From the NCBI GenBank assembly GCA_022825665.1, contig JAJDWI010000149.1, positions 1 to 64,000 of the forward strand: a stretch of 64,000 bases of DNA. Direction: 5' to 3'. Source of the DNA: Candidatus Poribacteria bacterium (lineage in GTDB: Bacteria > Poribacteria > WGA-4E > WGA-3G). Under the pieces are notes generated by a model. That model was not told the DNA's origin. It saw only the letters and a program-made list of their open reading frames with translations, and made no database searches. How positions within the stretch are numbered: the stretch's first letter is position 1; every line of letters starts with the position of its first letter. The position numbers and the translations under genes were made by a program. This document shows positions 1 through 64,000 of the stretch, in pieces.

Positions 1-516
1 CACTTTCTGAGAACACGACACATCCGCTATTGGGAGACCCTATTTACACGCACGAGACTTATGAAAAATCACACGGAAGAGTTGAGACAAGGTGTATCAA
101 AGCAAGCACAAGTCTCAACGCATATCTGGACTGGCCAGGGATAGCACAGGGGATCCAATATCGTTATATTCACAAAAAAACAAACACAGCAGAAGAAAAA
201 ACCAGAGTCAGCTATGGTATAACAAGTCTGACACCCGAAGAAGCCTCTGCCGAACGTTTACTTGAACTACGCCGTGGGCATTGGGCAGTAGAAAACAAGT
301 CGCATTGGATGCGCGATACTCAACTCGGAGAAGACGCATCCCCTGTCCGATGTGGTGCTATTCCGCAGGTTATGGCTGCATTGCGAAATGCAGCATTATC
401 GGTATTCCGCTTCGCAGGGGTTACGCAGATAGCTGATACGATGAAATACTATGCTTCAAAACCTAAACTTGCAGTTAACCTCATAAATTGAGAATCCTTA
501 AAACTAAATAACCCTG
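1..516 (+). mobile_element. ISAs1-type insertion sequence, 3' part
   Basis: The transposase end is followed 25 bases later by a sequence (490-516) whose complement begins CAGGGTTATTTAGTTTTAAG. This has the look of a right terminal inverted repeat of an ISAs1-family element, which commonly starts CAGGG. The left end lies outside the window, so the element boundary is inferred. A 24/27-identical copy of the putative terminus occurs at 1204-1230. Confidence 0.6.
3..491 (+). CDS. ISAs1 family transposase, C-terminal part (cut by window edge)
   Basis: C-terminal part of a DDE transposase. The frame is open to the window edge, so the N-terminus and first catalytic residues are missing. The visible part has the family's HGRVETR segment, the LxxLRRGHWAVENKSHW motif with the catalytic Glu, and the following GEDASPVR. 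These are typical of ISAs1 (DDE_Tnp_1) transposases. The C-terminus reads to a TGA at 489-491 and looks complete. It is probably a full or recently active copy rather than a decayed one, because the visible part has no internal stop or frameshift. A shorter start at the TTG at 30 would be wrong. Confidence 0.85.
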   Translation, partial: LSENTTHPLLGDPIYTHETYEKSHGRVETRCIKASTSLNAYLDWPGIAQGIQYRYIHKKTNTAEEKTRVSYGITSLTPEEASAERLLELRRGHWAVENKSHWMRDTQLGEDASPVRCGAIPQVMAALRNAALSVFRFAGVTQIADTMKYYASKPKLAVNLIN

Positions 517-994
517 GTATTATATACTTTGGTATGTGCGGTTTCCTAACCGAAGCGTAAGCATCAATTTAGTGATTCTTGTCTATCTGAATTGCTTGTT
601 GTCCGAACCAAGATTTACAAATCAACGGTATGAATGCCATTTGGCATTCCCCGGGATTACAGGATTTTCAGGATGCTTTTTATCAATAGTCTCTTCTAAT
701 AATTGAAATAAAATCTATAATAGTAGATACAGAACAGTAGAGACTTGGCAAGAAACGCGATTGTCAATACTCTTATCTTGGAAATCCTGTAATCCTGTAA
801 ATCCTGGTTCAGACAACATGTCGGGATCGCTTTGCTCGCTCCGACCTACGCGTTTCATTTCGGGTGTTACAGAGAACCGACATCATAAGCGTTAATTTAA
901 AGAACAAGTCTCTTGTGGTAGTGCCTTGTCCGACCAATTTCAGACTTCACACCTTTCGCACCTCTGGTGCTTTGGGTTTTTGCTATATTATGTT

Positions 995-1065
995 CTATAC
1001 ACCTTCCGCACCCGCTGGTGCTAAGATAGCTTTGCTAAAGCCTCGGAGAGGCGAAAGGTGTATAG
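995..1065. repeat. Inverted-repeat hairpin, GGCGAAAGGTGTATAG family
   Basis: CTATACACCTTCCGC at 995-1009 pairs with GCGAAAGGTGTATAG at 1051-1065 with one mismatch. A further forward copy of the right arm lies at 1101-1114 (GGCGAAAGGTGTAT), and an upstream partial copy of the left arm at 948-962. Loop sequences differ between copies, suggesting a REP-like family rather than a functional RNA. Confidence 0.6.
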
Positions 1066-1203
1066 TAAACGTTAATCCTGCTAACAGCAAGCCCCAGCGG
1101 GGCGAAAGGTGTATCAGATGCACTAACGTTACGCACAAAATTGACGCTTATGGTGTTACAGAGAACAGACATACATATAAACTATTTGTAACAATCATCA
1201 ACA

Positions 1204-1230
1204 GAGGATTCTTAAAACAAAATAACCCTG
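1204..1230. repeat. Second copy of the putative ISAs1 right terminus
   Basis: Matches 490-516 at 24 of 27 positions and ends in the same AAATAACCCTG. No transposase precedes it. It could be the solo end of a deleted insertion sequence, or the outer end of a composite structure about 0.7 kb long. Terminal repeat status is inferred from position only. Confidence 0.5.
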
Positions 1231-1294
1231 ACAACCTACCAAGGAGTGTGGACATATTTATTATATTTCGCTATAGAATAGATAGCAAATCTTG

Positions 1295-2467
1295 TTATGT
1301 AATACGCTGTGAGAAGCATTTTCTATATAGTGAAACAATTTCTTCTTGAGATGCTTGTCGTGGATTATTAGCTGGACTTCCACTTGCTATTGCATCAGCT
1401 GCCATCTGTTCAATGACCTGTTCAAACTTTCCTTTGTCAATACCTATTTCTCCAAGACGCGGCATTTGAATATCGATTACAAGACGTTCAACTGCTGAAA
1501 TTGCCGCATCTGCCTGCTTCATCGGAGATAACCCGTCAATTGGTTCACCCATTGCTTGGGCAATATCAGCAAATCGCTGTGGAGCACCGACAACACTGAA
1601 TTCCATTACATCAAGAAGTAACACAGCGTTTGATAATCCGTGATGAATATGGAAGTATGCTCCGATTGGACGGGACATACCATGAACTAATGCCACAGAA
1701 GAATTGCTGAATGCCATTCCCGCAATTGATGCACCAATCATCATGTCTGTCCGTGCAGAGATATTATCACCATCTGCCCATGCTTGCCGAAGTGAACCGG
1801 ATATCAGACGAATTGCTTTTAATGCAAGAGCATCTGTAATTGGTTGTGCACGTTTAGAAATGTAAGCTTCTATGGCGTGTGTCAACGCATCAACACCAAC
1901 AGCTGCAGTCAGGTTGGGTGACGTTGTGATGGAAAGCAGCGGATCAACCAATGCTACAGAAGCCAATAGACATGAACTACTGAGCATCATCTTTACATTA
2001 CGTTCTGTGTCAGTGATAACGGTGACTTTTGTGACTTCACTTCCTGTACCACCTGTAGTAGGTATTGCAATTAAGGGAGCACCAGGATTAGGGATTTTAT
2101 CCACACCCATGTAATCTGCAAATTCCGTATCATTCGTAAGTTTGACTGCAATGCCTTTACCACAGTCAATTGCACTACCACCACCTAAACTTACAATAAC
2201 ATCGCAGTTATCTGCATGATATTGTTTTAGTCCGTCAGTTACATTCTGTAGTGTAGGATCGGGTGTGACATAAGAGAAGATTGAGGTAGCAATACCAACA
2301 TTGTGTAGGTATTTAGCAATTTGCTCTGCGTATCCAATTTTGGCAATTCCTGGGTCAGTAACGAGGAGGGCATTCGTAGCATCGAGTCGCTTTGCTTGTT
2401 CACCGACTTTTTCAGATGCACCTGAACCGGTGATTATTGTGGATGGGATAGAGAAGGAATAGGACAA
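1295..2467 (-). CDS. Iron-containing (group III) alcohol dehydrogenase
   Basis: NAD(P)-dependent oxidoreductase of the Fe-ADH/FucO family, 390 aa, the usual length. The nucleotide-binding GGGSAID is at residues 95-101, and the four metal ligands fit the family spacing: D193, H197, H262 and H276. The whole family core is intact. The substrate cannot be read from sequence; family members reduce or oxidise short-chain alcohols, aldehydes or diols. Translation starts at a TTG with an AGG about 10 bases upstream. It is the last gene of a long minus-strand run, 64 bases after purH, with no obvious functional link. Confidence 0.92.
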   Translation of the reverse strand: MSYSFSIPSTIITGSGASEKVGEQAKRLDATNALLVTDPGIAKIGYAEQIAKYLHNVGIATSIFSYVTPDPTLQNVTDGLKQYHADNCDVIVSLGGGSAIDCGKGIAVKLTNDTEFADYMGVDKIPNPGAPLIAIPTTGGTGSEVTKVTVITDTERNVKMMLSSSCLLASVALVDPLLSITTSPNLTAAVGVDALTHAIEAYISKRAQPITDALALKAIRLISGSLRQAWADGDNISARTDMMIGASIAGMAFSNSSVALVHGMSRPIGAYFHIHHGLSNAVLLLDVMEFSVVGAPQRFADIAQAMGEPIDGLSPMKQADAAISAVERLVIDIQMPRLGEIGIDKGKFEQVIEQMAADAIASGSPANNPRQASQEEIVSLYRKCFSQRIT

Positions 2468-2531
2468 TTACATATACCTATGATAAGATGGTTTTCTATA
2501 GTTTGGACTCTTTTTAAAATTACATATATCC

Positions 2532-4094
2532 CTAATGCCGAAAATGACGAACACCCGTGAAAACCATAGCAATGTTGTATGCGTCAGCAGTTTCTATGAC
2601 AGCTTCATCATTTACTGAACCACCTGGTTGTATTATTGCACGGATACCTGCATCCCCTGCTATTTCTACACCATCAGGGAAAGGAAAAAATGCATCTGAA
2701 GCTAATACCGCGTCTTTAGACTTTTCACCAGCCTTACGGACAGCGATAATAGCAGCATCTACTCGACTCATCTGTCCTGCTCCAATGCCAACGGTTTGTG
2801 TGCCTTGGGCAAGAAGGATACAGTTGGATTTGACATGCTTACAAGCCTTCCATGCAAAAACCAACGATTCCATTTCTTCCTCATTAGGCTTTCTTTTCGT
2901 TACAAATTGTATGTCATCTTTTTCTAAACTATATATATCCTGATCTTGAACAAGTGCTCCACCAGTTACATTACGTATTTGTGGCTTTTGTTGTGGTGGT
3001 ATTAATTTACCTGTTTCAAGTATTCGACGACTTTCAACACGCGACAACGCACGGAAAGCCTTATCTGTATAACTCGGTGCAATTATAGCCTCAATTTTCA
3101 CACCTGATTTTGCTGCATCGCGTATCGTGTTCGCAGTTTGAATTGTAACTTTGCGATTTAATCCGATAATTGATCCAAATGCAGAAGTTCTATCACATTC
3201 AAGTGCATTTGTGAAAGCTTCTTGTAAGTTACCAGCAGTTGCAAGTCCACAAGGGTTGTTATGTTTGATGATTGCACATGTTGGCGTTTTAAAGTCCTTA
3301 ACAATCTCTAAGGCAGCATCTAAATCAAGGATATTGTTGTATGATAAGGGAGGTCCATTTAGCTGTTTTGCCCAAGCAGCACATGGTTGTGGTTCGGTTT
3401 CAGTTCTGTAGAAGGCAGCACTTTGGTGTGGGTTCTCACCATATCTTAACGATTCCGCTTTATGATAATGAAGGGTAAGTGCGTCACCAAATCCATCATC
3501 GTTTTCCAAATTGACAAGATAGGTAGATATAGCACTATCGTAATGCGCTGTATGTAGGAATGCCTTTTTTGCTAATTCAAATCTTGTATCTTCAGAAATG
3601 CGCCCATCGTTGGCATTTAATTCGGAGATAATTTGTTGATATTGACTGGGGCTTGTTAGAACAGCCACGTGTTTGTAGTTTTTTGCAGCAGCGCGGATCA
3701 TCGTAGGTCCGCCAATGTCTATATTCTCAATAGCATCCTCAAGTGTGACATCTGGTTTTGCCACTGTTTGCTCAAAAGGATAGAGGTTGCAAATAACCAT
3801 GTCAATCTGTCTTATTCCATTATCTTTAGCTTGTGATGCGTGTTCCGATATATCCCATTGTGCCAGCAAACCAGCATGGATTTTTGGATGAAGTGTCTTG
3901 ACTCTTCCATCTAACATCTCTGGAAATCCTGTATAGTCAGAGACTTCGGTAATCTCAATACCTGCTTCACGTAAGTGTCTGGCGGTACCTCCAGTAGATA
4001 GGATTTCTACTCCGTGCTTGATAAGGACATTAACTATATCTAATAAACCCATTTTATCATAAGTACTGATTAGGGCGCGCTCCATTTTTCTCAT
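2532..4094 (-). CDS. purH: Bifunctional AICAR transformylase / IMP cyclohydrolase
   Basis: Catalyses the last two steps of purine synthesis: formylation of AICAR by 10-formyl-THF, then cyclisation to IMP. At 520 aa it is the normal length. The N-terminal MGS-like cyclohydrolase domain (about 1-190) carries STGGTARHLREAGI, LDGRVKTLHPKIHAGLL and NLYPFEQT. The C-terminal transformylase domain has the KHNNPCG motif with the catalytic Lys-His pair and GAGQMSRVDA. The start MRKMERALIS is preceded by AAGGTATGAG. Cytoplasmic; no other pur genes are in the window. Confidence 0.97.
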   Translation of the reverse strand: MRKMERALISTYDKMGLLDIVNVLIKHGVEILSTGGTARHLREAGIEITEVSDYTGFPEMLDGRVKTLHPKIHAGLLAQWDISEHASQAKDNGIRQIDMVICNLYPFEQTVAKPDVTLEDAIENIDIGGPTMIRAAAKNYKHVAVLTSPSQYQQIISELNANDGRISEDTRFELAKKAFLHTAHYDSAISTYLVNLENDDGFGDALTLHYHKAESLRYGENPHQSAAFYRTETEPQPCAAWAKQLNGPPLSYNNILDLDAALEIVKDFKTPTCAIIKHNNPCGLATAGNLQEAFTNALECDRTSAFGSIIGLNRKVTIQTANTIRDAAKSGVKIEAIIAPSYTDKAFRALSRVESRRILETGKLIPPQQKPQIRNVTGGALVQDQDIYSLEKDDIQFVTKRKPNEEEMESLVFAWKACKHVKSNCILLAQGTQTVGIGAGQMSRVDAAIIAVRKAGEKSKDAVLASDAFFPFPDGVEIAGDAGIRAIIQPGGSVNDEAVIETADAYNIAMVFTGVRHFRH

Positions 4095-4155
4095 ACCTTA
4101 TATATTCCATTTTCTTGATTATGATTTGTTAGTTGATTGTTTAAAATGTAGCAAT

Positions 4156-5436
4156 TTACGTGATATATCTGGGAAAACCAAAACCGTCATTTGCTACGTG
4201 ACTTCGTGCGGGAATTTGCGCGCGAGTCGGTATAATCAGATCCATTTCAGATGTATTTTCAATGACTGTACCATCACCGATTCGCACTTCATCACCGATC
4301 ATTATTTTGCCGGGATGTTCAGAAGCACCACGAATCGTTCCAATAACCACTGATGAACCGATACGACACCTTTGATCTATCTCAACAAAACCGTATATTT
4401 CAGTATTTGTACCGATAGTAGTGCGGTCTGCTATTTGGACAGGACCGAGTAGGCTTGTATCTGTTCCTATTTCAACAAAATCACCAATAACAGGATGTCG
4501 TTGTTTCACTTTGACACTCAACCCACCGAGAGTGCAGGGATATATGACACATCCAGAACCGATAATTCCTGTCTGTCCAGTCGTCACCCCGCGATGAGGA
4601 TGTTCTAACAAATTGGCATCACCAATTTGTGTTTCGGGGTGTAAATCGGCTTGATAATAACGTCCTCCGAGTTCAGCAATTGCACGAGGTAAAAGCGGAA
4701 CAGGAACCCTGTGTAGGTCTGAATTATCATCTGGAGCCTCAATACGTGTCAATGCATGTGCAACATCGTGGTAAAAGAGAACTCGCCACCCAGGATATGT
4801 ACTGACTACCAATTGGAGTTGATATTCAAAAGCGGATCCAAGGTTCAAAGTGCTGAGATAATCTTGGTATGGGTCAAAACTACGTTCTTGTATCGCATTG
4901 TCAATTTGACTTCGGAAATCTATCGCTGCGAGTTTTTCACGAGAGATTCCGTTATGAAGGAGATATGCATCCCATACTGCGGGATCTTTGAGAGATGCGA
5001 AACGATTCCAAAGTGCACGGCTTTTCAACCGAGGGAGTTCCCATAGAAGAGAGAAAACGGTCTGTAGAGCTGCCTCAAGATGTGTTTCGTCGCGTACAGC
5101 TAAAAACGACTGAACCACCATCGCATACAATTGATCCGCTACTTCTTCAATCGCATCGGAAAGATCATGTTTTTGATTTCTTAGATGTCGGGCATTATGT
5201 GACCCAGGGGCAACACATTCCAAGAGATTCCCGAGTACGGTTTCAAGTATATCCCGATTGACAAATCCTCGTCCTGAACGTTGAGATAAACCTTCTCGAC
5301 TTGTACTATCTATCCTTAAAGCATTTAGGTCTGTATTGCTATAAATAGGGCGAAGTCGTTCAAGCGTATTTGCAAGAAGCGGTCTTTTGCGCTGTTCATA
5401 GAGGGAATCGAAAATAGTAGTTTCAGACATATTCAT
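4156..5436 (-). CDS. Serine O-acetyltransferase-like hexapeptide-repeat protein
   Basis: The C-terminal ~180 residues form a left-handed beta-helix with the serine acetyltransferase signature: a DLHPETQIGD-type entry, a LLEHPHRGVTTGQTG segment containing the likely catalytic His, then GSGCVIYPCTLGG and many V-x-I-G turns. The N-terminal ~240 residues are helical and longer than the SAT N-domain of E. coli CysE, giving 426 aa. If it is a true SAT it makes O-acetylserine for the cysteine synthase encoded at 33.3 kb, which has no other SAT in the window. The C-terminal tail is unusually long, so the exact acceptor is uncertain. Confidence 0.75.
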   Translation of the reverse strand: MNMSETTIFDSLYEQRKRPLLANTLERLRPIYSNTDLNALRIDSTSREGLSQRSGRGFVNRDILETVLGNLLECVAPGSHNARHLRNQKHDLSDAIEEVADQLYAMVVQSFLAVRDETHLEAALQTVFSLLWELPRLKSRALWNRFASLKDPAVWDAYLLHNGISREKLAAIDFRSQIDNAIQERSFDPYQDYLSTLNLGSAFEYQLQLVVSTYPGWRVLFYHDVAHALTRIEAPDDNSDLHRVPVPLLPRAIAELGGRYYQADLHPETQIGDANLLEHPHRGVTTGQTGIIGSGCVIYPCTLGGLSVKVKQRHPVIGDFVEIGTDTSLLGPVQIADRTTIGTNTEIYGFVEIDQRCRIGSSVVIGTIRGASEHPGKIMIGDEVRIGDGTVIENTSEMDLIIPTRAQIPARSHVANDGFGFPRYIT

Positions 5437-5531
5437 TTTGGGTCATTCTCAGTTCAGCAGCGCGTGAGAAACATAGTATTATACCCATACATTTCTATTT
5501 GTCACATCAATAATTCGTTTTCTTACCTATA

Positions 5532-6509
5532 TTAGAAAGGTGCAGGGATGCCAACTCGTTCCGCAATATTTTTCAACTGATCTTGATGTCCTTCACTTAC
5601 CGGGATACCGATTTCAGACCATTCCTTTTCACGTTCCCATTCTAATCCACCGGGGAGATCTGACCTATCATAACCAGGTGCAGGCTGCATCTGTCTTGCA
5701 TCGTGGATATGTTGGTCAATCTCTTCCTTAAACTCGTCAAGTGGACGGAATCGTGAAATGTCAATCACTGAAATGAATGCTCCTTGGTTCGCACCTTCCC
5801 ATATTATTGGGGGATCTGGTGGTTGATCGAACAACCATATTCCTGCCATCATCCCACCAAGGGCATGACTGACATGACTTAAACCTAACATCTTGAAGTA
5901 TGCTGCGGGACTTTGTTTAAACGCTTGTTCAAACGGCTGATTTGTATCAATTCCAATTGCCATATCTACGACAATGGGTGGTTGATTTCCCGCAGGAATA
6001 GCGAAACTCATCGGTGATGCGGCAGTTGCAGTGGCAATCATACCTCCTGGACTGTGTCGAAACCGGTGGCAAGAAACGGCAAAACCCACGCAATCTACTT
6101 CAAGAGCAAGTCGCGTATACTTGCCAGCACTTCCGAAGTGGAAGTGATTCCGACTCGTCGCAGCACCTAATCCCATTTCTTTGGCTTTACTTACTGCTGC
6201 CTTCGCAGCATGATATGATGCAAAATGCCCCATTCCACCATCCCCATCAAATACTGCTGTCGTTGGGGATTCATCAACGCATTGGACGTTTGGACGTGGA
6301 TTTACTTTACCGTCAAGCATCATTCCTACATATCCTGGTGTTTGCCGTGTTCCATGGCTGAATACACCACGCAAATCGGTGAGAACTAATAAGTTGGCTA
6401 TGTGTGCAGCGTCCTCCTCAGTAGTGCCTGCTTTCTGAAATAACTCACTGGTGAACCCGCGCATAGTATCTGGCATTACACGGATAAATTCTTTTGGTAC
6501 TACATTCAT
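5532..6509 (-). CDS. Ldh2-family malate/lactate-type dehydrogenase, shortened
   Basis: NAD(P)-dependent 2-hydroxyacid or ureidoglycolate-type dehydrogenase (Ldh_2 family). The SHGTRQTPGYVGMMLDGK segment with the conserved Ser-His-Gly, the VFDGDGGMGHFASYHAAKAA stretch and the RNHFHFGSAGKY motif are diagnostic. At 325 aa it is somewhat shorter than the usual 340-360, and the expected GHKGYGL-type loop after the IPAG...PPIVVDMA segment is replaced by HALGGMMAG, so activity on standard substrates is uncertain. It is 3 bases downstream of the aminotransferase gene, suggesting one catabolic operon. Confidence 0.85.
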   Translation of the reverse strand: MNVVPKEFIRVMPDTMRGFTSELFQKAGTTEEDAAHIANLLVLTDLRGVFSHGTRQTPGYVGMMLDGKVNPRPNVQCVDESPTTAVFDGDGGMGHFASYHAAKAAVSKAKEMGLGAATSRNHFHFGSAGKYTRLALEVDCVGFAVSCHRFRHSPGGMIATATAASPMSFAIPAGNQPPIVVDMAIGIDTNQPFEQAFKQSPAAYFKMLGLSHVSHALGGMMAGIWLFDQPPDPPIIWEGANQGAFISVIDISRFRPLDEFKEEIDQHIHDARQMQPAPGYDRSDLPGGLEWEREKEWSEIGIPVSEGHQDQLKNIAERVGIPAPF

Positions 6510-6512
6510 AAT

Positions 6513-7655
6513 TTATTCCATTGATTTTTTAAATCCCTCTTGGGCAGCGGTGACACCCGCGCCAAGTCGGATATCGTATCCAATTTCTGATAGACCTCTT
6601 TCAAACGCTGATATGGCAACAATTACATCGTTTTCATTCATCCAGCCTAAGTGTGCAATTCTAACGATTTTACCAGACAACTTTCCTTGTCCACCAGCGT
6701 ACGTTATTCCATGTTTCTCTCGCATCATTCTTACATAAGCTTTTCCATCTAATCCATCTGGTAAACGGATTGAGGTTAATGTATTCGCTGGAGATGCCGC
6801 GAACAACTGGAGTCCGATTGCTTTGATAGCACTACGAGTTGCTATAGCCATTCGGTTGTGACGGGAAATCGTATTTCGTATACCCTCTTCACAGATTCTA
6901 TTGAGTGCACATTGTAGTGCTGCAAGAAGCGTAACTGCAGGTGTATACGGGACAGAACCTTCTAATCCACGTTGATGTGCTTTACGAAAGTCGAAATAGT
7001 ATTTCGGAAGATTCGACCGTTCAGTTGCTTTCCACGCACGCTCATTGAGTACAGCAAAAGCGAGACCGGGAGGTGTCATCAAACCTTTTTGTGAACATGA
7101 CACGACAACATCTACACCCCAATTGTCCATCTGTAAATCGTCCGCACCAAGTGCACTGACAGCATCAACAACCAGTAATGTTGGTGTGGATTGTGTTATT
7201 CGTGCAATGGATTCAATGTCGTGCAATGCTCCCGTAGATGTCTCACATAGTGTTGCAAAGATTGCTTTCGCATCAGGATGAGTGGACAACGTAGATTCGA
7301 CAACTTCAGGTGCGACTGAATCACCCCATCTAATATCAATTGGGATTACTTTTACGCCATACGCTTCACATATCTCTGCCCAACGTTCTCCAAATTTGCC
7401 ACTACGTATAACGATTACTTTATCATCTCGGCATAGCAAGTTTGATACTGCACCATCCATAGCACCAGTACCAGATGAGGTCAAGAAGAGTACGTCGTTC
7501 TCAGTTTGGAAAACGTGTTTTAGTTTATCTAAAACATCCTTAATAAGCGCGACAGCATCTTCACTCCGATGGTAATCTATCGGCTGCGCCATTGCTAATA
7601 ACGCTTCTGGTGGAATTGGTGTTGGACCTGGTGTAAAGAGATGACTTTTTTTCAT
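6513..7655 (-). CDS. Class V aminotransferase (alanine-glyoxylate / serine-pyruvate type)
   Basis: PLP-dependent aminotransferase, 380 aa. The start LFTPGPTPIPPEAL is the classical N-terminus of this subgroup, TSSGTGAMDGAVSNLL binds the cofactor phosphate, and SCSQKGLMTPPG carries the Schiff-base lysine. The ATG at 7655 is chosen because AGGT sits 5 bases upstream and because the longer frame would overlap the preceding small gene. The neighbouring Ldh2-type dehydrogenase suggests joint metabolism of a 2-oxo/2-hydroxy acid; glyoxylate or hydroxypyruvate are candidates by analogy only. Confidence 0.9.
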   Translation of the reverse strand: MKKSHLFTPGPTPIPPEALLAMAQPIDYHRSEDAVALIKDVLDKLKHVFQTENDVLFLTSSGTGAMDGAVSNLLCRDDKVIVIRSGKFGERWAEICEAYGVKVIPIDIRWGDSVAPEVVESTLSTHPDAKAIFATLCETSTGALHDIESIARITQSTPTLLVVDAVSALGADDLQMDNWGVDVVVSCSQKGLMTPPGLAFAVLNERAWKATERSNLPKYYFDFRKAHQRGLEGSVPYTPAVTLLAALQCALNRICEEGIRNTISRHNRMAIATRSAIKAIGLQLFAASPANTLTSIRLPDGLDGKAYVRMMREKHGITYAGGQGKLSGKIVRIAHLGWMNENDVIVAISAFERGLSEIGYDIRLGAGVTAAQEGFKKSME

Positions 7656-7662
7656 GATTGAC

Positions 7663-7878
7663 CTATGCAGTGCCAACTGCACCGGGAGATTTACCTTCAA
7701 CAGTCATTACAACCCACTCACGGCTAAGGAGTTGTAGCACTGATACAATTGCTTCACGTTGTCCCGCGCTATCCATCGGAACTTCAATCGTTAGAGTAGC
7801 AAATTCCTCTTTTTGCACATCTCCATCTTTGTCAAACTTCATCGGTGTAATTTGTATCTTTTTTAATTTTGCATCCAT
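7663..7878 (-). CDS. Small conserved-looking protein of unknown function
   Basis: 71 aa, cytoplasmic, no family recognised. A strong GGAGG lies 8 bases before the ATG and the gene ends 7 bases before the aminotransferase start, so it is very likely real and co-transcribed. Its middle has alternating hydrophobic residues (FATLTIEVP) followed by a helix-like stretch (REAIVSVLQLLSREWVVM). No signal peptide or membrane segment. Confidence 0.7.
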   Translation of the reverse strand: MDAKLKKIQITPMKFDKDGDVQKEEFATLTIEVPMDSAGQREAIVSVLQLLSREWVVMTVEGKSPGAVGTA

Positions 7879-7918
7879 AAATTATCCTCCAAATATAAAT
7901 TGTGTAAAATGGCATTTA

Positions 7919-8923
7919 TTATGTATTCAGGAAAGAAGACAGATCAATACATTCTCCTTGTCGGCGGGAGGATTCCCATCCTGCCAGTACAGGTGCTAAA
8001 GAGAATAGTCCATCGTGATAATCACTTTGCAATATACTCGCGTCTCCGGTTTGAACAGCACGTATAAAAGTTCTGTCCTGCTCCAGCCACGGATTGAAGT
8101 CCTCTGCCTGATAAAACAGTTCACCGTTTACCTCTATTCTATCGTATCTATAAATGGTTAGGTGTCCACCTTCATAGAAAACGGTAAACCACGGTTCGTC
8201 TTTGGGACTCGGACCTGCTGATATGAAATTTAGAGTCATCGTAGCACTGTTTTCAAAGCAGTAATTAAAAATAGACGACAATGGTGTAGCGTAATTCTCA
8301 CGTTCGCAATAGAATGCTTGTGATTTTACAACGTTCAAACCTGTCATAAACCGACTATAATCAGTAGCATGAACTCCCCAGTCAAGGGCGCGACCGCCCG
8401 ACTTGTTCATATCTGCCCACCACGTATTGGCTTTGTTATCAACAGTAGCAGGCATTCCACCATAGCTTTGAAAGCGGACATGCACGATATTCTTATCAGA
8501 CAAGAATTCACGTGCTTTCTGGAAAATAGGACGATACCGTTCTCTAAATCCAACGGTGCTGATAACACCTGCTTTCCTAATTGCTTGGTCAATCCTATTA
8601 GCGACCTGCATTTTGATCGCCTGAGGTTTCTCACTGAAAATATGTATACCTTTTTCTGCAGCGACGACTTCAACATCAGTTCGCACATACGCAGGTACGA
8701 TAGAGTATAACACGTCAAATTCCAAAGCGTCAAGCATTTCATGTCCACTTTGATATACGTGTGAGATGCTAAAATGATCAGCAGTTTCTTTGGCTGCATC
8801 TATGTTACTATCACATGCCGCAATTATAGTAACGGAATCCAATTCCAAAAGGTTCGGAATTCTGTTCTTTTTTGCAAAATTGCCACATCCGTAGAATGCA
8901 ACGCGAATTTTGGAGGATGACAC
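7919..8923 (-). CDS. Gfo/Idh/MocA family oxidoreductase
   Basis: NAD(P)-dependent sugar or cyclitol oxidoreductase, 334 aa. Rossmann motif VAFYGCGNFAKKN near the N-terminus (the GxGxxA variant is GCGNFA) and the family's EKPQAIK motif in place of the common EKP(L/M). C-terminal alpha/beta domain with GGRALDWGVHATDYSRF. It starts with GTG preceded by GGGAG at 9 bases. The substrate is not deducible. A second, only distantly similar family member is at 41.8 kb. Confidence 0.9.
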   Translation of the reverse strand: MSSSKIRVAFYGCGNFAKKNRIPNLLELDSVTIIAACDSNIDAAKETADHFSISHVYQSGHEMLDALEFDVLYSIVPAYVRTDVEVVAAEKGIHIFSEKPQAIKMQVANRIDQAIRKAGVISTVGFRERYRPIFQKAREFLSDKNIVHVRFQSYGGMPATVDNKANTWWADMNKSGGRALDWGVHATDYSRFMTGLNVVKSQAFYCERENYATPLSSIFNYCFENSATMTLNFISAGPSPKDEPWFTVFYEGGHLTIYRYDRIEVNGELFYQAEDFNPWLEQDRTFIRAVQTGDASILQSDYHDGLFSLAPVLAGWESSRRQGECIDLSSFLNT

Positions 8924-9005
8924 GATAATGTTCTCCCAATCTATATTTTATCAGAGCACGTTGTAATGACTTTTATATTAATTATGCGTTAATGTTATCC
9001 AATCA

Positions 9006-9899
9006 TTATTTTTCACGCCAAGGTGGAACTGTCCATGTATTATACCATTCCCATTTCCAGATAACCTGTTTCTCAGGCATTTTCACCTCATATTCAATTC
9101 CAGCCGTAAAAGGAAGTATGTGTGTTTTATTACCAACAATTTCACGTATTGACTCAATGAATGCCATCTCATCAGTGACGTTAGGAGGCCAATGTCCTTC
9201 AGGTATTGGGTCTGATTTCCGATCAGAGCGATAGTGCGTAGGTATCATGAAACGTGGCTGGATGAGATCTATCAATTCACTCAGACGATGTTCATTGCCC
9301 TGACCAAGACCAAGTTTCATGTGAATTAGGAAATCTACTTTTCCTTTGAATTTACCTAACGCAGGATACGGTTCGTGTAAATCTCCAATATGTAGGAAGG
9401 AGATATTCATAGGGAGATGTTTGACAAAATAACCGTTTGTCGGTAAATCTGGAGATTGGTTCTCACCACTTTCAATAATCTCAACGTGTATGTTACCTAA
9501 GTCAAGTATATCCGATCCTTGAAATGAACGATTAGTGCCTTGTATATCGTTGAGATATTTTGGGTAGACGACCTGGACTTTATCTGTAGGAATATGTTTT
9601 GTTATGGGTAAATCACGTTCAAAGGCAGCATCTCCATATTTCTCATTGATGGGTTGGGCAGGTGTGATGCACCCTGGATTGACGAATAATGTCTTAAATC
9701 GTGTGCCATCACATAATTTCCTTAAGGTTGCAGGGTGGCAATGGTCAAAATGCTCGTGAGAGATGAAGATATAATCAAATATCGGTTTTGCTTCTGATAA
9801 GTTCTTATTAAAAAGATAGGGGTCAAAGGCGATGTTAATGTCTCCAAAACATACATCAAATGCCCCACAACCCCACCATCTTAGAAATATGTTGTGCAT
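9006..9899 (-). CDS. MBL-fold metallo-hydrolase (UlaG-like)
   Basis: Metallo-beta-lactamase-fold hydrolase of 297 aa. H48-x-H50-x-D52-H53 form the dinuclear metal site; further ligands are probably in HIGDLHEP and PTHYRSD. WWGCGAFDV at the start resembles the opening strand of UlaG/YtnP-like proteins. An ATG at 9899 is preferred over an upstream GTG at 9917 because the longer form would overlap the preceding gene's stop. Cytoplasmic; the substrate is unknown. Confidence 0.85.
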   Translation of the reverse strand: MHNIFLRWWGCGAFDVCFGDINIAFDPYLFNKNLSEAKPIFDYIFISHEHFDHCHPATLRKLCDGTRFKTLFVNPGCITPAQPINEKYGDAAFERDLPITKHIPTDKVQVVYPKYLNDIQGTNRSFQGSDILDLGNIHVEIIESGENQSPDLPTNGYFVKHLPMNISFLHIGDLHEPYPALGKFKGKVDFLIHMKLGLGQGNEHRLSELIDLIQPRFMIPTHYRSDRKSDPIPEGHWPPNVTDEMAFIESIREIVGNKTHILPFTAGIEYEVKMPEKQVIWKWEWYNTWTVPPWREK

Positions 9900-9901
9900 T
9901 C

Positions 9902-11758
9902 TTACTTCATTAACCACATTTTTCGCACACTTTCGGTGTTACCTGCCTTAAACTGATAGAAATAGATACCACTTGAAACGGTTTCACCATCGCTATTTTT
10001 CCCGTCCCAAAAAAGTCTTTTTTCTCCGCTTGGTAAGATCCCAAGATTAAATTCTCTCACCAATTCTCCACCTTGAGAAAAGATTGAGATTTCTACTTTA
10101 CTTGATTTATTGAGTGTATACGGAATCCATGTTTCAGGATTGAACGGGTTAGGGTAGTTTTGAAACACTTCTACAGTCTTAATCCTACCCCAGGTTATTT
10201 GCTGTTTGCCATTGGGTTCAACTGCAGTTACCAATTTATCATCCTCAGTAAAAATCAGGTAATCGTGTCCATAACTGAACGTATATTCCTCAACTATACC
10301 CGAGGGCCATTCCAAGGTAACAGATCCTCGTTGTGAGGTAGGACCGAAACCGAATTCAAGTTCTAAACTATCGCTACCCAAGAAACCTGTGCCACAGATT
10401 ACCTCTTGTGTCTGAACAAGGTCACCTAATTTGACTGTTACTCGTGTCCCGATACCATCTCGGTTGCTTATCGTTCCAATCAAACGAATTTTAATACGTC
10501 GGTTATTAGGATTACGCGTTCGACTGTGATGATCAAGATTGTTCTGTAAAAGCGTATAACCAGTGTTGTTGACGATATAGAAGTCCACATCTCCATCATT
10601 ATCAAAATCACCAGATGTTGCACCACGTGCGACAGCATCAGAAGTCACACCGAGTGCATCGGCAAGATCAACAAACGTACCATCACGATTGTTATGATAG
10701 AGACGGTTTAAGTTGGTCTTTTGTGAATTGTCTACATCACCATTCACTACATAAAGGTCGCGGTAACCATCATTGTCAAAGTCAATGAAACTTGCATACC
10801 ATCCTACACCTGTGTTAGCTACTCCAGCTTCCTCTGCTACATTTGTAAAAGTCCCGTTCCCGTTATTCCTCCAGAGCAGATCTTCATCGTAGTTAGTAAC
10901 AAAAAGGTCAAGGTCGGTATCGTTGTCATAATCCCCAACACAAAGTCCCATAGCACCAGTCGGTTTACCTCTGATAAGTGTCACAATCCCAGATTGTTCT
11001 GAAACATCTTCAAAAGTTCCATCTCCTTTGTTTCTATAGAGTTTATCCGGACCGTGATCGTTTGCTACGAACAGATCTGCCCAGGTATCGCCATCATAGT
11101 CAAAGAAGATTGCTCCCCATGCTATGCCATCATCAGCAACACCAGCAGATTGTGCCACATCTTCAAAAGTTCCATCCCCATTATTTCTATATAGGACATT
11201 TACTCTTGGTGCGGGATTAAAGACCAGCAAAGAGGCAGGACGACCCCAGTTTGCAACATAGATATCAAGCCACCCATCGTGGTCATAATCTGCAACAGCA
11301 ATGCTTGTACCATGTTGGGCATCAGCAATTCCTGCTTCCTCACTAACATCTGTAAAAGTACAATCTCCATTGTTCATGAAGAGAAAGTTTGGTCCATCAC
11401 AAGAAATATAAAGATCACTCCAACCATCATTATTATAGTCTAACCAAACACACCCTCGTCCGTTTGGTGTATCTGCTACACCTGCTTTATCGGCAATGTC
11501 CATGAATGTGCCATTACCGTTATTGTGATAAAGTGCATTCGGTAATCCGCCATCACCAACGACGAAAATGTCCATCCAGCAGCTATCGTTATCGTAATCC
11601 GCAGAGGCTGCTCCGGGACCGAACCAAGCCCCGGAATTTTCATCAATTGCAATTTCTCTCTGATGAACCCCTGCGATATTACTTACATCAGTAAAATTAT
11701 CAGCAAATACAGGAAAAACGACACATAGACAGAGAAATATAGTTATGCTGTATCGCAT
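9902..11758 (-). CDS. Secreted FG-GAP/VCBS repeat protein with UnbV-ASPIC and C-terminal sorting-like domain
   Basis: Exported protein, 618 aa from the ATG at 11758, which follows GGGAG and begins a clear signal peptide (ITIFLCLCVVFPVFA). It contains about seven FG-GAP/VCBS blades (YDNDxxxDIFV-type Ca-binding loops), then an UnbV-ASPIC domain (NRDGIGTRVTVKLGDLVQTQ...CGTGFLGSDS). A final ~80-residue domain begins VFQNYPNPFNPETWIPYTL and ends GIYFYQFKAGN, the FlgD-like or type IX-like sorting domain of many secreted proteins in the FCB group and relatives. Probably surface-displayed. It follows two paralogous DUF1349-like genes, which end in a related linker motif. Confidence 0.9.
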   Translation of the reverse strand: MRYSITIFLCLCVVFPVFADNFTDVSNIAGVHQREIAIDENSGAWFGPGAASADYDNDSCWMDIFVVGDGGLPNALYHNNGNGTFMDIADKAGVADTPNGRGCVWLDYNNDGWSDLYISCDGPNFLFMNNGDCTFTDVSEEAGIADAQHGTSIAVADYDHDGWLDIYVANWGRPASLLVFNPAPRVNVLYRNNGDGTFEDVAQSAGVADDGIAWGAIFFDYDGDTWADLFVANDHGPDKLYRNKGDGTFEDVSEQSGIVTLIRGKPTGAMGLCVGDYDNDTDLDLFVTNYDEDLLWRNNGNGTFTNVAEEAGVANTGVGWYASFIDFDNDGYRDLYVVNGDVDNSQKTNLNRLYHNNRDGTFVDLADALGVTSDAVARGATSGDFDNDGDVDFYIVNNTGYTLLQNNLDHHSRTRNPNNRRIKIRLIGTISNRDGIGTRVTVKLGDLVQTQEVICGTGFLGSDSLELEFGFGPTSQRGSVTLEWPSGIVEEYTFSYGHDYLIFTEDDKLVTAVEPNGKQQITWGRIKTVEVFQNYPNPFNPETWIPYTLNKSSKVEISIFSQGGELVREFNLGILPSGEKRLFWDGKNSDGETVSSGIYFYQFKAGNTESVRKMWLMK

Positions 11759-11771
11759 AGTCTTTACTCCC

Positions 11772-12563
11772 TTAATAGCGGGTTTTAACTGCTCCCCATG
11801 TCGTTGTGGCTTTTCCATTGGGATCAACATTGAAAGGAGTCAAATTATCTCTAAAATATTCATATTCCACTTCAAGTGAACCTGCAGGATCAGCAACACC
11901 AGCATAAATGCCGAGTTGAAGGGGTGGGTTTAATACAAAGTTTCCTTGTCCAATATCCATCCAATCTTCATCACCCTCAGCTTTATACCAAGCGGTATAA
12001 GTATCGCCCTCTTTTTTGAGTCGCAAAGACATTTCAATGTCTCCATGGTCACCAAATCTCCATTGGACATCTGGGGGTCCCATTCCTGCTTGTCTGGTTT
12101 GATACTGTATATGTCCTCTTGCACCAGCATCACGTGCCCAGAATTTAATCGTTACCCAATTATTATCACCTGGACTTTTCACAAGCAAACCATTAACCGC
12201 AGAATTTGTTTCCCAAACTGCTCGGAAATGAGTTTCAACATCAAACGTATCAGTATCTGTTTCCTGATATAGAAAATGCGATGCATCACCTGCCCATAGA
12301 TTACGGTTTGTTTCACAATCCATGTATAGGTATCCGTCGCGTGTCTCACCAACATCCCAATTAGGTGGTTCGTTATTCCATTCCCAATTTGGATTTTGTA
12401 ATTTTTTGCCATCAAAGGGGTCACCAAATGAATCAGCTGCATCTACACTACCAACCCATGGTGCTAACGCTGCAAACATGCAGAGTACGAAAAGACATAA
12501 TAGAGATTTTCTCCCTTCATAATGGAAAACCTGGGAAAAAGAACTAAAATTTCGATCTTTCAT
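11772..12563 (-). CDS. Secreted concanavalin-A-like (DUF1349-like) protein, copy 1
   Basis: 263 aa with an N-terminal signal peptide (about 1-42, ending GSVDA-A). The mature part has a lectin/glucanase-like beta-sandwich pattern: LVKSPGDNNWVTIKFWARD, GHIQYQTRQAG, LRLKKEGDTYTAWYKAEGDEDW and LQLGIYAGVADP, as in DUF1349/LamG-type domains. The C-terminus ends KATTTWGAVKTRY. AGGAG precedes the ATG by 6 bases. It is a close tandem paralogue of 12713-13471. Function may be carbohydrate binding; this is inference from the fold. Confidence 0.8.
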   Translation of the reverse strand: MKDRNFSSFSQVFHYEGRKSLLCLFVLCMFAALAPWVGSVDAADSFGDPFDGKKLQNPNWEWNNEPPNWDVGETRDGYLYMDCETNRNLWAGDASHFLYQETDTDTFDVETHFRAVWETNSAVNGLLVKSPGDNNWVTIKFWARDAGARGHIQYQTRQAGMGPPDVQWRFGDHGDIEMSLRLKKEGDTYTAWYKAEGDEDWMDIGQGNFVLNPPLQLGIYAGVADPAGSLEVEYEYFRDNLTPFNVDPNGKATTTWGAVKTRY

Positions 12564-12712
12564 TGTTTCTCCTACATAAGAATCTAATTAATATCTTTAC
12601 TTTATATTTCTACCATACCATCTTTGCTTAAACAAGAAATAGTCTACTGTGATTAAACAATGTCCGTATATAGAACATGGTGAGACAAACCGAAGTCTGT
12701 CCCACCCAAATA

Positions 12713-13471
12713 CTAATATCGTGATTTCACCACACCCCATGTTGTTGCAACTTTACCTTCAGGTTCAACATCAGTTGGGTTCAAATGGTCCTCAAAATAG
12801 TCGTATTCTACCTCTAAACTTCCTGAACCAGCGGCAACGCCAGCATATATTCCGAGTTGAAGCGGTGGAGTCAAGTTAAAGGTGCCTTCTCCGATTTCCA
12901 TCCAATCTTCATCACCCTCAGCTTTATACCAAGCGGTGTAGGTATTACCCTCTTTTTGGAGTCGGAAAGACAGCTCAACGTCTCCCCAATCACCAAATCT
13001 CCATTGGACATCTGGGGGTCCCATTCCTGCTTGTCTGGTTTGATACTGTATATGTCCCCTTGGACCCGCATCACGTGACCAGAATTTAACTGTTACCCAA
13101 TTATTGTCTGCTGGACTTTTCACAAGAATTCCATTAACAGCAGAAGTGGTATCCCATTTGGCTCGGAAATGTGTAGAAACATCAAACATGTCAGTATCTG
13201 TTTCCTGATACAAGAAGTGTGAATCATCTGATGCCCATACATTTCGGTTAGGTTGACTGTCAATATACAAGTTACCCTCGCTGGTATCACCGATATCCCA
13301 AGTTGCCGGTTCGTTTTGCCACTTCCAACTGGGATTCTGCAATTCACCAGCATTAAATTGGTCACCGAATGTGTCTGCTAAAGCAATGGTGCCTAACATT
13401 GTAGTCATTGTTGCAAATCCACAAACAAAAAGACTATAACAAATAAATTTCCAAAAACTTCTGTTTTTCAT
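12713..13471 (-). CDS. Secreted concanavalin-A-like (DUF1349-like) protein, copy 2
   Basis: 252 aa; signal peptide ending around TIALA-DTFGD. Nearly collinear with copy 1, with long identical stretches in the middle (ARGHIQ/PRGHIQ, YQTRQAGMGPPDVQWRFGD) and the same C-terminal ending (VATTWGVVKSRY). GGAGG lies about 10 bases before the ATG. The 149 bases between the copies hold nothing recognised. The DNA itself is also very similar in the middle, indicating a fairly recent duplication. Confidence 0.8.
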   Translation of the reverse strand: MKNRSFWKFICYSLFVCGFATMTTMLGTIALADTFGDQFNAGELQNPSWKWQNEPATWDIGDTSEGNLYIDSQPNRNVWASDDSHFLYQETDTDMFDVSTHFRAKWDTTSAVNGILVKSPADNNWVTVKFWSRDAGPRGHIQYQTRQAGMGPPDVQWRFGDWGDVELSFRLQKEGNTYTAWYKAEGDEDWMEIGEGTFNLTPPLQLGIYAGVAAGSGSLEVEYDYFEDHLNPTDVEPEGKVATTWGVVKSRY

Positions 13472-13531
13472 ATTAAGCGTATCCTCCTATATTGTAATTT
13501 TAAGTCTGTTTAATGGAATTGTCAAGGGAAT

Positions 13532-15205
13532 TCAACGGTTTTCATCAATATGAATCACTTTATTTGCTGTAATATTATCAAGTGTTTGGATATGTCCTCC
13601 CAACCATTTTACCTCAATTGATTCCACAATTTCGTTAGTACCAAGTCCAAATATGAGTGTGTAATCAGATCCTGATGCGTAACTACCTCCACAAGTGACT
13701 TCTTTCATCTGTGTTGTGTTTTCTGTCTTTACATATACTTTTGTACCGATTCCATCACGGTTGCTGTGATTGCCTAACAGTTTAACTTTTATCCAACGGT
13801 TGTCTGTCTCAGAATCGTTCCGAAGAAGTACTGGTTTTCCGCCGCATAGTGTAATAAGTATATCTATATCACCATCATTATCATAATCTCCTGTTGCAGT
13901 ACCACGACCAACAACCGGACGTGTGAAAAAAGTTCCTGCTGACTTGGAAATGTCCTTGAAATCTCCTAATGTTGTGTTGTGAAATATTTGACATGTCTGT
14001 TTATAGGAGAGGGAGGGTGTAATTTGTGCTACATTGTCCCACACATGTCCATTCGCGACAAAGATATCTAACCTACCATCGTTGTCTGCATCTAAGAACT
14101 GCGTTCCAAATCCGAGTTGCGAAAAACTTGCTTCTGCAATTCCTGTATCAAAGGTCGTCATGGTAAAGAATCCATCACCATCATTGTGAAAAAGACTGTT
14201 AACCTCTAACGAGAAATTCGTAACAAACAAATCAATCAAGCCATCGTTATTGTAATCACCATTTGCCACACCCATACTTGCTGTTGCACGCCCCTCGGAA
14301 TTATAGGCAATACCTGCAGATAAGGCAACATCCGTAAACGTCCCATCACCGTTATTTCTATACAGATAATCTTCAACCGCATCGTTCGCAACGAAAATGT
14401 CAGGATAACCGTCGTTATTATAATCCGTAAAGACTACACCTAATCCTTTTCCATCATTTCGCACGCCAGATTTTGTCGTGACATCGGTGAACGTCCCATC
14501 ACCATTGTTGCGATAAAACGTATCAGTTTCACCCGGATATTCATGCGGTCCACAGTATATATGTACACCTTCAAGCACACATGGATGGGCAGTTTCAACC
14601 CTATAGTCAAGATAGTTGACAACATATAGATCGAGGTAACCATCAAGATTGTAGTCTCCAAAGGAGGCACTGACACTCCAATGAGAATCTCCTACCCCTG
14701 CTTTGTTGGTCACATCAGTGAAGGTGCCATCACCATTGTTGCGGTAGAGTTGATTTCTACCAAAATTTGTGAGATATAGGTCAGCATCTCCATCATTGTC
14801 ATAATCTGCAGAAATACACCCCATACCAAAACCGAGATTTCTCTGAAAACCTGCTTTGTTCGTCACATCAGTGAAAGTGCCATCACCATTGTTGCGATAG
14901 AGTGCGTTCATTTCATCAGATTTTGCGCGAGGAAGAGAGACATTAGCACAGGAAGAACCGCTATTGACAAGATAGATGTCAAGGTTGCCGTCGTTATCGT
15001 AATCAAAAAACAGGCAACCCGCACCCATAGTTTCAGGTAAATATCTCTGTTCAGAAGCACCGTTGAGGTGTTTGAAATGAATACCTGCTGATTCTGTCTG
15101 TTCTGAAAAATAAATAGTGGATTGATCTGCATTTGCATGTATTGTGTTTGCTGACAATAACACACAGATGATAAAAAGGAAAGGCTTAAATACTATCTCA
15201 AACAT
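13532..15205 (-). CDS. Secreted CRTAC1-like FG-GAP/VCBS protein with UnbV-ASPIC domain
   Basis: 557 aa, signal peptide at 1-24 (FLFIICVLLSANTIHA). About eight VCBS/FG-GAP blades, each with YRNNGDGTFTDVT plus a DYDNDGxxD calcium loop, many identical at the DNA level, then a UnbV-ASPIC domain (NRDGIGTKVYVKTEN, GGSYASGSDYTLIFGLG). Unlike the 9902-11758 protein it stops right after ASPIC and has no sorting-like tail. Probably periplasmic or surface-located beta-propeller. It follows the TPR gene by 18 bases and is likely co-transcribed with it. Confidence 0.9.
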   Translation of the reverse strand: MFEIVFKPFLFIICVLLSANTIHANADQSTIYFSEQTESAGIHFKHLNGASEQRYLPETMGAGCLFFDYDNDGNLDIYLVNSGSSCANVSLPRAKSDEMNALYRNNGDGTFTDVTNKAGFQRNLGFGMGCISADYDNDGDADLYLTNFGRNQLYRNNGDGTFTDVTNKAGVGDSHWSVSASFGDYNLDGYLDLYVVNYLDYRVETAHPCVLEGVHIYCGPHEYPGETDTFYRNNGDGTFTDVTTKSGVRNDGKGLGVVFTDYNNDGYPDIFVANDAVEDYLYRNNGDGTFTDVALSAGIAYNSEGRATASMGVANGDYNNDGLIDLFVTNFSLEVNSLFHNDGDGFFTMTTFDTGIAEASFSQLGFGTQFLDADNDGRLDIFVANGHVWDNVAQITPSLSYKQTCQIFHNTTLGDFKDISKSAGTFFTRPVVGRGTATGDYDNDGDIDILITLCGGKPVLLRNDSETDNRWIKVKLLGNHSNRDGIGTKVYVKTENTTQMKEVTCGGSYASGSDYTLIFGLGTNEIVESIEVKWLGGHIQTLDNITANKVIHIDENR

Positions 15206-15223
15206 AAAATAGCATATATGAAA

Positions 15224-17518
15224 TCATGGGGTATTAGGTTGTCCGTTCTTCATCAACTTTGTTATTTCATCTAACTGTTGACGGACATGTGGAACGATAC
15301 TATTGTCGGGGTATGTTGTAAGCAGCGTTGTGTAGGTATCATGGGCGTTTGTGTAATCTTTCTTTATACGGTATATATCGGCAATTTGCGTCAGAGCATC
15401 TGCTGCTAAGGGACTCTCTTGGGAAACAATTTGCTTATATGAGTGAAGTGCATCTCCAATAGCATTCTGAGAACGATATATTCTCCCAAGTAGCATATAT
15501 ATATCATCAACTATCATTGATTTAGGATGAACTGATATCGTGTCTTCACATTGAGTTATCGCAGCGTCAATTTCACCATTAAGGAAAAGTTGAAGTGCAT
15601 TGGTATAGTCAGTGAGTGGAAGCGATAGATAATCATTATTATCCTGAATAAGCACTATCCGTTCAAGCGCATCATTGGTTAATTCGTCCGATTTTGATAC
15701 ATGTATAACCTTATGATATTCGGTAAGTGCATTATCAAATTCTGTTGCAAAGAAATAGGAATCACCGATAAGTTTTTGTGCAGACGCACTTATTCTGCTA
15801 AGACTTGATGTAATTGGTTCTAATACCTGTCTGGCAAGCGTCCACCGTTTCAGGAGAAGATGGCATTCTCCAAGAAGCATATTAGCTTCCATTAATTGAT
15901 CGTACGGTAAATTTTGTGTTAGCAAAGGTTGAAGCGTGATTTGTGCAGCTTTTGGATTATGTAGACCATGTAATTGAATTCGTGCAAGAAGTACTTGGCT
16001 ATCAACAGAGGCAATCTGGTTTTTGTTAATCTCTTTCAAGAGTGTGACCGCATTATCCCACTGCTCAGTAGATGTGTACAATTTTGCCAGTTTATAGCGA
16101 GTATTGGAGAGAAACCTTATATCTCTTGAATTCTGCAATATTGTATTGAAGTAATCAGCTGCTAATGGACTCTGGTTTCTCACTAAATCATCAGCGAATC
16201 TTCCCAATGCTGCATCAATTGAACTAAAATAGAATTTATGAAGTTTTGTATAGATGTTTAGTGTTTGTTCATGTTGTTCATCATAAAAATAAAGTTCACC
16301 TAATGTCAATCCGTAGTTCAGATTTTGCGGTGAAGAGTGATAGACTCTTTCGTATTGCATAATCAACTTGTCACGAAGATGTTTCTGCCTATCTCCTTGA
16401 TATATTTCCAGCATTGCCTTCCATATAGTTTCACGTTGACTTACACTTGAACCAACATTTTGTAATCCATCAAGGTAGGTTGAAGCAGCTTTTTCAATAT
16501 CTCCTTTAATTTTATAGGCATCCGCAAGTTGAACATAGAGATAACCGTATCGGGGATTCTTCTGTATTGCCTGCTGAAAACTCTTTATCGCTTCAGTATA
16601 CATTTTGTGTGAAAGATAGATAGCACCCAGTTGTTGATGTTCGTCATAATCCCCCGCCACCAATTTCTTCCATTCCGTAATTGCTTGCTCCTTATTACCA
16701 AGTTCAGCATACAGAGATCCAAGTTTGCGTCGCATAGATGAGTTTGCTGGATTCTTTTCAAGGGCATTACGAAATAGTTCTATTGCTTCTTGAGATTTTC
16801 CTTGTTGTTGATATAAATTGGCTAATTCCTCAAGAAGTGATGTATCTGTAGGGTTTAGTTTCATCCGATTTCTGATGAGTTCTTCTGCATCTGCATATCG
16901 TTCGTTTTTAGTATACAACCTAACAAGACTACTGACAGCTGTCGTGCGATAAATCGAATCTGGATACTTGTCAAGAAAATGTTTGTAACTCTCCATAGCC
17001 TTCTCTAAATCACCTTCTACATATTGGTAGTAAGCGGTTAAGTAAGCTGCAATTGCAGCAGCAGCAGTATCAGGATGTTGTTGTAATATCTGATTGCACA
17101 GAATGATTGCCTCTTTATACTGATAACGTCGGCTATATAGGTAAGAAAGCTGATGTACAGCCTGAGTTGCATAAGAACCGTCAGGATTCTCATCAACTAT
17201 CGCCTTAAAAATGGTGCGTGCTTCAGCATCTCGACCGAGTTTAGCGTAACTTTGTCCAAGCATCAGTCGCATGGAATCCCTTTGCGTTTCACTCAATTCG
17301 GATTTTAACAACACTTCATACGCTCTAATCGCTTCGGTATAACGTTTTTGGTAATAGTGGTCGTTGGCATCCTGAATTGCATTGAGTGTCTGGATTCTCG
17401 CTGTCGCATCACTGTTCGGTTGCACTTGTGCATGGACATAAGTACAGAAACAGAGAAGCATCGTTAAAATTGACATTGAGACTGAAATTCGCTTCCAATA
17501 ACCGATAGAATGTACCAT
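15224..17518 (-). CDS. Exported tetratricopeptide-repeat protein
   Basis: 764 aa from the ATG at 17518, chosen because it opens a signal peptide (SILTMLLCFCTYVHAQ) and removes an overlap with the M20 gene. The rest is built of more than fifteen TPR units (e.g. AIRAYEVLLKS, AIELFRNALEKNPANSS, AIKSFQQAIQKNPRYGY). Likely a periplasmic scaffold or outer-membrane-assembly type adaptor (YbgF/BamD-like tolerance is possible, not shown). It lies between an amidohydrolase and a VCBS protein gene, all minus strand. Confidence 0.88.
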   Translation of the reverse strand: MVHSIGYWKRISVSMSILTMLLCFCTYVHAQVQPNSDATARIQTLNAIQDANDHYYQKRYTEAIRAYEVLLKSELSETQRDSMRLMLGQSYAKLGRDAEARTIFKAIVDENPDGSYATQAVHQLSYLYSRRYQYKEAIILCNQILQQHPDTAAAAIAAYLTAYYQYVEGDLEKAMESYKHFLDKYPDSIYRTTAVSSLVRLYTKNERYADAEELIRNRMKLNPTDTSLLEELANLYQQQGKSQEAIELFRNALEKNPANSSMRRKLGSLYAELGNKEQAITEWKKLVAGDYDEHQQLGAIYLSHKMYTEAIKSFQQAIQKNPRYGYLYVQLADAYKIKGDIEKAASTYLDGLQNVGSSVSQRETIWKAMLEIYQGDRQKHLRDKLIMQYERVYHSSPQNLNYGLTLGELYFYDEQHEQTLNIYTKLHKFYFSSIDAALGRFADDLVRNQSPLAADYFNTILQNSRDIRFLSNTRYKLAKLYTSTEQWDNAVTLLKEINKNQIASVDSQVLLARIQLHGLHNPKAAQITLQPLLTQNLPYDQLMEANMLLGECHLLLKRWTLARQVLEPITSSLSRISASAQKLIGDSYFFATEFDNALTEYHKVIHVSKSDELTNDALERIVLIQDNNDYLSLPLTDYTNALQLFLNGEIDAAITQCEDTISVHPKSMIVDDIYMLLGRIYRSQNAIGDALHSYKQIVSQESPLAADALTQIADIYRIKKDYTNAHDTYTTLLTTYPDNSIVPHVRQQLDEITKLMKNGQPNTP

Positions 17519-17544
17519 TTTATTTATTAACCTTTCAATATTGA

Positions 17545-18729
17545 TTAGAATTCCTTCAATCCAAGACTCACCGTTAATGCCATGCCATATATCATACATC
17601 TTTCATCTATGTCAAATTGTGGATGATGGCACATATTAACAATGCCTTTCTGTTCATTTCCCGCGCCAACCATAACAAAACATGCTGGTATTTTCTGCGA
17701 ATAACAAGCAAAATCTTCTCCACCCAATATGGGTGATATTGGGTAATTCACGTTTTCCTCTCCAACTAAACTATGTGCTGTGGATACTACCGTTTCTACA
17801 CACGGTTCATGATTGTAGGTTACGGGACATCCCTCTTGATAAGAAAATGTGTAAGTAGCATCGTGTGCTTTTACGATCCCAGCAAGTAGGTTTTCCAACT
17901 GTGTCCTAACCTGTTTTTGTACCTCTTTGTCCAAAGTCCGAACTGTTCCACCAAGCGTTACAGATGGTGGAATAACATTCTTTGCATCTCCTCCATGAAA
18001 TTGTGTGATACTGACGACTGCGGAATCTAAAGGGTTCACATTTCTCGCAACAATTGATTGTACTGCGTTAACAAACTGTGCACCTAAAACTATTGGATCA
18101 ACTGTTAGGTGTGGAAATGCAGCATGTCCTCCCCTACCAGTGATTGTTATATCAAAGATATCTGACTGTGCCAACATTGGACCAGCACAAGTTGCATATT
18201 GACCAACAGGGAATAGCGGGAAAACATGTAAACCGTAAATTTCATCAACATCGTCAAGCACACCATCAGATATCATTGCTTGCGCACCACCAGGGTACGC
18301 TTCCTCACACGGTTGAAAAACAAAACGGATATTTGCATTAAGTTCATCTTTGAAATAGGATAGAATTCTTGCTGTACCAATCAGCATTGCAGTATGTGCA
18401 TCGTGTCCACACAAATGTGCTTTTCCATCAATCTTTGATTTATATGGTACATCCGTAAGTTCTTGAATAGGAAGTGCATCCATATCAGCACGTAATGCTA
18501 TCCTCTTCCTCGCACCAGACACCTCTAAATCACCAACGACACCCGTTTTCCCAATTCCCGTTTTCACATGCATACCAAGCGTTTCAAGTTCTTTGGCTGC
18601 AATATCTGCTGTACGTTCAACGTCAAATCTCAATTCTGGATGTTGGTGAATATCGCGACGGATAGCAACGATGTCGTTATATTGGTGCTGACACTGTTCA
18701 AAAATCTGTTCTTTCAATTGGTCTTGCAA
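17545..18729 (-). CDS. M20 family amidohydrolase
   Basis: Metal-dependent hydrolase of N-acyl amino acids (hippuricase/IAA-amino acid hydrolase group), 394 aa. Visible motifs are RRDIHQHPEL at the N-terminus, ALRADMDALPI, CGHDAHTAML (metal Cys/His), PCEEAYPGGAQAM (catalytic Glu), LHVFPLFPVGQ, and the C-terminal HHPQFDID ligand. The dimerisation 'lid' begins RGGHAAFPH. The start is a TTG with GTAGG about 9 bases upstream; no ATG/GTG is available close by. Cytoplasmic. Confidence 0.92.
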   Translation of the reverse strand: MQDQLKEQIFEQCQHQYNDIVAIRRDIHQHPELRFDVERTADIAAKELETLGMHVKTGIGKTGVVGDLEVSGARKRIALRADMDALPIQELTDVPYKSKIDGKAHLCGHDAHTAMLIGTARILSYFKDELNANIRFVFQPCEEAYPGGAQAMISDGVLDDVDEIYGLHVFPLFPVGQYATCAGPMLAQSDIFDITITGRGGHAAFPHLTVDPIVLGAQFVNAVQSIVARNVNPLDSAVVSITQFHGGDAKNVIPPSVTLGGTVRTLDKEVQKQVRTQLENLLAGIVKAHDATYTFSYQEGCPVTYNHEPCVETVVSTAHSLVGEENVNYPISPILGGEDFACYSQKIPACFVMVGAGNEQKGIVNMCHHPQFDIDERCMIYGMALTVSLGLKEF

Positions 18730-18749
18730 TGGAATTTGCCTACTACTTT

Positions 18750-20327
18750 CTAATATGTTATTGTCCTGCGTAGGATGCTTTTGTGTCCCTTGTCATTTTC
18801 AAGTCTATAAATGACGGTGTAATTGCCAGGGATAGACAGAAAAGCATCGAAATCAAGTTCAGGTGTCATTTCAATTTTAGTTGATGTATCATTTGGAATG
18901 TCTCTTTTCTCAGTGAATGGTCCATAACATCTTTCACCTATTGGATTAAGAACCTTCCAAGTCAATACCAACTGATTTGGACGGGGTGGATTATTCACAT
19001 AAACAGTTATTGTATCGTCAACAGTCCCATTATTCTTACTCAGCGTCCCCAATTTGGATAACATTTTTTCTGTTAATGTAATAGGTGGAATATATTCCAA
19101 ATAACCTTTACCCGGTATTGCACGCCAAGTGCCACCTGTCGCCATAGCAATTTGTTTGACAGGCAAATAATCAAGTCCGATCACTTCAACGCGAATCTTT
19201 TCCTTCTGTAAAGTTGCGATAGTTTCATCAAGACTATAGATTGACCTACCATCATAGTCTGCATCATGGAACGCAGCATCACTTGCGTAAACAAAGAAAC
19301 GTTGTGCGTTACGTCTAAATTTGATCTTATCAACTGCTGCCATCAATGCATCTAAACCAGCTTCTGATATATCCCCACCTCTGTCAACGTCTATCTTGAA
19401 AAGCCAATTTTTGAATTTTCCGAGATCATCCGTACGTCCATAGGTTTTGACCTTATCTGTAAATGTAACCAATCCAAAAGTAGCATCTCGTCCATCTCGT
19501 TCCAATGCATCAAATATATATTCAAAATAAGCACGAATACCACGGATATTGTCTACCATACTTGCTGTCTCATCAAGTACAAATACAACATCTACTTTTT
19601 CCGATGTCGTTGCTGCAGCGAGTTGCATGGCGATGTCAGTCATCATTTTGACATATATACCACCGACATTGTTGCTACCCGATGTGCTTCCACCTCCCCA
19701 AGTATTAGCCATTCCTGATGCACGTAGAGCGTCACCCCGACGACTGCCATAATGTATATTTGGTGTGTCAGCGTTTAATGAAACCTCGTTCAACCCTTTT
19801 TCTGTACCTAACTGAATAATGTCTGTTTCGTCTATAGGCTCCGTTGGTGTGGATTCAGACCCTGATGAAATTGCCAACAATTCACGGTCTAATTTTACAC
19901 TTTTTGTATAGATGTTCGGCTTTTTTTCCGCTTTTCTATTGCTAAGAATGGAATTACTTTTTGAAACTGCCTCTTCTTTTTTATAGTTTTCTTGTTTATG
20001 TATCCTATCAGTTGGTGCATATTCATTCTCCTTTTCAACCGAAAGTAAATCTGTATTCAAATTCACACTCGGTTTAGGAGGAGGTAGGGGTTTCTCAACT
20101 TCATCAATGCTTGGTACTTCACTTACATCTGGTATCGGAATATCAGGTTCTTCTGGTGGTTTCACGACATCCTGACGAGGCAACATTACTAATTCAACAT
20201 CAAACTTACCACGAAATTTGGGCTGTGTTTCTTCAGTTGCAGAAAACCAAAACAACCCAAGCATTAGCACAAGATGGATGAGGATTGATAATAAAAGATA
20301 GGGGAATTTATTCATTTTGTATTTCAT
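18750..20327 (-). CDS. Membrane-anchored von Willebrand factor A protein with proline-rich linker
   Basis: 525 aa. One N-terminal membrane helix (LLLSILIHLVLMLGLFWF), a proline/acid-rich linker (residues about 50-100, TonB-like), then a low-complexity region. A VWA domain follows with the MIDAS motif DETAS (VVFVLDETASMVDNI), a TFTDK strand and GGDISEAGLDAL. The C-terminal ~110 residues are beta-rich and unrecognised. The TonB-like N-terminal layout suggests an inner-membrane protein with a periplasmic metal-dependent adhesion domain. Partner unknown. Confidence 0.8.
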   Translation of the reverse strand: MKYKMNKFPYLLLSILIHLVLMLGLFWFSATEETQPKFRGKFDVELVMLPRQDVVKPPEEPDIPIPDVSEVPSIDEVEKPLPPPKPSVNLNTDLLSVEKENEYAPTDRIHKQENYKKEEAVSKSNSILSNRKAEKKPNIYTKSVKLDRELLAISSGSESTPTEPIDETDIIQLGTEKGLNEVSLNADTPNIHYGSRRGDALRASGMANTWGGGSTSGSNNVGGIYVKMMTDIAMQLAAATTSEKVDVVFVLDETASMVDNIRGIRAYFEYIFDALERDGRDATFGLVTFTDKVKTYGRTDDLGKFKNWLFKIDVDRGGDISEAGLDALMAAVDKIKFRRNAQRFFVYASDAAFHDADYDGRSIYSLDETIATLQKEKIRVEVIGLDYLPVKQIAMATGGTWRAIPGKGYLEYIPPITLTEKMLSKLGTLSKNNGTVDDTITVYVNNPPRPNQLVLTWKVLNPIGERCYGPFTEKRDIPNDTSTKIEMTPELDFDAFLSIPGNYTVIYRLENDKGHKSILRRTITY

Positions 20328-20391
20328 TATCTTTATTGCTTGATTGAATTACGCAACAGGTTGAATTAATCCATTGAAGTCATTATGAAAG

Positions 20392-20727
20392 TTAATACAG
20401 ACAGGCATCTAATACATCAAGAACTTCATAAAGTAGACTATTTGGTGATTTTTCAATAAATGCAACTTTACGACTGTTATAATCAACAGATTTAATCTGT
20501 TCTACCATAATATATCCTGTAAGTGACACCTCCTGCGGAATTGACACATGGAAAGGAATATTTCTGAAAGTGTTAGTTATAGGACACACCATAGCAAGTT
20601 TAGTTTTGACGTTAAATTGTGTATTACTGACTACCAGTGCCGGTCGTCTACCTTTTTGTTCATATCCAGATTGCGGATCAAAAGATAAACTAACAAAATC
20701 ACCCTTCTGGGGAACATATCTTGGCAT
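20392..20727 (-). CDS. mazF: MazF/PemK-type endoribonuclease toxin
   Basis: 111 aa with the family core: PQKGDFVSLSFDPQSGYEQKGRRPALVVS, then KLAMVCPITNT and the conserved GYIMVEQIKSVDYNSRK. This is an mRNA interferase fold that cuts RNA at short sequences; the specificity is not readable. The ATG directly follows the antitoxin's TAA (no spacer), so translation is coupled. The toxin is expected to be neutralised by the upstream MazE-like protein. Confidence 0.93.
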   Translation of the reverse strand: MPRYVPQKGDFVSLSFDPQSGYEQKGRRPALVVSNTQFNVKTKLAMVCPITNTFRNIPFHVSIPQEVSLTGYIMVEQIKSVDYNSRKVAFIEKSPNSLLYEVLDVLDACLY

Positions 20728-20973
20728 TTACCATACCTCTTTGCCAGAAGGTTTTCCCCAATTTATTTCTTCAGGTTCATAGTCATCAGGCATCATAGCA
20801 AGTAATGTTTGCAGATCGGACCGTCTACGTGCCTGAGCAGCAGCTTCAACAATTATTCGTCCATTTTGAATTGTAACCTCAACTTCATCACCAACATTTA
20901 TTTCTGCTGCATCCAATATAGATTTTGTAAAATAGATATATTTTTGGTTTTCTGTCTTTTGTATTTTTATCAC
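20728..20973 (-). CDS. mazE: MazE/AbrB-type antitoxin
   Basis: 81 aa from the GTG at 20973. This start is preferred to the ATG at 20988 because GGAGG, 8 bases upstream of the GTG, would otherwise lie inside the gene, and because MIKIQKTENQK matches the usual MazE opening. SpoVT/AbrB DNA-binding N-terminus with KYIYFTKSILDAAEINVGDEVEV; the C-terminal acidic tail (about 45-81) should wrap the toxin. Autoregulation is expected for the family. Confidence 0.88.
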   Translation of the reverse strand: MIKIQKTENQKYIYFTKSILDAAEINVGDEVEVTIQNGRIIVEAAAQARRRSDLQTLLAMMPDDYEPEEINWGKPSGKEVW

Positions 20974-21030
20974 AATTATTTCCTCCATATTTACAATCTT
21001 GAATATTCTGATAGATTTTCTTTATGTAAT

Positions 21031-21990
21031 TTACAAATGAAATTCAACAACATCTCCGTCAAAAATGGCATCATTACGACTAACAGGTTGTCCATCGTGC
21101 CATTCAGGTCCCCATATCCGAGCAAATTTGAATTCAGCAAAATCTTTATGTAAACCGAGAGCAGCATCAAGTACAGTTGAACCGTTTGGAAGTACAATAG
21201 GATTATCGCGTTCTAAAGGCTTGCCCGGTGCTTTCGGATAGACACGGACGATATCCAATATGCTGTAAAGTCCTCGCAATAATTCATCTATACCTTCACC
21301 AGTCTCAGTAGATAGAGCATATATTGGTGCAGTATCACCATAAAACTCTTTAAGTATCTCTAACCTATCTGCTGCCCCTGGAGCATCCAATTGATTAGCA
21401 ACGACTAAGTATCCTTCCTCATCTTCAGCAGCACCATCTCTTTGATCGTTGAAGATTGTTATGACCATCTCTAAGTCATCTAACAGACTATCGTTTGCAA
21501 GACTCACAACACCGAGACATAAATCTGCGTTTCTGACTAATGTCAAAACCGAAGGAGAGATAAAATCTTGCATTATAGATGGCGTATCAATTAGCTGAAA
21601 TTGGATGTTTTCATAAGGAAGCATACCTACAACTGGAATCGTTGTTGTATAAGGAGTGGGTGATACTTCAGTTTTTGCCTTCGTAAACTTACAGAGTATA
21701 GACGATTTTCCGCTATTAGGTGGTCCTAACATCACAATTTGACCTGCTCCCTGCTTTGGGATATGTTCACTATACCCTTTCTTACCAGACTTGTTACCAC
21801 CTTTGGCAGACCCACCTTTTTTCAATACTGCAATGCGTTTACGAAGATCCGATACAACTTTCTCTGTCCCTTTATGCTTCGGAACAATACGCAACATTTC
21901 CTCTAACAGACTTAACCGCTCCTCATCTGTCTTTGCTGCTTCATGCTGATGCTTGAGTTTATAGTAGGTTGGAGGAAGATTTGCAGGCAT
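21031..21990 (-). CDS. DRG/OBG-like GTPase with TGS domain
   Basis: 319 aa. The N-terminal ~70 residues form a basic, helical arm. Walker A is GPPNSGKS, followed by the switch-like PYTTTIPVVGML and the G3 LIDTPS. The base-specificity motif reads NQLD instead of NKxD, a clear departure. The C-terminus is a TGS-like domain (YPKAPGKPLERDNPIVLPNGST, ending DGDVVEFHL). This is the architecture of the DRG (developmentally regulated GTP-binding) family, normally found in archaea and eukaryotes. GGAG lies 7 bases before the ATG. Confidence 0.85.
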   Translation of the reverse strand: MPANLPPTYYKLKHQHEAAKTDEERLSLLEEMLRIVPKHKGTEKVVSDLRKRIAVLKKGGSAKGGNKSGKKGYSEHIPKQGAGQIVMLGPPNSGKSSILCKFTKAKTEVSPTPYTTTIPVVGMLPYENIQFQLIDTPSIMQDFISPSVLTLVRNADLCLGVVSLANDSLLDDLEMVITIFNDQRDGAAEDEEGYLVVANQLDAPGAADRLEILKEFYGDTAPIYALSTETGEGIDELLRGLYSILDIVRVYPKAPGKPLERDNPIVLPNGSTVLDAALGLHKDFAEFKFARIWGPEWHDGQPVSRNDAIFDGDVVEFHL

Positions 21991-22293
21991 AATACACTCC
22001 GTATCTTTTGGAATCTTGTGTAGAATCTGTTAAAATTAAAGATAGCAATGTCTTACTGTGGAGTTAATCAATGTGGATACGTATTACATAGAATTTTATG
22101 TAAATATAACTTTTGTATTGTCTAACACACACAATTATATAATACCAAAATAGAGACCTACTGTCAAGACTATTCAACTTCGGGTCAGAACCATTCAGTT
22201 TTCCAAATCCTATTATTCTTGATATTAATCCTCCCTTTGTAGAAGCACTCTCCGAATCGCGACCTTTTATCCTGAAAATCCCGTTTCAGACAA

Positions 22294-22549
22294 CATCGTA
22301 GGACAAGGTCTCCTCACCCGTAATTCTACCTGTAACACGGAACACGCTGAAGACACGGAACGCACTGAAAAACCTCTTCCTTCAGCGTCTTCAGCGTCTT
22401 CAGCGTCTTCAGTGATTCTGACAACAAGCAATTCTGGCATCGTATCGTAGGGACAAGGTCTCCTCACCCGTAATTCTGTCTGAATCACGGAACACACTGA
22501 AAAGCCTCTTCCTTCAGCGTCTTCAGCGTCTTCAGTGCCTTCAGTGATT
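22294..22549. repeat. Two ~110-bp direct repeats with 9-bp CTTCAGCGT tandem units
   Basis: Copies start at about 22294 and 22443 and share TCGTAGGGACAAGG-type and CTCCTCACCCGTAATTCT phrases, then ACGGAACAC...CTGAA and a microsatellite of CTTCAGCGT units (four in copy 1, about three in copy 2), ending TCAGTGATTC. The first copy carries an extra ACACGGAACGCACTGAA. Not a CRISPR array: only two copies, no regular spacer. Confidence 0.75.
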
Positions 22550-22840
22550 CAGAAACAAAAACCAAAAATCCGAAACATACATGAATCATACATGAAACTT
22601 ATGGTTCCAATCCACCCAAACCCTTCCACCCCAATCCAACACCTGTTATAATACTACTATGAAAAACAAAAAACGCACACTACCCATAACATCAACAAAA
22701 ACCTTGACCCGTTACCCAAAAAATGTACACCCAAAAACCGACCATAACCAAGCAAATAAAAAACGTACACAAATGAAATTTTCAAAAAGTTTCGTACACA
22801 CTGATAAACCCAGTACCAGACTGGAATAACCCCAAATACC

Positions 22841-22884
22841 AAAACGTACACAAAAACGAAAAACAGCCTTTTTGTGTACGTTTT
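22841..22884. repeat. Perfect 16-bp inverted repeat
   Basis: AAAACGTACACAAAAA (22841-22856) and TTTTTGTGTACGTTTT (22869-22884) with a 12-base loop. The CGTACAC core also occurs near 22763 and 22793. On either strand the hairpin is followed by few or no Ts, so it is not a plain rho-independent terminator. Possibly a transposon end or a regulatory hairpin. Confidence 0.65.
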
Positions 22885-23027
22885 TAGAAGGAGCAAAAAA
22901 CCGATAAAAACCATGTCACGACATCACGGACACAGAATCAGAAATCTACTTGTCAAAAATACAATGGTATGATATTATCTCAACATGATAAAATACCTTT
23001 ACAATAATTTAAACATAGGAGACATTT

Positions 23028-23450
23028 ATGGCTGTATTCTTACATACAAGAGTTCGCGTCAGCGATCTTGACAAATCTATAGAATGGTATTGTGATCATC
23101 TCGGATTCAAAGTACTAAGTCGTAGCGACAAATCACCAGCGGGTAATCAGATCGTACATCTGGAACTTCCCGGCAACGCACACACATTAGAATTAACTTA
23201 TTCACCCGATTTTGATCTACAAGTCCAAGAAGACTTAATGCATTTTGCTATAGGTGTTCCCGACATCGTTGAATTCTGTGACGGTTTAGAAAAGGCAGGA
23301 TTGGAAATATGGCCCGATGGATGGCGTAAACAGTTTACATCGGGTGGAATGAAGATGGCTTTCATTACAGATCCAGATGGATATGAGGTGGAGTTGTTGG
23401 AACGCAAAGATGCGACTGGTGATCCACTTGATGTGCTTGATGAATCTTAA
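23028..23450 (+). CDS. VOC family (glyoxalase-like) protein
   Basis: 140 aa, two beta-alpha-beta-beta-beta modules (about 1-65 and 66-130). HTRVRVSDLDKSIEWY at the N-terminus has the first metal His, and HFAIGVPDI and DPDGYEVELLE the others. Resembles lactoylglutathione lyase (GloA), but the substrate is not certain since VOC enzymes are diverse. AGGAG 7 bases before the ATG. Its TAA overlaps the stop of the convergent M55 peptidase gene. Confidence 0.88.
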   Translation: MAVFLHTRVRVSDLDKSIEWYCDHLGFKVLSRSDKSPAGNQIVHLELPGNAHTLELTYSPDFDLQVQEDLMHFAIGVPDIVEFCDGLEKAGLEIWPDGWRKQFTSGGMKMAFITDPDGYEVELLERKDATGDPLDVLDES

Positions 23451-24262
23451 ACAAAAGACCAGAAGTTGTTCCAAGCTGACATCCAATCTTCTCCGTGACT
23501 CTCAGCGTTGACCGGACCAGTTATATTAACACCCGGTCTACCTTTGAAATCAGAAAGTTTATCTACACTGGAGACTTCAATCTTTATTGTTGTTGGCTTG
23601 TCGGGTATATAAGGACGAACTCTCGTTAAATCTGATAGAGCATCTTTGGCTGCTTGCTCTATCATTTCGCGAGCACGTACAGGAGGGGTATGTCGCGCAC
23701 TGTATCGACTCAGTCCTTTTTTCACAGCAACCGTTGGAAGTGATTCACCGAGAAGTTCTTGTGCCTCTCTACACACTGCCACATCACCAGTAACAAGCGC
23801 AATCGGCACACCGTAGTGTCCGTTGAGTGCAGCGTTTACACCAGTTTCACCAACAAGGTCGTCGTTGAACCATAAGTTTCTATATTGTACAGTAGAAATA
23901 GTATGACACAGGACACCGTCCGGAGTGTTGTTTCGGGCATGCATACCGATAAGCAAACAGGCATCGCAACCCTCTTTCCACATATCATCGTAACGTCCCC
24001 AACCGTGGTGTGCTACCCATTCACATTCGGGATGTATCTTTTCTGGAATGAGCGAGTTAAATGTCCAACCTTGACCGGCTCCATGGCAGTCAACAACGAC
24101 AATCTCCGTAGCACCTGCGGCTTTAGCACCTCGCACCGCAGCGTTGATTTCTTCAGTGTAGAGATGTCTACCTTCTTCAAACATTGCAGCACCACCATCT
24201 ACCTGATCCCAAACAACTATTCCGCTAACACCCTCCATATCGGACATTATCAATACACGCAC
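23447..24262 (-). CDS. M55 family zinc D-aminopeptidase (DppA-like)
   Basis: 271 aa. Metal-binding motif SDMEGVSGIV at the N-terminus, VDCHGAG, and the conserved HHGWGRYDDMWKEGCDA, GMHARNN and HTISTVQYRNLW segments. M55 enzymes cleave N-terminal D-amino acids from short peptides and commonly act on cell-wall-derived peptides. GTG start with AGGAGAGG about 9 bases upstream. The terminal four bases TTAA serve as overlapping stops for this gene and the VOC gene on the other strand. Confidence 0.9.
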   Translation of the reverse strand: MRVLIMSDMEGVSGIVVWDQVDGGAAMFEEGRHLYTEEINAAVRGAKAAGATEIVVVDCHGAGQGWTFNSLIPEKIHPECEWVAHHGWGRYDDMWKEGCDACLLIGMHARNNTPDGVLCHTISTVQYRNLWFNDDLVGETGVNAALNGHYGVPIALVTGDVAVCREAQELLGESLPTVAVKKGLSRYSARHTPPVRAREMIEQAAKDALSDLTRVRPYIPDKPTTIKIEVSSVDKLSDFKGRPGVNITGPVNAESHGEDWMSAWNNFWSFV

Positions 24263-24367
24263 TGTTTTATTCCTCTCCTAAATTCCAACCTATGTTTTCA
24301 CTTGAGTATAAACCAGTCGCATAGAAAATGCAAGTTCAATTATGAACTACAAGAGCCTGAAATAACA

Positions 24368-24389
24368 TAGGTAGTGATAATATTACCTA
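24368..24389. promoter_or_regulatory. Inverted repeat before the MATE-rhodanese genes
   Basis: TAGGTA (24368-24373) and TACCTA (24384-24389) are perfect inverse copies around a 10-base spacer that includes GATAAT, a possible -10. The half-site is the same six bases as the arm of the operator at 32817-32835 but in the opposite order. Operator function is inferred and weak. Confidence 0.3.
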
Positions 24390-24413
24390 CAAAACTATGC
24401 AGTTAGGATATTA

Positions 24414-25820
24414 ATGAACACAAAACGAGGTGATTTGACTCAAGGTAGTCTCTTACATCATCTGATTCAACTTGCAGTACCGATAACATGTGGATACATA
24501 CTCCAAGATGCGTTCAATATTGTTGATATGATTTTTGTCGGCAGATTGGGACCAGCAGCAATCGCAGCTGTCGGCATAAGCGGTAATTTGTTGCGGTTAA
24601 TTGCTGTTTTATCTCTCGGTATATCAACGGGTGCGGGGATAATGGTCTCCCAATACCTTGGCGCAAGGAATCACGCACAAGCAGGATACGTGGCGATGCA
24701 GGCTATACTACTTGCCTTTTTTGCCGCCATAGGAATTGGTATTATCGGGTATCCATTGGCTGAATTCGGTTTACGTGCCGTCCGAACAACAGACATTGAG
24801 GTTATACAACTTGGTACAACCTATATGCAGATTATTCTTATCGGCATTAGTACGATGTTTCTTTCAATGACGCTGGGTTCAATCTTCCGTGCGGGTGGTG
24901 ATGCTGTTACACCTATGGTTGTGTTGATAATATCCACCTTGGTTAACATTGGACTTGATCCGCTACTGATATTTGGTTTGTGGAAATTCCCAAAATTGGG
25001 TGTGGCAGGATCGGCTTATGCAACACTAATCGGTAGAGGTATCGGTGTTGTTATTCTGCTTTTTCTCTGTTTTAGTGGTAAAGCTCCTATATCATTTCGT
25101 AATGTATTATTGCGCGCTGATCTTGTAGAAATGCTTGACATTTTAAGGTTAGGAATTTATAGTTCTATGCAAGGGTTCTGGCGACATTTGTCGCGGCTCG
25201 GATTCCTTTGGGTCATCGGTCCTTATGGAAAATTTGCAGTTGCTGCGTATACGATCTGTATGCGTCTCAGAATACTGGTTATGAACCCAGGTTTTGGTAT
25301 AGCCAATGCTGTTGCGCCTGTTGTTGGTCAAAATATGGGGGCAAATTTGATAGAACGCGCAGAAAAATCAGCTAAAATTGGAAATATACTGGCAACAACG
25401 GTAATGACAGGAATTGGAATATTATTCTTAGTTTTCCCGCAAGTGTTCATACGAATATTTACCGACGACCAAGAAGTGATAAAGATTGGTTCTGTATACA
25501 TTCAATTCTTGTCTCTCACTTTTGGTTTTATAGCGTTTTCACTGGTATTAGGTAAAGCACTCAACGGTGCAGGTGATACTTTCTCACCAATGATTATTAC
25601 TCTCGCCGCACAGATTGGTGTGGGTTTAGGTCTTGTTATTTTATTATCACATTTTATCGGTCTAAACGGTGTTTGGATCGGAATTGCACTTTCTAATGTT
25701 GTTCAAGGCATTGCTATGTGGATATGGTATAGAACAGGCAAATGGAAAACAATAAAACTAATAAATGGTAGAGGAAATTCTACCGGAAAGGTGGTGAAAA
25801 ATGGCGTACAAAGGATATGA
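24414..25820 (+). CDS. MATE family multidrug/solute efflux transporter
   Basis: 468 aa, twelve predicted membrane helices in two bundles. Family features: GSLLHHLIQLAVPITCG, VDMIFVGRLGPAAIAAVGISG, ALGISTGAGIMVSQYLGA and the second half AYTICMRL...NAVAPVVGQNMGA. Exchanges cationic drugs or metabolites for Na+ or H+; the substrate is unknown. The ATG follows AGGATATTA. The 3' end overlaps the rhodanese gene by 20 bases, so the two are probably co-translated. Confidence 0.93.
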   Translation: MNTKRGDLTQGSLLHHLIQLAVPITCGYILQDAFNIVDMIFVGRLGPAAIAAVGISGNLLRLIAVLSLGISTGAGIMVSQYLGARNHAQAGYVAMQAILLAFFAAIGIGIIGYPLAEFGLRAVRTTDIEVIQLGTTYMQIILIGISTMFLSMTLGSIFRAGGDAVTPMVVLIISTLVNIGLDPLLIFGLWKFPKLGVAGSAYATLIGRGIGVVILLFLCFSGKAPISFRNVLLRADLVEMLDILRLGIYSSMQGFWRHLSRLGFLWVIGPYGKFAVAAYTICMRLRILVMNPGFGIANAVAPVVGQNMGANLIERAEKSAKIGNILATTVMTGIGILFLVFPQVFIRIFTDDQEVIKIGSVYIQFLSLTFGFIAFSLVLGKALNGAGDTFSPMIITLAAQIGVGLGLVILLSHFIGLNGVWIGIALSNVVQGIAMWIWYRTGKWKTIKLINGRGNSTGKVVKNGVQRI

Positions 25821-26634
25821 AAATCCTCATCTGGTTATTTCTACAGAGGAACTGAAAAATAATCTTGATGTTGAAACGTATTGCATCGTTGATACACGTC
25901 CAACACATGAATATATCCAAGGACATATACCAGGGGCACTTCACCTTGATTTGTTTGGATTAAGTTTGATCAATACAGGTAAAGAGACATTAGATTCATT
26001 TATGTGTATGATTGCATATCTATTTCAACAACGTGGTATTGATTCTGAGAAAACTATAATTTGGTATGATAATATCTCAGGTATATATGCATCTCGAGGA
26101 TTTTGGTTTTGTGAGTATTTAGGTCATTCCAAAACTCGTTTATTAGATGGTGGTTTCAAAGCTTGGTTAGCTGCAGAGGGACCTGTCAGCACAGAAGGTG
26201 TTGAACCTCCTGTAGTAACACCATTTCCCATAAAAACAGCACACGAATTACACATGGAAGCGAATCTGATATATGCAAATCTGACACAAGAGGATTTCGT
26301 TGTACTTGACACACGCACAGATGATGAACACTATGGAAGGGTTGCACGTGCAGAACGGGCAGGGGCAATACCAAAGTCAACCCATATTGAGTGGGTTAAC
26401 AATCTGGACGAAACAGGTGCTTTTAAACCCGCAACTGAATTGCGAGAAATGTATGAGACGGTTGGTATCACACACGATAAACAGGTGGTGTGCTACTGAC
26501 AGGGAGGTTACCGTTCTTCCCAAACCTATTTAGCGTTGCGACTAATTGGGTATCCAATGGTAAGTAACTATATTGGGTCTTGGAAAGAATGGGGAGACCG
26601 GCTGGATTTGCCGGTTGAAATTCCTGAAGAATAG
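25801..26634 (+). CDS. Rhodanese-type sulfurtransferase with in-frame TGA at the catalytic Cys; candidate selenoprotein
   Basis: Two-domain thiosulfate/3-mercaptopyruvate sulfurtransferase, 277 aa if TGA at 26497-26499 is read through. Domain 1 (about 1-130) has VDTRPTHEYIQGHIPGALHL and is normally inactive; domain 2 carries LDTRTDDEHYGRV. The active-site loop then reads VVCY-(TGA)-QGGYRSSQTYLALRL, so the stop falls exactly on the catalytic Cys (residue 233). The same frame continues to NYIGSWKEWGDRLDLPVE, the typical C-terminus, and ends at TAG 26632-26634, two bases before the convergent hydrolase. Start ATG follows AAAGGTGGTGAAAA. Selenocysteine is the preferred reading; a recent nonsense mutation is the alternative. 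Confidence 0.75.
26497..26499 (+). other. Candidate selenocysteine TGA codon
   Basis: TGA at the position of the catalytic Cys of the rhodanese, same frame before and after. Two overlapping downstream stem-loops could be a SECIS: 26502-26521 (GGGAGG / CTTCCC, 8-base loop, 2 bases after the TGA), or 26519-26550 (CCCAA / TTGGG with TTAG / CTAA, loop CGTTGCGA with G as second loop base). The second fits the usual distance from the codon better. No SelA/B/D gene is in the window. Confidence 0.65.
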
Positions 26635-26636
26635 GA

Positions 26637-27371
26637 TTATAACGTCTCTACAAAATCAACGCATATTTTAGCAACTTCTGCTGGACATTCATGGGGTAAA
26701 TAGTGTCCAGCATTCGGCACCCATAATGTCTGAATATTTGGGTTTGGTGGAATGCGTAACTTCTTTTTAGTTGTTTCATTTTTACCCATTCCACCAAAGA
26801 CTTCATATATGGGTATTGATGCTTGTTCAAGATAAGTGTAGGCATCAAATTCTTTGACAGTTGACCAAAAATTTCCCCAGATACTTTGCTCAAAACAACT
26901 TCGAGTCTCAGTTGACTTTTTCTGTATCTTGGTTATTTCTATTTGAGAAAGTGTTCCGTAAAACCTTCCCCCATCAAACGTACTGCCAGCAGATGAAAGA
27001 CTCGTCCATCCCTCAAGTAAAACAAGTCCTGTAACACTTGCTGAATTTCTGGCAACCTCCATAGCAACCATACCACCAAGGCTGTGTCCTACGAGAATAA
27101 TCTTATCAATTTCAATAAAGTCTACAAGTTTTAATACATCATCTGCAAGATTAGATATGGTGAATGCTTTGGTAGGTGTACTACTCTGTCCATGACCTCT
27201 AAAGTCCAATGTGATACAACGTTGATTACTCGGTAAATTATCAATTACAGACTGCCAATCTTCTGAATCACAGCCAGTACCATGTAGGAACAGTAGTGGA
27301 ATCCCAGTACCACCAGAATCAGCATACGCCATCTCTCCCCAACTTGTAGTGAGATAAGTTATGCTATCCAT
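26637..27371 (-). CDS. Alpha/beta hydrolase
   Basis: 244 aa, alpha/beta hydrolase fold. Nucleophile elbow GHSLGGM, oxyanion-type HGTGCDSEDW after the first strand, TLDFRGHGQSS, and the catalytic His in NAGHYLPHECP. No signal peptide. The exact substrate (ester, lactone or C-C bond) cannot be told. Ends two bases from the rhodanese stop on the other strand. It is 10 bases downstream of moeA. Confidence 0.9.
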   Translation of the reverse strand: MDSITYLTTSWGEMAYADSGGTGIPLLFLHGTGCDSEDWQSVIDNLPSNQRCITLDFRGHGQSSTPTKAFTISNLADDVLKLVDFIEIDKIILVGHSLGGMVAMEVARNSASVTGLVLLEGWTSLSSAGSTFDGGRFYGTLSQIEITKIQKKSTETRSCFEQSIWGNFWSTVKEFDAYTYLEQASIPIYEVFGGMGKNETTKKKLRIPPNPNIQTLWVPNAGHYLPHECPAEVAKICVDFVETL

Positions 27372-27381
27372 ATATACCCAT

Positions 27382-28593
27382 TTAATCCAAAAATTGTGCG
27401 TCCACTATTTCGCCTGATTGTAGAGACGCACCAGATGGAATGGTGATCAATCCGTTGGCTAAAACAAGAGAATGTAATATACCCGATCCCTGTGGACCAG
27501 TTGTTTTAGCAATGTACTTACCATTCTCTTCAGTCAGGATTGCACGCATGTAATTGACTCTTCCATCTTTGTTGGTCACATCAGATGCCAAGACAGCATT
27601 AAAGGTTGGACGTAATAGATTGGTGTGTCCAGCCATTTTTAAAAGTGCCGGACGTACAAAGAGTTCAAATACTACGAGAGAAGATACAGGATTACCCGGC
27701 AACCCAAAAATGGGTTTTCCGTCAATTTCACCATAAGCCTGTGGTTTTCCCGGTTTCATCGCTACACGCCAGAAGTTCATCTGACCCAATTTTGTCAAGA
27801 CATTTTTCACTATATCGTGTTCACCGACAGAAACACCGCCACTTGTAATCAGTGCGTCAGCTTTCGCAATGGATTCACGGAAGATACGCTCTGTTTCCGC
27901 TTCATCATCGGGAGCGATGCCCATATCTATCGGAATCCCACCAGCATTCTGCACTTGTGCATAGATTCCATATCGATTACTATCCCGTATTTTACCCGGT
28001 TTCAAAGGTTCACCAAGTGGTGTAAGTTCATCACCAGTCGAGACTATGGCAACTTTCGGTTTACTATATACTGACGCTTCAGCACAATTAAGAGAAGCCA
28101 TCATGGAGACTTCTGGAGGACGAAGCACTTTACCCGGAGATATAACACAGTCTCCCATGTTTACACTCTCACCAGTAAAACGGACATTTTCGTTTTTATC
28201 TACACTTTCTAAGATGTTGACCTTATCTCCAACAAGTTCTGTTACCTCTTGCATGACGACAGCATCAGCACCTTCTGGCATCATAGCACCTGTCATAATC
28301 CGTGCAGCATGTCCACTTAAAATTTGTTTTTTTGGGGCATACCCTGCAGCGATAGTTTCCACAACTGATAGCACTGTAGGATTTTCTTCGGTTGCATCTT
28401 TCACATCTGTTGACCGTACAGCAAAACCATCCATTGCAGAATTGTCAAAAGGTGGGATGTTTTCTTTTGCATGTAGTTCTTCAGCAAGTACATAACCTGA
28501 ACATTCAAGTATACCTCGTTTTTCTGTCGGTAGGACAGGGATACTTTCCAACATCTGTTGACGTGCTTCTTCAACACTTAGCATTAAATTCAC
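27382..28593 (-). CDS. moeA: Molybdopterin molybdenumtransferase
   Basis: 403 aa. Inserts Mo into adenylylated molybdopterin in molybdenum-cofactor synthesis. Clear MoeA features: FDNSAMDGFAVRS near the N-terminus, RIMTGAMMPEGADAVVMQE, the TGDELTPLGEPLKPGKIRDSN strand-loop, ITSGGVSVGEHD, and GLPGNPVSSLV in the molybdopterin-binding domain. Full length for the family. No Mo-enzyme is in the window. Start at the ATG after the AGTGGAGTGAATTTA leader. Confidence 0.95.
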   Translation of the reverse strand: MNLMLSVEEARQQMLESIPVLPTEKRGILECSGYVLAEELHAKENIPPFDNSAMDGFAVRSTDVKDATEENPTVLSVVETIAAGYAPKKQILSGHAARIMTGAMMPEGADAVVMQEVTELVGDKVNILESVDKNENVRFTGESVNMGDCVISPGKVLRPPEVSMMASLNCAEASVYSKPKVAIVSTGDELTPLGEPLKPGKIRDSNRYGIYAQVQNAGGIPIDMGIAPDDEAETERIFRESIAKADALITSGGVSVGEHDIVKNVLTKLGQMNFWRVAMKPGKPQAYGEIDGKPIFGLPGNPVSSLVVFELFVRPALLKMAGHTNLLRPTFNAVLASDVTNKDGRVNYMRAILTEENGKYIAKTTGPQGSGILHSLVLANGLITIPSGASLQSGEIVDAQFLD

Positions 28594-28652
28594 TCCAATC
28601 TTCTTATCTACTTGTAACTATTACAGAATATATTCTTCTTTTCCATAGTCAT

Positions 28653-29147
28653 TTATGTCGCATGTCCAATGAGTAGAACTGCCGCAGGTAGAGATGTTTC
28701 CACCGCTTTTTCAAAAGCCCAATCTATATGACCTATATCCTCATCTATTTCTAACATCTGGTATGGTAAATTCCATGCTTTAAGTGTTGGTTCAAGGAAT
28801 GTTGCAACAGAGTCAACCCATTTCCCTTCAGCATCCCGATTATTATAACCCCTATATCCTATGAATACAACAACTGGGATTTGCATGTTAAACACAGTGC
28901 CTCGGAATGCATCACCAGCTTCAAGGAAACCAGTATTTTGAATAATAATTACAGGTTTCTTACCTCCGATATATAATCCTGCAGCGATTGCGAATGCCTC
29001 ACCTTCGCGAGTTACAGTAATTACCTCAATATCATGCTCTTCACGTAACAGTTCATATATTCGCGCACTACCGTTGTCTGGTACTCCAATAGCATGGGTG
29101 ATATTCTGTTTTTTCAATACATCCACTATTTTTTGTGCTGATGCCAT
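28653..29147 (-). CDS. Thiamine-diphosphate enzyme PYR-domain subunit (sulfopyruvate decarboxylase alpha-like)
   Basis: 164 aa, the length of a stand-alone TPP-enzyme PYR domain, as in sulfopyruvate or phosphonopyruvate decarboxylase alpha (ComD). GVPDNGSARIYELL, VTREGEAFAIAAGLYIGG (with the TPP-activating Glu) and IIQNTGFLEAGDAF match. The partner PP-domain subunit (beta) should be adjacent, but the neighbours are acs and moeA. It may act with a beta subunit elsewhere or as an unrelated regulator. The AGGATACTT leader precedes the ATG. Confidence 0.78.
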   Translation of the reverse strand: MASAQKIVDVLKKQNITHAIGVPDNGSARIYELLREEHDIEVITVTREGEAFAIAAGLYIGGKKPVIIIQNTGFLEAGDAFRGTVFNMQIPVVVFIGYRGYNNRDAEGKWVDSVATFLEPTLKAWNLPYQMLEIDEDIGHIDWAFEKAVETSLPAAVLLIGHAT

Positions 29148-29169
29148 AAGTATCCTTTAACCATACAAT

Positions 29170-29193
29170 TGGGCAGGTTCAGTGACCTGCCCA
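29170..29193. repeat. Perfect 9-bp GC-rich stem-loop between acs and the TPP subunit
   Basis: TGGGCAGGT (29170-29178) and ACCTGCCCA (29185-29193) around TCAGTG. It could attenuate or end acs transcription on the minus strand, but no long T-run follows, so it is not a classical terminator. It may also be a dispersed repeat. Confidence 0.55.
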
Positions 29194-29260
29194 TTCAATT
29201 AGAAATCTCAATTTATAATTCAGATGAGTCGAAAGTAGATATACATCACCAAAAGAGATT

Positions 29261-31204
29261 TTACTGTCTACCTTCTACCAACGCATCTACAACTGTTGGA
29301 TCTGCAAGCGTAGAGGTGTCCCCAAGATCAGATATATCACCTTCAGCAATTTTGCGAAGAATCCGCCGCATTATTTTACCTGATCGGGTCTTTGGTAAAG
29401 CAGGTGTAAACTGTATCTTATCCGGTGTTGCGATAGGTCCAATATGTTGCCGTACTGCTTGTTTGATACCCGTTTCCACATCATCGGATGCAGATTCACC
29501 TGTCATCAACGTGACATACGCGTAAATACCTTGTCCTTTAATGTCATGTGTGTATCCAACAACTGCAGCCTCCGCCACAGCATCATGTTGTCCAATAGCA
29601 CCTTCAACTTCTGCTGTTCCCAACCTATGTCCAGAAACATTTAGCACGTCGTCAACTCGACCTGTAATCCAGTAATATCCATCTTCATCACGTAACACTC
29701 CATCACCAGTCATGTAATATCCTGGGAATCTGCTAAAATAGACATCAATGAAACGTTCATGGTCACCATATACTGTTCGCATGATACCGGGCCACGCAGT
29801 TTTAATGCAGAGATAACCAGTTGCTGGGTTACCTTCGACTTCTTTACCTTCTTCATTCAATATCACAGGTTCAATGCCAAAGAATGGGAACGTTGCAGAA
29901 CCCGGTTTAAGCGGCGTTGCTGCGGGTAAAGGCGTAATCAGAATACCACCAGTTTCGGTCTGCCACCAAGTATCAATAATCGGACACCGCTTTTCCCCAA
30001 CAATGTTATAATACCACAACCATTCAGGCTCTTTAATCGGTTCCCCGACTGTACCGAGTAAGCGAAGGGTTGATCTGTCATATTTTTCCACCCATGTATT
30101 ACCTTCCTTCATCAAGGCGCGTAATGCTGTGGGTGCGGTATAGAAAAGATTGATTTTATGCTTTTCCACAACTTGCCAAAACCGACCAAAATCTGGATAG
30201 TTTGGAACACCTTCAAACATAATCGTAATGGCACGATTTGCCAGTGGTCCGTAGATAATATATGAATGTCCTGTAATCCATCCGATATCAGCAGTACACC
30301 AGTAAACATCACCTTCGTGGTAGTCAAAGATCTGTTGATGCGTATAGGATGTATAAACCAAGTATCCGCCTGTAGTATGTAAAACACCTTTCGGTTTTCC
30401 TGTTGATCCTGATGTATACAAAATAAATAGCGGATCTTCTGCATTCATCACTTCAGGTTCACATTCTGCATCAGCAGATTCCATCGCTTCGTGCCACCAT
30501 ACATCTCGCGATGTATCAAAATCGACTGAATCACCTGTACGTTTAACAACAACGACCTTTTCAATAGATGGACAATCAACCACTGCAGCATCAGCGTTTG
30601 CTTTCATCGGAATATCGCTTCGTGCACCACGCAATGCTGTGTCCTGCGTAATTAATAGTTTACAAGAAGAATCGTTTATTCTATCTCGTAGCGATTCTGC
30701 TGAAAACGCGCCAAAAACTATTGAATGTACTGCACCTATTCTGGCACACGCTAACATAGCAATTGCCAATTCAGGAACCATCTGTAGATATATACAGACG
30801 CGATCACCCTTTTCAACACCTTGTGATTTCAAGACATTCGCAAACTTCTTTACCTCTACAAGTAGTTCATTAAAACTGAATGTCTTATCTTCAGAAGGGT
30901 CGTTACCCTCCCATATAATTGCTGTTTCATCACCGTGTCCCGCTTCCACATGCCGGTCAACACAGTTATAGCAGGCGTTTAATGTGCCACCCTCAAACCA
31001 TTTAATTTGTGCTTTAACAAAATCATAATCCTGGACTGTATCCCACTTTTCATACCATGTTATCCGTTCAGCAATTGTTGCCCAAAAACCTTCTGGGTCT
31101 TGAATTGATTCAGCGTATCGCTCCTCGTAATCTTCTAAACTCTTGACATGAGCGTCACCGATTGGATAGGTAGTATCCATCGGTGGGAAAACGTTATTAG
31201 CCAT
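29261..31204 (-). CDS. acs: Acetyl-CoA synthetase
   Basis: 647 aa, the usual length. AMP-forming acetate-CoA ligase: acetyl-AMP, then acetyl-CoA. [20 protein letters not shown] binds ATP phosphate; [15 protein letters not shown] and the C-terminal [18 protein letters not shown] with the acetylatable catalytic Lys are present. Cytoplasmic. Own promoter (31263-31291). Acetate activation would fit a life on breakdown products. Downstream is the lone TPP-domain subunit. Confidence 0.97.
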
Positions 31205-31262
31205 CTATCATCTCCTCTATATACTTATCTCTATGCAATTCCACTGTTTATGATATGATTCC

Positions 31263-31291
31263 ATTTTATATTATAGTAGGGAATGTGTCAA
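31263..31291 (-). promoter_or_regulatory. Sigma70-type promoter for acs
   Basis: Read on the minus strand: TTGACA (31286-31291), 17-base spacer, TAAAAT (31263-31268), roughly 60 bases before the acs ATG. Consensus -35 and near-consensus -10. Confidence 0.6.
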
Positions 31292-31364
31292 TACATTAGG
31301 TGGGGAATTAGAAGTAAAACAGGTCGCGTTTTTCTGAGTCAACCATCCTATTCCTCTGTCCATT

Positions 31365-32657
31365 TTATTTTTTTAGAACTAAAATCCAATCGGTGTTGAT
31401 ACGTTCTTCTCTTGGTACCTTAATGAAATGTTTGATAATCTCTGAACCGAAATAAGTTTCTACTTCAAATCCAATTTCTTCAGCAATCTGCATGAGGTAT
31501 TTCCAACTTTCAAACAACTGTCCACGTATACGATTATTGCCAACAACTACAATATATCTGCAGCCATTACGCAAAACCTTGTAGACTTCCGCAAGATTCT
31601 CACGCATATCTTTAAGATATTTATAGGCAATGTATGCACGTCTCGGGTCTATTTCATAGATATTAGTGATAACTTTGTCCGCCTCTTGCACACCTATTTC
31701 ATGTTTTTGCTTGTAATCGCGAGCAGAGACACTTTCCGTCCCGACATTTTGTTTTTTCAAAGCAGTTAACGAATCCTGTGCAAATCCAAGCCAATACATC
31801 TCTAATTGATGAGTCCTCGGATAATCCACTGCGTTGACATACGGTGGAGAAGTTACAGCGAGATCAAAATGACCTTCTTTGTACACAATATTCCTTGCAT
31901 CCATATCATCTGGAAACTCAACGTTAATATCCAATGGGTAGTTTTGGGAAAACGCAACCATTTTAGGAACTTTGGTTAGAACTGTTTTAGCAAAGCGATT
32001 TAGTGCATCAGTAGGTTTTACCAATTTGTTCAATTTTTTCCGAATTACTGTCCGAGTACAATTATCATCTGCATTAGATACAGAACGGATAATTGATGAA
32101 AGACAGACTTTAAAGAAATCTTTAATGTCATCATTGACCATAAGTTGTTGAATTTTATTTCTTAGGTAGGTTAACTCAAGAAGTATCTCTTTGTTAAACC
32201 AATTGTCTCTATAGGGAAAATTCGGGAAGTCAGTATCGTTAACCTGTGTGGAATCATAATTTAAAATAGACTCCAGAAGTGTTTTTTGTGATGCTTTGAG
32301 TGCTTTCTCTGACAAAGGGGTAACCTTTACTTTAGAAATGAATCGTGAAAACGGGTCAACATCTATCCCAACAGAGTTCCGTTTTGAGAGAAGTGCTTCA
32401 ACATTTGTGGTACCGCTTCCAGCAAATGGATCCAAGATCACATCACGCTCCTGAGAGAACCGTTTGATGAGCCAACGTGGTAATTCGGGGAAAAATTTAG
32501 CAGGGTATTTGTGAATTCCGTGAGTCAAAAAACTCTGGTCGTGACTGATAAAAAGAAACCTATCTCCATTTTTTATTGGAAGATCAACAGGAATCTCACC
32601 GTCAACTTGAATAATTCTTTCACCAAAGTCGTTAATGATTTCAGTTACTTTGGACAT
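31365..32657 (-). CDS. Orphan DNA N4/N6-methyltransferase
   Basis: 430 aa. S-adenosylmethionine motif DPFAGSGTT at residues 76-84 and catalytic TSPPY at 269-273, so the SAM motif lies ahead of the catalytic motif. TSPPY suggests N4-methylcytosine, although N6-adenine cannot be excluded. HGIHKYPAKF near residue 46 is a motif of this methylase subfamily. No restriction endonuclease or specificity gene is nearby. The divergent Rrf2 promoter is in the 196-base gap upstream. Confidence 0.9.
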   Translation of the reverse strand: MSKVTEIINDFGERIIQVDGEIPVDLPIKNGDRFLFISHDQSFLTHGIHKYPAKFFPELPRWLIKRFSQERDVILDPFAGSGTTNVEALLSKRNSVGIDVDPFSRFISKVKVTPLSEKALKASQKTLLESILNYDSTQVNDTDFPNFPYRDNWFNKEILLELTYLRNKIQQLMVNDDIKDFFKVCLSSIIRSVSNADDNCTRTVIRKKLNKLVKPTDALNRFAKTVLTKVPKMVAFSQNYPLDINVEFPDDMDARNIVYKEGHFDLAVTSPPYVNAVDYPRTHQLEMYWLGFAQDSLTALKKQNVGTESVSARDYKQKHEIGVQEADKVITNIYEIDPRRAYIAYKYLKDMRENLAEVYKVLRNGCRYIVVVGNNRIRGQLFESWKYLMQIAEEIGFEVETYFGSEIIKHFIKVPREERINTDWILVLKK

Positions 32658-32781
32658 ATCTTTTTTCTTCAGACTATATATATTATTTATGTATTTATTA
32701 CATCTTTATTATATCACAATTACTGCTCCAATGCAATCAACCAGCAGCTTGGAATTAAACACGCATTGATTAGGAACAAAT

Positions 32782-32810
32782 TTGACTTTTTTGGTAATAT
32801 ATAGTATAAT
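32782..32810 (+). promoter_or_regulatory. Sigma70-type promoter for the Rrf2-cys genes
   Basis: TTGACT (32782-32787), 17-base spacer, TATAAT (32805-32810). The expected start site falls near 32817, at the beginning of the adjacent operator, 37 bases before the rrf2 ATG. Confidence 0.7.
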
Positions 32811-32816
32811 TATAGT

Positions 32817-32835
32817 TACCTAAATTGGTTAGGTA
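32817..32835 (+). promoter_or_regulatory. Palindromic operator, probable Rrf2 site
   Basis: TACCTAA (32817-32823), 5-base spacer, TTAGGTA (32829-32835): a perfect 7-bp inverted repeat overlapping the expected transcription start. This is the position where a repressor would block the promoter. Binding by the Rrf2 protein encoded downstream is inferred from position. Confidence 0.6.
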
Positions 32836-32853
32836 TAGAAAGGATGGACGCAG

Positions 32854-33291
32854 ATGCAGTTATCCGCTAAGTTGAAATATGCAGTTTGTGCAATGTTGGA
32901 ACTTGGTTTACAATATCACAATCAATTTATTTCAGTTACTGTGTTGGCAGAAAAACGCAGTATTCCTGGACCATTTTTGGAGAAACTTCTCTTACAACTC
33001 AAAAGTGCTGGTTTAACAACAAGTCGACGAGGACCTGATGGTGGGTATAGTCTTGCCCTACCTCCAGATCAAATTAGGATAGGCGATATATTCACAGCAG
33101 TAGAAGGTCCAGTTAATTTCACAGAAGGTTTTGAATTACAGGAATCATCTGAAATAGGTGAATTTTTTGCTGAGATTGAGACAGAGATTAGAGATGTGTT
33201 GAATACAAAAACCTTACACGAGCTCTGTTGTCATGCACGTAAGATTAATCAATTATCAACACCTACACATCCACATCCGTATTCTATATGA
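32854..33291 (+). CDS. Rrf2-family transcriptional regulator
   Basis: 145 aa winged-helix protein: MQLSAKLKYAVCAMLELG, VTVLAEKRSIPGPFLEKLLLQL, LTTSRRGPDGGYSLALPPDQI. Unlike IscR it lacks the C-x5-C-x5-C cluster-binding triad; it has only CC near the C-terminus (ELCCHAR), so any sensing is probably not the classical Fe-S mode. Closest functional analogue is CymR, which controls cysteine genes, consistent with the downstream cysK and cysH. Overlaps cysK by 4 bases. Probably autoregulated through 32817-32835. Confidence 0.9.
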   Translation: MQLSAKLKYAVCAMLELGLQYHNQFISVTVLAEKRSIPGPFLEKLLLQLKSAGLTTSRRGPDGGYSLALPPDQIRIGDIFTAVEGPVNFTEGFELQESSEIGEFFAEIETEIRDVLNTKTLHELCCHARKINQLSTPTHPHPYSI

Positions 33292-34238
33292 AACTCGCTA
33301 AGAATCTGACAAAACTCATCGGGAATACACCGATGGTTCGACTAAATGCCCTGCCTAATAAAGAGGATGCAACAATCTATGCAAAGTTGGAATCCTATAA
33401 TCCGGGTGGAAGCATTAAGGATCGTATCAGTTATGGGATGGTTGTAGATGCTGAGAAACGCGGCATTCTAAAACCGGGTGATACAATAGTTGAACCAACA
33501 GCAGGAAATACTGGCATAGGTCTCTCTATAGTCGGAGTGGCACGAGGTTATCGTGTTATTTTGACCATGCCAGAATATGTAAGTAGTGAAAAGTATGCCC
33601 TTCTTTCGGCATTTGGTGCGGATATAGTTCTAACACCAGAACACGGAGGAATGGCAAGTGCAATATGGGAAGCAGAGGAAATCATAAGACGCAATTCACG
33701 ACATTATATGCCTAACCAATTTTCGAATCCTGCTAACCCACAGATTCATAGACAGACCACTGCAGTTGAAATCTTGAAATCCGTTGGAAGTAATATAGAT
33801 TACCTTGTTGTAGGTGTAGGAACAGGTGGCACTTTAACAGGTGTGGGTGAAGTGATTAAGTCCCACAATCCAAAAACAAAGATTGTTGCTGTTGAGCCGT
33901 TGGTTTCATCGGTGCTTTCAGGGGGTATGCCGGGACCGACACGAATTGATGGACTCGGTGCAGGTATGATTCCTGAAGTCTTGAATGTAGATATAATTGA
34001 TGATGTAATTCCAGTTTCAGAAGAGGTCGCTTACGAAATGATGAAAGAAATTTCCAAAAAAGAAGGTTTGTTAGTAGGAATGTCTTCTGGAGCAAATGTA
34101 TATGCAGCATTGCAAGTTGCGAAAGAAATGGGTCCGAAAAAGACTGTGGTAACAATTCTACCAGACACAGGAGAACGTTACTTTAGTTTGAGCAGATATT
34201 TTGAACTTGAGACAGATATTATGGAATCTATATCCTAA
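33288..34238 (+). CDS. cysK: Cysteine synthase (PLP-dependent)
   Basis: 316 aa. O-acetylserine sulfhydrylase type: catalytic Lys44 in NPGGSIKDR, the TAGNTG substrate loop at 71-76 (more often TSGNTG), QFSNPANPQIHRQTTAVEI and VGVGTGGTLTGVGEVI. The family includes CysK and CysM, and CysO-dependent CysM cannot be separated from sequence alone; the CysO-like and JAMM genes nearby make a CysM-like, carrier-using role plausible. Translationally coupled to rrf2 by the ATGA overlap. Confidence 0.94.
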   Translation: MKLAKNLTKLIGNTPMVRLNALPNKEDATIYAKLESYNPGGSIKDRISYGMVVDAEKRGILKPGDTIVEPTAGNTGIGLSIVGVARGYRVILTMPEYVSSEKYALLSAFGADIVLTPEHGGMASAIWEAEEIIRRNSRHYMPNQFSNPANPQIHRQTTAVEILKSVGSNIDYLVVGVGTGGTLTGVGEVIKSHNPKTKIVAVEPLVSSVLSGGMPGPTRIDGLGAGMIPEVLNVDIIDDVIPVSEEVAYEMMKEISKKEGLLVGMSSGANVYAALQVAKEMGPKKTVVTILPDTGERYFSLSRYFELETDIMESIS

Positions 34239-34265
34239 TAGAATAAAAGCAGGTAAATTTACGGA

Positions 34266-35024
34266 ATGACATGTCAAATTCAGAATGCTTCATTGATGGA
34301 ATTGAAGCGACATTTAAGTTTAACGGAAAATCCTCAGGAAGTTCTTTTTACACTCTTTAAGAGTTTTAAGGATCGTGCAGCAATTGTTACCAGTGGACAG
34401 TTGTCAGGTATGGTTCAAATACATCTGGCAGCAGAAAACAATGTGCCATTCCGTGTGTGTACGGTAGATACACTTCGTCTATTTCCTGAAACCTATACTT
34501 TTTTTGAAAAAGTTGAAGAACGATATGGAATTGATATCGAACGTATTCAACCTGATATATCTGAAGTCGATAAAATGGTTTCCGAACATGGTGAATATTT
34601 GTTTTTTGATAGCAGGTCAAAACAAGAGTTCTGTTGTGACATACGGAAAATAAGACCTATGGAACGGCTTTTAGACACATTAGATATTTGGATCACAGGT
34701 ACACGTAGAGATCAATCTGAGACACGTCAACATTTCCAGAAAGTAGAAACTATTTCATCAAAACCGCATCCTATTCTCAAAGTGAGTCCATTGCTTCATT
34801 GGACATCCGAACAGGTATGGGAATTTGTCCTAAACAATAATGTTCCTGTTAATCCGCTATTTCTACCAGATGCGCGTGGCCACTACTTCGATTCTCTCGG
34901 TTGTATAACCTGTACGACCAGAATTCGCCCTGGTGAACCGAAACGAGCTGGACGTTGGCGTTGGCAAAACAATACAGAAACAGAAAATAATAACAAAGAG
35001 TGTGGACTACACTATGCTATTTGA
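34266..35024 (+). CDS. cysH: Assimilatory APS reductase-type phosphosulfate reductase
   Basis: 252 aa. Reduces adenylylated sulfate to sulfite. The CC pair at 123-124, C213 and C216 give the CC-x~88-CxxC [4Fe-4S] signature of the APS-using type, and the nucleophile C246 is in the final ECGLH motif. SGQLSGMVQIHLA is the nucleotide loop and VDTLRLFPETY the following strand. Together with cysK it supplies sulfide for cysteine. No PAPS kinase or ATP sulfurylase gene is visible in the window. Confidence 0.9.
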   Translation: MTCQIQNASLMELKRHLSLTENPQEVLFTLFKSFKDRAAIVTSGQLSGMVQIHLAAENNVPFRVCTVDTLRLFPETYTFFEKVEERYGIDIERIQPDISEVDKMVSEHGEYLFFDSRSKQEFCCDIRKIRPMERLLDTLDIWITGTRRDQSETRQHFQKVETISSKPHPILKVSPLLHWTSEQVWEFVLNNNVPVNPLFLPDARGHYFDSLGCITCTTRIRPGEPKRAGRWRWQNNTETENNNKECGLHYAI

Positions 35025-35038
35025 GATATTTACGCAAA

Positions 35039-35087
35039 TGCGGATTTGAATTCCGCAATCCATGACATACAACATTGAATATGTTGT
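35039..35087. repeat. Two small hairpins before the carrier gene
   Basis: TGCGGA (35039-35044) / TCCGCA (35052-35057) and ACAACAT (35069-35075) / ATGTTGT (35081-35087), both perfect, loops of 7 and 5 bases. They lie between cysH and the carrier gene and might stabilise or attenuate the transcript. No T-run. Confidence 0.45.
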
Positions 35088-35117
35088 CAGACCACTGACC
35101 TGATAAAGGAGAAAAAA

Positions 35118-35393
35118 ATGGCAGTAACAGTTCGTATACCAACCCCGTTGAGACGTTTAACGCAGAATCTCGCGGAGGTTGAAACCGAAGGTACTAATAT
35201 TGAAACTATAATTGAAAATCTGGATTCCAACTATCCGGGTATGAAAGAACGTCTCTGTGATGATGACGGAAAAATCCGTCGGTTTGTGAATATTTATCTT
35301 AACGATGAAGACATTCGTTTTCTTGATGGAAAAGAAACAGAAGTTACTGACGGTGCTGAAATATCTATAATCCCCGCCATTGCTGGTGGTTAA
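35118..35393 (+). CDS. CysO/MoaD/ThiS-type sulfur-carrier protein
   Basis: 91 aa, ubiquitin-like beta-grasp fold ending in the essential Gly-Gly (SIIPAIAGG), which becomes a thiocarboxylate. TVRIPTPLRRLTQN at the start is the usual CysO/MoaD opening. The AAAGGAG leader gives an excellent ribosome site 7-9 bases upstream. Context (cysteine synthase, JAMM protease) favours a CysO-like role. MoaD is a second possibility because moeA is in the window, but other molybdopterin genes are not. Confidence 0.88.
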   Translation: MAVTVRIPTPLRRLTQNLAEVETEGTNIETIIENLDSNYPGMKERLCDDDGKIRRFVNIYLNDEDIRFLDGKETEVTDGAEISIIPAIAGG

Positions 35394-35851
35394 ACACTTA
35401 CCTAAATAGCAACTTGTGCAGGTTAATTTATAACGTGAGTTTGATAAATCAGATTATTGTGTTCGGCAGAATACGTGTTTGGTATTCTGCATTGGTTAGG
35501 AAACTGCTCCTACCGTTATATGAAAGTAATATTTAGGATAAAATGGCATCCAAATACTAATTATTAAACCCACGTTATTATTACTAACATTCTTTCAGTA
35601 AAAGAGACAGAATCCCAACAAGTTGCAAAATATAAATTGCAAGTCTTAATTCCGCGTTTTGTGTAATATAATATAGATTAACTGCCGGATCGTTTATACT
35701 TACCATCCTTTCAGTTAAAGTAATTTAGAAATTAATAGACACTTACTTCCCACAATAATTAGTGACGATTAATTTCACTGTTATGAAATTGTCCAAGTAA
35801 TAAATAACTACCTTTGTACGCTATTCAACGAAATATATCAGTAACCAATTC
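35394..35851. repeat. Gene-free spacer with hairpin and duplicated element
   Basis: 458 bases, no gene. A perfect 9-bp inverted repeat GCAGAATAC / GTATTCTGC (35466-35490, 7-base loop); a 17-base element CATTCTTTCAGTAAAAG at 35588, repeated with two changes at 35704; two TTGCAA boxes at 35623 and 35637; and TATAAT at 35667. The inverted form of GTTTCCTAACC seen in the first spacer occurs near 35.5 kb. Confidence 0.5.
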
Positions 35852-36688
35852 GTGAAATCAATATATTACTCTATAATTTCTGGGTTTCTTGCATTATTTC
35901 TAACCTTTAACCTTGGGTGTTTTAGTTTAAATACTGCAAGACAATTGGGTAATACTATACTTGAGGAAATAAGTGATGTAAACATCTTCACCGACGAAGA
36001 GGAATTAAGACTTGGTAAGGCATTTGATGAACAACACGCTCGGGAAGTAAAATTTTACACGGATACGGTGGTTACTAACTATATAAAGGACCTTGGACAG
36101 AACCTCGTGAGACATAGTAAGCGGAACGATATCCGTTACACATTTAAAGTGGTAGACACGAATGATATCAACGCGTATGCAGTTCCAGGTGGTTTTATTT
36201 ACGTAAATCTCGGTCTTATCCGAGCAGTACATACTGAATCGGAATTGGCGTTTGTTTTGGCGCACGAAATTGGACATATAGTCGGTCAGCATACGATGAA
36301 GCGTCTGACACAGGTTTATGGTGTTGAGATATTAAAACAGATTATATTAGATGAAGATTCAAGCAAACTCAGTAAGTTAATCACGGATATCCTTGCGGCA
36401 GGATGGTTGTTTAAGTATAGTAGAGATAATGAACGAGAGTCAGATTTCTACGGTGTCCAAAACGTCTATGATATAGGTATTTCACCTGAAGGAAGCATCC
36501 GATTCTTTGAAACACTAAAACAGGTGCATCGTCGAGAACCTTCTACCTTGGAAAAACTTATATCTACTCACCCAGTACATAGTGAAAGGATATCAAATGT
36601 CCGTAATCAGATTAAAGGATTACCACCAAAGTTTGGTCTTCAAGTCGATTCATCTCGTTTCCAACAAGTGAAGAGGAGAATCAGATAA
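35852..36688 (+). CDS. M48-family zinc metalloprotease, lipoprotein
   Basis: 278 aa. Signal peptide with lipobox FNLGC (C23), so anchored in a membrane facing the periplasm. HEIGH (138-142) is the zinc motif and ERESD (194-198) the expected third-ligand region (R-x-x-E-x-E-(A/S)-D). Resembles BepA/YfgC-type periplasmic proteases, but no TPR domain is attached. The start codon is GTG, and no clear ribosome site was seen. It lies between the CysO-like carrier and the JAMM gene but is likely not part of that pathway. Confidence 0.88.
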   Translation: MKSIYYSIISGFLALFLTFNLGCFSLNTARQLGNTILEEISDVNIFTDEEELRLGKAFDEQHAREVKFYTDTVVTNYIKDLGQNLVRHSKRNDIRYTFKVVDTNDINAYAVPGGFIYVNLGLIRAVHTESELAFVLAHEIGHIVGQHTMKRLTQVYGVEILKQIILDEDSSKLSKLITDILAAGWLFKYSRDNERESDFYGVQNVYDIGISPEGSIRFFETLKQVHRREPSTLEKLISTHPVHSERISNVRNQIKGLPPKFGLQVDSSRFQQVKRRIR

Positions 36689-36858
36689 TATCTGTTTCAG
36701 ACTTACTAAACGAATGTATTGACAGGTGCTACAAAAAGAATTATACCTAAATCAAGTTTAATCGCTAAATTAAAATATGTTAATTTTCAATATCAGTAAA
36801 CATACAAATTTTCATGCGGCACAATTGTTGTTTTGGTTTGACTTAGGAGATATTCCTT

Positions 36859-37314
36859 ATGACACGTTTTTTGTCAAAGTTTAATATACAGGTATATGTG
36901 TCTAAGTATATTATATTCATTTTGGCACTGGCTATCCTGATAAGTGCTTGCAGTGAGGAACCCATGAAATCAGAAATCGTTTTAATAGAGGAAGGTGACT
37001 ATATGTATCCTGCAAAAGTTACAAAGGCTTATGCAGCAAAAGATGCGCAGATCCATGTTTACATCTTCAACGACAAAATACGGGAAAAAATAGGTGCCTT
37101 GATCTCAAATAACAAGATAGCAACAAAGCGGACAATACCTCCCAAAGGATGGGGAACACGACAACTTGCTCTGCAGTATTTTTGGAATGATGAATGGATT
37201 TATGCTGAAAATGTAACAGAATTCGAAGACTACTATATTGTTCCGGTTAATGATGGAAAAGACAAAAAAATTGAACTCAAGCACATTCGTTTCCCTATCC
37301 CTATCCAACGTTGA
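36859..37314 (+). CDS. Lipoprotein of unknown function
   Basis: 151 aa, signal peptide with lipobox LISAC (C31). The mature part is small, with many aromatic and acidic residues (EEGDYMYPAKV, YFWNDEWIYAENVTEFEDYY). No family recognised; the tail IRFPIPIQR is basic. Good AGGAG about 12 bases upstream. Flanked by an M48 protease lipoprotein and a membrane-anchored metacaspase, so a shared envelope role is possible. Confidence 0.7.
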   Translation: MTRFLSKFNIQVYVSKYIIFILALAILISACSEEPMKSEIVLIEEGDYMYPAKVTKAYAAKDAQIHVYIFNDKIREKIGALISNNKIATKRTIPPKGWGTRQLALQYFWNDEWIYAENVTEFEDYYIVPVNDGKDKKIELKHIRFPIPIQR

Positions 37315-37381
37315 AATTTCAATTAAATATTATATCAGTTAATTTTATGCATGAAATATGTATTGTAGGATTCATTACATT

Positions 37382-38527
37382 ATGAAAAATGTCAAATCAA
37401 TATTTATTTTACCACTCTTAGTTTTCTTGTTGAGTTCCATGGCATATGTTCTTCCCGCTAATGGCGAAACGGTCCATGCTCTGTTAGTAATTATGGATGA
37501 CGATCCAAAAATTGGCTCAAACGTGAAAATTGACAGAAAAAATATGGTAAATCTCTTGGCATCTGTTCATAACGAACTTGCTGAGGTAAAAACAACTACA
37601 TTGTTGAGTTCCAAAGATAATGCAACCCGAGATGAAGTATTACAGTGGGTTAGGAATCTTAAAGTTGGAACAAACGATATTGTGTTTTTATATTATGCCG
37701 GTCATGGTGGGATGAACCAAGATGGACAAACTTTCCTCGCTACTGAAGGCAAATGGCTGTTTCGTTCAGAACTTGTCAACGCCATTGAACAAGTAAAATC
37801 CCCTCGATTAACTATACTTATAACAGACTGCTGTAGTAGCCTCGTTTCATCAAATATAGATCCATCACTACAAAGCAGCAGAAATATGACGCGTCTCACC
37901 GAACGCGTGTTGCGTAATTTGTTTATTGAACATAAAGGTTTTTTGCATATTACAGCTGCCACTGAAAAACAGTATGGATGGAGTAATGTTAGAACAGGCG
38001 GCTGGTTTACCAGCAACCTTATTCAAGCATTAAACAGCAATCCTGATGAAAATCGAGACGAGTTTCTTACATGGAAAGAAGTATTTGAGATTACCCGTCA
38101 AAATACTGAGAAAACTTTTAGCCAGACAACTTTCACAACGAAACAACAAGATGACATGAAAAGAAAGGGTATTACCAGTCAGACTCCAAAAGCCTATTCC
38201 TTTCCTACTCCTCTTTTTCAATCCACACTTAATGGAGTTTTGTCCGGTGAACGTAAGACTGTCAACTACATTTTACTTGCAATTTTCATTTTCACTCTAT
38301 TCATTTCAAACCGAATATCTCATAATTTGAAAAGACAACATGCCGGTAGGCGAAGGTTGAGTTCTTTTAGAGTTAAAGCATCGGGAATTGTCGCTATAGA
38401 GGTATTGATATGGATTGGGTTCAATATCTTCTGGAGTTTTTTTAGAACGAATTGGGTGGTTATTAGCATAATTGGCGTTATTCTCATATTGATGATTCTT
38501 ATACGAAAAACGAGACAATATGCCTGA
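37382..38527 (+). CDS. Metacaspase-like (C14) protease with C-terminal membrane helices
   Basis: 381 aa. N-terminal signal sequence (residues 7-28), caspase fold with catalytic His108 (FLYYAGHGG) and Cys151 in TDCCSS, the p20-like core (VVIMDDD-type start, ILITDCC). After residue ~280 there are three hydrophobic helices (ILLAIFIFTLFISN, IVAIEVLIWIGFNIFW, VVISIIGVILILMILI), so the catalytic domain should face outward from the membrane. Start ATG 37382 is preferred to 37358, since it opens the signal peptide and AGGA lies 11 bases upstream. Substrate unknown. Confidence 0.88.
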   Translation: MKNVKSIFILPLLVFLLSSMAYVLPANGETVHALLVIMDDDPKIGSNVKIDRKNMVNLLASVHNELAEVKTTTLLSSKDNATRDEVLQWVRNLKVGTNDIVFLYYAGHGGMNQDGQTFLATEGKWLFRSELVNAIEQVKSPRLTILITDCCSSLVSSNIDPSLQSSRNMTRLTERVLRNLFIEHKGFLHITAATEKQYGWSNVRTGGWFTSNLIQALNSNPDENRDEFLTWKEVFEITRQNTEKTFSQTTFTTKQQDDMKRKGITSQTPKAYSFPTPLFQSTLNGVLSGERKTVNYILLAIFIFTLFISNRISHNLKRQHAGRRRLSSFRVKASGIVAIEVLIWIGFNIFWSFFRTNWVVISIIGVILILMILIRKTRQYA

Positions 38528-38667
38528 TTATGTTGTATAGGAAATTCCATTGACTAAACTGCTGTATATGATTTAATTGGTTACAGTTCACTAACACAAA
38601 TGTATATAATTTTAAAACGTGTCTGAGTAGATTATTTTTAAATTCGTGTGAGATTTGTCCTAATAAT

Positions 38668-39126
38668 ATGGTAACATTATTAAAAAGAACCTTGAATGAC
38701 ATCTGTGAACATGCGAAGGCAGAATTCCCAGATGAATGCTGCGGTGTAATATTACATACGGAACAACAGGAATTTGTTAGACCTTGTCGCAATATCCAAA
38801 ATGAGATGCATAGTAATGACCCCGAGACATATCCACGCGATGCACGCACAGCCTACTTAATGCATCCCGATGACCTGATTGCAATACACAAAGAGGCAGA
38901 TGCACAACATCGTCCAATTAAAGCATTTTATCATTCCCACCCAAACCATGAGGCTTATTTCTCAGAAAAAGATAAATCGGATGCAATGATGTGGGGTGAA
39001 CCCACATATCCTGAGGTGGCATACATCGTCATATCAATTATTGAAAACACAATTAGTAAAATAAAGGCTTTTACATGGGATGAAACTAAATCCGATTTTA
39101 TTGAAGTTACAATACAGACACCTTAA
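38668..39126 (+). CDS. JAMM/MPN metalloprotease (Mec-like)
   Basis: 152 aa. Complete JAMM motif: E23, H89-x-H91, S99 and D102 (FYHSHPNHEAYFSEKD). In actinobacteria the Mec protease of this fold cleaves cysteine off the CysO-cysteine thioester, which fits the CysO-like protein and cysteine synthase upstream. Starts directly from an ATG 140 bases after the metacaspase; 16 bases before the NIL gene, so likely co-transcribed. Confidence 0.92.
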   Translation: MVTLLKRTLNDICEHAKAEFPDECCGVILHTEQQEFVRPCRNIQNEMHSNDPETYPRDARTAYLMHPDDLIAIHKEADAQHRPIKAFYHSHPNHEAYFSEKDKSDAMMWGEPTYPEVAYIVISIIENTISKIKAFTWDETKSDFIEVTIQTP

Positions 39127-39141
39127 ACAGGAGTTATTCAG

Positions 39142-39381
39142 ATGACGGCATTAAAGGTGCGATTGACTTTTCCACCAGAAAAAATAAAAGAACCAATAAT
39201 ATACAATATCGGACAACAATTTGGCGTGATTACCAATATCAGACGGGCAAACGTTACAGAGGAAGCCGGATGGGTGATGTTAGAGATGCAAGGCACATCT
39301 GAACAGATTGAACGCGCTATAGATTACCTAAAGAATATCAAAGTCCAAATTGAGCCTGTTGAAGGTGATGTTGTTCAATAA
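39142..39381 (+). CDS. NIL-domain protein
   Basis: 79 aa, ferredoxin-like fold called NIL, usually found at the C-terminus of methionine-importer ATPases or alone near sulfur genes. LKVRLTFPPEKIKEPIIYNIGQQFGVITNI and VMLEMQG match the family. ACAGGAG is 9 bases upstream. Likely a ligand-binding or regulatory part of the cysteine/methionine cluster. Confidence 0.85.
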   Translation: MTALKVRLTFPPEKIKEPIIYNIGQQFGVITNIRRANVTEEAGWVMLEMQGTSEQIERAIDYLKNIKVQIEPVEGDVVQ

Positions 39382-39429
39382 GAATCTCTTTTCACAAATT
39401 CCGAATGCCATTACTAATAAGAGCTATTG

Positions 39430-41757
39430 ATGCATATCCTGCAAACTGGACTATTTCGTTCCCTCCAAAGATTACTTCCAGACTTTAACATCAGTTTTAG
39501 TGTTCACCTCCGTCCTTACATACGCATTATCGTAATATCCGCCTTTTCTCTTGCAATCGGATTAGGAATGACACTCCAAAACTATTTGGAATTCCAATTC
39601 CATGACACATCAGGTGTAGTTGGTTGGGTGAGTGTAAATCAGTATCCAAAACAACAAGAATTTTTCTACTACATTCTTGCACTTGTTGGTATACCTATCC
39701 TTATTTCGCTTTATTGGTTCGTTTGGCTTACTTATTCAAATTGGGCTGCAAAAGCAACAGATCAACCGATACATAGAGTATTACAACTAAATGCTTTTGC
39801 TTCGGTCCCACTATGGTTGTGTTGGTTGCAGGTTTATTATTACGAGCATGCTGGAATTACGGGCTTAATACTTCCAATAGGGTTAACTCTCTCCATTGAA
39901 TTTGTATTGCTATTGCATTGGCACTACTCCAGAAGATTCCAACCAAAAACAGGGAAGAGCGAAACTGTCAATACAGAACCCATGACTCTTCAGAGTGGAA
40001 CTAAACCTGAAAAACCAAAAGGATTAAGGTATTTTTTCCGTGGTTGTGAATATATACTCATACCAATATTTATTTATTTACTTGTGTATAATGGCAATAT
40101 AAATGGTGGTATTGATATGTTCCATGAAGGTGAACGTCTGGCACCGTTAAATGAGATGTTACACGGTGGTGTGGCATTCCGTGATGTATATGTTCAACAT
40201 GGACTTTTTCAGAATGCTTACTTATCTTGGTTCGGTAGCAAGATATTTGAACCTACATTGATGGGTGTACGTTCTATGGAACGTGTATTGGCACCACTGG
40301 GTTATATTGCGTTATACCTACTGGGTTTGCAAGTATTTCGTGGAAGGTTCTTTACAGCCTTCATCTGTTTTCTGATTGCATCTGGAAGTAACTTTTCTGT
40401 ATCACCAAGGCATTCTCTCGGTTTACTTAGTTTTGTCTTCATAGCAAGTTATCTTACGTACAATAGGGAGAAAGGACTCTTTGTTCCTTGGCAACGTAAT
40501 CTATCTGAAAAACCGACATGGTTAATGCATCTTGTTAGGTTTGGTTGGAAACTTACATTAGCTGGATTTTTCACAAGTTGTGCATTTTGGTATAGCACAG
40601 AAGTTGGATTGTATACACTCGGTGCAATAGGTCTATTTCTAACGATTTACAGTCTACAACGTAGAATTCAATTTCATTTACGACCATTACCTCTAACAGC
40701 ATATTGCAGCGGTGTTCTTTTAGGTTTTCTTCCTGTGGCAATCTATTTTTTAACACACGGTGCGTTAGACGATGCAATATGGAATTCCTACATTCAGTGT
40801 AAATACCAAATTGCAACATGGGGTCTAAGATTTCCATCTTTGACAGGCACACTTGGAATTATATCAGAGAATGGGTGGAGGGATTTCATCCTCAGTACCG
40901 GATTTCGATGGTATCTTCCAATCTTTGTATACATGTGTGTAGCGTCATATCTAACATACCGTCGGTTATGTAGAAGTCGTGTTTCCGCAGATGATGCGTT
41001 GAAACTGCTGCTGCTATTACTCGGTGGTATTGCATATTTCCGTACTGCTCTTGGTAGATCAGATGGTGGGCATTTACATTACGGTTCCACATTTTTGTGG
41101 CTAATCTGCCTGTTCCCAATTGACCGAGGTATCTCAGGAATTCTAAACCTATTTAGGAATGGAGAAGCTGGAGAAAGTCTACGAAATCGTCTCTCTATGC
41201 TAAAAGAGAATGCACGTTGGAGGAGTGCTATAACAGCTGCATGGATACTTATTCCAATTGCTGTTTGTGGCTGGTACATTGGGGAAGTGCATCATCCACT
41301 GGAAGGTTTCCGTAACAAATGGAATCGGATGCAGGCAAACCAGTTTAGACCACGTATTGCAACTGAGGAATTGGATCGTGCTGGTAAGGTTGATCTTCCT
41401 GATAATCAGGTTGAACAAATTCAGAAGGTAGTATCATTTATTCAAGAAAATACTGATCCCAAGGAAAAGATATTTGACTTCACAAGTCAAGGAGCATATT
41501 ACTTCTTTGCTAATCGACCGAGTGTTACCCGTTTCCACATGGTATCGTATGCATCAACGCCAGGAATGCAGCGAGAGATAATCGCTAACCTTGAAAAAGA
41601 TCAGACACGATTGGTCATCTTTAAAACTGGGGGTTGGTTTGATAGGGTTGACGGTATTCCAGTTGAGGAACGGCATTCACTTATCGCACAATACTTAGCG
41701 GAAAACTATGAACAGGCAGTAAATATTAACAACACTGAGATACTATTACGAAAATAA
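39430..41757 (+). CDS. Polytopic membrane protein, possible GT-C-type glycosyltransferase
   Basis: 775 aa with about twelve membrane helices, an acidic FHEGERLAPLNEML segment in an early extracytoplasmic loop that resembles the catalytic Asp/Glu loop of GT-C (GT39/GT83) lipid-linked sugar transferases, and a soluble C-terminal domain (about 640-775). The ATG at 39430 is preferred to a TTG at 39427. No sugar-synthesis genes are adjacent, so the acceptor is unknown. Confidence 0.6.
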   Translation: MHILQTGLFRSLQRLLPDFNISFSVHLRPYIRIIVISAFSLAIGLGMTLQNYLEFQFHDTSGVVGWVSVNQYPKQQEFFYYILALVGIPILISLYWFVWLTYSNWAAKATDQPIHRVLQLNAFASVPLWLCWLQVYYYEHAGITGLILPIGLTLSIEFVLLLHWHYSRRFQPKTGKSETVNTEPMTLQSGTKPEKPKGLRYFFRGCEYILIPIFIYLLVYNGNINGGIDMFHEGERLAPLNEMLHGGVAFRDVYVQHGLFQNAYLSWFGSKIFEPTLMGVRSMERVLAPLGYIALYLLGLQVFRGRFFTAFICFLIASGSNFSVSPRHSLGLLSFVFIASYLTYNREKGLFVPWQRNLSEKPTWLMHLVRFGWKLTLAGFFTSCAFWYSTEVGLYTLGAIGLFLTIYSLQRRIQFHLRPLPLTAYCSGVLLGFLPVAIYFLTHGALDDAIWNSYIQCKYQIATWGLRFPSLTGTLGIISENGWRDFILSTGFRWYLPIFVYMCVASYLTYRRLCRSRVSADDALKLLLLLLGGIAYFRTALGRSDGGHLHYGSTFLWLICLFPIDRGISGILNLFRNGEAGESLRNRLSMLKENARWRSAITAAWILIPIAVCGWYIGEVHHPLEGFRNKWNRMQANQFRPRIATEELDRAGKVDLPDNQVEQIQKVVSFIQENTDPKEKIFDFTSQGAYYFFANRPSVTRFHMVSYASTPGMQREIIANLEKDQTRLVIFKTGGWFDRVDGIPVEERHSLIAQYLAENYEQAVNINNTEILLRK

Positions 41758-41812
41758 TAAATTATGGTATTTAAACTGATTGAATACACAGCAAAGTCGA
41801 CTAAAACATAAT

Positions 41813-42889
41813 CTATTTCTTTCCGCTTTCTTGCTGATCAACAAAAATGCGGTAGATTTCCTCAAATAGTCTGACATCTGTAAGTGTATCTTCAGCAGAG
41901 GAACGGAACGGTTCCGGATTGCGTAGGTTTTTTATGAAGTATTCTGCTTCTCTGTGATATGCCCACGTCCATGAAGGTCTTGGTATTGGACGGGTAATCT
42001 CTTGTTCTTCTCCCGCTCTGTATATTTCAACCTCTGCTGGTGTGTTCTTCAGCAATAACGGTGGTGCCCATGTATGAATCCAACCGTGTTGAAAATAAAT
42101 CTGTGAATGTTCATCCCAACGGTAATGCGAGACATGCCCGGTTTCCAATGTTACCCTGATTCCATTCATATCAAAAATAACAACACCAGTATATCCGTTT
42201 TCATTTAAATCCACTGCTTTGATGGTAACATTGTCGCCAGCATCAAGAAACCAACGCATTAGATTGACATTGTGTGTATACTGCTGAAGGTATCCGATGT
42301 ATTTACCCCAGTATTCTTCAGGAAGCCACTCAGGGAATTTCTGTGGGGCACTCGGTTTGGGTTCATCTGTGCCATCCATAGGTGTATCAAGATTGCATAC
42401 CCAATCACCACCGAAAGCATGATTACGAGCATAGGTCAATCTTCCAAGTTCATCAGTTTGTCGGAATTGTGTTAGTTTCTCCTTAACAATCTCGTTGCCT
42501 GCATCGTAACGTTTCATATATCCTACCATCAGCTTTTTACCTGATTTTTGTGATGCGTCAACGATTACTTGTGCCTGTTCAACAGAAACAGCCATCGGTT
42601 TTTCCATAAAGACGTGTTTACCCGCAAGCAGTAGGTCTTTTGCAATCTCACCTTGCAATGCAAAATCTGCGGATACTGCCACTGCTTCAATATCGGTATT
42701 TTGAGCGAGTTCAATATGGTCTGTGTAAAGATGTGGAATTCCAAATCTCTTTTGTACTTTTTCTCCGAGTTCAGTTCGCACTTCAGCAAGTCCAACTATT
42801 TCACACTCAGGGATACTTGCAAAATTGGGTATATGGACTTTCTGAGCCATAAACCCGCAACCAATGTAACCGATTTTAATCTTTTCCAC
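41813..42889 (-). CDS. Gfo/Idh/MocA family oxidoreductase
   Basis: 358 aa from the GTG at 42889, chosen because AGGAG is 9 bases upstream; a TTG at 42895 would be too close to it. Rossmann GYIGCGFMAQKVHIPN, EKPMAVS and KRYDAGNEI. The C-terminal domain has GGDWVCNLDTPMDG and HSQIYFQHGWIHTW. A distant paralogue of 7919-8923. It may act on a cyclitol or sugar. Two small genes follow upstream and look unrelated. Confidence 0.88.
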   Translation of the reverse strand: MEKIKIGYIGCGFMAQKVHIPNFASIPECEIVGLAEVRTELGEKVQKRFGIPHLYTDHIELAQNTDIEAVAVSADFALQGEIAKDLLLAGKHVFMEKPMAVSVEQAQVIVDASQKSGKKLMVGYMKRYDAGNEIVKEKLTQFRQTDELGRLTYARNHAFGGDWVCNLDTPMDGTDEPKPSAPQKFPEWLPEEYWGKYIGYLQQYTHNVNLMRWFLDAGDNVTIKAVDLNENGYTGVVIFDMNGIRVTLETGHVSHYRWDEHSQIYFQHGWIHTWAPPLLLKNTPAEVEIYRAGEEQEITRPIPRPSWTWAYHREAEYFIKNLRNPEPFRSSAEDTLTDVRLFEEIYRIFVDQQESGKK

Positions 42890-42902
42890 TATCAAGGTCT
42901 CC

Positions 42903-43334
42903 TTATCCCACAGGTGATTCTATCTGTTCAATTGCGGTTTGTGCACCTTGTCGGACAAGGGCAGAAGTATCGTTTTGAGCAAGATATTTTAGTTTGTTAA
43001 GACTTGGTTTTGCTGCAAGTTTGCCAAGTGCAACCGCAACGAAGTATCGGACATCTGCATCCTCATCTTCAAGTGCATCAAGCAATGCTTCTGTATCTGA
43101 TGGTGTAGCGAGGTGTCGATCAAAATCCCCGATATTAATTAAGGATTGTGCAGCAATACGTCGTGCATGGATATCCCCATGACGAAGTGATGCAAGTAGT
43201 TCGTCATTTCCATTCGTAATCTCAGATAAGTTGTCCCAATCGCAATCTAAACAAAACCATGATTCTCCATCCAACTGCTGAACGTTGACACTGCTACATT
43301 TTGGGCACTCGCTGAAGTCATGTTGCTGTTTCAT
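42903..43334 (-). CDS. Zinc-ribbon plus HEAT-repeat protein
   Basis: 143 aa. CPKC (10-13) and CLDC (28-31) form a zinc ribbon; three to four HEAT-like helical pairs follow (LLASLRHGDIHARRIAAQSL, LLDALEDEDADVRYFVAVAL). Likely a protein-binding adaptor. It overlaps the gene before it by 4 bases (43331-43334). Confidence 0.82.
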   Translation of the reverse strand: MKQQHDFSECPKCSSVNVQQLDGESWFCLDCDWDNLSEITNGNDELLASLRHGDIHARRIAAQSLINIGDFDRHLATPSDTEALLDALEDEDADVRYFVAVALGKLAAKPSLNKLKYLAQNDTSALVRQGAQTAIEQIESPVG

Positions 43335-43705
43335 GAGGTATTGATATCCTCCATTTCAGGCAAATCTCTCCAAATTTCTGGACCTTCCGGTTTGAAATTA
43401 ATAGTAGCGATGAACTGCATACCGTGGTAAAAGTTGATTTTGAATTTTCCTCCACCAAAATTCAGTTTGAGATAATCTAATGGTGCTTTTATTAGCGGTC
43501 CCATTTCGTCAGCATGATAGAAAGCAAGCGGTTTGAACCTAACTGTGTTACCTATTGGTTCTTGTACTAAAAGTTGAGCAGAAGTAGCGGGAAACAACAC
43601 TTGGAAAGCATCCCATAAGTCAGCGACAGTAGGGTTTTTATTTCCAATTCGCTTCTTAAAATCGTTTTCAAGGTATTCAGAGAATGTGTTGAAAACCCAG
43701 TCCAT
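43331..43705 (-). CDS. Protein of unknown function
   Basis: 124 aa from the ATG at 43705, preceded by AAGGG 7-8 bases upstream; a longer frame exists but starts within the Uma2 gene's upstream spacer. No domain recognised. Contains VADLWDAFQVLFP and a beta-rich end (FGGGKFKINFYHGMQFIAT). The stop overlaps the zinc-ribbon gene. Confidence 0.65.
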   Translation of the reverse strand: MDWVFNTFSEYLENDFKKRIGNKNPTVADLWDAFQVLFPATSAQLLVQEPIGNTVRFKPLAFYHADEMGPLIKAPLDYLKLNFGGGKFKINFYHGMQFIATINFKPEGPEIWRDLPEMEDINTS

Positions 43706-43746
43706 AGTTATGCCCTTCTTATTTATACAACATGAGATTAGAAACC

Positions 43747-44322
43747 TCAATTATCAAATGTGACTCTTGTGTAGATATCTTCCAATGTAAGTTGACATTT
43801 GATGGACGGTAGTGTCAGCATGTCTTTGCGTGTGTGAAATACATCCTTTGTCCACTGTGTATCCTGTAAACGGTAGTGTTCAACGCTAACCTTGTCTTGT
43901 GAAACGAGGATATATTCTTTCAAGGAAGAGATCTGTTTGTAGTAATCAAATTTCTCACCTCGGTCATACTCCTCAGTTGAAGGTGAAAGTACTTCTATGA
44001 TTATGACTGGATTGAGTAGAGTATCAAAGGAGATATCCTCAAATTCAGGTTCTCCACAAAATACAACTATATCTGGATAGAAATAGGAAATGATTGGAGT
44101 TGTTTTCACACGCATATCGTTTGTTACAACTTCACACTCATGTTCCTTTAATTGGATGTTTAGTTCTGTTGCTAAATCCAATGTAATGCGCGTGTGAGTG
44201 AGACTTGCCCCAGACATAGCGTATATCTGTCCACTTAAGTATTCGCTTTTGAAGGTTGCCTTGCGTTCTAAATCAAGATATTCCTCAGCAGTGAATAATG
44301 TTTGGGCACTTAGAGATGACAT
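43747..44322 (-). CDS. Uma2 family (PD-(D/E)XK-like) endonuclease
   Basis: 191 aa. Uma2/DUF820 family: FTAEEYLDLERKATFKSEYLSGQIYAMSGAS, the SYFYPDIVVFCGEPEF strand with the acidic metal site, and VIIIEVLSPSTEEYDRGEKFDYYKQISSLKEYILVSQ with E-x-L. These genes are common in many copies in cyanobacteria and Poribacteria; the role is unclear, perhaps linked to mobile elements or DNA processing. Confidence 0.9.
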   Translation of the reverse strand: MSSLSAQTLFTAEEYLDLERKATFKSEYLSGQIYAMSGASLTHTRITLDLATELNIQLKEHECEVVTNDMRVKTTPIISYFYPDIVVFCGEPEFEDISFDTLLNPVIIIEVLSPSTEEYDRGEKFDYYKQISSLKEYILVSQDKVSVEHYRLQDTQWTKDVFHTRKDMLTLPSIKCQLTLEDIYTRVTFDN

Positions 44323-44416
44323 GTTTAACTCCTATATCTTACTATAACCCGGGAGCCTTTAAGAAGTCCTTCCAATCGAAATTTGGCAGAGGGAACTCCT
44401 CTGTGGCTTTACATTG

Positions 44417-44830
44417 TCAGAACGTTGCAGCTTGTTCAAAGAAGTCGATATCCACGCGTTCAACTTGGGCGGAACGGGCATTCTCAGCAACACGTTGGAC
44501 AACCATCTCTCGCACAAAGGGTATTGGAATACGCTTTACACGATGTACTACCTCTTCGGTACAAGGCACATTTGTATTGTCAAGATAAGGACCATCAAGC
44601 AGTTCTGCTTCTGCAGGATGGTCACATGTCTCCGGAACAAGTTGTTGTAATCGCATTGACACGTAATCTGTCACCCACTGTTGTATTTTTTCAGTGCCTT
44701 CAGATTCTGTATTGCTTACTGGTTGTTTCTGTGCTAACTTTTCATCAATGCTTGTAAGCAGACTTTCCAAACGTTCTAAACGGTCTTCCACATTGGTTAA
44801 TCGTTCCTGTACGTTTATTTGATCGCTCAT
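44417..44830 (-). CDS. PCP_red-domain protein with N-terminal coiled coil
   Basis: 137 aa. N-terminal 40 residues a heptad-rich coil (ERLTNVEDRLERLESLLTSIDEKL), then a linker, then a PCP_red-like domain at 88-137. The latter has Cys in place of the usual Trp (VPCTEEVVHRVKRIP) but keeps the IPxxVRxMV pattern. One of four PCP_red-bearing genes within 10 kb. The AGGA(GG) leader precedes the ATG. Function unknown. Confidence 0.75.
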   Translation of the reverse strand: MSDQINVQERLTNVEDRLERLESLLTSIDEKLAQKQPVSNTESEGTEKIQQWVTDYVSMRLQQLVPETCDHPAEAELLDGPYLDNTNVPCTEEVVHRVKRIPIPFVREMVVQRVAENARSAQVERVDIDFFEQAATF

Positions 44831-44839
44831 TTTTCCTCC

Positions 44840-45559
44840 TCAAATTGACCAATATTTCCATAAATCTTCTGGAATTTCGTATCTAATCTCTTCACGACGT
44901 TTGTGATGGTACCGTGCGAATAATCCAATGCGAGGTATGTTTCTTATATTACCTGAACCTGTATGACACAGATATGCATGCCAAAGCACGACATCCCCTG
45001 CTGATGCAATAAATTCTTTGGGTCCTTCCGGTGATAAATCTGAAAAGACATGCCACCCCCAACCTTCTATGTCTGTGAAACTTCCATCAACCTGTTCTGG
45101 ATATTTCAGGAAGTATTTATGTGTTGTCTTATGACTTTGGGGCCAAAATACGAATGCACCGCCACCTGGGTCAACATCGTATACATAAGTGGTTGCACCC
45201 ATCATAAACGGACTCCATCCACCGGGACCATAAGCATCAATATGTCCACTACCCGGCATTTTCCATTCGTCATCAGGTTTTGGCCATCTAACAAGCGGCG
45301 AACCACCACCACCTGCAAACTGTCCACCACCCAATTGTTCAGTAATCTCTTGCATTGCAGGCAATTGACCGAACTGAGGGGAGAATCCAAAGTTTTGCAC
45401 AACATACTCGTCTGGCCATGTCTCTGGTGTATCTAAACTGGAATTGTAATGTTTCCAGATCTGTTCCCGCCATCCATCAATTATATCTGAATCAATAAGA
45501 TTTTCAAGTATTAAGTATCCATTCTCTTGAAAGAATTCAACTTGTTGTGTTGTGAGCAT
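44840..45559 (-). CDS. Phytanoyl-CoA dioxygenase family protein
   Basis: 239 aa non-haem Fe(II)/2-oxoglutarate oxygenase. Iron ligands probably H-x-D in GHIDAYGPGGW and the distal His in HAYLCHTGSGN, with an Arg in the following NIPRIGLFAR for 2-oxoglutarate. Family members hydroxylate phytanoyl-CoA, ectoine, halogenated or other small molecules. The gene is 9 bases upstream of the coiled-coil PCP_red gene, so probably co-transcribed. Confidence 0.88.
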   Translation of the reverse strand: MLTTQQVEFFQENGYLILENLIDSDIIDGWREQIWKHYNSSLDTPETWPDEYVVQNFGFSPQFGQLPAMQEITEQLGGGQFAGGGGSPLVRWPKPDDEWKMPGSGHIDAYGPGGWSPFMMGATTYVYDVDPGGGAFVFWPQSHKTTHKYFLKYPEQVDGSFTDIEGWGWHVFSDLSPEGPKEFIASAGDVVLWHAYLCHTGSGNIRNIPRIGLFARYHHKRREEIRYEIPEDLWKYWSI

Positions 45560-45597
45560 AATATCCTCTATTGTTGAGGTGCTGTAATAATACTAAA

Positions 45598-46902
45598 CTA
45601 ACGTCGCGGTTTAAAGGAAGGAATACCTGTTTTATCAAACCGTTTTTTTACCGCTTTCATTAGTTCAGGTGTAATTTCACGATAACCGTGTTCACGAGCG
45701 TATTTTTCTACACTTTTTACAACCATGCCACGTGCAAATGAGGGAACACGTTTCAATCGGGTTTGTGCAGCATCATTCCATTGTAAATCGTAATCAGGTT
45801 CTGTACCAAATGCCGTTCGTTTTTCAAACTGAACAGGTTTCTGACCTGGTTGTCCCGGTTGGTATTCACAAGATTCATCTGCAGCGAGATAGTTACCAGT
45901 CGTTGCATAAGCGCGTGCTCTACATCCACCACATACTTCTCTGAATTCACATGCACCACATTTTCCTTGTAGCATATCACGATTGCGTAAGTCATGAAAT
46001 GTTTCCGATTCATTCCACAATTTGACAAAACTCTCATCTTTTAGATTACCGACACTGACGGGTAGATATGGACACGGTGTCAGTTCACCTTCAGGACTAA
46101 TGCGACAATAATAGATGCCACACGGACAAGTTCCACTTGGATAACCTTGAAGGAATGCTGAATCCGATTGTTGTTCATAAATAAAGCGTTTGTAATGTGG
46201 TGCACATTTTGCAGCAATGAGCATTTTTCCGCTATAATCTGCTTGCAATTGGAACATCGTTTCAAGCATTTTCTCGTATTGTGTTGGGGAAATATCCATC
46301 ACCGTTTTACCTCTTCCAGTGCGTACGAGAAAATAGAGATTTAGCACTTTCGCACCTAACTGATATGCGTATTCTACTATCTCAGGGATTTCGTCATAAT
46401 TCCATTGTGTAACTGATGTTTGAACGAGGAAGTCGAGTTGTGCCCGCTTGAGTGCTTCGATTCCACCCATTGTTGCTTTCCAAGCACCTTCCATTCCACG
46501 AAACTTGTCGTGATTTGTAGGTTGAATAGAATCAAGACTTATCCCAGCACCCGTAACTCCGTGCTGTTGCATCTTTTCAACCACTTCGTCGTTTAGAAGT
46601 ACTCCGTTTGTTCCCATGACGACAAGAAAACCTGTATCTGAAGCGTATTTTGAAATCTCCAGAATATCAGGTCTTAACAGAGGTTCACCACCGGTGAGTA
46701 TAAGAAGAATATGTGGATTGATTTCGGCTATTTCATCAATTACACGAAAACATTCGGATTGTGTCAACTCTGTATCTCTATGGTAGCCTTGTGGGAATTC
46801 GTTGGTATCTACGAATCCGGCAGGAAGATAACAGTGTGTGCATTTCAAATTGCACAATCTGGTGATATTCCATGAGACTGCTTGAACTTTTGTATTTTCC
46901 AT
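45598..46902 (-). CDS. Radical SAM/SPASM protein with C-terminal PCP_red domain
   Basis: 434 aa. C17-x3-C21-x2-C24 binds the SAM cluster; GGEPLLRPDIL and a GISLD motif follow. The SPASM domain has CRISPEGELTPCPYLP, CGACEFREVCGGCRARAYA. Architecture resembles AhbC/NirJ/HemZ-like haem-precursor-modifying enzymes. A PCP_red domain (about 372-420) is fused to the C-terminus, unusual for the family. Immediately follows a CopD/HemJ-like membrane gene with no gap, which supports a haem or tetrapyrrole link, though that is inference. Confidence 0.88.
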   Translation of the reverse strand: MENTKVQAVSWNITRLCNLKCTHCYLPAGFVDTNEFPQGYHRDTELTQSECFRVIDEIAEINPHILLILTGGEPLLRPDILEISKYASDTGFLVVMGTNGVLLNDEVVEKMQQHGVTGAGISLDSIQPTNHDKFRGMEGAWKATMGGIEALKRAQLDFLVQTSVTQWNYDEIPEIVEYAYQLGAKVLNLYFLVRTGRGKTVMDISPTQYEKMLETMFQLQADYSGKMLIAAKCAPHYKRFIYEQQSDSAFLQGYPSGTCPCGIYYCRISPEGELTPCPYLPVSVGNLKDESFVKLWNESETFHDLRNRDMLQGKCGACEFREVCGGCRARAYATTGNYLAADESCEYQPGQPGQKPVQFEKRTAFGTEPDYDLQWNDAAQTRLKRVPSFARGMVVKSVEKYAREHGYREITPELMKAVKKRFDKTGIPSFKPRR

Positions 46903-47361
46903 TTAATTTTTCAATAACAATGCAAGTATAAAAACAATTAATCCTGAGAAAAGTGTTAAATGACCAAAGACAGTGATATGAATTGGTATGATAACTTTGC
47001 TTTCTGGTTGTGTTGCTTCAAGATGTCGTCTAAATAAAGAACTGTATAGTCCCCAAAAGAGTGTCATAATACCGAATGCTGTTAACTTTGCACCGGAATA
47101 TATCATATATTCGGTTTCGATTTTCATATCGTTATTCCAAGCAACTATAAAAATTACAATCCCACCTGTGAGTAAGATAATATTTATTACCACTCTGATT
47201 AGATGGCGAAATCGGTTGTGAATTGCCAATAGGTCTTGCGCTGGTAGGTTTTTCCGAACTATTGGCATTGCAATCAAGGTTGAAAAGACCACACCTCCGA
47301 ACCATATTATTACCGCTATGAGATGGGTATATCGAATTAAAAGTTCAACAAACGTCCGCAT
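46903..47361 (-). CDS. CopD/HemJ-like membrane protein
   Basis: 152 aa, four membrane helices. THLIAVIIWFGGVVFSTLIAMP resembles the haem-binding first helix of HemJ/CopD-type proteins, where a His and the W-F-G-G are conserved. HemJ is an alternative protoporphyrinogen oxidase. The gene is contiguous with a radical SAM protein. Which substrate it uses is not readable from sequence. Confidence 0.72.
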   Translation of the reverse strand: MRTFVELLIRYTHLIAVIIWFGGVVFSTLIAMPIVRKNLPAQDLLAIHNRFRHLIRVVINIILLTGGIVIFIVAWNNDMKIETEYMIYSGAKLTAFGIMTLFWGLYSSLFRRHLEATQPESKVIIPIHITVFGHLTLFSGLIVFILALLLKN

Positions 47362-47397
47362 TGTCTGTTTTTTATTGTATTAAGTTTAGTTCTAATA

Positions 47398-47712
47398 TTA
47401 TATATGTTCAGATTTCTCATAGAAGTTTACACCCACATGTTCAATTTGCGCAACCATGTCCGGATTTCCTATCTGACTGAAAACAGATAAGTCAATCGTA
47501 TAGGGTAAAAGTAGATCATCAATATCGGTGTCAATTTTAGAGAGTACGCTGTGTGTTAGCCCTTCGCCGCAGAGGGTTAAGTCAATGTCAGAACCGTTTC
47601 TATATGTGCCTATGGCACGTGAACCGTACAAAATCGCCTTTTCAATCTGCGGATATTGCTTGAAAACGGTGTGTATTTTTTTAAGGGTTCGGTCTGATAA
47701 ACCGTATTTCAT
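47398..47712 (-). CDS. MNT-type nucleotidyltransferase (toxin-antitoxin pair)
   Basis: 104 aa. Minimal nucleotidyltransferase: GSRAIGTYRNGSDIDLTL carries the G-S...D-x-D motif. In MNT-HEPN pairs this protein acts as an antitoxin that adenylates the HEPN ribonuclease. Overlaps the HEPN gene by 4 bases. No gene-specific ligand can be read. Confidence 0.9.
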   Translation of the reverse strand: MKYGLSDRTLKKIHTVFKQYPQIEKAILYGSRAIGTYRNGSDIDLTLCGEGLTHSVLSKIDTDIDDLLLPYTIDLSVFSQIGNPDMVAQIEHVGVNFYEKSEHI

Positions 47713-48122
47713 TGTGTCTCTTCCTGTTTTAAAAGATCTATTTTTTCCAATAACGTCTCAAACTCGGAGAAATATATATTGAGAATTGCCGAAACTACTT
47801 CTTCTGCGGTATCCTCGTTACAGGTATGAGTAGTTAGATTGCGGTGACGAATCATTTCCATCCAAGCATCTCCGTTTTCAATTATTCCTTCTTTAAAAGC
47901 TGCACGAGTTGTGTCCCTTGAACCGTACAACTTAAAATCTTGTGCTTGCAGAAAATCTTTTAGTGTATTCCACGCTAATTCATGGGTGTATACAAATCCT
48001 TGTGCTTCTAAATCTGAAAGTTCTCGATGTCGTGCCAGTTCCACTGCTTCTTTTAGTCTCGAAAACGCCTTACGAAAACTATCAGATCTCTGTGTCCAAC
48101 GAATGTTATGATGGTTCTTCAT
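47709..48122 (-). CDS. HEPN-type nucleotidyltransferase-substrate-binding protein (putative toxin)
   Basis: 137 aa, HI0074-like. The conserved MIRHRNLTTHTCNE carries the R-x4-H ribonuclease motif of HEPN toxins. YTHELAWNTLKDFL is the conserved helix of this family. Translated ahead of the MNT partner. The upstream stretch 48123-48889 has no gene and starts with AT-rich sequence resembling a promoter. Confidence 0.9.
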   Translation of the reverse strand: MKNHHNIRWTQRSDSFRKAFSRLKEAVELARHRELSDLEAQGFVYTHELAWNTLKDFLQAQDFKLYGSRDTTRAAFKEGIIENGDAWMEMIRHRNLTTHTCNEDTAEEVVSAILNIYFSEFETLLEKIDLLKQEETQ

Positions 48123-48889
48123 ATGCTCTTATAATATTTTCACCCTTGAATAACTTAATCTTTATTTATAGTAAACATTGAAATTAAAGAGACACATTTC
48201 CGTAGGAGCGATCTCCGAATCGCGACGAAGCACACTGATAGTCGGGAACCGGAGTTCCCTCCCGCCAAATGCCATACGCGCATTTGGCGTTGATTCACAA
48301 CTCAAAATGTCCTGTTAATTCTAAAGTTCACTATAGTTGTTTTTAGTTGTTTTTTAGTTGTTTTTTAGTTGTTTTTGGTCAAGTGTTCTCGATCCTGTAG
48401 TGGTATGGGTTTAAGTCGTTCTTTTTTCTTAATGGAAATTAAAAAAAACAACTAAAAGCAAGTTTTTTTTAGTTTTTGTGTTTTTGAGAATTTCGTTTTG
48501 AATTTGGCTGATTGTCGTTGGATTCCTCGGTTTTGTAAGTTATGTATTGGATGTTGGGTTATATTATACTTGATGGTCGTTTGGTTTTGTAGTGTTATTG
48601 CGTTTGATAACAATATATATCCAATATGTTTGATGTCAATTTCAGTTTTCAGTATTGTCTGAACCGGGATTTTCATGATAAGATGTCGCTCTTACAGAAG
48701 AAAGATTACCGATCAACAACAAAGGTTAAATCCAGTAATGGGAAATTATTTATTAAAATTGGTATAATATGATTGTTTGATGGCATTTATGATAAATATA
48801 CAGTATTATCAATTATATCAACTATATGTAAAATATAATATAACACATACATTATCGTTTGTCAAATTCTTCTCTCTGTAAATATCTGA
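48123..48889. repeat. Gene-free spacer with repeats and low-complexity tandem arrays
   Basis: No gene. A dispersed repeat GTAGGAGCGATCTCCGAATC (48202-48221, continuing to 48226); a 6-bp inverted repeat GGGAAC/GTTCCC (48244-48259); a perfect 10-bp inverted repeat CGCCAAATGC/GCATTTGGCG (48263-48289); four copies of an 11-bp AGTTGTTTTTT unit (48335-48376), with an inverse copy at 48441-48457; and the TTCAGACAA repeat inverted at 48654-48679. 48680-48889 is AT-rich with nothing recognised. Confidence 0.6.
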
Positions 48890-49426
48890 TTAGAACTGCG
48901 CGGGGAAGTTTCCGCGTGCAGCGTCCATCACTTCACCAGTAATTTCGGAATGTCCGTTATCTTTTGCAAAACTTTCAATCCCCATCTTTGCCATTGGACG
49001 GACAAAACTGGGTATACGTTCTAATCTTTCAAGTGCTTCGGGTGTCCATTTTAAACCTGATGTTTCTGGTTCAGGCGTAGGTTCAGAATTTTCATCAAAG
49101 GCATCGGAGATTACAGAGGTGAAAGGACATTTTCCACCTTCAGCAGTTTCACCATTTGTAACTTCTGATGATATGTTTGTAAATGAATCCTTCTTTGCTG
49201 TCTCTAACTGTGAACGCACCATCTGCATCGGTTGTACTGCTTCATTGTTACCACCAAGTTTCAGGTCCAAAGATTTTAGCATTTGTGTCTCAGATGGATT
49301 AAGGTACATTGCTATTTCAGTGAAACATTCTGGACATTCAAAAACTGCTGTGACGGAACCTTGTTCAGGACGAGTTACGTCCTTAAATTTCATCGCTGTG
49401 TCGCAGTCTATACATAAGAATTTCAT
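48890..49426 (-). CDS. Zinc-ribbon plus PCP_red protein
   Basis: 178 aa. Zinc ribbon with C5-C8 and C31-C34 (CPEC), an acidic disordered linker, then a PCP_red domain at 125-171 (LKWTPEALERLERIPSFVR). The zinc ribbon-PCP_red layout is new to me. It lies 50 bases downstream of the Mrp-type carrier in the same direction. Function unknown; zinc or iron delivery is possible. Confidence 0.78.
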   Translation of the reverse strand: MKFLCIDCDTAMKFKDVTRPEQGSVTAVFECPECFTEIAMYLNPSETQMLKSLDLKLGGNNEAVQPMQMVRSQLETAKKDSFTNISSEVTNGETAEGGKCPFTSVISDAFDENSEPTPEPETSGLKWTPEALERLERIPSFVRPMAKMGIESFAKDNGHSEITGEVMDAARGNFPAQF

Positions 49427-49476
49427 TGTTTAGTCTCCATATCATTAAAGGTAAAGTCAAAAAGCAGTTACTTATA

Positions 49477-50358
49477 TCAGGTATTAAAGAAATTTTGAAT
49501 TTTATGTGCAATTTCTGTGATTGCTTTGGTTGCTGGTGTATCAGGATATTCACTCAGATAAGGTGTCCCGCTGTCGTTACTAAGTGATAGTTTTGGATCG
49601 AAAGGGATTCTCCCTAATCTTATTTCGTCAAACACATGGTCAGGTGTATTCTGTGGAGAAAAAAGTGGTTCAGGTTCACCACAATGTTTACACACATAGT
49701 AAGCCATGTTTTCAACAACTCCGATCATCGGTACCTTTAGAATGTCTCTCGCCATTGTAATAGACTTTTTGACAATCAGGTGTGAAACTTCTGAAGGGAT
49801 TGTAACGACGACCACTCCACCGAGATTTGGTATAAGTTCAACCACATTTGGTAAACGATCTGATCCTGGTGGTAAATCAAGGAGAAGGTAATCCAAATCA
49901 CCCCATTCAGTGTCTCCAATGAATTCTCGTAGTGCACCTACCTCCATTGTGGTTCGCCAAGTGAAAGCATCCTTTTGCGTTTGTGCATTCCACATAACAG
50001 GTGCATCATCTTCCGCTAAAAGCAGATCCATAGAGATTATCTTTGTACCGAGAAGAGAGGTTGCTGGTAGGATACCTGACTTAGTATATTCAAGTGTTAT
50101 GTTACGAACACCCATCATTTTTGCAATTGAAGGTCCGTTGATGTCAGCATCTACAATACCAACCGAATACCCTTTCAGCGTGAGTGCAGTAGCAAGATTA
50201 GTAGTTATTGCACTCTTACCAACACCCCCTTTTCCGCTCATGACAGCGATCGTATGTTTAACTGATGACAGGCGTTTACTGAGTCGGTTTGCTTGGGCAG
50301 TTACCTGACCGATTATATTTGAACCAGCATCATCCGGCAGTTCTTTGTAGCTTTTCAC
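49477..50358 (-). CDS. Mrp/NBP35-type P-loop Fe-S carrier protein
   Basis: 293 aa ATPase of the Mrp/ApbC family, which carries iron-sulfur clusters. Deviant Walker A SGKGGVGKSA (41-50), DLPPGSD (Walker-B-like), and MIGVVENMAYYVCKHCG with the cluster-binding C223 and C226. Lacks the N-terminal DUF59 domain. Its start overlaps the stop of the PQQ-repeat gene. The neighbouring PCP_red proteins may be targets. Confidence 0.92.
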   Translation of the reverse strand: MKSYKELPDDAGSNIIGQVTAQANRLSKRLSSVKHTIAVMSGKGGVGKSAITTNLATALTLKGYSVGIVDADINGPSIAKMMGVRNITLEYTKSGILPATSLLGTKIISMDLLLAEDDAPVMWNAQTQKDAFTWRTTMEVGALREFIGDTEWGDLDYLLLDLPPGSDRLPNVVELIPNLGGVVVVTIPSEVSHLIVKKSITMARDILKVPMIGVVENMAYYVCKHCGEPEPLFSPQNTPDHVFDEIRLGRIPFDPKLSLSNDSGTPYLSEYPDTPATKAITEIAHKIQNFFNT

Positions 50359-51641
50359 TCTTCGCTTTTTACTATGTTGCTTATGGCATATAAAGCATCA
50401 TAACTCCGCAAGTATAAAGTGCCATTTACTATTACTGGTGATGCTGCGACGGTCTCTCCGATGGTATTGGTAGCAACGATTTCAAAATCGCGTCCAGCTT
50501 TAACAACATTTACTACACCATCTCGGGCAGTTAAATAGATGTTACCATTTGCATAGACAGGAGAAGAACGATGTCGGTGGTTATGTGTCCGTTCCTCATA
50601 AAGTTTCTCTCCTGTTTTGGCATCAAGACAGATAAGAACACCGTTTTCTCTGCACAGATAGACGAGACCGTCGTGAATGAGTGGAGATGGTACGTCTGGT
50701 GTTCCTCGTTGTAGTTTCCAAATTTGGAATTCAGTGTCGGTTATATCACCTTTTCCTGCTGGGTCTAAACCCAGAACTGGACCATTTTTTGCAGATGGCA
50801 CTACAATAAGTCCTTCAGCAACTACAGGGGAAGCAACGAGACGGAACGCAGGATTATATCTTTCATGTGAATTTAATCCTCCACATCGCCATATTTCACT
50901 ACCATCTTCAAGATTATGTGCTGTAACATAATCTGCTCCGTGTACTACGATGAATTCGTGCTTAGAATCACAGTACAGGATAGTTGATGTATATGCTTGT
51001 TCCGACTCTCTTCTGGCATCACTCTCTCTTTCATGTTTCCATATCTCATTACCAGTCATTTTGTCAAGTGCCAAGACCAACCAAGCATTGCTGTGAATTA
51101 GTTGAATATAAAGTCTATCTTTATATAATAATGGAGATGTGGACATGATAAAGTATAAGCTAAAACTACCATAACGTTCTTCAAGGTTTGTTTTCCAAAT
51201 TGGATTTCCCTGAAGGTCATGGCAAGCGAGATCACCCGAACCAAGAAACGTCCAAACATATTTACCATCAGTTGTTGGAGATGGTGCAGCATTGTTGACT
51301 TCATCACCGCGTTTTGTCCGGTTCCCTGTTGATAACACTCGTTTCCATTGTTCCTCACCATCTGTGTTAATACACATTAATACTAAATCTTCTCCATCAG
51401 CACAGGTAAGGTATATATTATCATCCCAGACAACAGGTGTAGATGCACCTTCGCCCGGTAGAGGGAATCGCCATTTGACATTTTCTGTTTGACTCCAATT
51501 GATAGGCACATTTGTTTCTTGACTAATACCGTCGTTATTTGGTCCCCTCCATTGGTGCCAATTTTCAGCAAATCCATAACTAATTATCATTAGAGACATA
51601 AGTAGGAAAATCAACGTAATTTTAAAAATATGTTTATGCAT
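50355..51641 (-). CDS. Exported PQQ-like beta-propeller protein
   Basis: 428 aa with a signal peptide (residues 1-25, ending SYGFA). WHQWRGPNNDGIS and repeated blades such as CHDLQGNPIWKT and CLDAKTGEKLYEE. Resembles BamB-like or PQQ-dependent dehydrogenase propellers but without a haem motif and without PQQ catalytic residues visible. Probably a periplasmic scaffold or sensor. Co-transcribed with the Mrp gene. Confidence 0.88.
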   Translation of the reverse strand: MHKHIFKITLIFLLMSLMIISYGFAENWHQWRGPNNDGISQETNVPINWSQTENVKWRFPLPGEGASTPVVWDDNIYLTCADGEDLVLMCINTDGEEQWKRVLSTGNRTKRGDEVNNAAPSPTTDGKYVWTFLGSGDLACHDLQGNPIWKTNLEERYGSFSLYFIMSTSPLLYKDRLYIQLIHSNAWLVLALDKMTGNEIWKHERESDARRESEQAYTSTILYCDSKHEFIVVHGADYVTAHNLEDGSEIWRCGGLNSHERYNPAFRLVASPVVAEGLIVVPSAKNGPVLGLDPAGKGDITDTEFQIWKLQRGTPDVPSPLIHDGLVYLCRENGVLICLDAKTGEKLYEERTHNHRHRSSPVYANGNIYLTARDGVVNVVKAGRDFEIVATNTIGETVAASPVIVNGTLYLRSYDALYAISNIVKSEE

Positions 51642-51710
51642 GATAATTCTCCATATTCAGAGAACCTTGTTAGGGTTCGTTTTTAATTTATGTGTCTCGT
51701 GTACGGCAAA

Positions 51711-52139
51711 TCAGCGAATTTCATCGGTCCATATACCTCGGTCATGACCGTTCCACTGATAAGGCACTATTTTTGACAACGTGCCAATATCGTATTCAGG
51801 AAACTTAAATCCATCCTCAATAACATAACCTTCGTTTGTATAAATTGGAAATTTTTGTTTAGTGAGAGAAGTAATAGGATCAATCTCAATCCACACATCA
51901 AGTTCACCAAGAACTGTTTTATAGAAAAAATCAGCAGAATGGCTCTCATGCTTAAGTATCATGATCGTCCCAGATTGTTTTTCCTCTCCGTTTGGTGAAC
52001 GGACTGTTAAAGCAATTAATAGATCTTCTGATGGCGGAGGGTTTGACTGTAATTTAAACCACAGACCGTGTGTTGAACCTTCGGCTGCACCTTCATTTGG
52101 TCCAAGGATTTGGAATGAAATCGTCGGAATTGTCTTCAT
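51711..52139 (-). CDS. Protein of unknown function
   Basis: 142 aa, no signal peptide. Alternating hydrophobic strands (ISFQILGPNEGAA, LIALTVRSPNGE, DVWIEIDPIT) suggest an all-beta domain, perhaps immunoglobulin-like. No family recognised. Sits 17 bases downstream of the stress-protein gene and 69 before the PQQ-repeat gene, in the same direction. Confidence 0.7.
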   Translation of the reverse strand: MKTIPTISFQILGPNEGAAEGSTHGLWFKLQSNPPPSEDLLIALTVRSPNGEEKQSGTIMILKHESHSADFFYKTVLGELDVWIEIDPITSLTKQKFPIYTNEGYVIEDGFKFPEYDIGTLSKIVPYQWNGHDRGIWTDEIR

Positions 52140-52156
52140 TTTATTTCTCCGACTTA

Positions 52157-54070
52157 CTATTCTGTGTTATCTCCACTGTTTGAGTTTTGATAATATTCAC
52201 CCAGTACCTCGTTTGCGAGGCTTCTACCGTCTTCAATAACCCGTGCGGCAAAATCGAGTGTAACCTCTGTGATATTTGCTTCTTGTGCGCGTTGTTCAAT
52301 ACGGGTTTGTGTAATGTTTCTCATAAAACCTTCAGGTACTAAGTTTAAGCGTTCTATTGCATCCTCAGTCCATTGCAGAGTACTTACAAAATCAACATTC
52401 GTTGTAACATTTTGTGTGTTGGTGTCGGATTGCATAGCTCTGAGTTCAGGTGCATCTTCGCGAACAGCAGCTGCTTCACCCATGCTGTCGTCTATAATCT
52501 CTGTTGCAAATGCATTCGTGATAGTGCCAATTTTCTGAGACCGGGCAGACTTTTCTATGCGTGCTTTTACATTACGTCGCATGTAACCGCGGGGTACAGT
52601 GCGTAGTGCTTTCTTTGCTTGATCTGACCATTGTAGACGGACACCGTCAAATGTTTCCTCTTCAGCAGTTCCACCTTCGTCAATAGCGATGTGTTCAAGT
52701 GAATTTTTGTCAACCATTTGGAACCGTTCCGGTGGAGAGCTACAGACAGGACATTGAACGGGTTGTTGGTTATGTGCAGCATACCCACATTCCCCGCAGA
52801 TGTATGTCTGCACAGCGTCTGATTCTAAAACTTTTTGTTCAGCGATTTCTTTGGCAACGCGTGTGAGTTTTTCTGATGCACGTTGTGGCATAATTGCTTC
52901 CATAGCCATATCTATGACACTTTCGGTGATAACAGAATGTCCGCGTTCAATTGCAAAGCGGTGTACTGCTGTCTTCGCAATTCCACGAACCAGTGGAGGT
53001 GCTTTTTCCATACGATCCATTGCCTCTTGTGTCCATACAAGGGTTTCTTCAGCTTTGACATCAATTTGTGGAAAATAGCGTTGACTTGATAGGAGTACAT
53101 TGCACGGGGCAAGTCTTAATAAGTTTTCTGCGGTGCTGCCAATATCTGTATCTTGTTCGCTATGTACTCCGATTCTACCCAATACAAGGAGCCAAGGCTC
53201 AGTTTTTCGTGTGTATTGTATAATTTTTTCGTAAGCTTTTCCATCAAGTAGAGTAATTTTCAGTTGATAATCGTGTTCTTCTTTTGCGATAGAACGGGCT
53301 ACTTCAAGATGTGACTGATATATTTTGGCAAGTCCCGTGTCAATTACTTCCTCATGGAGTTGCTCTTGTTCCTTAAATTTGAATGTTCTCGCAGCACGTT
53401 CGGTTAGGACGTTGACAACAGAATTGAATACGATATAGTGTAGATATGGATCATATACTCCAACTGCTTCCACTTGTCTGTTGAATTTTTGTCCAAGACT
53501 AATAGCAGTTTTTAAGCCAGAAAAAGATTCTGGACTCCCATCAATTCCGACAAGGATATTTCCTGATTGCTCTTCAATTGGCTCAAGGTTTCTCACGATC
53601 AACGTATCGGTTGTGATACGTCGGACGACGCGTTCACAGACTCCACCGATCAGACTATCTTTAACTGCTCCCATGCCAAGTGCACCCATAATGACCAGAT
53701 CGTAATCACTTTCTTGTATATCCTCAACCAATTTGATGTAGTGCTTACCCTCAGGCATCTTTGGTTCAAATGGAATATCAAACTTTTCGCATTTGTGTTT
53801 CATTACTTCAAGATAGGAATCCGATATGAGTTGAAGACCCATAGTGATAAGTGTATCGTGAATGCGACGTTGTTTTTCCAGTTCTACCTCATCTTGATAC
53901 TCTTCAGGCAGCGTATACTCCATCTGTTTGAAGCGAACATCGTGCATTTTTGCGGCGTAGACGTGCGATCCGACCAACTGTGAATTAAATTTCTTTGCGA
54001 ATTCTACAGCCAAGTCAATACTGGCATCGGAATAGTCTGAATTGTCAACGGGTACGTATATTTTATTCAT
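52157..54070 (-). CDS. Two UspA domains, rubredoxin-like knuckles and three PCP_red domains
   Basis: 637 aa from the ATG at 54070 (a GTG at 54082 is an alternative; GGAAAAG is upstream). Usp domain 1 (about 1-160) and 2 (170-330, with GIDGSPES), PCP_red 1 (344-394, LVWTQEAMDRMEKAPP), rubredoxin-like C425/C428 and C440/C443 (ICGECGY, CPVC), PCP_red 2 (478-530, LQWSDQAKKALRTVP) and PCP_red 3 (564-615, LQWTEDAIERLNLVP). Usp domains bind ATP or sense stress in family members. A redox- or iron-sensing hub is plausible. No comparable layout is known to me. Confidence 0.85.
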   Translation of the reverse strand: MNKIYVPVDNSDYSDASIDLAVEFAKKFNSQLVGSHVYAAKMHDVRFKQMEYTLPEEYQDEVELEKQRRIHDTLITMGLQLISDSYLEVMKHKCEKFDIPFEPKMPEGKHYIKLVEDIQESDYDLVIMGALGMGAVKDSLIGGVCERVVRRITTDTLIVRNLEPIEEQSGNILVGIDGSPESFSGLKTAISLGQKFNRQVEAVGVYDPYLHYIVFNSVVNVLTERAARTFKFKEQEQLHEEVIDTGLAKIYQSHLEVARSIAKEEHDYQLKITLLDGKAYEKIIQYTRKTEPWLLVLGRIGVHSEQDTDIGSTAENLLRLAPCNVLLSSQRYFPQIDVKAEETLVWTQEAMDRMEKAPPLVRGIAKTAVHRFAIERGHSVITESVIDMAMEAIMPQRASEKLTRVAKEIAEQKVLESDAVQTYICGECGYAAHNQQPVQCPVCSSPPERFQMVDKNSLEHIAIDEGGTAEEETFDGVRLQWSDQAKKALRTVPRGYMRRNVKARIEKSARSQKIGTITNAFATEIIDDSMGEAAAVREDAPELRAMQSDTNTQNVTTNVDFVSTLQWTEDAIERLNLVPEGFMRNITQTRIEQRAQEANITEVTLDFAARVIEDGRSLANEVLGEYYQNSNSGDNTE

Positions 54071-54105
54071 AATCTTTTCCACACTTGTCAGACAAGGTAA
54101 TGGAT

Positions 54106-54369
54106 TTATTCTGTCTCAATATTATCCTTAGATATGTAGCGCGAACCGATGAAACCACCAAGTATGTGTGCGAATATAACTGCTGGCCATAAGTAAATCA
54201 TCGCTGTTTGCCAATCCCAATGGAGCACAAATCTTCTGACGACAATGTTCAGGACAATTGGAATATATAAACATCTACTCCAAGGACGACTAAACTTTTT
54301 GAAACGCACACGGAAAAATCCGAAGGGGAAATGAACCAGAAATGCTGTAAAGGATATAATTAGGTTCAA
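54106..54369 (-). CDS. Small membrane protein of unknown function
   Basis: 87 aa with two or three hydrophobic segments (FTAFLVHFPFGFF, IYLWPAVIFAHILGGFIG). TTG start with GGAAG 9 bases upstream. Five bases after SCO1, so likely an oxidase-biogenesis neighbour. No family recognised. Confidence 0.6.
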   Translation of the reverse strand: MNLIISFTAFLVHFPFGFFRVRFKKFSRPWSRCLYIPIVLNIVVRRFVLHWDWQTAMIYLWPAVIFAHILGGFIGSRYISKDNIETE

Positions 54370-54374
54370 TTACT

Positions 54375-55010
54375 TTAACTTCCAAGAAGTGTATTAACAT
54401 CCTTGCGTAGTCGTTTCATAGCAGATTTCTGATGACTATCGTAATAACCGTATATTTCACCGTCTGGCGTAACGAGAACAAACTTTCTACTATGTGGTAA
54501 CATTCCTTCGTGATATGCTGCTGCTAATTTAAATCCCTTGTTAGCCAGTTTGTAAATCTGTTCCTTATTTCCAGTTAGAAAATGCCAACGATTCTCATCT
54601 GCTCCGTATCGATTTGCATATTGTAAGAGAACATCAGTTGTATCTCTATCTGGATCAACTGTGAATGATACGAAGTTGATTTCTTGTGAGTTAAATTCCG
54701 ATTGCAGGTTTGCCATCTCCAGTGTCATTTTAGGACAAATCGTAGGACAATTTGTGAAGATAAAATCTGCAACCCAAACTTTTCCTTTTAAATCAGATAA
54801 TGTCAACTTGTGTCCCTGCTGATTTATTAAACTAAATTCTGGAACGTTAGTTGTTGCCACCTCAGGTGTTGGATCTGGTTTTTTGTTAAATACTAACCAT
54901 AAATTGAAAAGCGCAATACCTATAACTATAAGTCCTAACACAATCCAAGGTAGTGTGCTTTTTTCAATTTTTCGATCATTTTGCTTAAGGTCTACAGTCT
55001 GATTCTCCAT
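54375..55010 (-). CDS. SCO1/SenC-type copper chaperone
   Basis: 211 aa with one N-terminal membrane helix (WIVLGLIVIGIALFNLW) and a thioredoxin-like domain. Copper site CPTICP with two Cys, and His in PHSRKFVLV. Delivers copper to the CuA site of cytochrome oxidase subunit II, whose gene is in the same run. Only this one SCO gene is present. Confidence 0.93.
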   Translation of the reverse strand: MENQTVDLKQNDRKIEKSTLPWIVLGLIVIGIALFNLWLVFNKKPDPTPEVATTNVPEFSLINQQGHKLTLSDLKGKVWVADFIFTNCPTICPKMTLEMANLQSEFNSQEINFVSFTVDPDRDTTDVLLQYANRYGADENRWHFLTGNKEQIYKLANKGFKLAAAYHEGMLPHSRKFVLVTPDGEIYGYYDSHQKSAMKRLRKDVNTLLGS

Positions 55011-55055
55011 TTTAATTATGCCTACAATTTGTAGATTTTGACCTTTGCTGTATCC

Positions 55056-55400
55056 TTAGCGCTGTGTGGTGTCTACGACTTCTGCTGCTGGTTTTTCTAT
55101 AGCATTGAGTCGTGAATCCATAGTAATATCAGGCATCAACATAATTACCAGAAAAACACAGATAAGAAATGGTGTAATAACGATTGCTGCCAAAATACCT
55201 TTCTCAAACTTAAGGTGCATAAAATAAGCAGCAACTAAGATAGCCTTACCACATGCCAAACCGATGAGTAGAATACCTTTTATAACAATAGAATATTCTG
55301 GGATAGCTACTCCTACCTCAATAGCAGTTAATATGAAAAGATATAAGAAAATTAACATATACTTCGGATGTTCATTATGTCCGTTTTGAGCCATATTCAA
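55056..55400 (-). CDS. ctaF: Cytochrome c oxidase subunit IV (caa3-type)
   Basis: 114 aa with three membrane helices (MLIFLYLFILTAIEVGVAI, LIGLACGKAILVAAYFMHL, ILAAIVITPFLICVFLVIML). HLKFEKG matches the CtaF family. Structural subunit IV. Six bases after the subunit III gene. Confidence 0.85.
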   Translation of the reverse strand: MNMAQNGHNEHPKYMLIFLYLFILTAIEVGVAIPEYSIVIKGILLIGLACGKAILVAAYFMHLKFEKGILAAIVITPFLICVFLVIMLMPDITMDSRLNAIEKPAAEVVDTTQR

Positions 55401-55406
55401 TACCTC

Positions 55407-56078
55407 CTACAGTAAATAGATAAAGGTGAAAACCATAATCCAAATAAGGTCAACGAAGTGCCAATAAAGTCCTACAATTTCTACTTCGTGGTTAAACTCA
55501 GCAGTATATCTTCCCCGTAACCCATGTATCAATATAACAATCAGATATATCACACCGCCAGTAACATGTAGTCCATGGAATCCTGTGATAGCATAGAAAG
55601 TGGGACCGAAAAGGTTTGAACCAGATATAGCACCACCTTTTAACCCATGTTCAGGAATATCGGTGAGAGTTAACCCGTGTTTTATCAGGTGTGTCCATTC
55701 ATACGCCTGCAATCCAAGAAAGATTACACCTCCTAAGATAGTTAAACCGAGGAAAGTGCACATCCGAGACACGTTGCCTTTTTGAATTGACTCTAACGCT
55801 TTAACCATTGTGACGCTGCTACAAATTAGTAGGAATGTCATACCTGCGGTTAGGTTTATACCGAGTATTTCACTTGGCGGAACCCATCCAATTACACCTG
55901 CTCCAGCTCTGAGTGCGGCATAAGCTGCGAGCAAGGCACCAAAAGACATGGTATCCCCTATAAGGAAAATCCACATGCCGAGTTTGCCGAGACTATCAGG
56001 CGTTAACGATGGTTCGTATACGTCTTCAGTATGATCTAAAGTGGTAGCTTGTTCCACTATACTTAACTCCTTTTCCAA
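55407..56078 (-). CDS. ctaE: Cytochrome c oxidase subunit III
   Basis: 223 aa, seven membrane helices. GMWIFLIGDTMSFGALLAAY, TFYAITGFHGLHVTGGVIYL and EIVGLYWHFVDLIWIMVFTF with the conserved His/Glu. One of two subunit III-like genes in the operon; this one stands after the methylase insertion. Confidence 0.93.
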   Translation of the reverse strand: MEKELSIVEQATTLDHTEDVYEPSLTPDSLGKLGMWIFLIGDTMSFGALLAAYAALRAGAGVIGWVPPSEILGINLTAGMTFLLICSSVTMVKALESIQKGNVSRMCTFLGLTILGGVIFLGLQAYEWTHLIKHGLTLTDIPEHGLKGGAISGSNLFGPTFYAITGFHGLHVTGGVIYLIVILIHGLRGRYTAEFNHEVEIVGLYWHFVDLIWIMVFTFIYLL

Positions 56079-56175
56079 TTATTATTCGCTGTGGTAGACG
56101 TTGTTTGAAACCGATGGTACAAACAGAAGTCCACTTATTTATGATTCACTATAGTTCACTAATTGTTATTAAATA

Positions 56176-57045
56176 TTAATGTGTGCCGCATTGAATTCGA
56201 GCCTCAGCCATAGATGCGATCTCACTGTCAATCTCAAACCCAATGAAGTCTCGTCCTTCCTTTCGTGCTGCGATACCAGTAGAACCTGAACCCGCAAATG
56301 GATCGCAAACAACAGAACCTTCTACAGAGAAAATCCTGATTAAGTGTCGCAATAAAGGCACTGGTTTTGCAGCGATATGTCCAAATTTCTCACGAGGTTT
56401 AGGTACTGGAATCACTGTCCCTGGAAAACGATCTTTATCAACAACAGGGTCAGATACGTCTATAAGTCCAGTCTGATATTGAAGCCAGTTGTCTACGAAT
56501 GTTCCTTCGCGTGGAGACTGAGCTAAAATAATAATCTCCATCTGTGGTTTGAGTTGTGGAGTCTTTCTCCCACCTAAAGCTGTTATAATCCTCTCTTTTT
56601 CTTTATCTGGCAGATTACGTTTCTGTACGAAATGGTCTTGTTTAAATGCTTTTGCTTGACCTTCATACCTCCATGCTAACATATCCCTGATTTCAAAACC
56701 TGCGTCCTCAATTGCACTTGTTGCGCGATGCGATAATCTTGGGTGTGAAAAACAGAGAACAAATCCACCCGGTTTTATAATGCGAAACCACTGTTCAGCG
56801 ACCGGTTTTAGGAATCTATATAAATTATGACCTTGTGCTCGGTCAAATTTCATTCCTACAGGAAGTCCGCCAATTACTCCTTTTTTTTGTCTGGATCTAA
56901 TTCGCTGTGTATTCCATCTATCGTCCATTCCATCAAGGAAATAGGGCGGATCAGTTAAAATAAGAGACACACTTTGTGGTGGAATCTTAGACATTCCTTT
57001 GCGGCAATCTATACATTGAATCCAAGAATCACCACTATTATTCAT
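56176..57045 (-). CDS. Orphan DNA methyltransferase inside the oxidase operon
   Basis: 289 aa. TDPPY catalytic motif at 31-35 precedes DPFAGSGSTG at 248-257, the beta-class order. This differs from the methylase at 31.4 kb (SAM motif first). No restriction partner. It sits between the CPAC-motif small gene and the second subunit III gene, both oxidase-type, and appears to be an insertion. DPPY does not settle N4-C versus N6-A. Confidence 0.92.
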   Translation of the reverse strand: MNNSGDSWIQCIDCRKGMSKIPPQSVSLILTDPPYFLDGMDDRWNTQRIRSRQKKGVIGGLPVGMKFDRAQGHNLYRFLKPVAEQWFRIIKPGGFVLCFSHPRLSHRATSAIEDAGFEIRDMLAWRYEGQAKAFKQDHFVQKRNLPDKEKERIITALGGRKTPQLKPQMEIIILAQSPREGTFVDNWLQYQTGLIDVSDPVVDKDRFPGTVIPVPKPREKFGHIAAKPVPLLRHLIRIFSVEGSVVCDPFAGSGSTGIAARKEGRDFIGFEIDSEIASMAEARIQCGTH

Positions 57046-57083
57046 TGTTACACCAATTTCCTTTATTAGCTGGTGTATGCGTG

Positions 57084-57311
57084 TTAAGTCTTCAAGTTCC
57101 TATTAGTCCGTCGATAAAGATAGAATACACTTCCTCCGATGATCCCGAATACAGTAAACGGCATTGACATCATAAATAACACACTCCAGTTAAAACCTCT
57201 TGCAATAGGTTCATTTAGGTCTTTACAAGCAGGACATGCTTCAAGTGACTGTGGTAGAAATGATATTACTAAGCCTATTACCAGAATCCAAAGGACAATA
57301 TGTCGTATCAT
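57084..57311 (-). CDS. Small secreted or membrane protein with CPAC motif
   Basis: 75 aa from the ATG at 57311, which has GGAG six bases upstream, inside the end of the previous gene. Signal-like helix (IVLWILVIGLVISFLP), then EACPACKDLN, then a C-terminal membrane helix (FMMSMPFTVFGIIGGSVFYL). The CPAC may bind copper or a disulfide partner, plausible next to an oxidase. Unknown family. Confidence 0.65.
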   Translation of the reverse strand: MIRHIVLWILVIGLVISFLPQSLEACPACKDLNEPIARGFNWSVLFMMSMPFTVFGIIGGSVFYLYRRTNRNLKT

Positions 57312-57322
57312 GCGTAACTCCA

Positions 57323-57916
57323 TTATGCGAAATATACCAGAAAGTATAGGATTGGCCACAACGCGACCACATAAATCCAATATATCGTACATGTTTCAAC
57401 ACCTATATGACTATCTGATGAAAACCTACCAGAAAATGCCATACCGATAACAATTGCTAACCATATTACTGCCCCTAACACGTGAATAGCATGACATCCT
57501 ATCAGTACATAAAAGATAGCTCCATAAACACCGGACTGTAGTGTTAATCCTTTGCCAATAAGTTGTACCCATTCACTTCCTTGAATTATCAGAAATGCCA
57601 GTCCTAAAGTACCTGTGAGAATCAGCAAATTTTGGCATAGTTTTACCCTATCTAATTGAATAGACCGAAGTGCTCGAAATATCGTGTATCCACTGATGAT
57701 TAACAATAGTGTATTGAAACCTGTTACTATACGTGGCAGTTCAATGTCAGCATGCGATAACGGGGGCCAAGTAACATTTCCCATCCGAAAAACCAGAAAT
57801 GCCCCTATCAAACCGGAGAATAACATTGTCTCAGATCCGAGCAAAATTAATACTGCCAATTTAGCATTACTTAGGGGACGATTATCGGTCATTTCAAATT
57901 CAGTCTGTGCCATCAT
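57323..57916 (-). CDS. Cytochrome c oxidase subunit III-like protein
   Basis: 197 aa, five membrane helices: AVLILLGSETMLFSGLIGAF, LLLIISGYTIFRALRS, AIFYVLIGCHAIHVLGAVIWLA and VETCTIYWIYVVALWPILYFL. Shorter than ctaE and less similar to canonical subunit III; it may be an accessory subunit or a degenerate paralogue. Overlaps the 88-aa gene by 4 bases and the following CPAC gene by design (TAATG region). Confidence 0.85.
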   Translation of the reverse strand: MMAQTEFEMTDNRPLSNAKLAVLILLGSETMLFSGLIGAFLVFRMGNVTWPPLSHADIELPRIVTGFNTLLLIISGYTIFRALRSIQLDRVKLCQNLLILTGTLGLAFLIIQGSEWVQLIGKGLTLQSGVYGAIFYVLIGCHAIHVLGAVIWLAIVIGMAFSGRFSSDSHIGVETCTIYWIYVVALWPILYFLVYFA

Positions 57917-58179
57917 TTGGAAACTCTACTTGCTCCTCTTCTTTTGAATCTGTCAACGATGTATTGAATTACCATCTCATAGAAGGCAGCACCGATTAAT
58001 GATATACCGATTATACCCGCGATGATTGTAGCAATCACTGATACGATGGTCTTTATGACTGGAGGTGCATCTAAACCCAAAACAAAACCTAACATAGTTA
58101 TCGCAAACATACTAAGAAAAAGTAGTCCTAATATCAAACCAACTTTTCTATTTCGACTTCTTTGTTCTTGTTCTTTCAT
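57913..58179 (-). CDS. Small membrane protein in the oxidase operon
   Basis: 88 aa, two hydrophobic helices (LILGLLFLSMFAITMLGFVL, TIVSVIATIIAGIIGISLIG) and basic ends. No family recognised. Flanked by ctaB and the subunit III-like gene, overlapping the latter. Confidence 0.7.
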   Translation of the reverse strand: MKEQEQRSRNRKVGLILGLLFLSMFAITMLGFVLGLDAPPVIKTIVSVIATIIAGIIGISLIGAAFYEMVIQYIVDRFKRRGASRVSK

Positions 58180-58197
58180 TTTTCCTCCTATGATAGA

Positions 58198-59124
58198 TCA
58201 TATTTTATCTATTGCCATCATGAGAAATATCAATGGAAGATACAATAATGATGCGTGTAGGACATATCTTGCTGCTTTAAGAGAACTTGTTTTTTGAAAA
58301 TAGATACCACTTATAAGGAACATTCCACCAATCAATAGTGCAGAAATAAAATAGATTCCCCCTGCAATGTTGAATAAGGTTGGAAGTAGACCGACCCCAA
58401 ACAATGCCAAACAGTTGATGACAACCTGATGACGTGTACTTGTTCCATCTGGATGTATTACGGGTAATAATTTTAATCCTGCATTTGCATAATCTTCACG
58501 ATAGATATATGCTATTGCAAGAGAATGTGGTAGTTGCCATAGAAAGAGAATTGCAAACAATACCCAGACTGATCCTGTAAGTGTATTTTGTGCTGCAACC
58601 CATCCAACAACCGGTGGTAATGCCCCCGGTATAGCACCAACCAGAGTGCATAATGACGTGCTTCGCTTCATCGGGGTATATGCAAATAGATAACTTACTA
58701 CAATAAGTGAGATGACAAAACCGCTTAATGGATTGACAATAAACGTTAGATATAGCATTCCGCCACATGTTAAAATCACACAGAACAGCAACGCTTCAGT
58801 AGCATGTAATCTACCCGCGGGTAATGGTCTTTGCTGTGTTCTGGACATCAGGGAATCAATATCTCTTTCTAAATATTGATTAAGACCTAATACCCCGCCT
58901 GCAGTTAATCCTGAACCGATTAAAGTATGTAGAAACAGTATCCAATTAACCGCGCCCTGTGTGCTGAGATAGAATCCAGCAGCGGTAGTAATCAATATCA
59001 TCAGGACCATACGAGGTTTAGTGAGTTCAATATAATCCTCTACCCGCTGAACCAAAGCTGATGTTTTTGTCTGAGAGTTTGCTGCATCACTGTTATTTGG
59101 TAATGCTGCTGTGTTAAATGACAT
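58198..59124 (-). CDS. ctaB: Protoheme IX farnesyltransferase
   Basis: 308 aa, UbiA-type prenyltransferase with eight or nine helices. ELTKPRMVLMILITTAAGFY and NQYLERDIDSLMSRTQQRPLP (first Asp-rich motif) are diagnostic; PLPAGRLHATEAL follows. Converts haem b to haem o for the oxidase. Nine bases after the haem A synthase gene. Confidence 0.95.
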   Translation of the reverse strand: MSFNTAALPNNSDAANSQTKTSALVQRVEDYIELTKPRMVLMILITTAAGFYLSTQGAVNWILFLHTLIGSGLTAGGVLGLNQYLERDIDSLMSRTQQRPLPAGRLHATEALLFCVILTCGGMLYLTFIVNPLSGFVISLIVVSYLFAYTPMKRSTSLCTLVGAIPGALPPVVGWVAAQNTLTGSVWVLFAILFLWQLPHSLAIAYIYREDYANAGLKLLPVIHPDGTSTRHQVVINCLALFGVGLLPTLFNIAGGIYFISALLIGGMFLISGIYFQKTSSLKAARYVLHASLLYLPLIFLMMAIDKI

Positions 59125-59133
59125 TTTGTAATC

Positions 59134-60093
59134 TCATTCGGTTACCAGTGTAGTATTGACCGGTATATTTTCAGTAATTGTTTCTTTAGTAAATCTATAT
59201 AGTTTCAATGTCAAAACAAAACTACTTACTAACATGAGAGCACCAACTGCTACATGTGAAGTTGTTATAATATCTGTAAGTAGAGTTGATACAGCTTCTC
59301 CAAATACAGTTAGTTTTGTAATGTAGGCACCAAACCCAAGCAGTAACTGAACTAAGAGCAATCCAAATAATATCAACGGTAGTTGCAAACCAAAATCCTG
59401 AGAAACCTCACCCAAACTTAGAAAACGTCTCATCAACAAGAATATATGCAGTGCTACCAAGAAAGCAAATAAAAGGTGTGCGTCAAGTCTGTTACCTGTA
59501 TGCCGTAAAATTGCCCCGAAAATGAGTTGAATATATATCAGACAAGTCGTAATCAAACTTAATCTGCGCAGTTTCTTTGCTGTAACGTTATCAACATTCG
59601 TTTCAGACTGGTGCTGATTTTCAATCCAATCAGACGATGTAAATAAACATATCCCGCACAAAAGTGCAAAGAATGCTTGTGCCAAACATGCATGTAATAT
59701 AGCAAAATTGGGATTGAGTTCTGTTACACGAAGTCCTCCGAGAACCCCTTGTACACTGACCCCGATTAGAGCGGTTATTCCGAGCCATATTACCCACTTA
59801 CGAGTTTCCTTAACAAATAACATGACTAACAGAACTATCGTCAACATCCCAACCAATGAACCCATTAAACGATGGCTATGCTCATATAGGATACCACCTA
59901 CCATCTCTGATAGCGGATACAGAAACATATTATATCCGAAGGTTGTGGGCCAATCCGGGACTGCTAATCCTGATTCAGTGCTTGTTACAATACCTCCAAT
60001 TACGATAAGTAAGAATGTTGCCCCTGCAGTGATGAGTGCAATCCGATGGAGCCAAGGACTATAACTGATTTGCTTCATCATACTAAATGCCAC
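59134..60093 (-). CDS. ctaA: Heme A synthase (CtaA/COX15)
   Basis: 319 aa, eight membrane helices. TSTESGLAVPDWPTTFG, EHSHRLMGSLVG, HACLAQAFFALLC and LRHTGNRLDAHLLFA carry the haem-liganding His residues. Converts haem o to haem a, implying an aa3-type enzyme. The GTG at 60093 is taken as start; an ATG four codons in is an alternative. Confidence 0.93.
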   Translation of the reverse strand: MAFSMMKQISYSPWLHRIALITAGATFLLIVIGGIVTSTESGLAVPDWPTTFGYNMFLYPLSEMVGGILYEHSHRLMGSLVGMLTIVLLVMLFVKETRKWVIWLGITALIGVSVQGVLGGLRVTELNPNFAILHACLAQAFFALLCGICLFTSSDWIENQHQSETNVDNVTAKKLRRLSLITTCLIYIQLIFGAILRHTGNRLDAHLLFAFLVALHIFLLMRRFLSLGEVSQDFGLQLPLILFGLLLVQLLLGFGAYITKLTVFGEAVSTLLTDIITTSHVAVGALMLVSSFVLTLKLYRFTKETITENIPVNTTLVTE

Positions 60094-60158
60094 AGAGGTG
60101 ACCTATGTTGATAGGTGTGGTCTAATCTACACCTATCATTCATCAAGTCTTGACTCAA

Positions 60159-62084
60159 TTAATCTCCTGCACTCGCGGGTGCATGTTCAGGCTGTGCCTG
60201 TGGTATCCAATCAGATTCTTCGCCGGGAACACTGTATTCATAAGGACCACGATAGACAGTGGGGATCTGTGCAAAATTGCCATGTGGTACAGGTGTCGGA
60301 GCTTCCCATTCTAATGTGGTGACGTTCCACGGGTTCTTCTCAGCGACTTTACCAAGTTTCATACTCCAGAAGAAGTTGAATACGAGTATCAATTGTGCAA
60401 AACCGAGAGTGAATGCACTCATTGTAATAAAGATGTTCATTCCCTCAAACCCTTGCAAGAAATCATAAAACTGTGGATTAGCAATACGGCGCATATGTCC
60501 ACCTACACCGAGGATATGCATTGGGAAGAATGTGCAGTTGAATGCGATAAATGTTATCCAAAAATGTATTTTGGATAATGTATCGTTCATATAACGTCCA
60601 TACATTTTCGGGTACCAGAAAACAATACCACCGAACATAGCAAACAGACTTCCACCAAAAACGACATAGTGTATGTGTGCTACGATATAGTATGTATCAT
60701 GTATGTATATGTCAACTGGTGTGTTTGCCATATAGATTCCGCTAAGTCCACCTATTACAAACATAGATACAAAAGCGATTCCGTGAAGCATAGGTGTCGT
60801 AAATCGTATTGAACCGCGGAACATAGTTCCAAGCCAGTTGAATGTTTTTATGGCGGATGGAACAGCAATAAGCATTGTTGTTGTCATGAAGAATGATCCC
60901 ATTCCTGGACGCATTCCACTTTGGAACATATGGTGTCCCCAAACAATCCAACCTAAGAATGCTATTGCAATCATAGCGTAGACCATAGATCGGTACCCGA
61001 ATATCGGTTTACGTGAGTTAACTGCGATCAATTCGGATGCAATTCCCATCCCCGGTAATATAAGTATATATACCTCTGGATGACCAAAGAACCAGAACAG
61101 ATGTTGCCATAGCAGCGGATCACCGCCACCTTCAGTTGTCGTGGTAAAGAATGTCGTTCCCGCAAGTCTATCAAAGATAAGTAATGCTAAAGCGGATGAT
61201 AGGACTGGGAAAGCAAGTAATAACAAGATGGCAACGATGAAGAGTGACCAGATAACCAATGGCAATCTAAAGAATGTCATTCCTGGGGCGCGCATGTTGA
61301 TCACTGTTGTAATATAGTTTATTGATCCAACCAATGAGGAAAAACCTTGTATCAACAAACTGATCGCCCATAAGTTTTGCCCCCATCCAACATCTGTCCA
61401 TTGCGGATCAACAGATAATGGAGCATATCCAGTCCATCCTGCTCCAGCATGCCCTCCCGGAACAAAAAATCCTGCTGCCATGACAATTGCTGCAAGTACA
61501 GCAAGCCAAAAAGAGAGCATATTCAGGATAGGAAATGCCATATCTCTTGTGCCAATCATTAGCGGAATCAAGAAATTTCCAAACGCACCTACCAGTATCG
61601 GAACAACGACAAAAAACACCATTATAGTGGCATGCATCGTAAATAGCATGTTATATGTTTTGTCTTCAATTACTCCGTTTGGAAAGTGAGTTTCCATCAA
61701 CTCCTCTTTTTCCGATTCGAAAATCTTCTCCCACCTTTCATCATTTTTTGTAACAACTTCTCCATCCTCAATATATTGTTCAGAAGCTCCAATTATAGGC
61801 AATGGTTCTCCTGGATATGCCAGCTGCCACCTAAAGAGCAGCGCAAGCCCTCCACCGACAAATAACATGATCAATCCGTATATCAGGAACTGCTTTCCGA
61901 TCATCTTGTGGTCAAGTGAGAAGATATATTTACGAATAAAACTCTCTTCATGATGGTGTTCATGCTCATGCTGTCCATCATCGTCATGCTCATGTGTATG
62001 TTGTGGTGTATCGTTATCGTCATGTGCATGTTCGTGTTGTTCATCATCGTCATGCTCATGTGAAATATTTTCATTTTCTTGCAT
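60159..62084 (-). CDS. ctaD: Cytochrome c oxidase subunit I with His-rich N-terminal extension
   Basis: 641 aa. Canonical haem-copper ligands: FFGHPEVYILILPG, WGHHMFQSGM and HDTYYIVAHIHYVVFGG; twelve helices. A-type proton-channel residues look present. The first ~50 residues are an unusual His/Asp/Glu-rich repeat (HEHDDDEQ, HAHDD, HTHEHDDDGQHEHEHHHEE) that precedes the first helix and could bind copper or zinc. Subunit II follows upstream. Confidence 0.95.
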   Translation of the reverse strand: MQENENISHEHDDDEQHEHAHDDNDTPQHTHEHDDDGQHEHEHHHEESFIRKYIFSLDHKMIGKQFLIYGLIMLFVGGGLALLFRWQLAYPGEPLPIIGASEQYIEDGEVVTKNDERWEKIFESEKEELMETHFPNGVIEDKTYNMLFTMHATIMVFFVVVPILVGAFGNFLIPLMIGTRDMAFPILNMLSFWLAVLAAIVMAAGFFVPGGHAGAGWTGYAPLSVDPQWTDVGWGQNLWAISLLIQGFSSLVGSINYITTVINMRAPGMTFFRLPLVIWSLFIVAILLLLAFPVLSSALALLIFDRLAGTTFFTTTTEGGGDPLLWQHLFWFFGHPEVYILILPGMGIASELIAVNSRKPIFGYRSMVYAMIAIAFLGWIVWGHHMFQSGMRPGMGSFFMTTTMLIAVPSAIKTFNWLGTMFRGSIRFTTPMLHGIAFVSMFVIGGLSGIYMANTPVDIYIHDTYYIVAHIHYVVFGGSLFAMFGGIVFWYPKMYGRYMNDTLSKIHFWITFIAFNCTFFPMHILGVGGHMRRIANPQFYDFLQGFEGMNIFITMSAFTLGFAQLILVFNFFWSMKLGKVAEKNPWNVTTLEWEAPTPVPHGNFAQIPTVYRGPYEYSVPGEESDWIPQAQPEHAPASAGD

Positions 62085-62146
62085 CTTTATTCTTACTCCT
62101 TTCGCGACAGCAAAGTTGAATTGCTTGTTATTGCCGCTCCAGTGCC

Positions 62147-62806
62147 TTATTCAGACCACTGTTCCTTGACCCAGGCATCATATTCTTCTTGTGTGTGTAC
62201 ATGAAGAAATCCGACCATAGTTGTGTGTCCAAATCCACAGAGTTCGGCACACGGTATTTCATACGTTCCTGGCTTTGTTGCCTGAAACTTGATGTTATCA
62301 AGAAACCGATTCGGTAATGCGTCCTGTTTCAATCGTAAATTAGGTATAAAGAAACTATGAATCACATCTTTTGAGGTTAGAATTATCTGTATGAGTTTAT
62401 TCTCAGGTACATGTAATTCGTTTTCTAATTCCAGATCATCTTCAGTTCCTATTTCATTATCCGGACCAGGATATATCATATACCAGTTAAACTGTTCTCC
62501 TCGGACTTGAACAACATAATCAGGATTATCTGGTGCAGACTTCAGATTATTCCATTGTGGAAAACTCAACATTGCCAAGCCAAACACAATTACCGTAGTT
62601 GCTGTTGTCCAGATGATTTCAAGTTTCGTGCTTCCTTCAATGTATTCAGCACGGTGTCCTTCTCGGTGACGGTACATTATCAGGAATGCAATCAGCGTAC
62701 CCATCACAAGCACAAAAACTACCACAGTAATCCAATAAATAAGTGCAAAAAGTGAATCAACACCTTGTGCATACTCTGATATATTTTCTGGAAGCCATCC
62801 TAGCAT
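62147..62806 (-). CDS. ctaC: Cytochrome c oxidase subunit II
   Basis: 219 aa. Two N-terminal helices (SLFALIYWITVVVFVLVMGT, IIWTTATTVIVFGLAML), then the CuA domain with RGEQFNWYMIYPGPDN and CAELCGFGHTTM. No cytochrome c domain is fused, so it is not a classical caa3 subunit II. GGAGG lies 5 bases before the ATG. Confidence 0.95.
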   Translation of the reverse strand: MLGWLPENISEYAQGVDSLFALIYWITVVVFVLVMGTLIAFLIMYRHREGHRAEYIEGSTKLEIIWTTATTVIVFGLAMLSFPQWNNLKSAPDNPDYVVQVRGEQFNWYMIYPGPDNEIGTEDDLELENELHVPENKLIQIILTSKDVIHSFFIPNLRLKQDALPNRFLDNIKFQATKPGTYEIPCAELCGFGHTTMVGFLHVHTQEEYDAWVKEQWSE

Positions 62807-62859
62807 TCATTCCTCCTTTTCCAAAATCGTAGATATAAGCAATCATTAGGTGTGCATTT

Positions 62860-63642
62860 TTATACTGTTTTTGTTGAAGCAGTATACGTTGCACCTAAAT
62901 AGGTCAAAATACAAAACAAAGATATTATCAATATAGAAAATCCCAACGTCGGCATATTGCCGTTAATAGTTGCAGTATCAAGATATAGACTGTTTCTAAA
63001 TGCGGTAACCCCGTAAGTTAAAGGATTTAGTTTCATTACCCAAGCCAACCAACTGGGTGCTCCTATACTTGGAAAGAACGCGCCAGATAACAACCAAATT
63101 GGAATGAGTATTAGGTTCATTATCGCATGAAAACCTTGTGATGAATCCATTCTCCAAGCGATAATGAGACCGAGGTTCGTTAACCCGAACGCTAAAATAA
63201 CCATCACACCTATCGTTAAGCATAGAGATGATAGTCCAAAACGTATACCAATCAGTGGTGCAAGGAATAAAAGTAGTACACCTTGCAGAAGTGCTAACGT
63301 TGTCCCTCCCAATGCTTGTCCGAGTACAATGCTCCACCTCGCAACAGGTGCAATCAGCACACCTTGTAAAAAGCCTTCACGTCGCTCATTTACAACGGAG
63401 ATTGTAGCGAATATAGCAGTAAAAAGCAAGACTAAAACAACTATACCTGGATAAAAGTATTCAATATAGGTAGTTTCCTTCGATTGTCCTGATGGTTGAA
63501 ATGATGCACTCAATCCGCTACCAATTAGAATCCAAAATACCAATGGTTGCGCAATTGCACTGAGTAGACGACTCCGTTGTCGATAAAAGCGGATTATTTC
63601 ACGCCACCAAATTGTTGAAACAGGTAATAGGACGTTCACCAT
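62860..63642 (-). CDS. ABC-2 type transporter permease
   Basis: 260 aa, six helices. WWREIIRFYRQRSRLLSAIAQPLVFWILIG and NERREGFLQGVLIAPVARW match the ABC-2 permease family. Paired with the ATPase encoded directly upstream; such pairs head many oxidase or copper-resistance (Nos/Cta-type) gene clusters. Substrate unknown. Confidence 0.9.
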   Translation of the reverse strand: MVNVLLPVSTIWWREIIRFYRQRSRLLSAIAQPLVFWILIGSGLSASFQPSGQSKETTYIEYFYPGIVVLVLLFTAIFATISVVNERREGFLQGVLIAPVARWSIVLGQALGGTTLALLQGVLLLFLAPLIGIRFGLSSLCLTIGVMVILAFGLTNLGLIIAWRMDSSQGFHAIMNLILIPIWLLSGAFFPSIGAPSWLAWVMKLNPLTYGVTAFRNSLYLDTATINGNMPTLGFSILIISLFCILTYLGATYTASTKTV

Positions 63643-63653
63643 TTCATTCTTCC

Positions 63654-63998
63654 CTATACAAATGGGTTTCCTGTTAACTTGGTGAAAACGTCCTCTAATG
63701 AGGCTTTACCTACACGAACAGACCGAATATCGTTGGGAAACGCTGCAGCTACCTCCTTCACAAATTCATGACCCTGTTCACATTCAATATATATATGATT
63801 ACCAATTAATGTATGAGAAACCTCAAATCTCTCTGCAATTGCCTGACTGAGTGTGTCAACATTTGTTGTCTCAATTAACACAACATTACCGGTAATAACA
63901 TCTTTGAGTTCATCAGGTGTTCCAACAGTCACTAACCTACCTGAATCCAACATTCCGACGCGGGTGGATAAATCAGCCTCATCCAGATGATGTGTCGT
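63654..63998 (-). CDS. ABC transporter ATP-binding protein, C-terminal part (cut by window edge)
   Basis: Frame open to the window end. Visible: TTHHLDEADLSTRVGMLDSG (H-loop), then the C-terminal accessory domain to a stop at 63654, ending VGKASLEDVFTKLTGNPFV. Walker A/B and signature motifs lie outside. Pairs with the permease 11 bases downstream. Confidence 0.85.
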   Translation of the reverse strand, partial: TTHHLDEADLSTRVGMLDSGRLVTVGTPDELKDVITGNVVLIETTNVDTLSQAIAERFEVSHTLIGNHIYIECEQGHEFVKEVAAAFPNDIRSVRVGKASLEDVFTKLTGNPFV

Positions 63999-64000
63999 CA

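Follow-up and report, generated by a model that had tools for sequence, protein, structure and literature searches.

A conserved in-frame TGA predicted to encode selenocysteine at the catalytic position of a two-domain rhodanese in Poribacteria

Results

The window, i.e. the whole 64-kb stretch of Poribacteria DNA that was analysed, carries on its plus strand at 25801-26634 a single frame of 277 residues if its only in-frame TGA (codon 233, 26497-26499) is translated as selenocysteine (Sec): MAYKGYENPHLV...KQVVCY-U-QGGYRSSQTYLALRLIGYPMVSNYIGSWKEWGDRLDLPVEIPEE*, terminated by a TAG at 26632-26634. Under the standard code (table 11) the ORF halts at 26499 after 232 aa, which agrees with the shortened enzyme that the original prediction expected from annotation. 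The product belongs to the two-domain rhodaneses (TST/SseA-type sulfurtransferases): the Pfam Rhodanese profile matches in two stretches (E 1.3e-35) and the best solved-structure match in phmmer is the Azotobacter vinelandii rhodanese RhdA (1e0c, E 9e-41, residues 10-274 aligned). In this alignment the 1e0c loop CQTHHR lies on UQGGYR (26497-26514, plus strand; UxxG motif), and codon 233 therefore occupies the position of the catalytic cysteine, exactly where the TGA had been proposed to lie. As in COG2897/SseA proteins of the TST type, the active-site loop comprises six residues with the nucleophile first and an arginine last, and a catalytic residue is found in the second of the two rhodanese domains only. 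The N-terminal domain (25840-26172, plus strand; Pfam stretch 14-124) appears non-catalytic, as inspection of its WYDNISGIYASR loop revealed no cysteine; such a Cys-less N-terminal loop is usual for two-domain rhodanese proteins. Three narrower families were considered and rejected: 3-mercaptopyruvate sulfurtransferase SseA (NF008557) scored 102.4 bits against an equivalog cut-off of 250, with the loop UQGGYR instead of CGSGVT; the rhodanese-related (seleno)protein family NF041203, which comprises single-domain Sec proteins with a CxU motif, scored 41.9 bits against a cut-off of 115; and TsoB (NF045694) scored 24.8 bits against 805.

Upstream, a MATE-family transporter gene (24414-25820, plus strand; Pfam MatE, E 5e-57) overlaps the start of the rhodanese gene by 20 bases, an overlap that had been correctly predicted. 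The MATE gene has matches in 46 related loci and is common beside the rhodanese in related Poribacteria. The downstream gene at 26637-27371 encodes an alpha/beta hydrolase and lies 2 bases behind the rhodanese TAG, the distance originally given; its orientation had been misjudged, as it lies on the minus strand and the two genes converge, so that the TAG faces the stop and not the start of the hydrolase gene. Further downstream on the minus strand (27382-29147) we found genes for MoeA and for a short protein with a TPP-enzyme N-terminal domain, which recur near the rhodanese in several Poribacteria loci. The neighbourhood gave no functional lead: the neighbours are unrelated in non-Poribacteria lineages, the MATE gene is treated as a neighbour and no selenium genes adjoining the rhodanese were seen in the loci examined. 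In two deeper Poribacteria a gene for seryl-tRNA synthetase, the enzyme that loads serine onto tRNA-Sec, is located upstream of the Sec rhodanese (L101, 1550-2941; L107, 488-1819), which may be a coincidence. A scan of the window for other TGA-interrupted frames yielded in-frame neighbouring genes and short chance-like frames alone, as judged by eye from their coordinates.

The in-frame TGA is conserved. With the source genome counted, 67 of 194 relative genomes contain an orthologue with a single TGA, namely 58 of the 59 genomes of the family and nine others of the order, down to 61% identity. A Cys orthologue occurs instead in G060, G063 and G065, which all belong to one further family of the order. 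Among 81 aligned loci of named genome records, the window's own included, 71 carry TGA at codon 233; these span Poribacteria at 61-96% identity as well as Latescibacterota, Gemmatimonadota and Nitrospinota at 51-59%. The remaining 10 loci have TGC or TGT at this codon, and cysteine is the sole alternative residue, with no tryptophan or any other amino acid. The original prediction would have been refuted by close relatives bearing TGC together with independent damage in this copy; what we found are close relatives with TGA, and Cys is confined to orthologues at a greater distance (50-57% identity, including the Poribacteria loci L117 and L123), as is typical for a Sec/Cys pair. A conserved in-frame UGA matched by cysteine in other orthologues is a hallmark of bacterial selenoproteins. 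The source is a draft assembly of 170 contigs, in which a TGC misread or misassembled as TGA might be suspected, yet this idea has practically no probability left since the identical base recurs in many independent MAGs, which stem from different studies and include the single-contig chromosomes OX639992, OX638316, OX639973 and OY282374.

To explain a tree of 87 proteins, five Sec/Cys changes are required, and well supported branches force four or more of them, as judged from a quick method and a tree with long branches. Two remote rhodaneses from two other bacterial families share the TGA at this codon (L133, 40% identity, IIPF-U-QGGYRSA; L134, 30% identity, IITY-U-QGGIRAA), and therefore the Sec form would extend beyond the Poribacteria branch. 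One genome, G116, was considered as a TAG-interrupted relative and discarded: the catalytic Cys is present and the aligned stretch is free of stops.

We then compared selection on both sides of the TGA, using 1596 sequence pairs from Poribacteria: pN/pS amounts to 0.085 (0.040/0.470) after the TGA versus 0.185 (0.135/0.729) before it. Purifying selection beyond the UGA is characteristic of bacterial selenoproteins. Apart from the TGA, the 81 aligned loci are free of internal stops. Although the TGA does break the frame under the standard code, a pseudogene with a nonsense mutation at the catalytic codon is very hard to reconcile with these data: the same TGA is kept at 61-96% identity across 67 genomes, which refutes this reading, and the strong constraint downstream together with the lack of further stops likewise excludes it. 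The earlier argument against random pseudogene damage is thereby borne out.

The source genome (4.53 Mb, 95% complete) encodes the machinery for selenocysteine insertion. Profile searches identified SelA (612 bits), SelB (354 bits) and SelD (362 bits), and a tRNA-Sec (UCA) is located immediately behind selB (78 bits); ARAGORN independently reports a tRNA-SeC with anticodon tca. All sel genes on which the original prediction depended are accordingly present. SelA scores above cut-off in 58 of the 67 genomes with a TGA rhodanese, and SelA, SelB and/or tRNA-Sec do so in 64. Six of the nine TGA genomes without above-cut-off SelA contain SelB and/or tRNA-Sec, and one contains SelA fragments; in G004 (81% complete) and G010 (73% complete) neither SelB nor tRNA-Sec was found. 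Genomes of the same order with a Cys rhodanese retain SelA. We also observed that the genome's SelD (L021, G000:C115:56502-57428) is itself a candidate selenoprotein with an in-frame TGA (KCAG-U-ASK); it is followed 16 nt past the TGA by a 5-bp hairpin with the loop CGGGT and G as its second loop base, which at -5.1 misses the bSECIS energy threshold.

At the RNA level, codons 232-243 show an observed/expected ratio of synonymous change of 0.50 in Poribacteria. For codons 232-245, 23 diverse TGA rows give a ratio of 0.69 and 10 Cys rows one of 0.98, the Cys set being small and the values uncorrected for the tree. A second stretch with few synonymous changes, located close to the 3' end of the gene at 26581-26616 (codons 261-272, SWKEWGDRLDLP), has values of 0.62 in TGA forms and 0.97 in Cys forms. 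Shuffling of synonymous codons revealed excess folding in the Poribacteria TGA rows at codons 225 and 233-234 and, strongest, at codon 245 (z -2.66, the lowest of 66 gene windows); the excess is absent from Cys rows and weak in 14 TGA rows outside Poribacteria.

Two stem-loops past the TGA had been proposed as possible SECIS elements. Folding in the window does support such structures, all on the plus strand, but not one fixed SECIS. Directly behind the UGA lies a stem-loop at 26501-26521, part of a candidate SECIS region (window MFE hairpin 26502-26521, -9.3 kcal/mol); its consensus pairs at 26501-26517 are formed in 97.7% of cells across 57 loci, show no covariation and are too invariant to be tested for it. 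A second hairpin, at 26524-26551 (-7.8 kcal/mol), is spaced 34 nt from the UGA and has G as the second base of its 8-nt loop CGTTGCGA. It agrees with the published bSECIS model, which according to the review PMC13188914 calls for a loop of 3-9 nt with G within the first two bases, a spacing of 16-37 nt and an energy of at most -7.5 kcal/mol. The window thus fits this model, if marginally, but the model holds for only 31% of TGA loci compared to 17% of codon-shuffled controls. The same review states that a subset of selenoprotein genes fails this model. A longer conserved hairpin spans 26535-26568, reading GTTGC...GTAAC in the window and GTTGC...GCAAC in the majority of relatives; it corresponds to the z of -2.66 at codons 245-259 in Poribacteria; 84.5% of its cells are paired, with modest covariation (1/500 shuffles). 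With 55-68 distinct TGA sequences as input, RNAalifold returned a consensus of just 3 pairs and no single covarying SECIS fold, and Rfam had no matches at 25700-26800. RNA-level constraint around the TGA is present, and no one precise conserved SECIS fold emerges from it.

Discussion

The position of the Sec codon, its conservation, the decoding machinery and the selection past the TGA are established at the level of sequence, and on these grounds UGA codon 233 of this two-domain rhodanese (RhdA/SseA type) very probably encodes selenocysteine, in place of the catalytic Cys of the C-terminal domain. The lack of a fixed SECIS structure in the RNAalifold and bSECIS-model analyses could speak for a real stop that releases a 232-residue regulatory protein, or for near-cognate readthrough of the UGA as another amino acid such as Trp. 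We consider this improbable: the last 44 codons carry the catalytic loop and are nevertheless under tighter constraint than the rest of the gene, only Cys alternates with TGA in the aligned loci, and the genome has the Sec machinery.

Regarding function, the catalytic Cys of rhodaneses takes up sulfane sulfur and then hands it on (see PMC9369223). By analogy, a sulfurtransferase role is probable for the Sec rhodanese of Poribacteria. SelB and tRNA-Sec would decode UGA 233 as selenocysteine; the selenolate could accept sulfane sulfur from thiosulfate or a persulfide donor, giving an enzyme-Se-S intermediate, and the sulfur might then be passed to an acceptor thiol, more quickly or with easier release than in a Cys enzyme. 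The Sec residue would also be expected to withstand irreversible over-oxidation. A different function for the same Sec enzyme is conceivable, though we regard it as unlikely: it could serve chiefly as a selenium carrier that provides perselenide to SelD, or as a peroxide or persulfide reductase, rather than as a thiosulfate sulfurtransferase. TST rhodaneses load selenium in vitro, including A. vinelandii RhdA, the nearest solved structure (cited in PMC9369223), and most selenoproteins are thought to have redox roles (PMC9312934). On the other hand, the fold and the active-site loop are those of an ordinary rhodanese, and the lack of adjoining selenium genes in the loci examined does not favor a carrier; apart from this, the gene neighbours do not discriminate between sulfurtransferase and selenium carrier or reductase. 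Still more doubtful is a combination of two departures, in which a SECIS deviating from the standard bacterial model (the UGA hairpin plus the longer hairpin at +38 to +71, with its apical loop ∼49 nt away) would go together with selenium or persulfide redox handling instead of plain sulfur transfer.

The Sec forms and the Cys orthologues of the same order, whose genomes have SelA, would constitute a natural series for studying the benefit of Sec to a sulfurtransferase. The selenoprotein appears to be a fixed trait of sponge-associated Poribacteria, and automatic annotation would truncate it. In the literature covered, which was incomplete, we found no report linking Poribacteria with selenoproteins.

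The kind of selenoprotein is already known: Sargasso Sea data had yielded a Sec form of the rhodanese-related sulfurtransferase COG2897 (SseA) by 2005 (PMC1088965), and this form was relisted in the GOS survey (PMC2398784), included in a review (PMC9312934) and listed as 'form 4' with the motif UxxG in another (PMC13188914). The Poribacteria protein is likewise an SseA-type rhodanese with Sec, and the published UxxG fits its UQGG; for the published representative, MCY3690685.1, the likeness is one of family and motif description. The accessible parts of these sources present few sequences and give no lineage, whereas here the Sec form was traced across Poribacteria and neighbouring lineages. 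What is new is the predicted lineage-wide fixation of Sec and its apparent repeated exchange with Cys. The single-domain Sec rhodaneses NF041203 and TsoB (NF045694) are rhodanese selenoproteins as well, and the CxU motif of NF041203, with a Cys two residues ahead of Sec, recurs as CYU in most Poribacteria. RhdA of A. vinelandii (1e0c) shares the full-length two-domain fold but has the loop CQTHHR instead of UQGGYR, with Cys as catalytic residue where the Poribacteria rhodanese is predicted to have Sec. The source genome also encodes a Cys paralogue (G000:C48, L002), again a two-domain rhodanese, which shows ∼30% identity to the Sec form and bears the loop CRIGERSS with a TGC codon.

Follow-up and report, generated by a model that had tools for sequence, protein, structure and literature searches.

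Two universal stress protein (Usp) folds in tandem are known from several solved proteins (TTHA0350, 3ab8; Rv2623, 3cis; UspE, 5cb0), and the known tandem Usp matches in the PDB consist of Usp domains only, with lengths of 268–319 residues. A rubredoxin-like domain with a CxxC...CxxC site is part of rubrerythrin (3mps, 1nnq), and PCP_red is the C-terminal domain of BchB/ChlB (2xdq, 2kru), solved also in stand-alone form (2l09). Among the radical SAM enzymes with a SPASM domain, AhbD acts in haem b synthesis and NirJ2 in haem d1 synthesis. AhbD performs the conversion of coprohaem to haem, the same step that HemQ accomplishes with peroxide (PMC7242693), and in Haloferax the HemQ-type PitA and AhbD are two coprohaem decarboxylases, serving aerobic and anaerobic growth, respectively (PMC5746218). 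The phototrophy-related markers in present use include the PCP_red family (PF08369; PMC12815261). The gene studied here, located in a 64,000-nucleotide stretch of a Candidatus Poribacteria contig (hereafter, the window), joins Usp, PCP_red and rubredoxin-like domains in one protein, which is quite possibly, if still short of probably, an accessory part of an oxidase-linked tetrapyrrole (haem) maturation set. All the individual domains have been known already; the architecture and the gene set are undescribed in the literature searched, which lay mostly outside subscription journals and contained no paper that describes either of them or links Usp with rubredoxin or PCP_red.

In the ORF listing, the gene is covered by a minus-strand ORF (52157–54082) starting from GTG and encoding 641 amino acids. 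The ATG at 54070 gives 637 residues, matches in the alignment the homologue starts M-[YF]-K-K-I-[YF]-V-P-V-D-N-S and has a weak ribosome-binding sequence (GGAAAAG) just 5' of it, while the alternative GTG, 12 bases upstream, adds four residues. Two stretches of the product matched the Pfam Usp family (PF00582; 114.8 bits at a cut-off of 24), which was also recognized in 30/30 homologues, and three stretches matched PCP_red (97 bits at a cut-off of 32.5), each single copy exceeding 32.5 bits in the profile search of the genome. The segment between residues 423 and 450, where CxxC pairs begin at positions 425 and 440, remained below the cut-off of RUBY_RBDX (PF21349) in the window copy (20.7 vs 26.5 bits). 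The rubredoxin-like assignment is nevertheless sound at the family level, because 29 of 30 family members match this model at E≤1e-3 (best E 1.9e-9) and the Cys4 segment alone aligns with the rubredoxin domain in a rubrerythrin of known structure (YIC..CGY.A...P..CPVC..P.E.F; E 3.3e-6). The ORF, the Pfam matches and the homologue starts thus bear out the order of domains and the coordinates proposed in an earlier note on this DNA (Table 1).

Table 1. Features of the window considered in this work (positions in the window; all on the reverse strand).
Feature	Position	Strand	Basis or remarks
Gene studied, Usp-Usp-PCP_red-rubredoxin-PCP_red-PCP_red, 637 aa	52157..54070	-	ORF and Pfam
Usp domain 1, residues 3-160	53591..54064	-	G129-x2-G132-x9-G142 motif, D9
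Usp domain 2, residues 171-327	53090..53560	-	full ATP motif G298-x2-G301-x9-G311-S312, D177
PCP_red domain 1, residues 346-388	52907..53035	-	46.2 bits
Rubredoxin-like domain, residues 423-450	52721..52804	-	invariant C425, C428, C440, C443, G429, F450
PCP_red domain 2	52508..52630	-	34.4 bits
PCP_red domain 3	52250..52372	-	37.2 bits
Degenerate-PCP_red protein, 137 aa	44417..44830	-	coiled coil predicted by eye (N-terminal half); invariant C69, H71, C90
Radical SAM + SPASM + PCP_red enzyme, AhbD/NirJ2-like	45598..46902	-	conserved CxxxCxxC and SPASM cysteines
CopD-like membrane protein	46903..47361	-	weak similarity to HemJ family UPF0093; abuts radical SAM gene
Small CxxC...CxxC + PCP_red protein, 178 aa	48890..49426	-	extra invariant Cys in CPF motif
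Mrp/ApbC-type ATPase	49477..50358	-	GKGGVGKS
Cytochrome oxidase operon: SCO1, COX4, COX3, COX3-like, UbiA-family (CtaB-type), CtaA-like, CtaD, CtaC	54375..62806	-	upstream of the gene studied

The N-terminal half of the protein resembles the known tandem Usp proteins in having two Usp folds and the ATP-type G-2X-G-9X-G(S/T) motif, but differs from them in a His-rich conserved insert within each Usp domain and in the PCP_red, rubredoxin and two further PCP_red domains that follow. The AlphaFold2 model (pLDDT 74.7 and pTM 0.51 with a 30-sequence alignment) supports the predicted Usp folds, as it was matched by Foldseek to tandem Usp structures, including 3cis and 3ab8, with E-values of about 1e-12 to 1e-16 and TM-scores of up to 0.83 by target length; chloride cotransporters, which also appeared in this search, were set aside for their low TM-score. 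The likeness to rubrerythrin does not extend to its diiron four-helix domain, which is absent. With BchB/ChlB only the 45-residue PCP_red is common, whereas neither the nitrogenase-like core, looked for by profile searches in the proteins of the set, nor a link to photosynthesis was seen. The BchB equivalog model TIGR01278 gave 52 bits instead of the 490 required, covering only the last ~55 model positions, and a BchB or phototrophy gene was ruled out.

The full-length protein was found in 65 of 84 Ca. Poribacteria genomes, with one copy per genome, and 58 of 95 Methylomirabilota genomes contained a match, mostly of full length. A scan of named genomes yielded 248 relatives, those closest to the window copy belonging to Candidatus Poribacteria. 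Among the 80 relatives kept, 25 came from outside this phylum and displayed 53–59% identity over nearly the full length; their carriers were Methylomirabilota/NC10, Rokubacteria, Calditrichia (Calditrichota), Rhodothermia, Marinimicrobia, Acidobacteria and Planctomycetota, with one further contig labelled Deltaproteobacteria. Full-length homologues in so many phyla rule out a one-off fusion or an assembly error, and the level of identity across phyla, together with the four Cys residues kept in every sequence (see below), shows that the architecture is not a product of chance. The earlier note had regarded the layout as one without a described counterpart; it turned out to be common, while neither a described protein of this kind nor a known function for it was found in the literature searched. 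The protein tree mostly tracks phyla, the exceptions including the Deltaproteobacteria contig (L111), which nests within Calditrichaceae for this protein, owing either to misbinning or to transfer.

The Cys residues C425, C428, C440 and C443, correctly named in the earlier note as a four-Cys site, are invariant in 84/84 distinct sequences, and no homologue that has lost them was seen. C323 in the second Usp domain is likewise invariant, as are D9 and D177, the Asp residues of strand 1 of the two Usp domains. The nucleotide motifs of both Usp domains are retained across the family: the one at residues 298–312 is an exact G-2X-G-9X-G(S/T) motif, and the one at residues 129–143 ends with GG in the window copy and with GS in many homologues. 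Conservation is strongest in the helical inserts of both Usp domains, where 31 of 55 and 30 of 51 positions, respectively, are invariant across phyla. These include H36, H43, M50, H71 and M77 in the first insert (residues 36–90) and H211, H239 and H254 in the second; H303, in the nucleotide loop of the second domain, is invariant as well. Judging from the alignment, the conservation of the inserts and the kept nucleotide motifs suggest a specific function for the Usp pockets.

The neighbourhood of the gene was compared in 32 loci by clustering adjacent ORFs; the counts are raw ones and come from loci that are not independent of each other in phylogeny. Mrp-type ATPases were found near the gene in 25 of the 32 loci, the radical SAM/SPASM/PCP_red protein in 22, the small CxxC...CxxC-PCP_red protein in 20 and the CopD-like membrane protein in 10. 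Outside Poribacteria (25 loci), Mrp was present in 20, the radical SAM protein and a terminal oxidase in 17 each and the small PCP_red protein in 15; several of the loci without a terminal oxidase gene are short contigs. The adjoining oxidase genes differ: cytochrome oxidase operons are found in Poribacteria, Rokubacteria, some Methylomirabilota and Acidobacteria, a cytochrome bd-like subunit with cytochromes c in Rhodothermia, Calditrichia and NC10, and some loci possess both kinds. In Poribacteria of genus g2, the radical SAM and Usp-rubredoxin genes are far apart or on different contigs. Within the window, the cytochrome oxidase operon also contains an N6/N4 DNA methylase gene (56176–57045, minus strand), and a HI0074-type nucleotidyltransferase/substrate-binding pair (47398–48122, minus strand) separates the small PCP_red gene from the CopD-like one.

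The PCP_red proteins are inherited together. Among 59 relatives, the Poribacteria genomes bearing the Usp-rubredoxin gene possess 5–7 PCP_red matches each, located in the proteins of the set, and those without it have none, except for three (G004, G029 and G055), PCP_red being nearly confined to this gene set in the genomes checked. In G004 and G029, the gene is absent and other members of the set are kept; assembly gaps are likely, since G029 is also devoid of COX1. G055 encodes a reduced Usp-Usp protein without the C-terminal half, beside radical SAM-PCP_red and bd-like oxidase genes. In 20 genomes of other phyla, the Usp-rubredoxin, radical SAM and small PCP_red proteins recur, linked or unlinked, all three kinds being present though unlinked in a Planctomycete (G097). 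The degenerate-PCP_red protein has full-length homologues in 8 of these 20 genomes, including Rokubacteria and a Planctomycete, and none in the 24 searched genomes lacking the full-length Usp-rubredoxin protein. The set comprises the tandem-Usp/rubredoxin protein, the AhbD-like radical SAM protein, the small Cys4 protein and, in some lineages, the coiled-coil protein. Extra proteins with three and two PCP_red copies were noticed in two genomes bearing the Usp-rubredoxin gene (G091:C270:2169-2858 and G084:C137:38143-38631, respectively).

By similarity, the radical SAM partner belongs with AhbD and NirJ, from which it differs in the additional C-terminal PCP_red domain. In three homologues the best models were AhbD or NirJ2 (298–347 bits), models of peptide maturases such as PqqE and mycofactocin giving 120–163 bits for the same protein. 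The score against the AhbD model TIGR04545 was 329 bits, under the equivalog cut-off of 500, and the enzyme remained below the NirJ2 cut-off as well. Eleven cysteines, from the CxxxCxxC motif and the SPASM domain (C17, C21, C24, C233, C259, C277, C315, C318, C324, C327 and C345), are kept in 20/20 partners. This enzyme is nearly always the sole AhbD-like protein in Poribacteria with the Usp-rubredoxin gene, and a search of its own genome revealed no second one at E<1e-50. An f3 Poribacteria genome without PCP_red encodes an AhbD-like protein near the cut-off (G041:C506:61017-62039; 485 vs 500 bits). Nearly all Poribacteria bearing the gene encode both HemH and HemQ, the latter being found also in 53 of the 58 matching Methylomirabilota, and in several Poribacteria of families f2 and f4 the HemQ gene is near the cluster. 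Basic haem synthesis therefore does not depend on the set, and the view that the radical SAM enzyme simply takes the place of HemQ is unsupported. Since HemQ usually co-occurs, a second route operating at low oxygen is possible, and so is haem modification for particular oxidases.

For the maturation role proposed above, the most likely arrangement would be as follows. The Usp-rubredoxin protein would be a cytoplasmic accessory subunit with a tandem Usp base, probably ATP-binding and perhaps dimeric, docking on the co-inherited AhbD/NirJ-like radical SAM/SPASM enzyme, which carries a PCP_red tail itself; the PCP_red modules may be common docking or tetrapyrrole-handling units. Its putative rubredoxin-type Fe(Cys)4 site could then serve as a one-electron donor to that enzyme, which would modify haem or a haem precursor for the adjoining terminal oxidases, with Mrp as a candidate ATPase for the hand-over of iron-sulfur clusters or cofactors. 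What the sequences show are the domains, the invariant residues, the order and co-inheritance of the genes and, by similarity, the enzyme class of the partner; from these we infer that the protein binds ATP and iron, docks and transfers electrons, and that the set has a tetrapyrrole substrate and a connection with oxygen. In the narrowest version, the enzyme would turn coprohaem into haem without oxygen, as an alternative to HemQ when oxygen is scarce; as to the exact reaction, our confidence is clearly lower than for the general role in tetrapyrrole metabolism. As a tentative and rather doubtful extension, we put forward that in about eight phyla three or four PCP_red proteins act with Mrp, and with Usp as a dedicated enzyme subunit, either to make haem without oxygen or to modify it in a new way for terminal oxidases. 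If the proposed role is right, a universal stress protein would serve as a component of machinery that makes cofactors and not as a factor of the general stress response, and many uncultured phyla would make respiratory haem, or modify it, in a way yet to be characterised. PCP_red, in turn, gains a place outside photosynthesis, being found here in clusters linked to oxidases, in lineages that are not usually taken for phototrophs.

Alternatively, the protein could be a sensor of redox state, oxygen or iron, in which the rubredoxin site would read out the redox state and the two Usp domains would pass the signal to the neighbouring oxidase and cytochrome genes or regulate them. The retained nucleotide motifs and the adjoining oxidase genes are consistent with it, and in Nitrospira marina, Usp proteins, possibly of this family, whose genes adjoin respiratory clusters increase when oxygen is low and have been suggested to be regulators (PMC8115632). 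We consider this explanation unlikely, though deserving of weight: the Pfam search found no DNA-binding, kinase or other output domain in the protein, the linkage is tightest to the radical SAM enzyme and the other PCP_red proteins rather than to the oxidases, and the conservation of the Usp inserts resembles a specific site more than a general sensor scaffold. Of the redox- or iron-sensing scaffold envisaged in the earlier note, the redox scaffold agrees with the presence of a rubredoxin-like site, three PCP_red domains and an electron-needing radical SAM partner; sensing, that of iron included, gained no specific support. The consistent partners, i.e., the AhbD/NirJ-like radical SAM enzyme, small PCP_red proteins, Mrp and terminal oxidase genes, favour instead a role in tetrapyrrole metabolism, in maturation or biosynthesis.

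These same partners could also act without any tetrapyrrole, the Mrp, Cys4 and radical SAM proteins maturing an oxidase or bd-like subunit by way of an Fe-S cluster, copper or a side chain. The frequency of Mrp in the loci and the proximity of SCO1, DUF420, DUF983 and CopD-like genes would suit such an assembly or metallocluster factor. It is, however, improbable in our view, as the radical SAM subfamily is nearest to tetrapyrrole enzymes, not to peptide or sulfatase maturases, and cytochrome oxidases exist without the set: Poribacteria of family f3 have COX1 and lack the PCP_red set, hence the set is not a strict requirement for cytochrome oxidase, and an obligatory cytochrome oxidase assembly factor is unsupported. 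A DPOR-like ATP-driven reductase of a tetrapyrrole double bond, with Mrp in place of BchL and PCP_red proteins in place of the catalytic partner, is suggested by the GKGGVGKS P-loop of Mrp, which belongs to the wider NifH/BchL superfamily, and by the PCP_red of BchB, but appears very improbable, given the missing BchN/BchB core and the fact that no cysteine is conserved in ≥90% of Mrp homologues, which makes a bridging Fe-S cluster unlikely.

One more conserved neighbour, of ~108–159 amino acids and without a Pfam match (L110:9626-9967, plus strand, and relatives), is encoded directly 5' of the Usp-rubredoxin gene in Rhodothermia, Calditrichia and Marinimicrobia.
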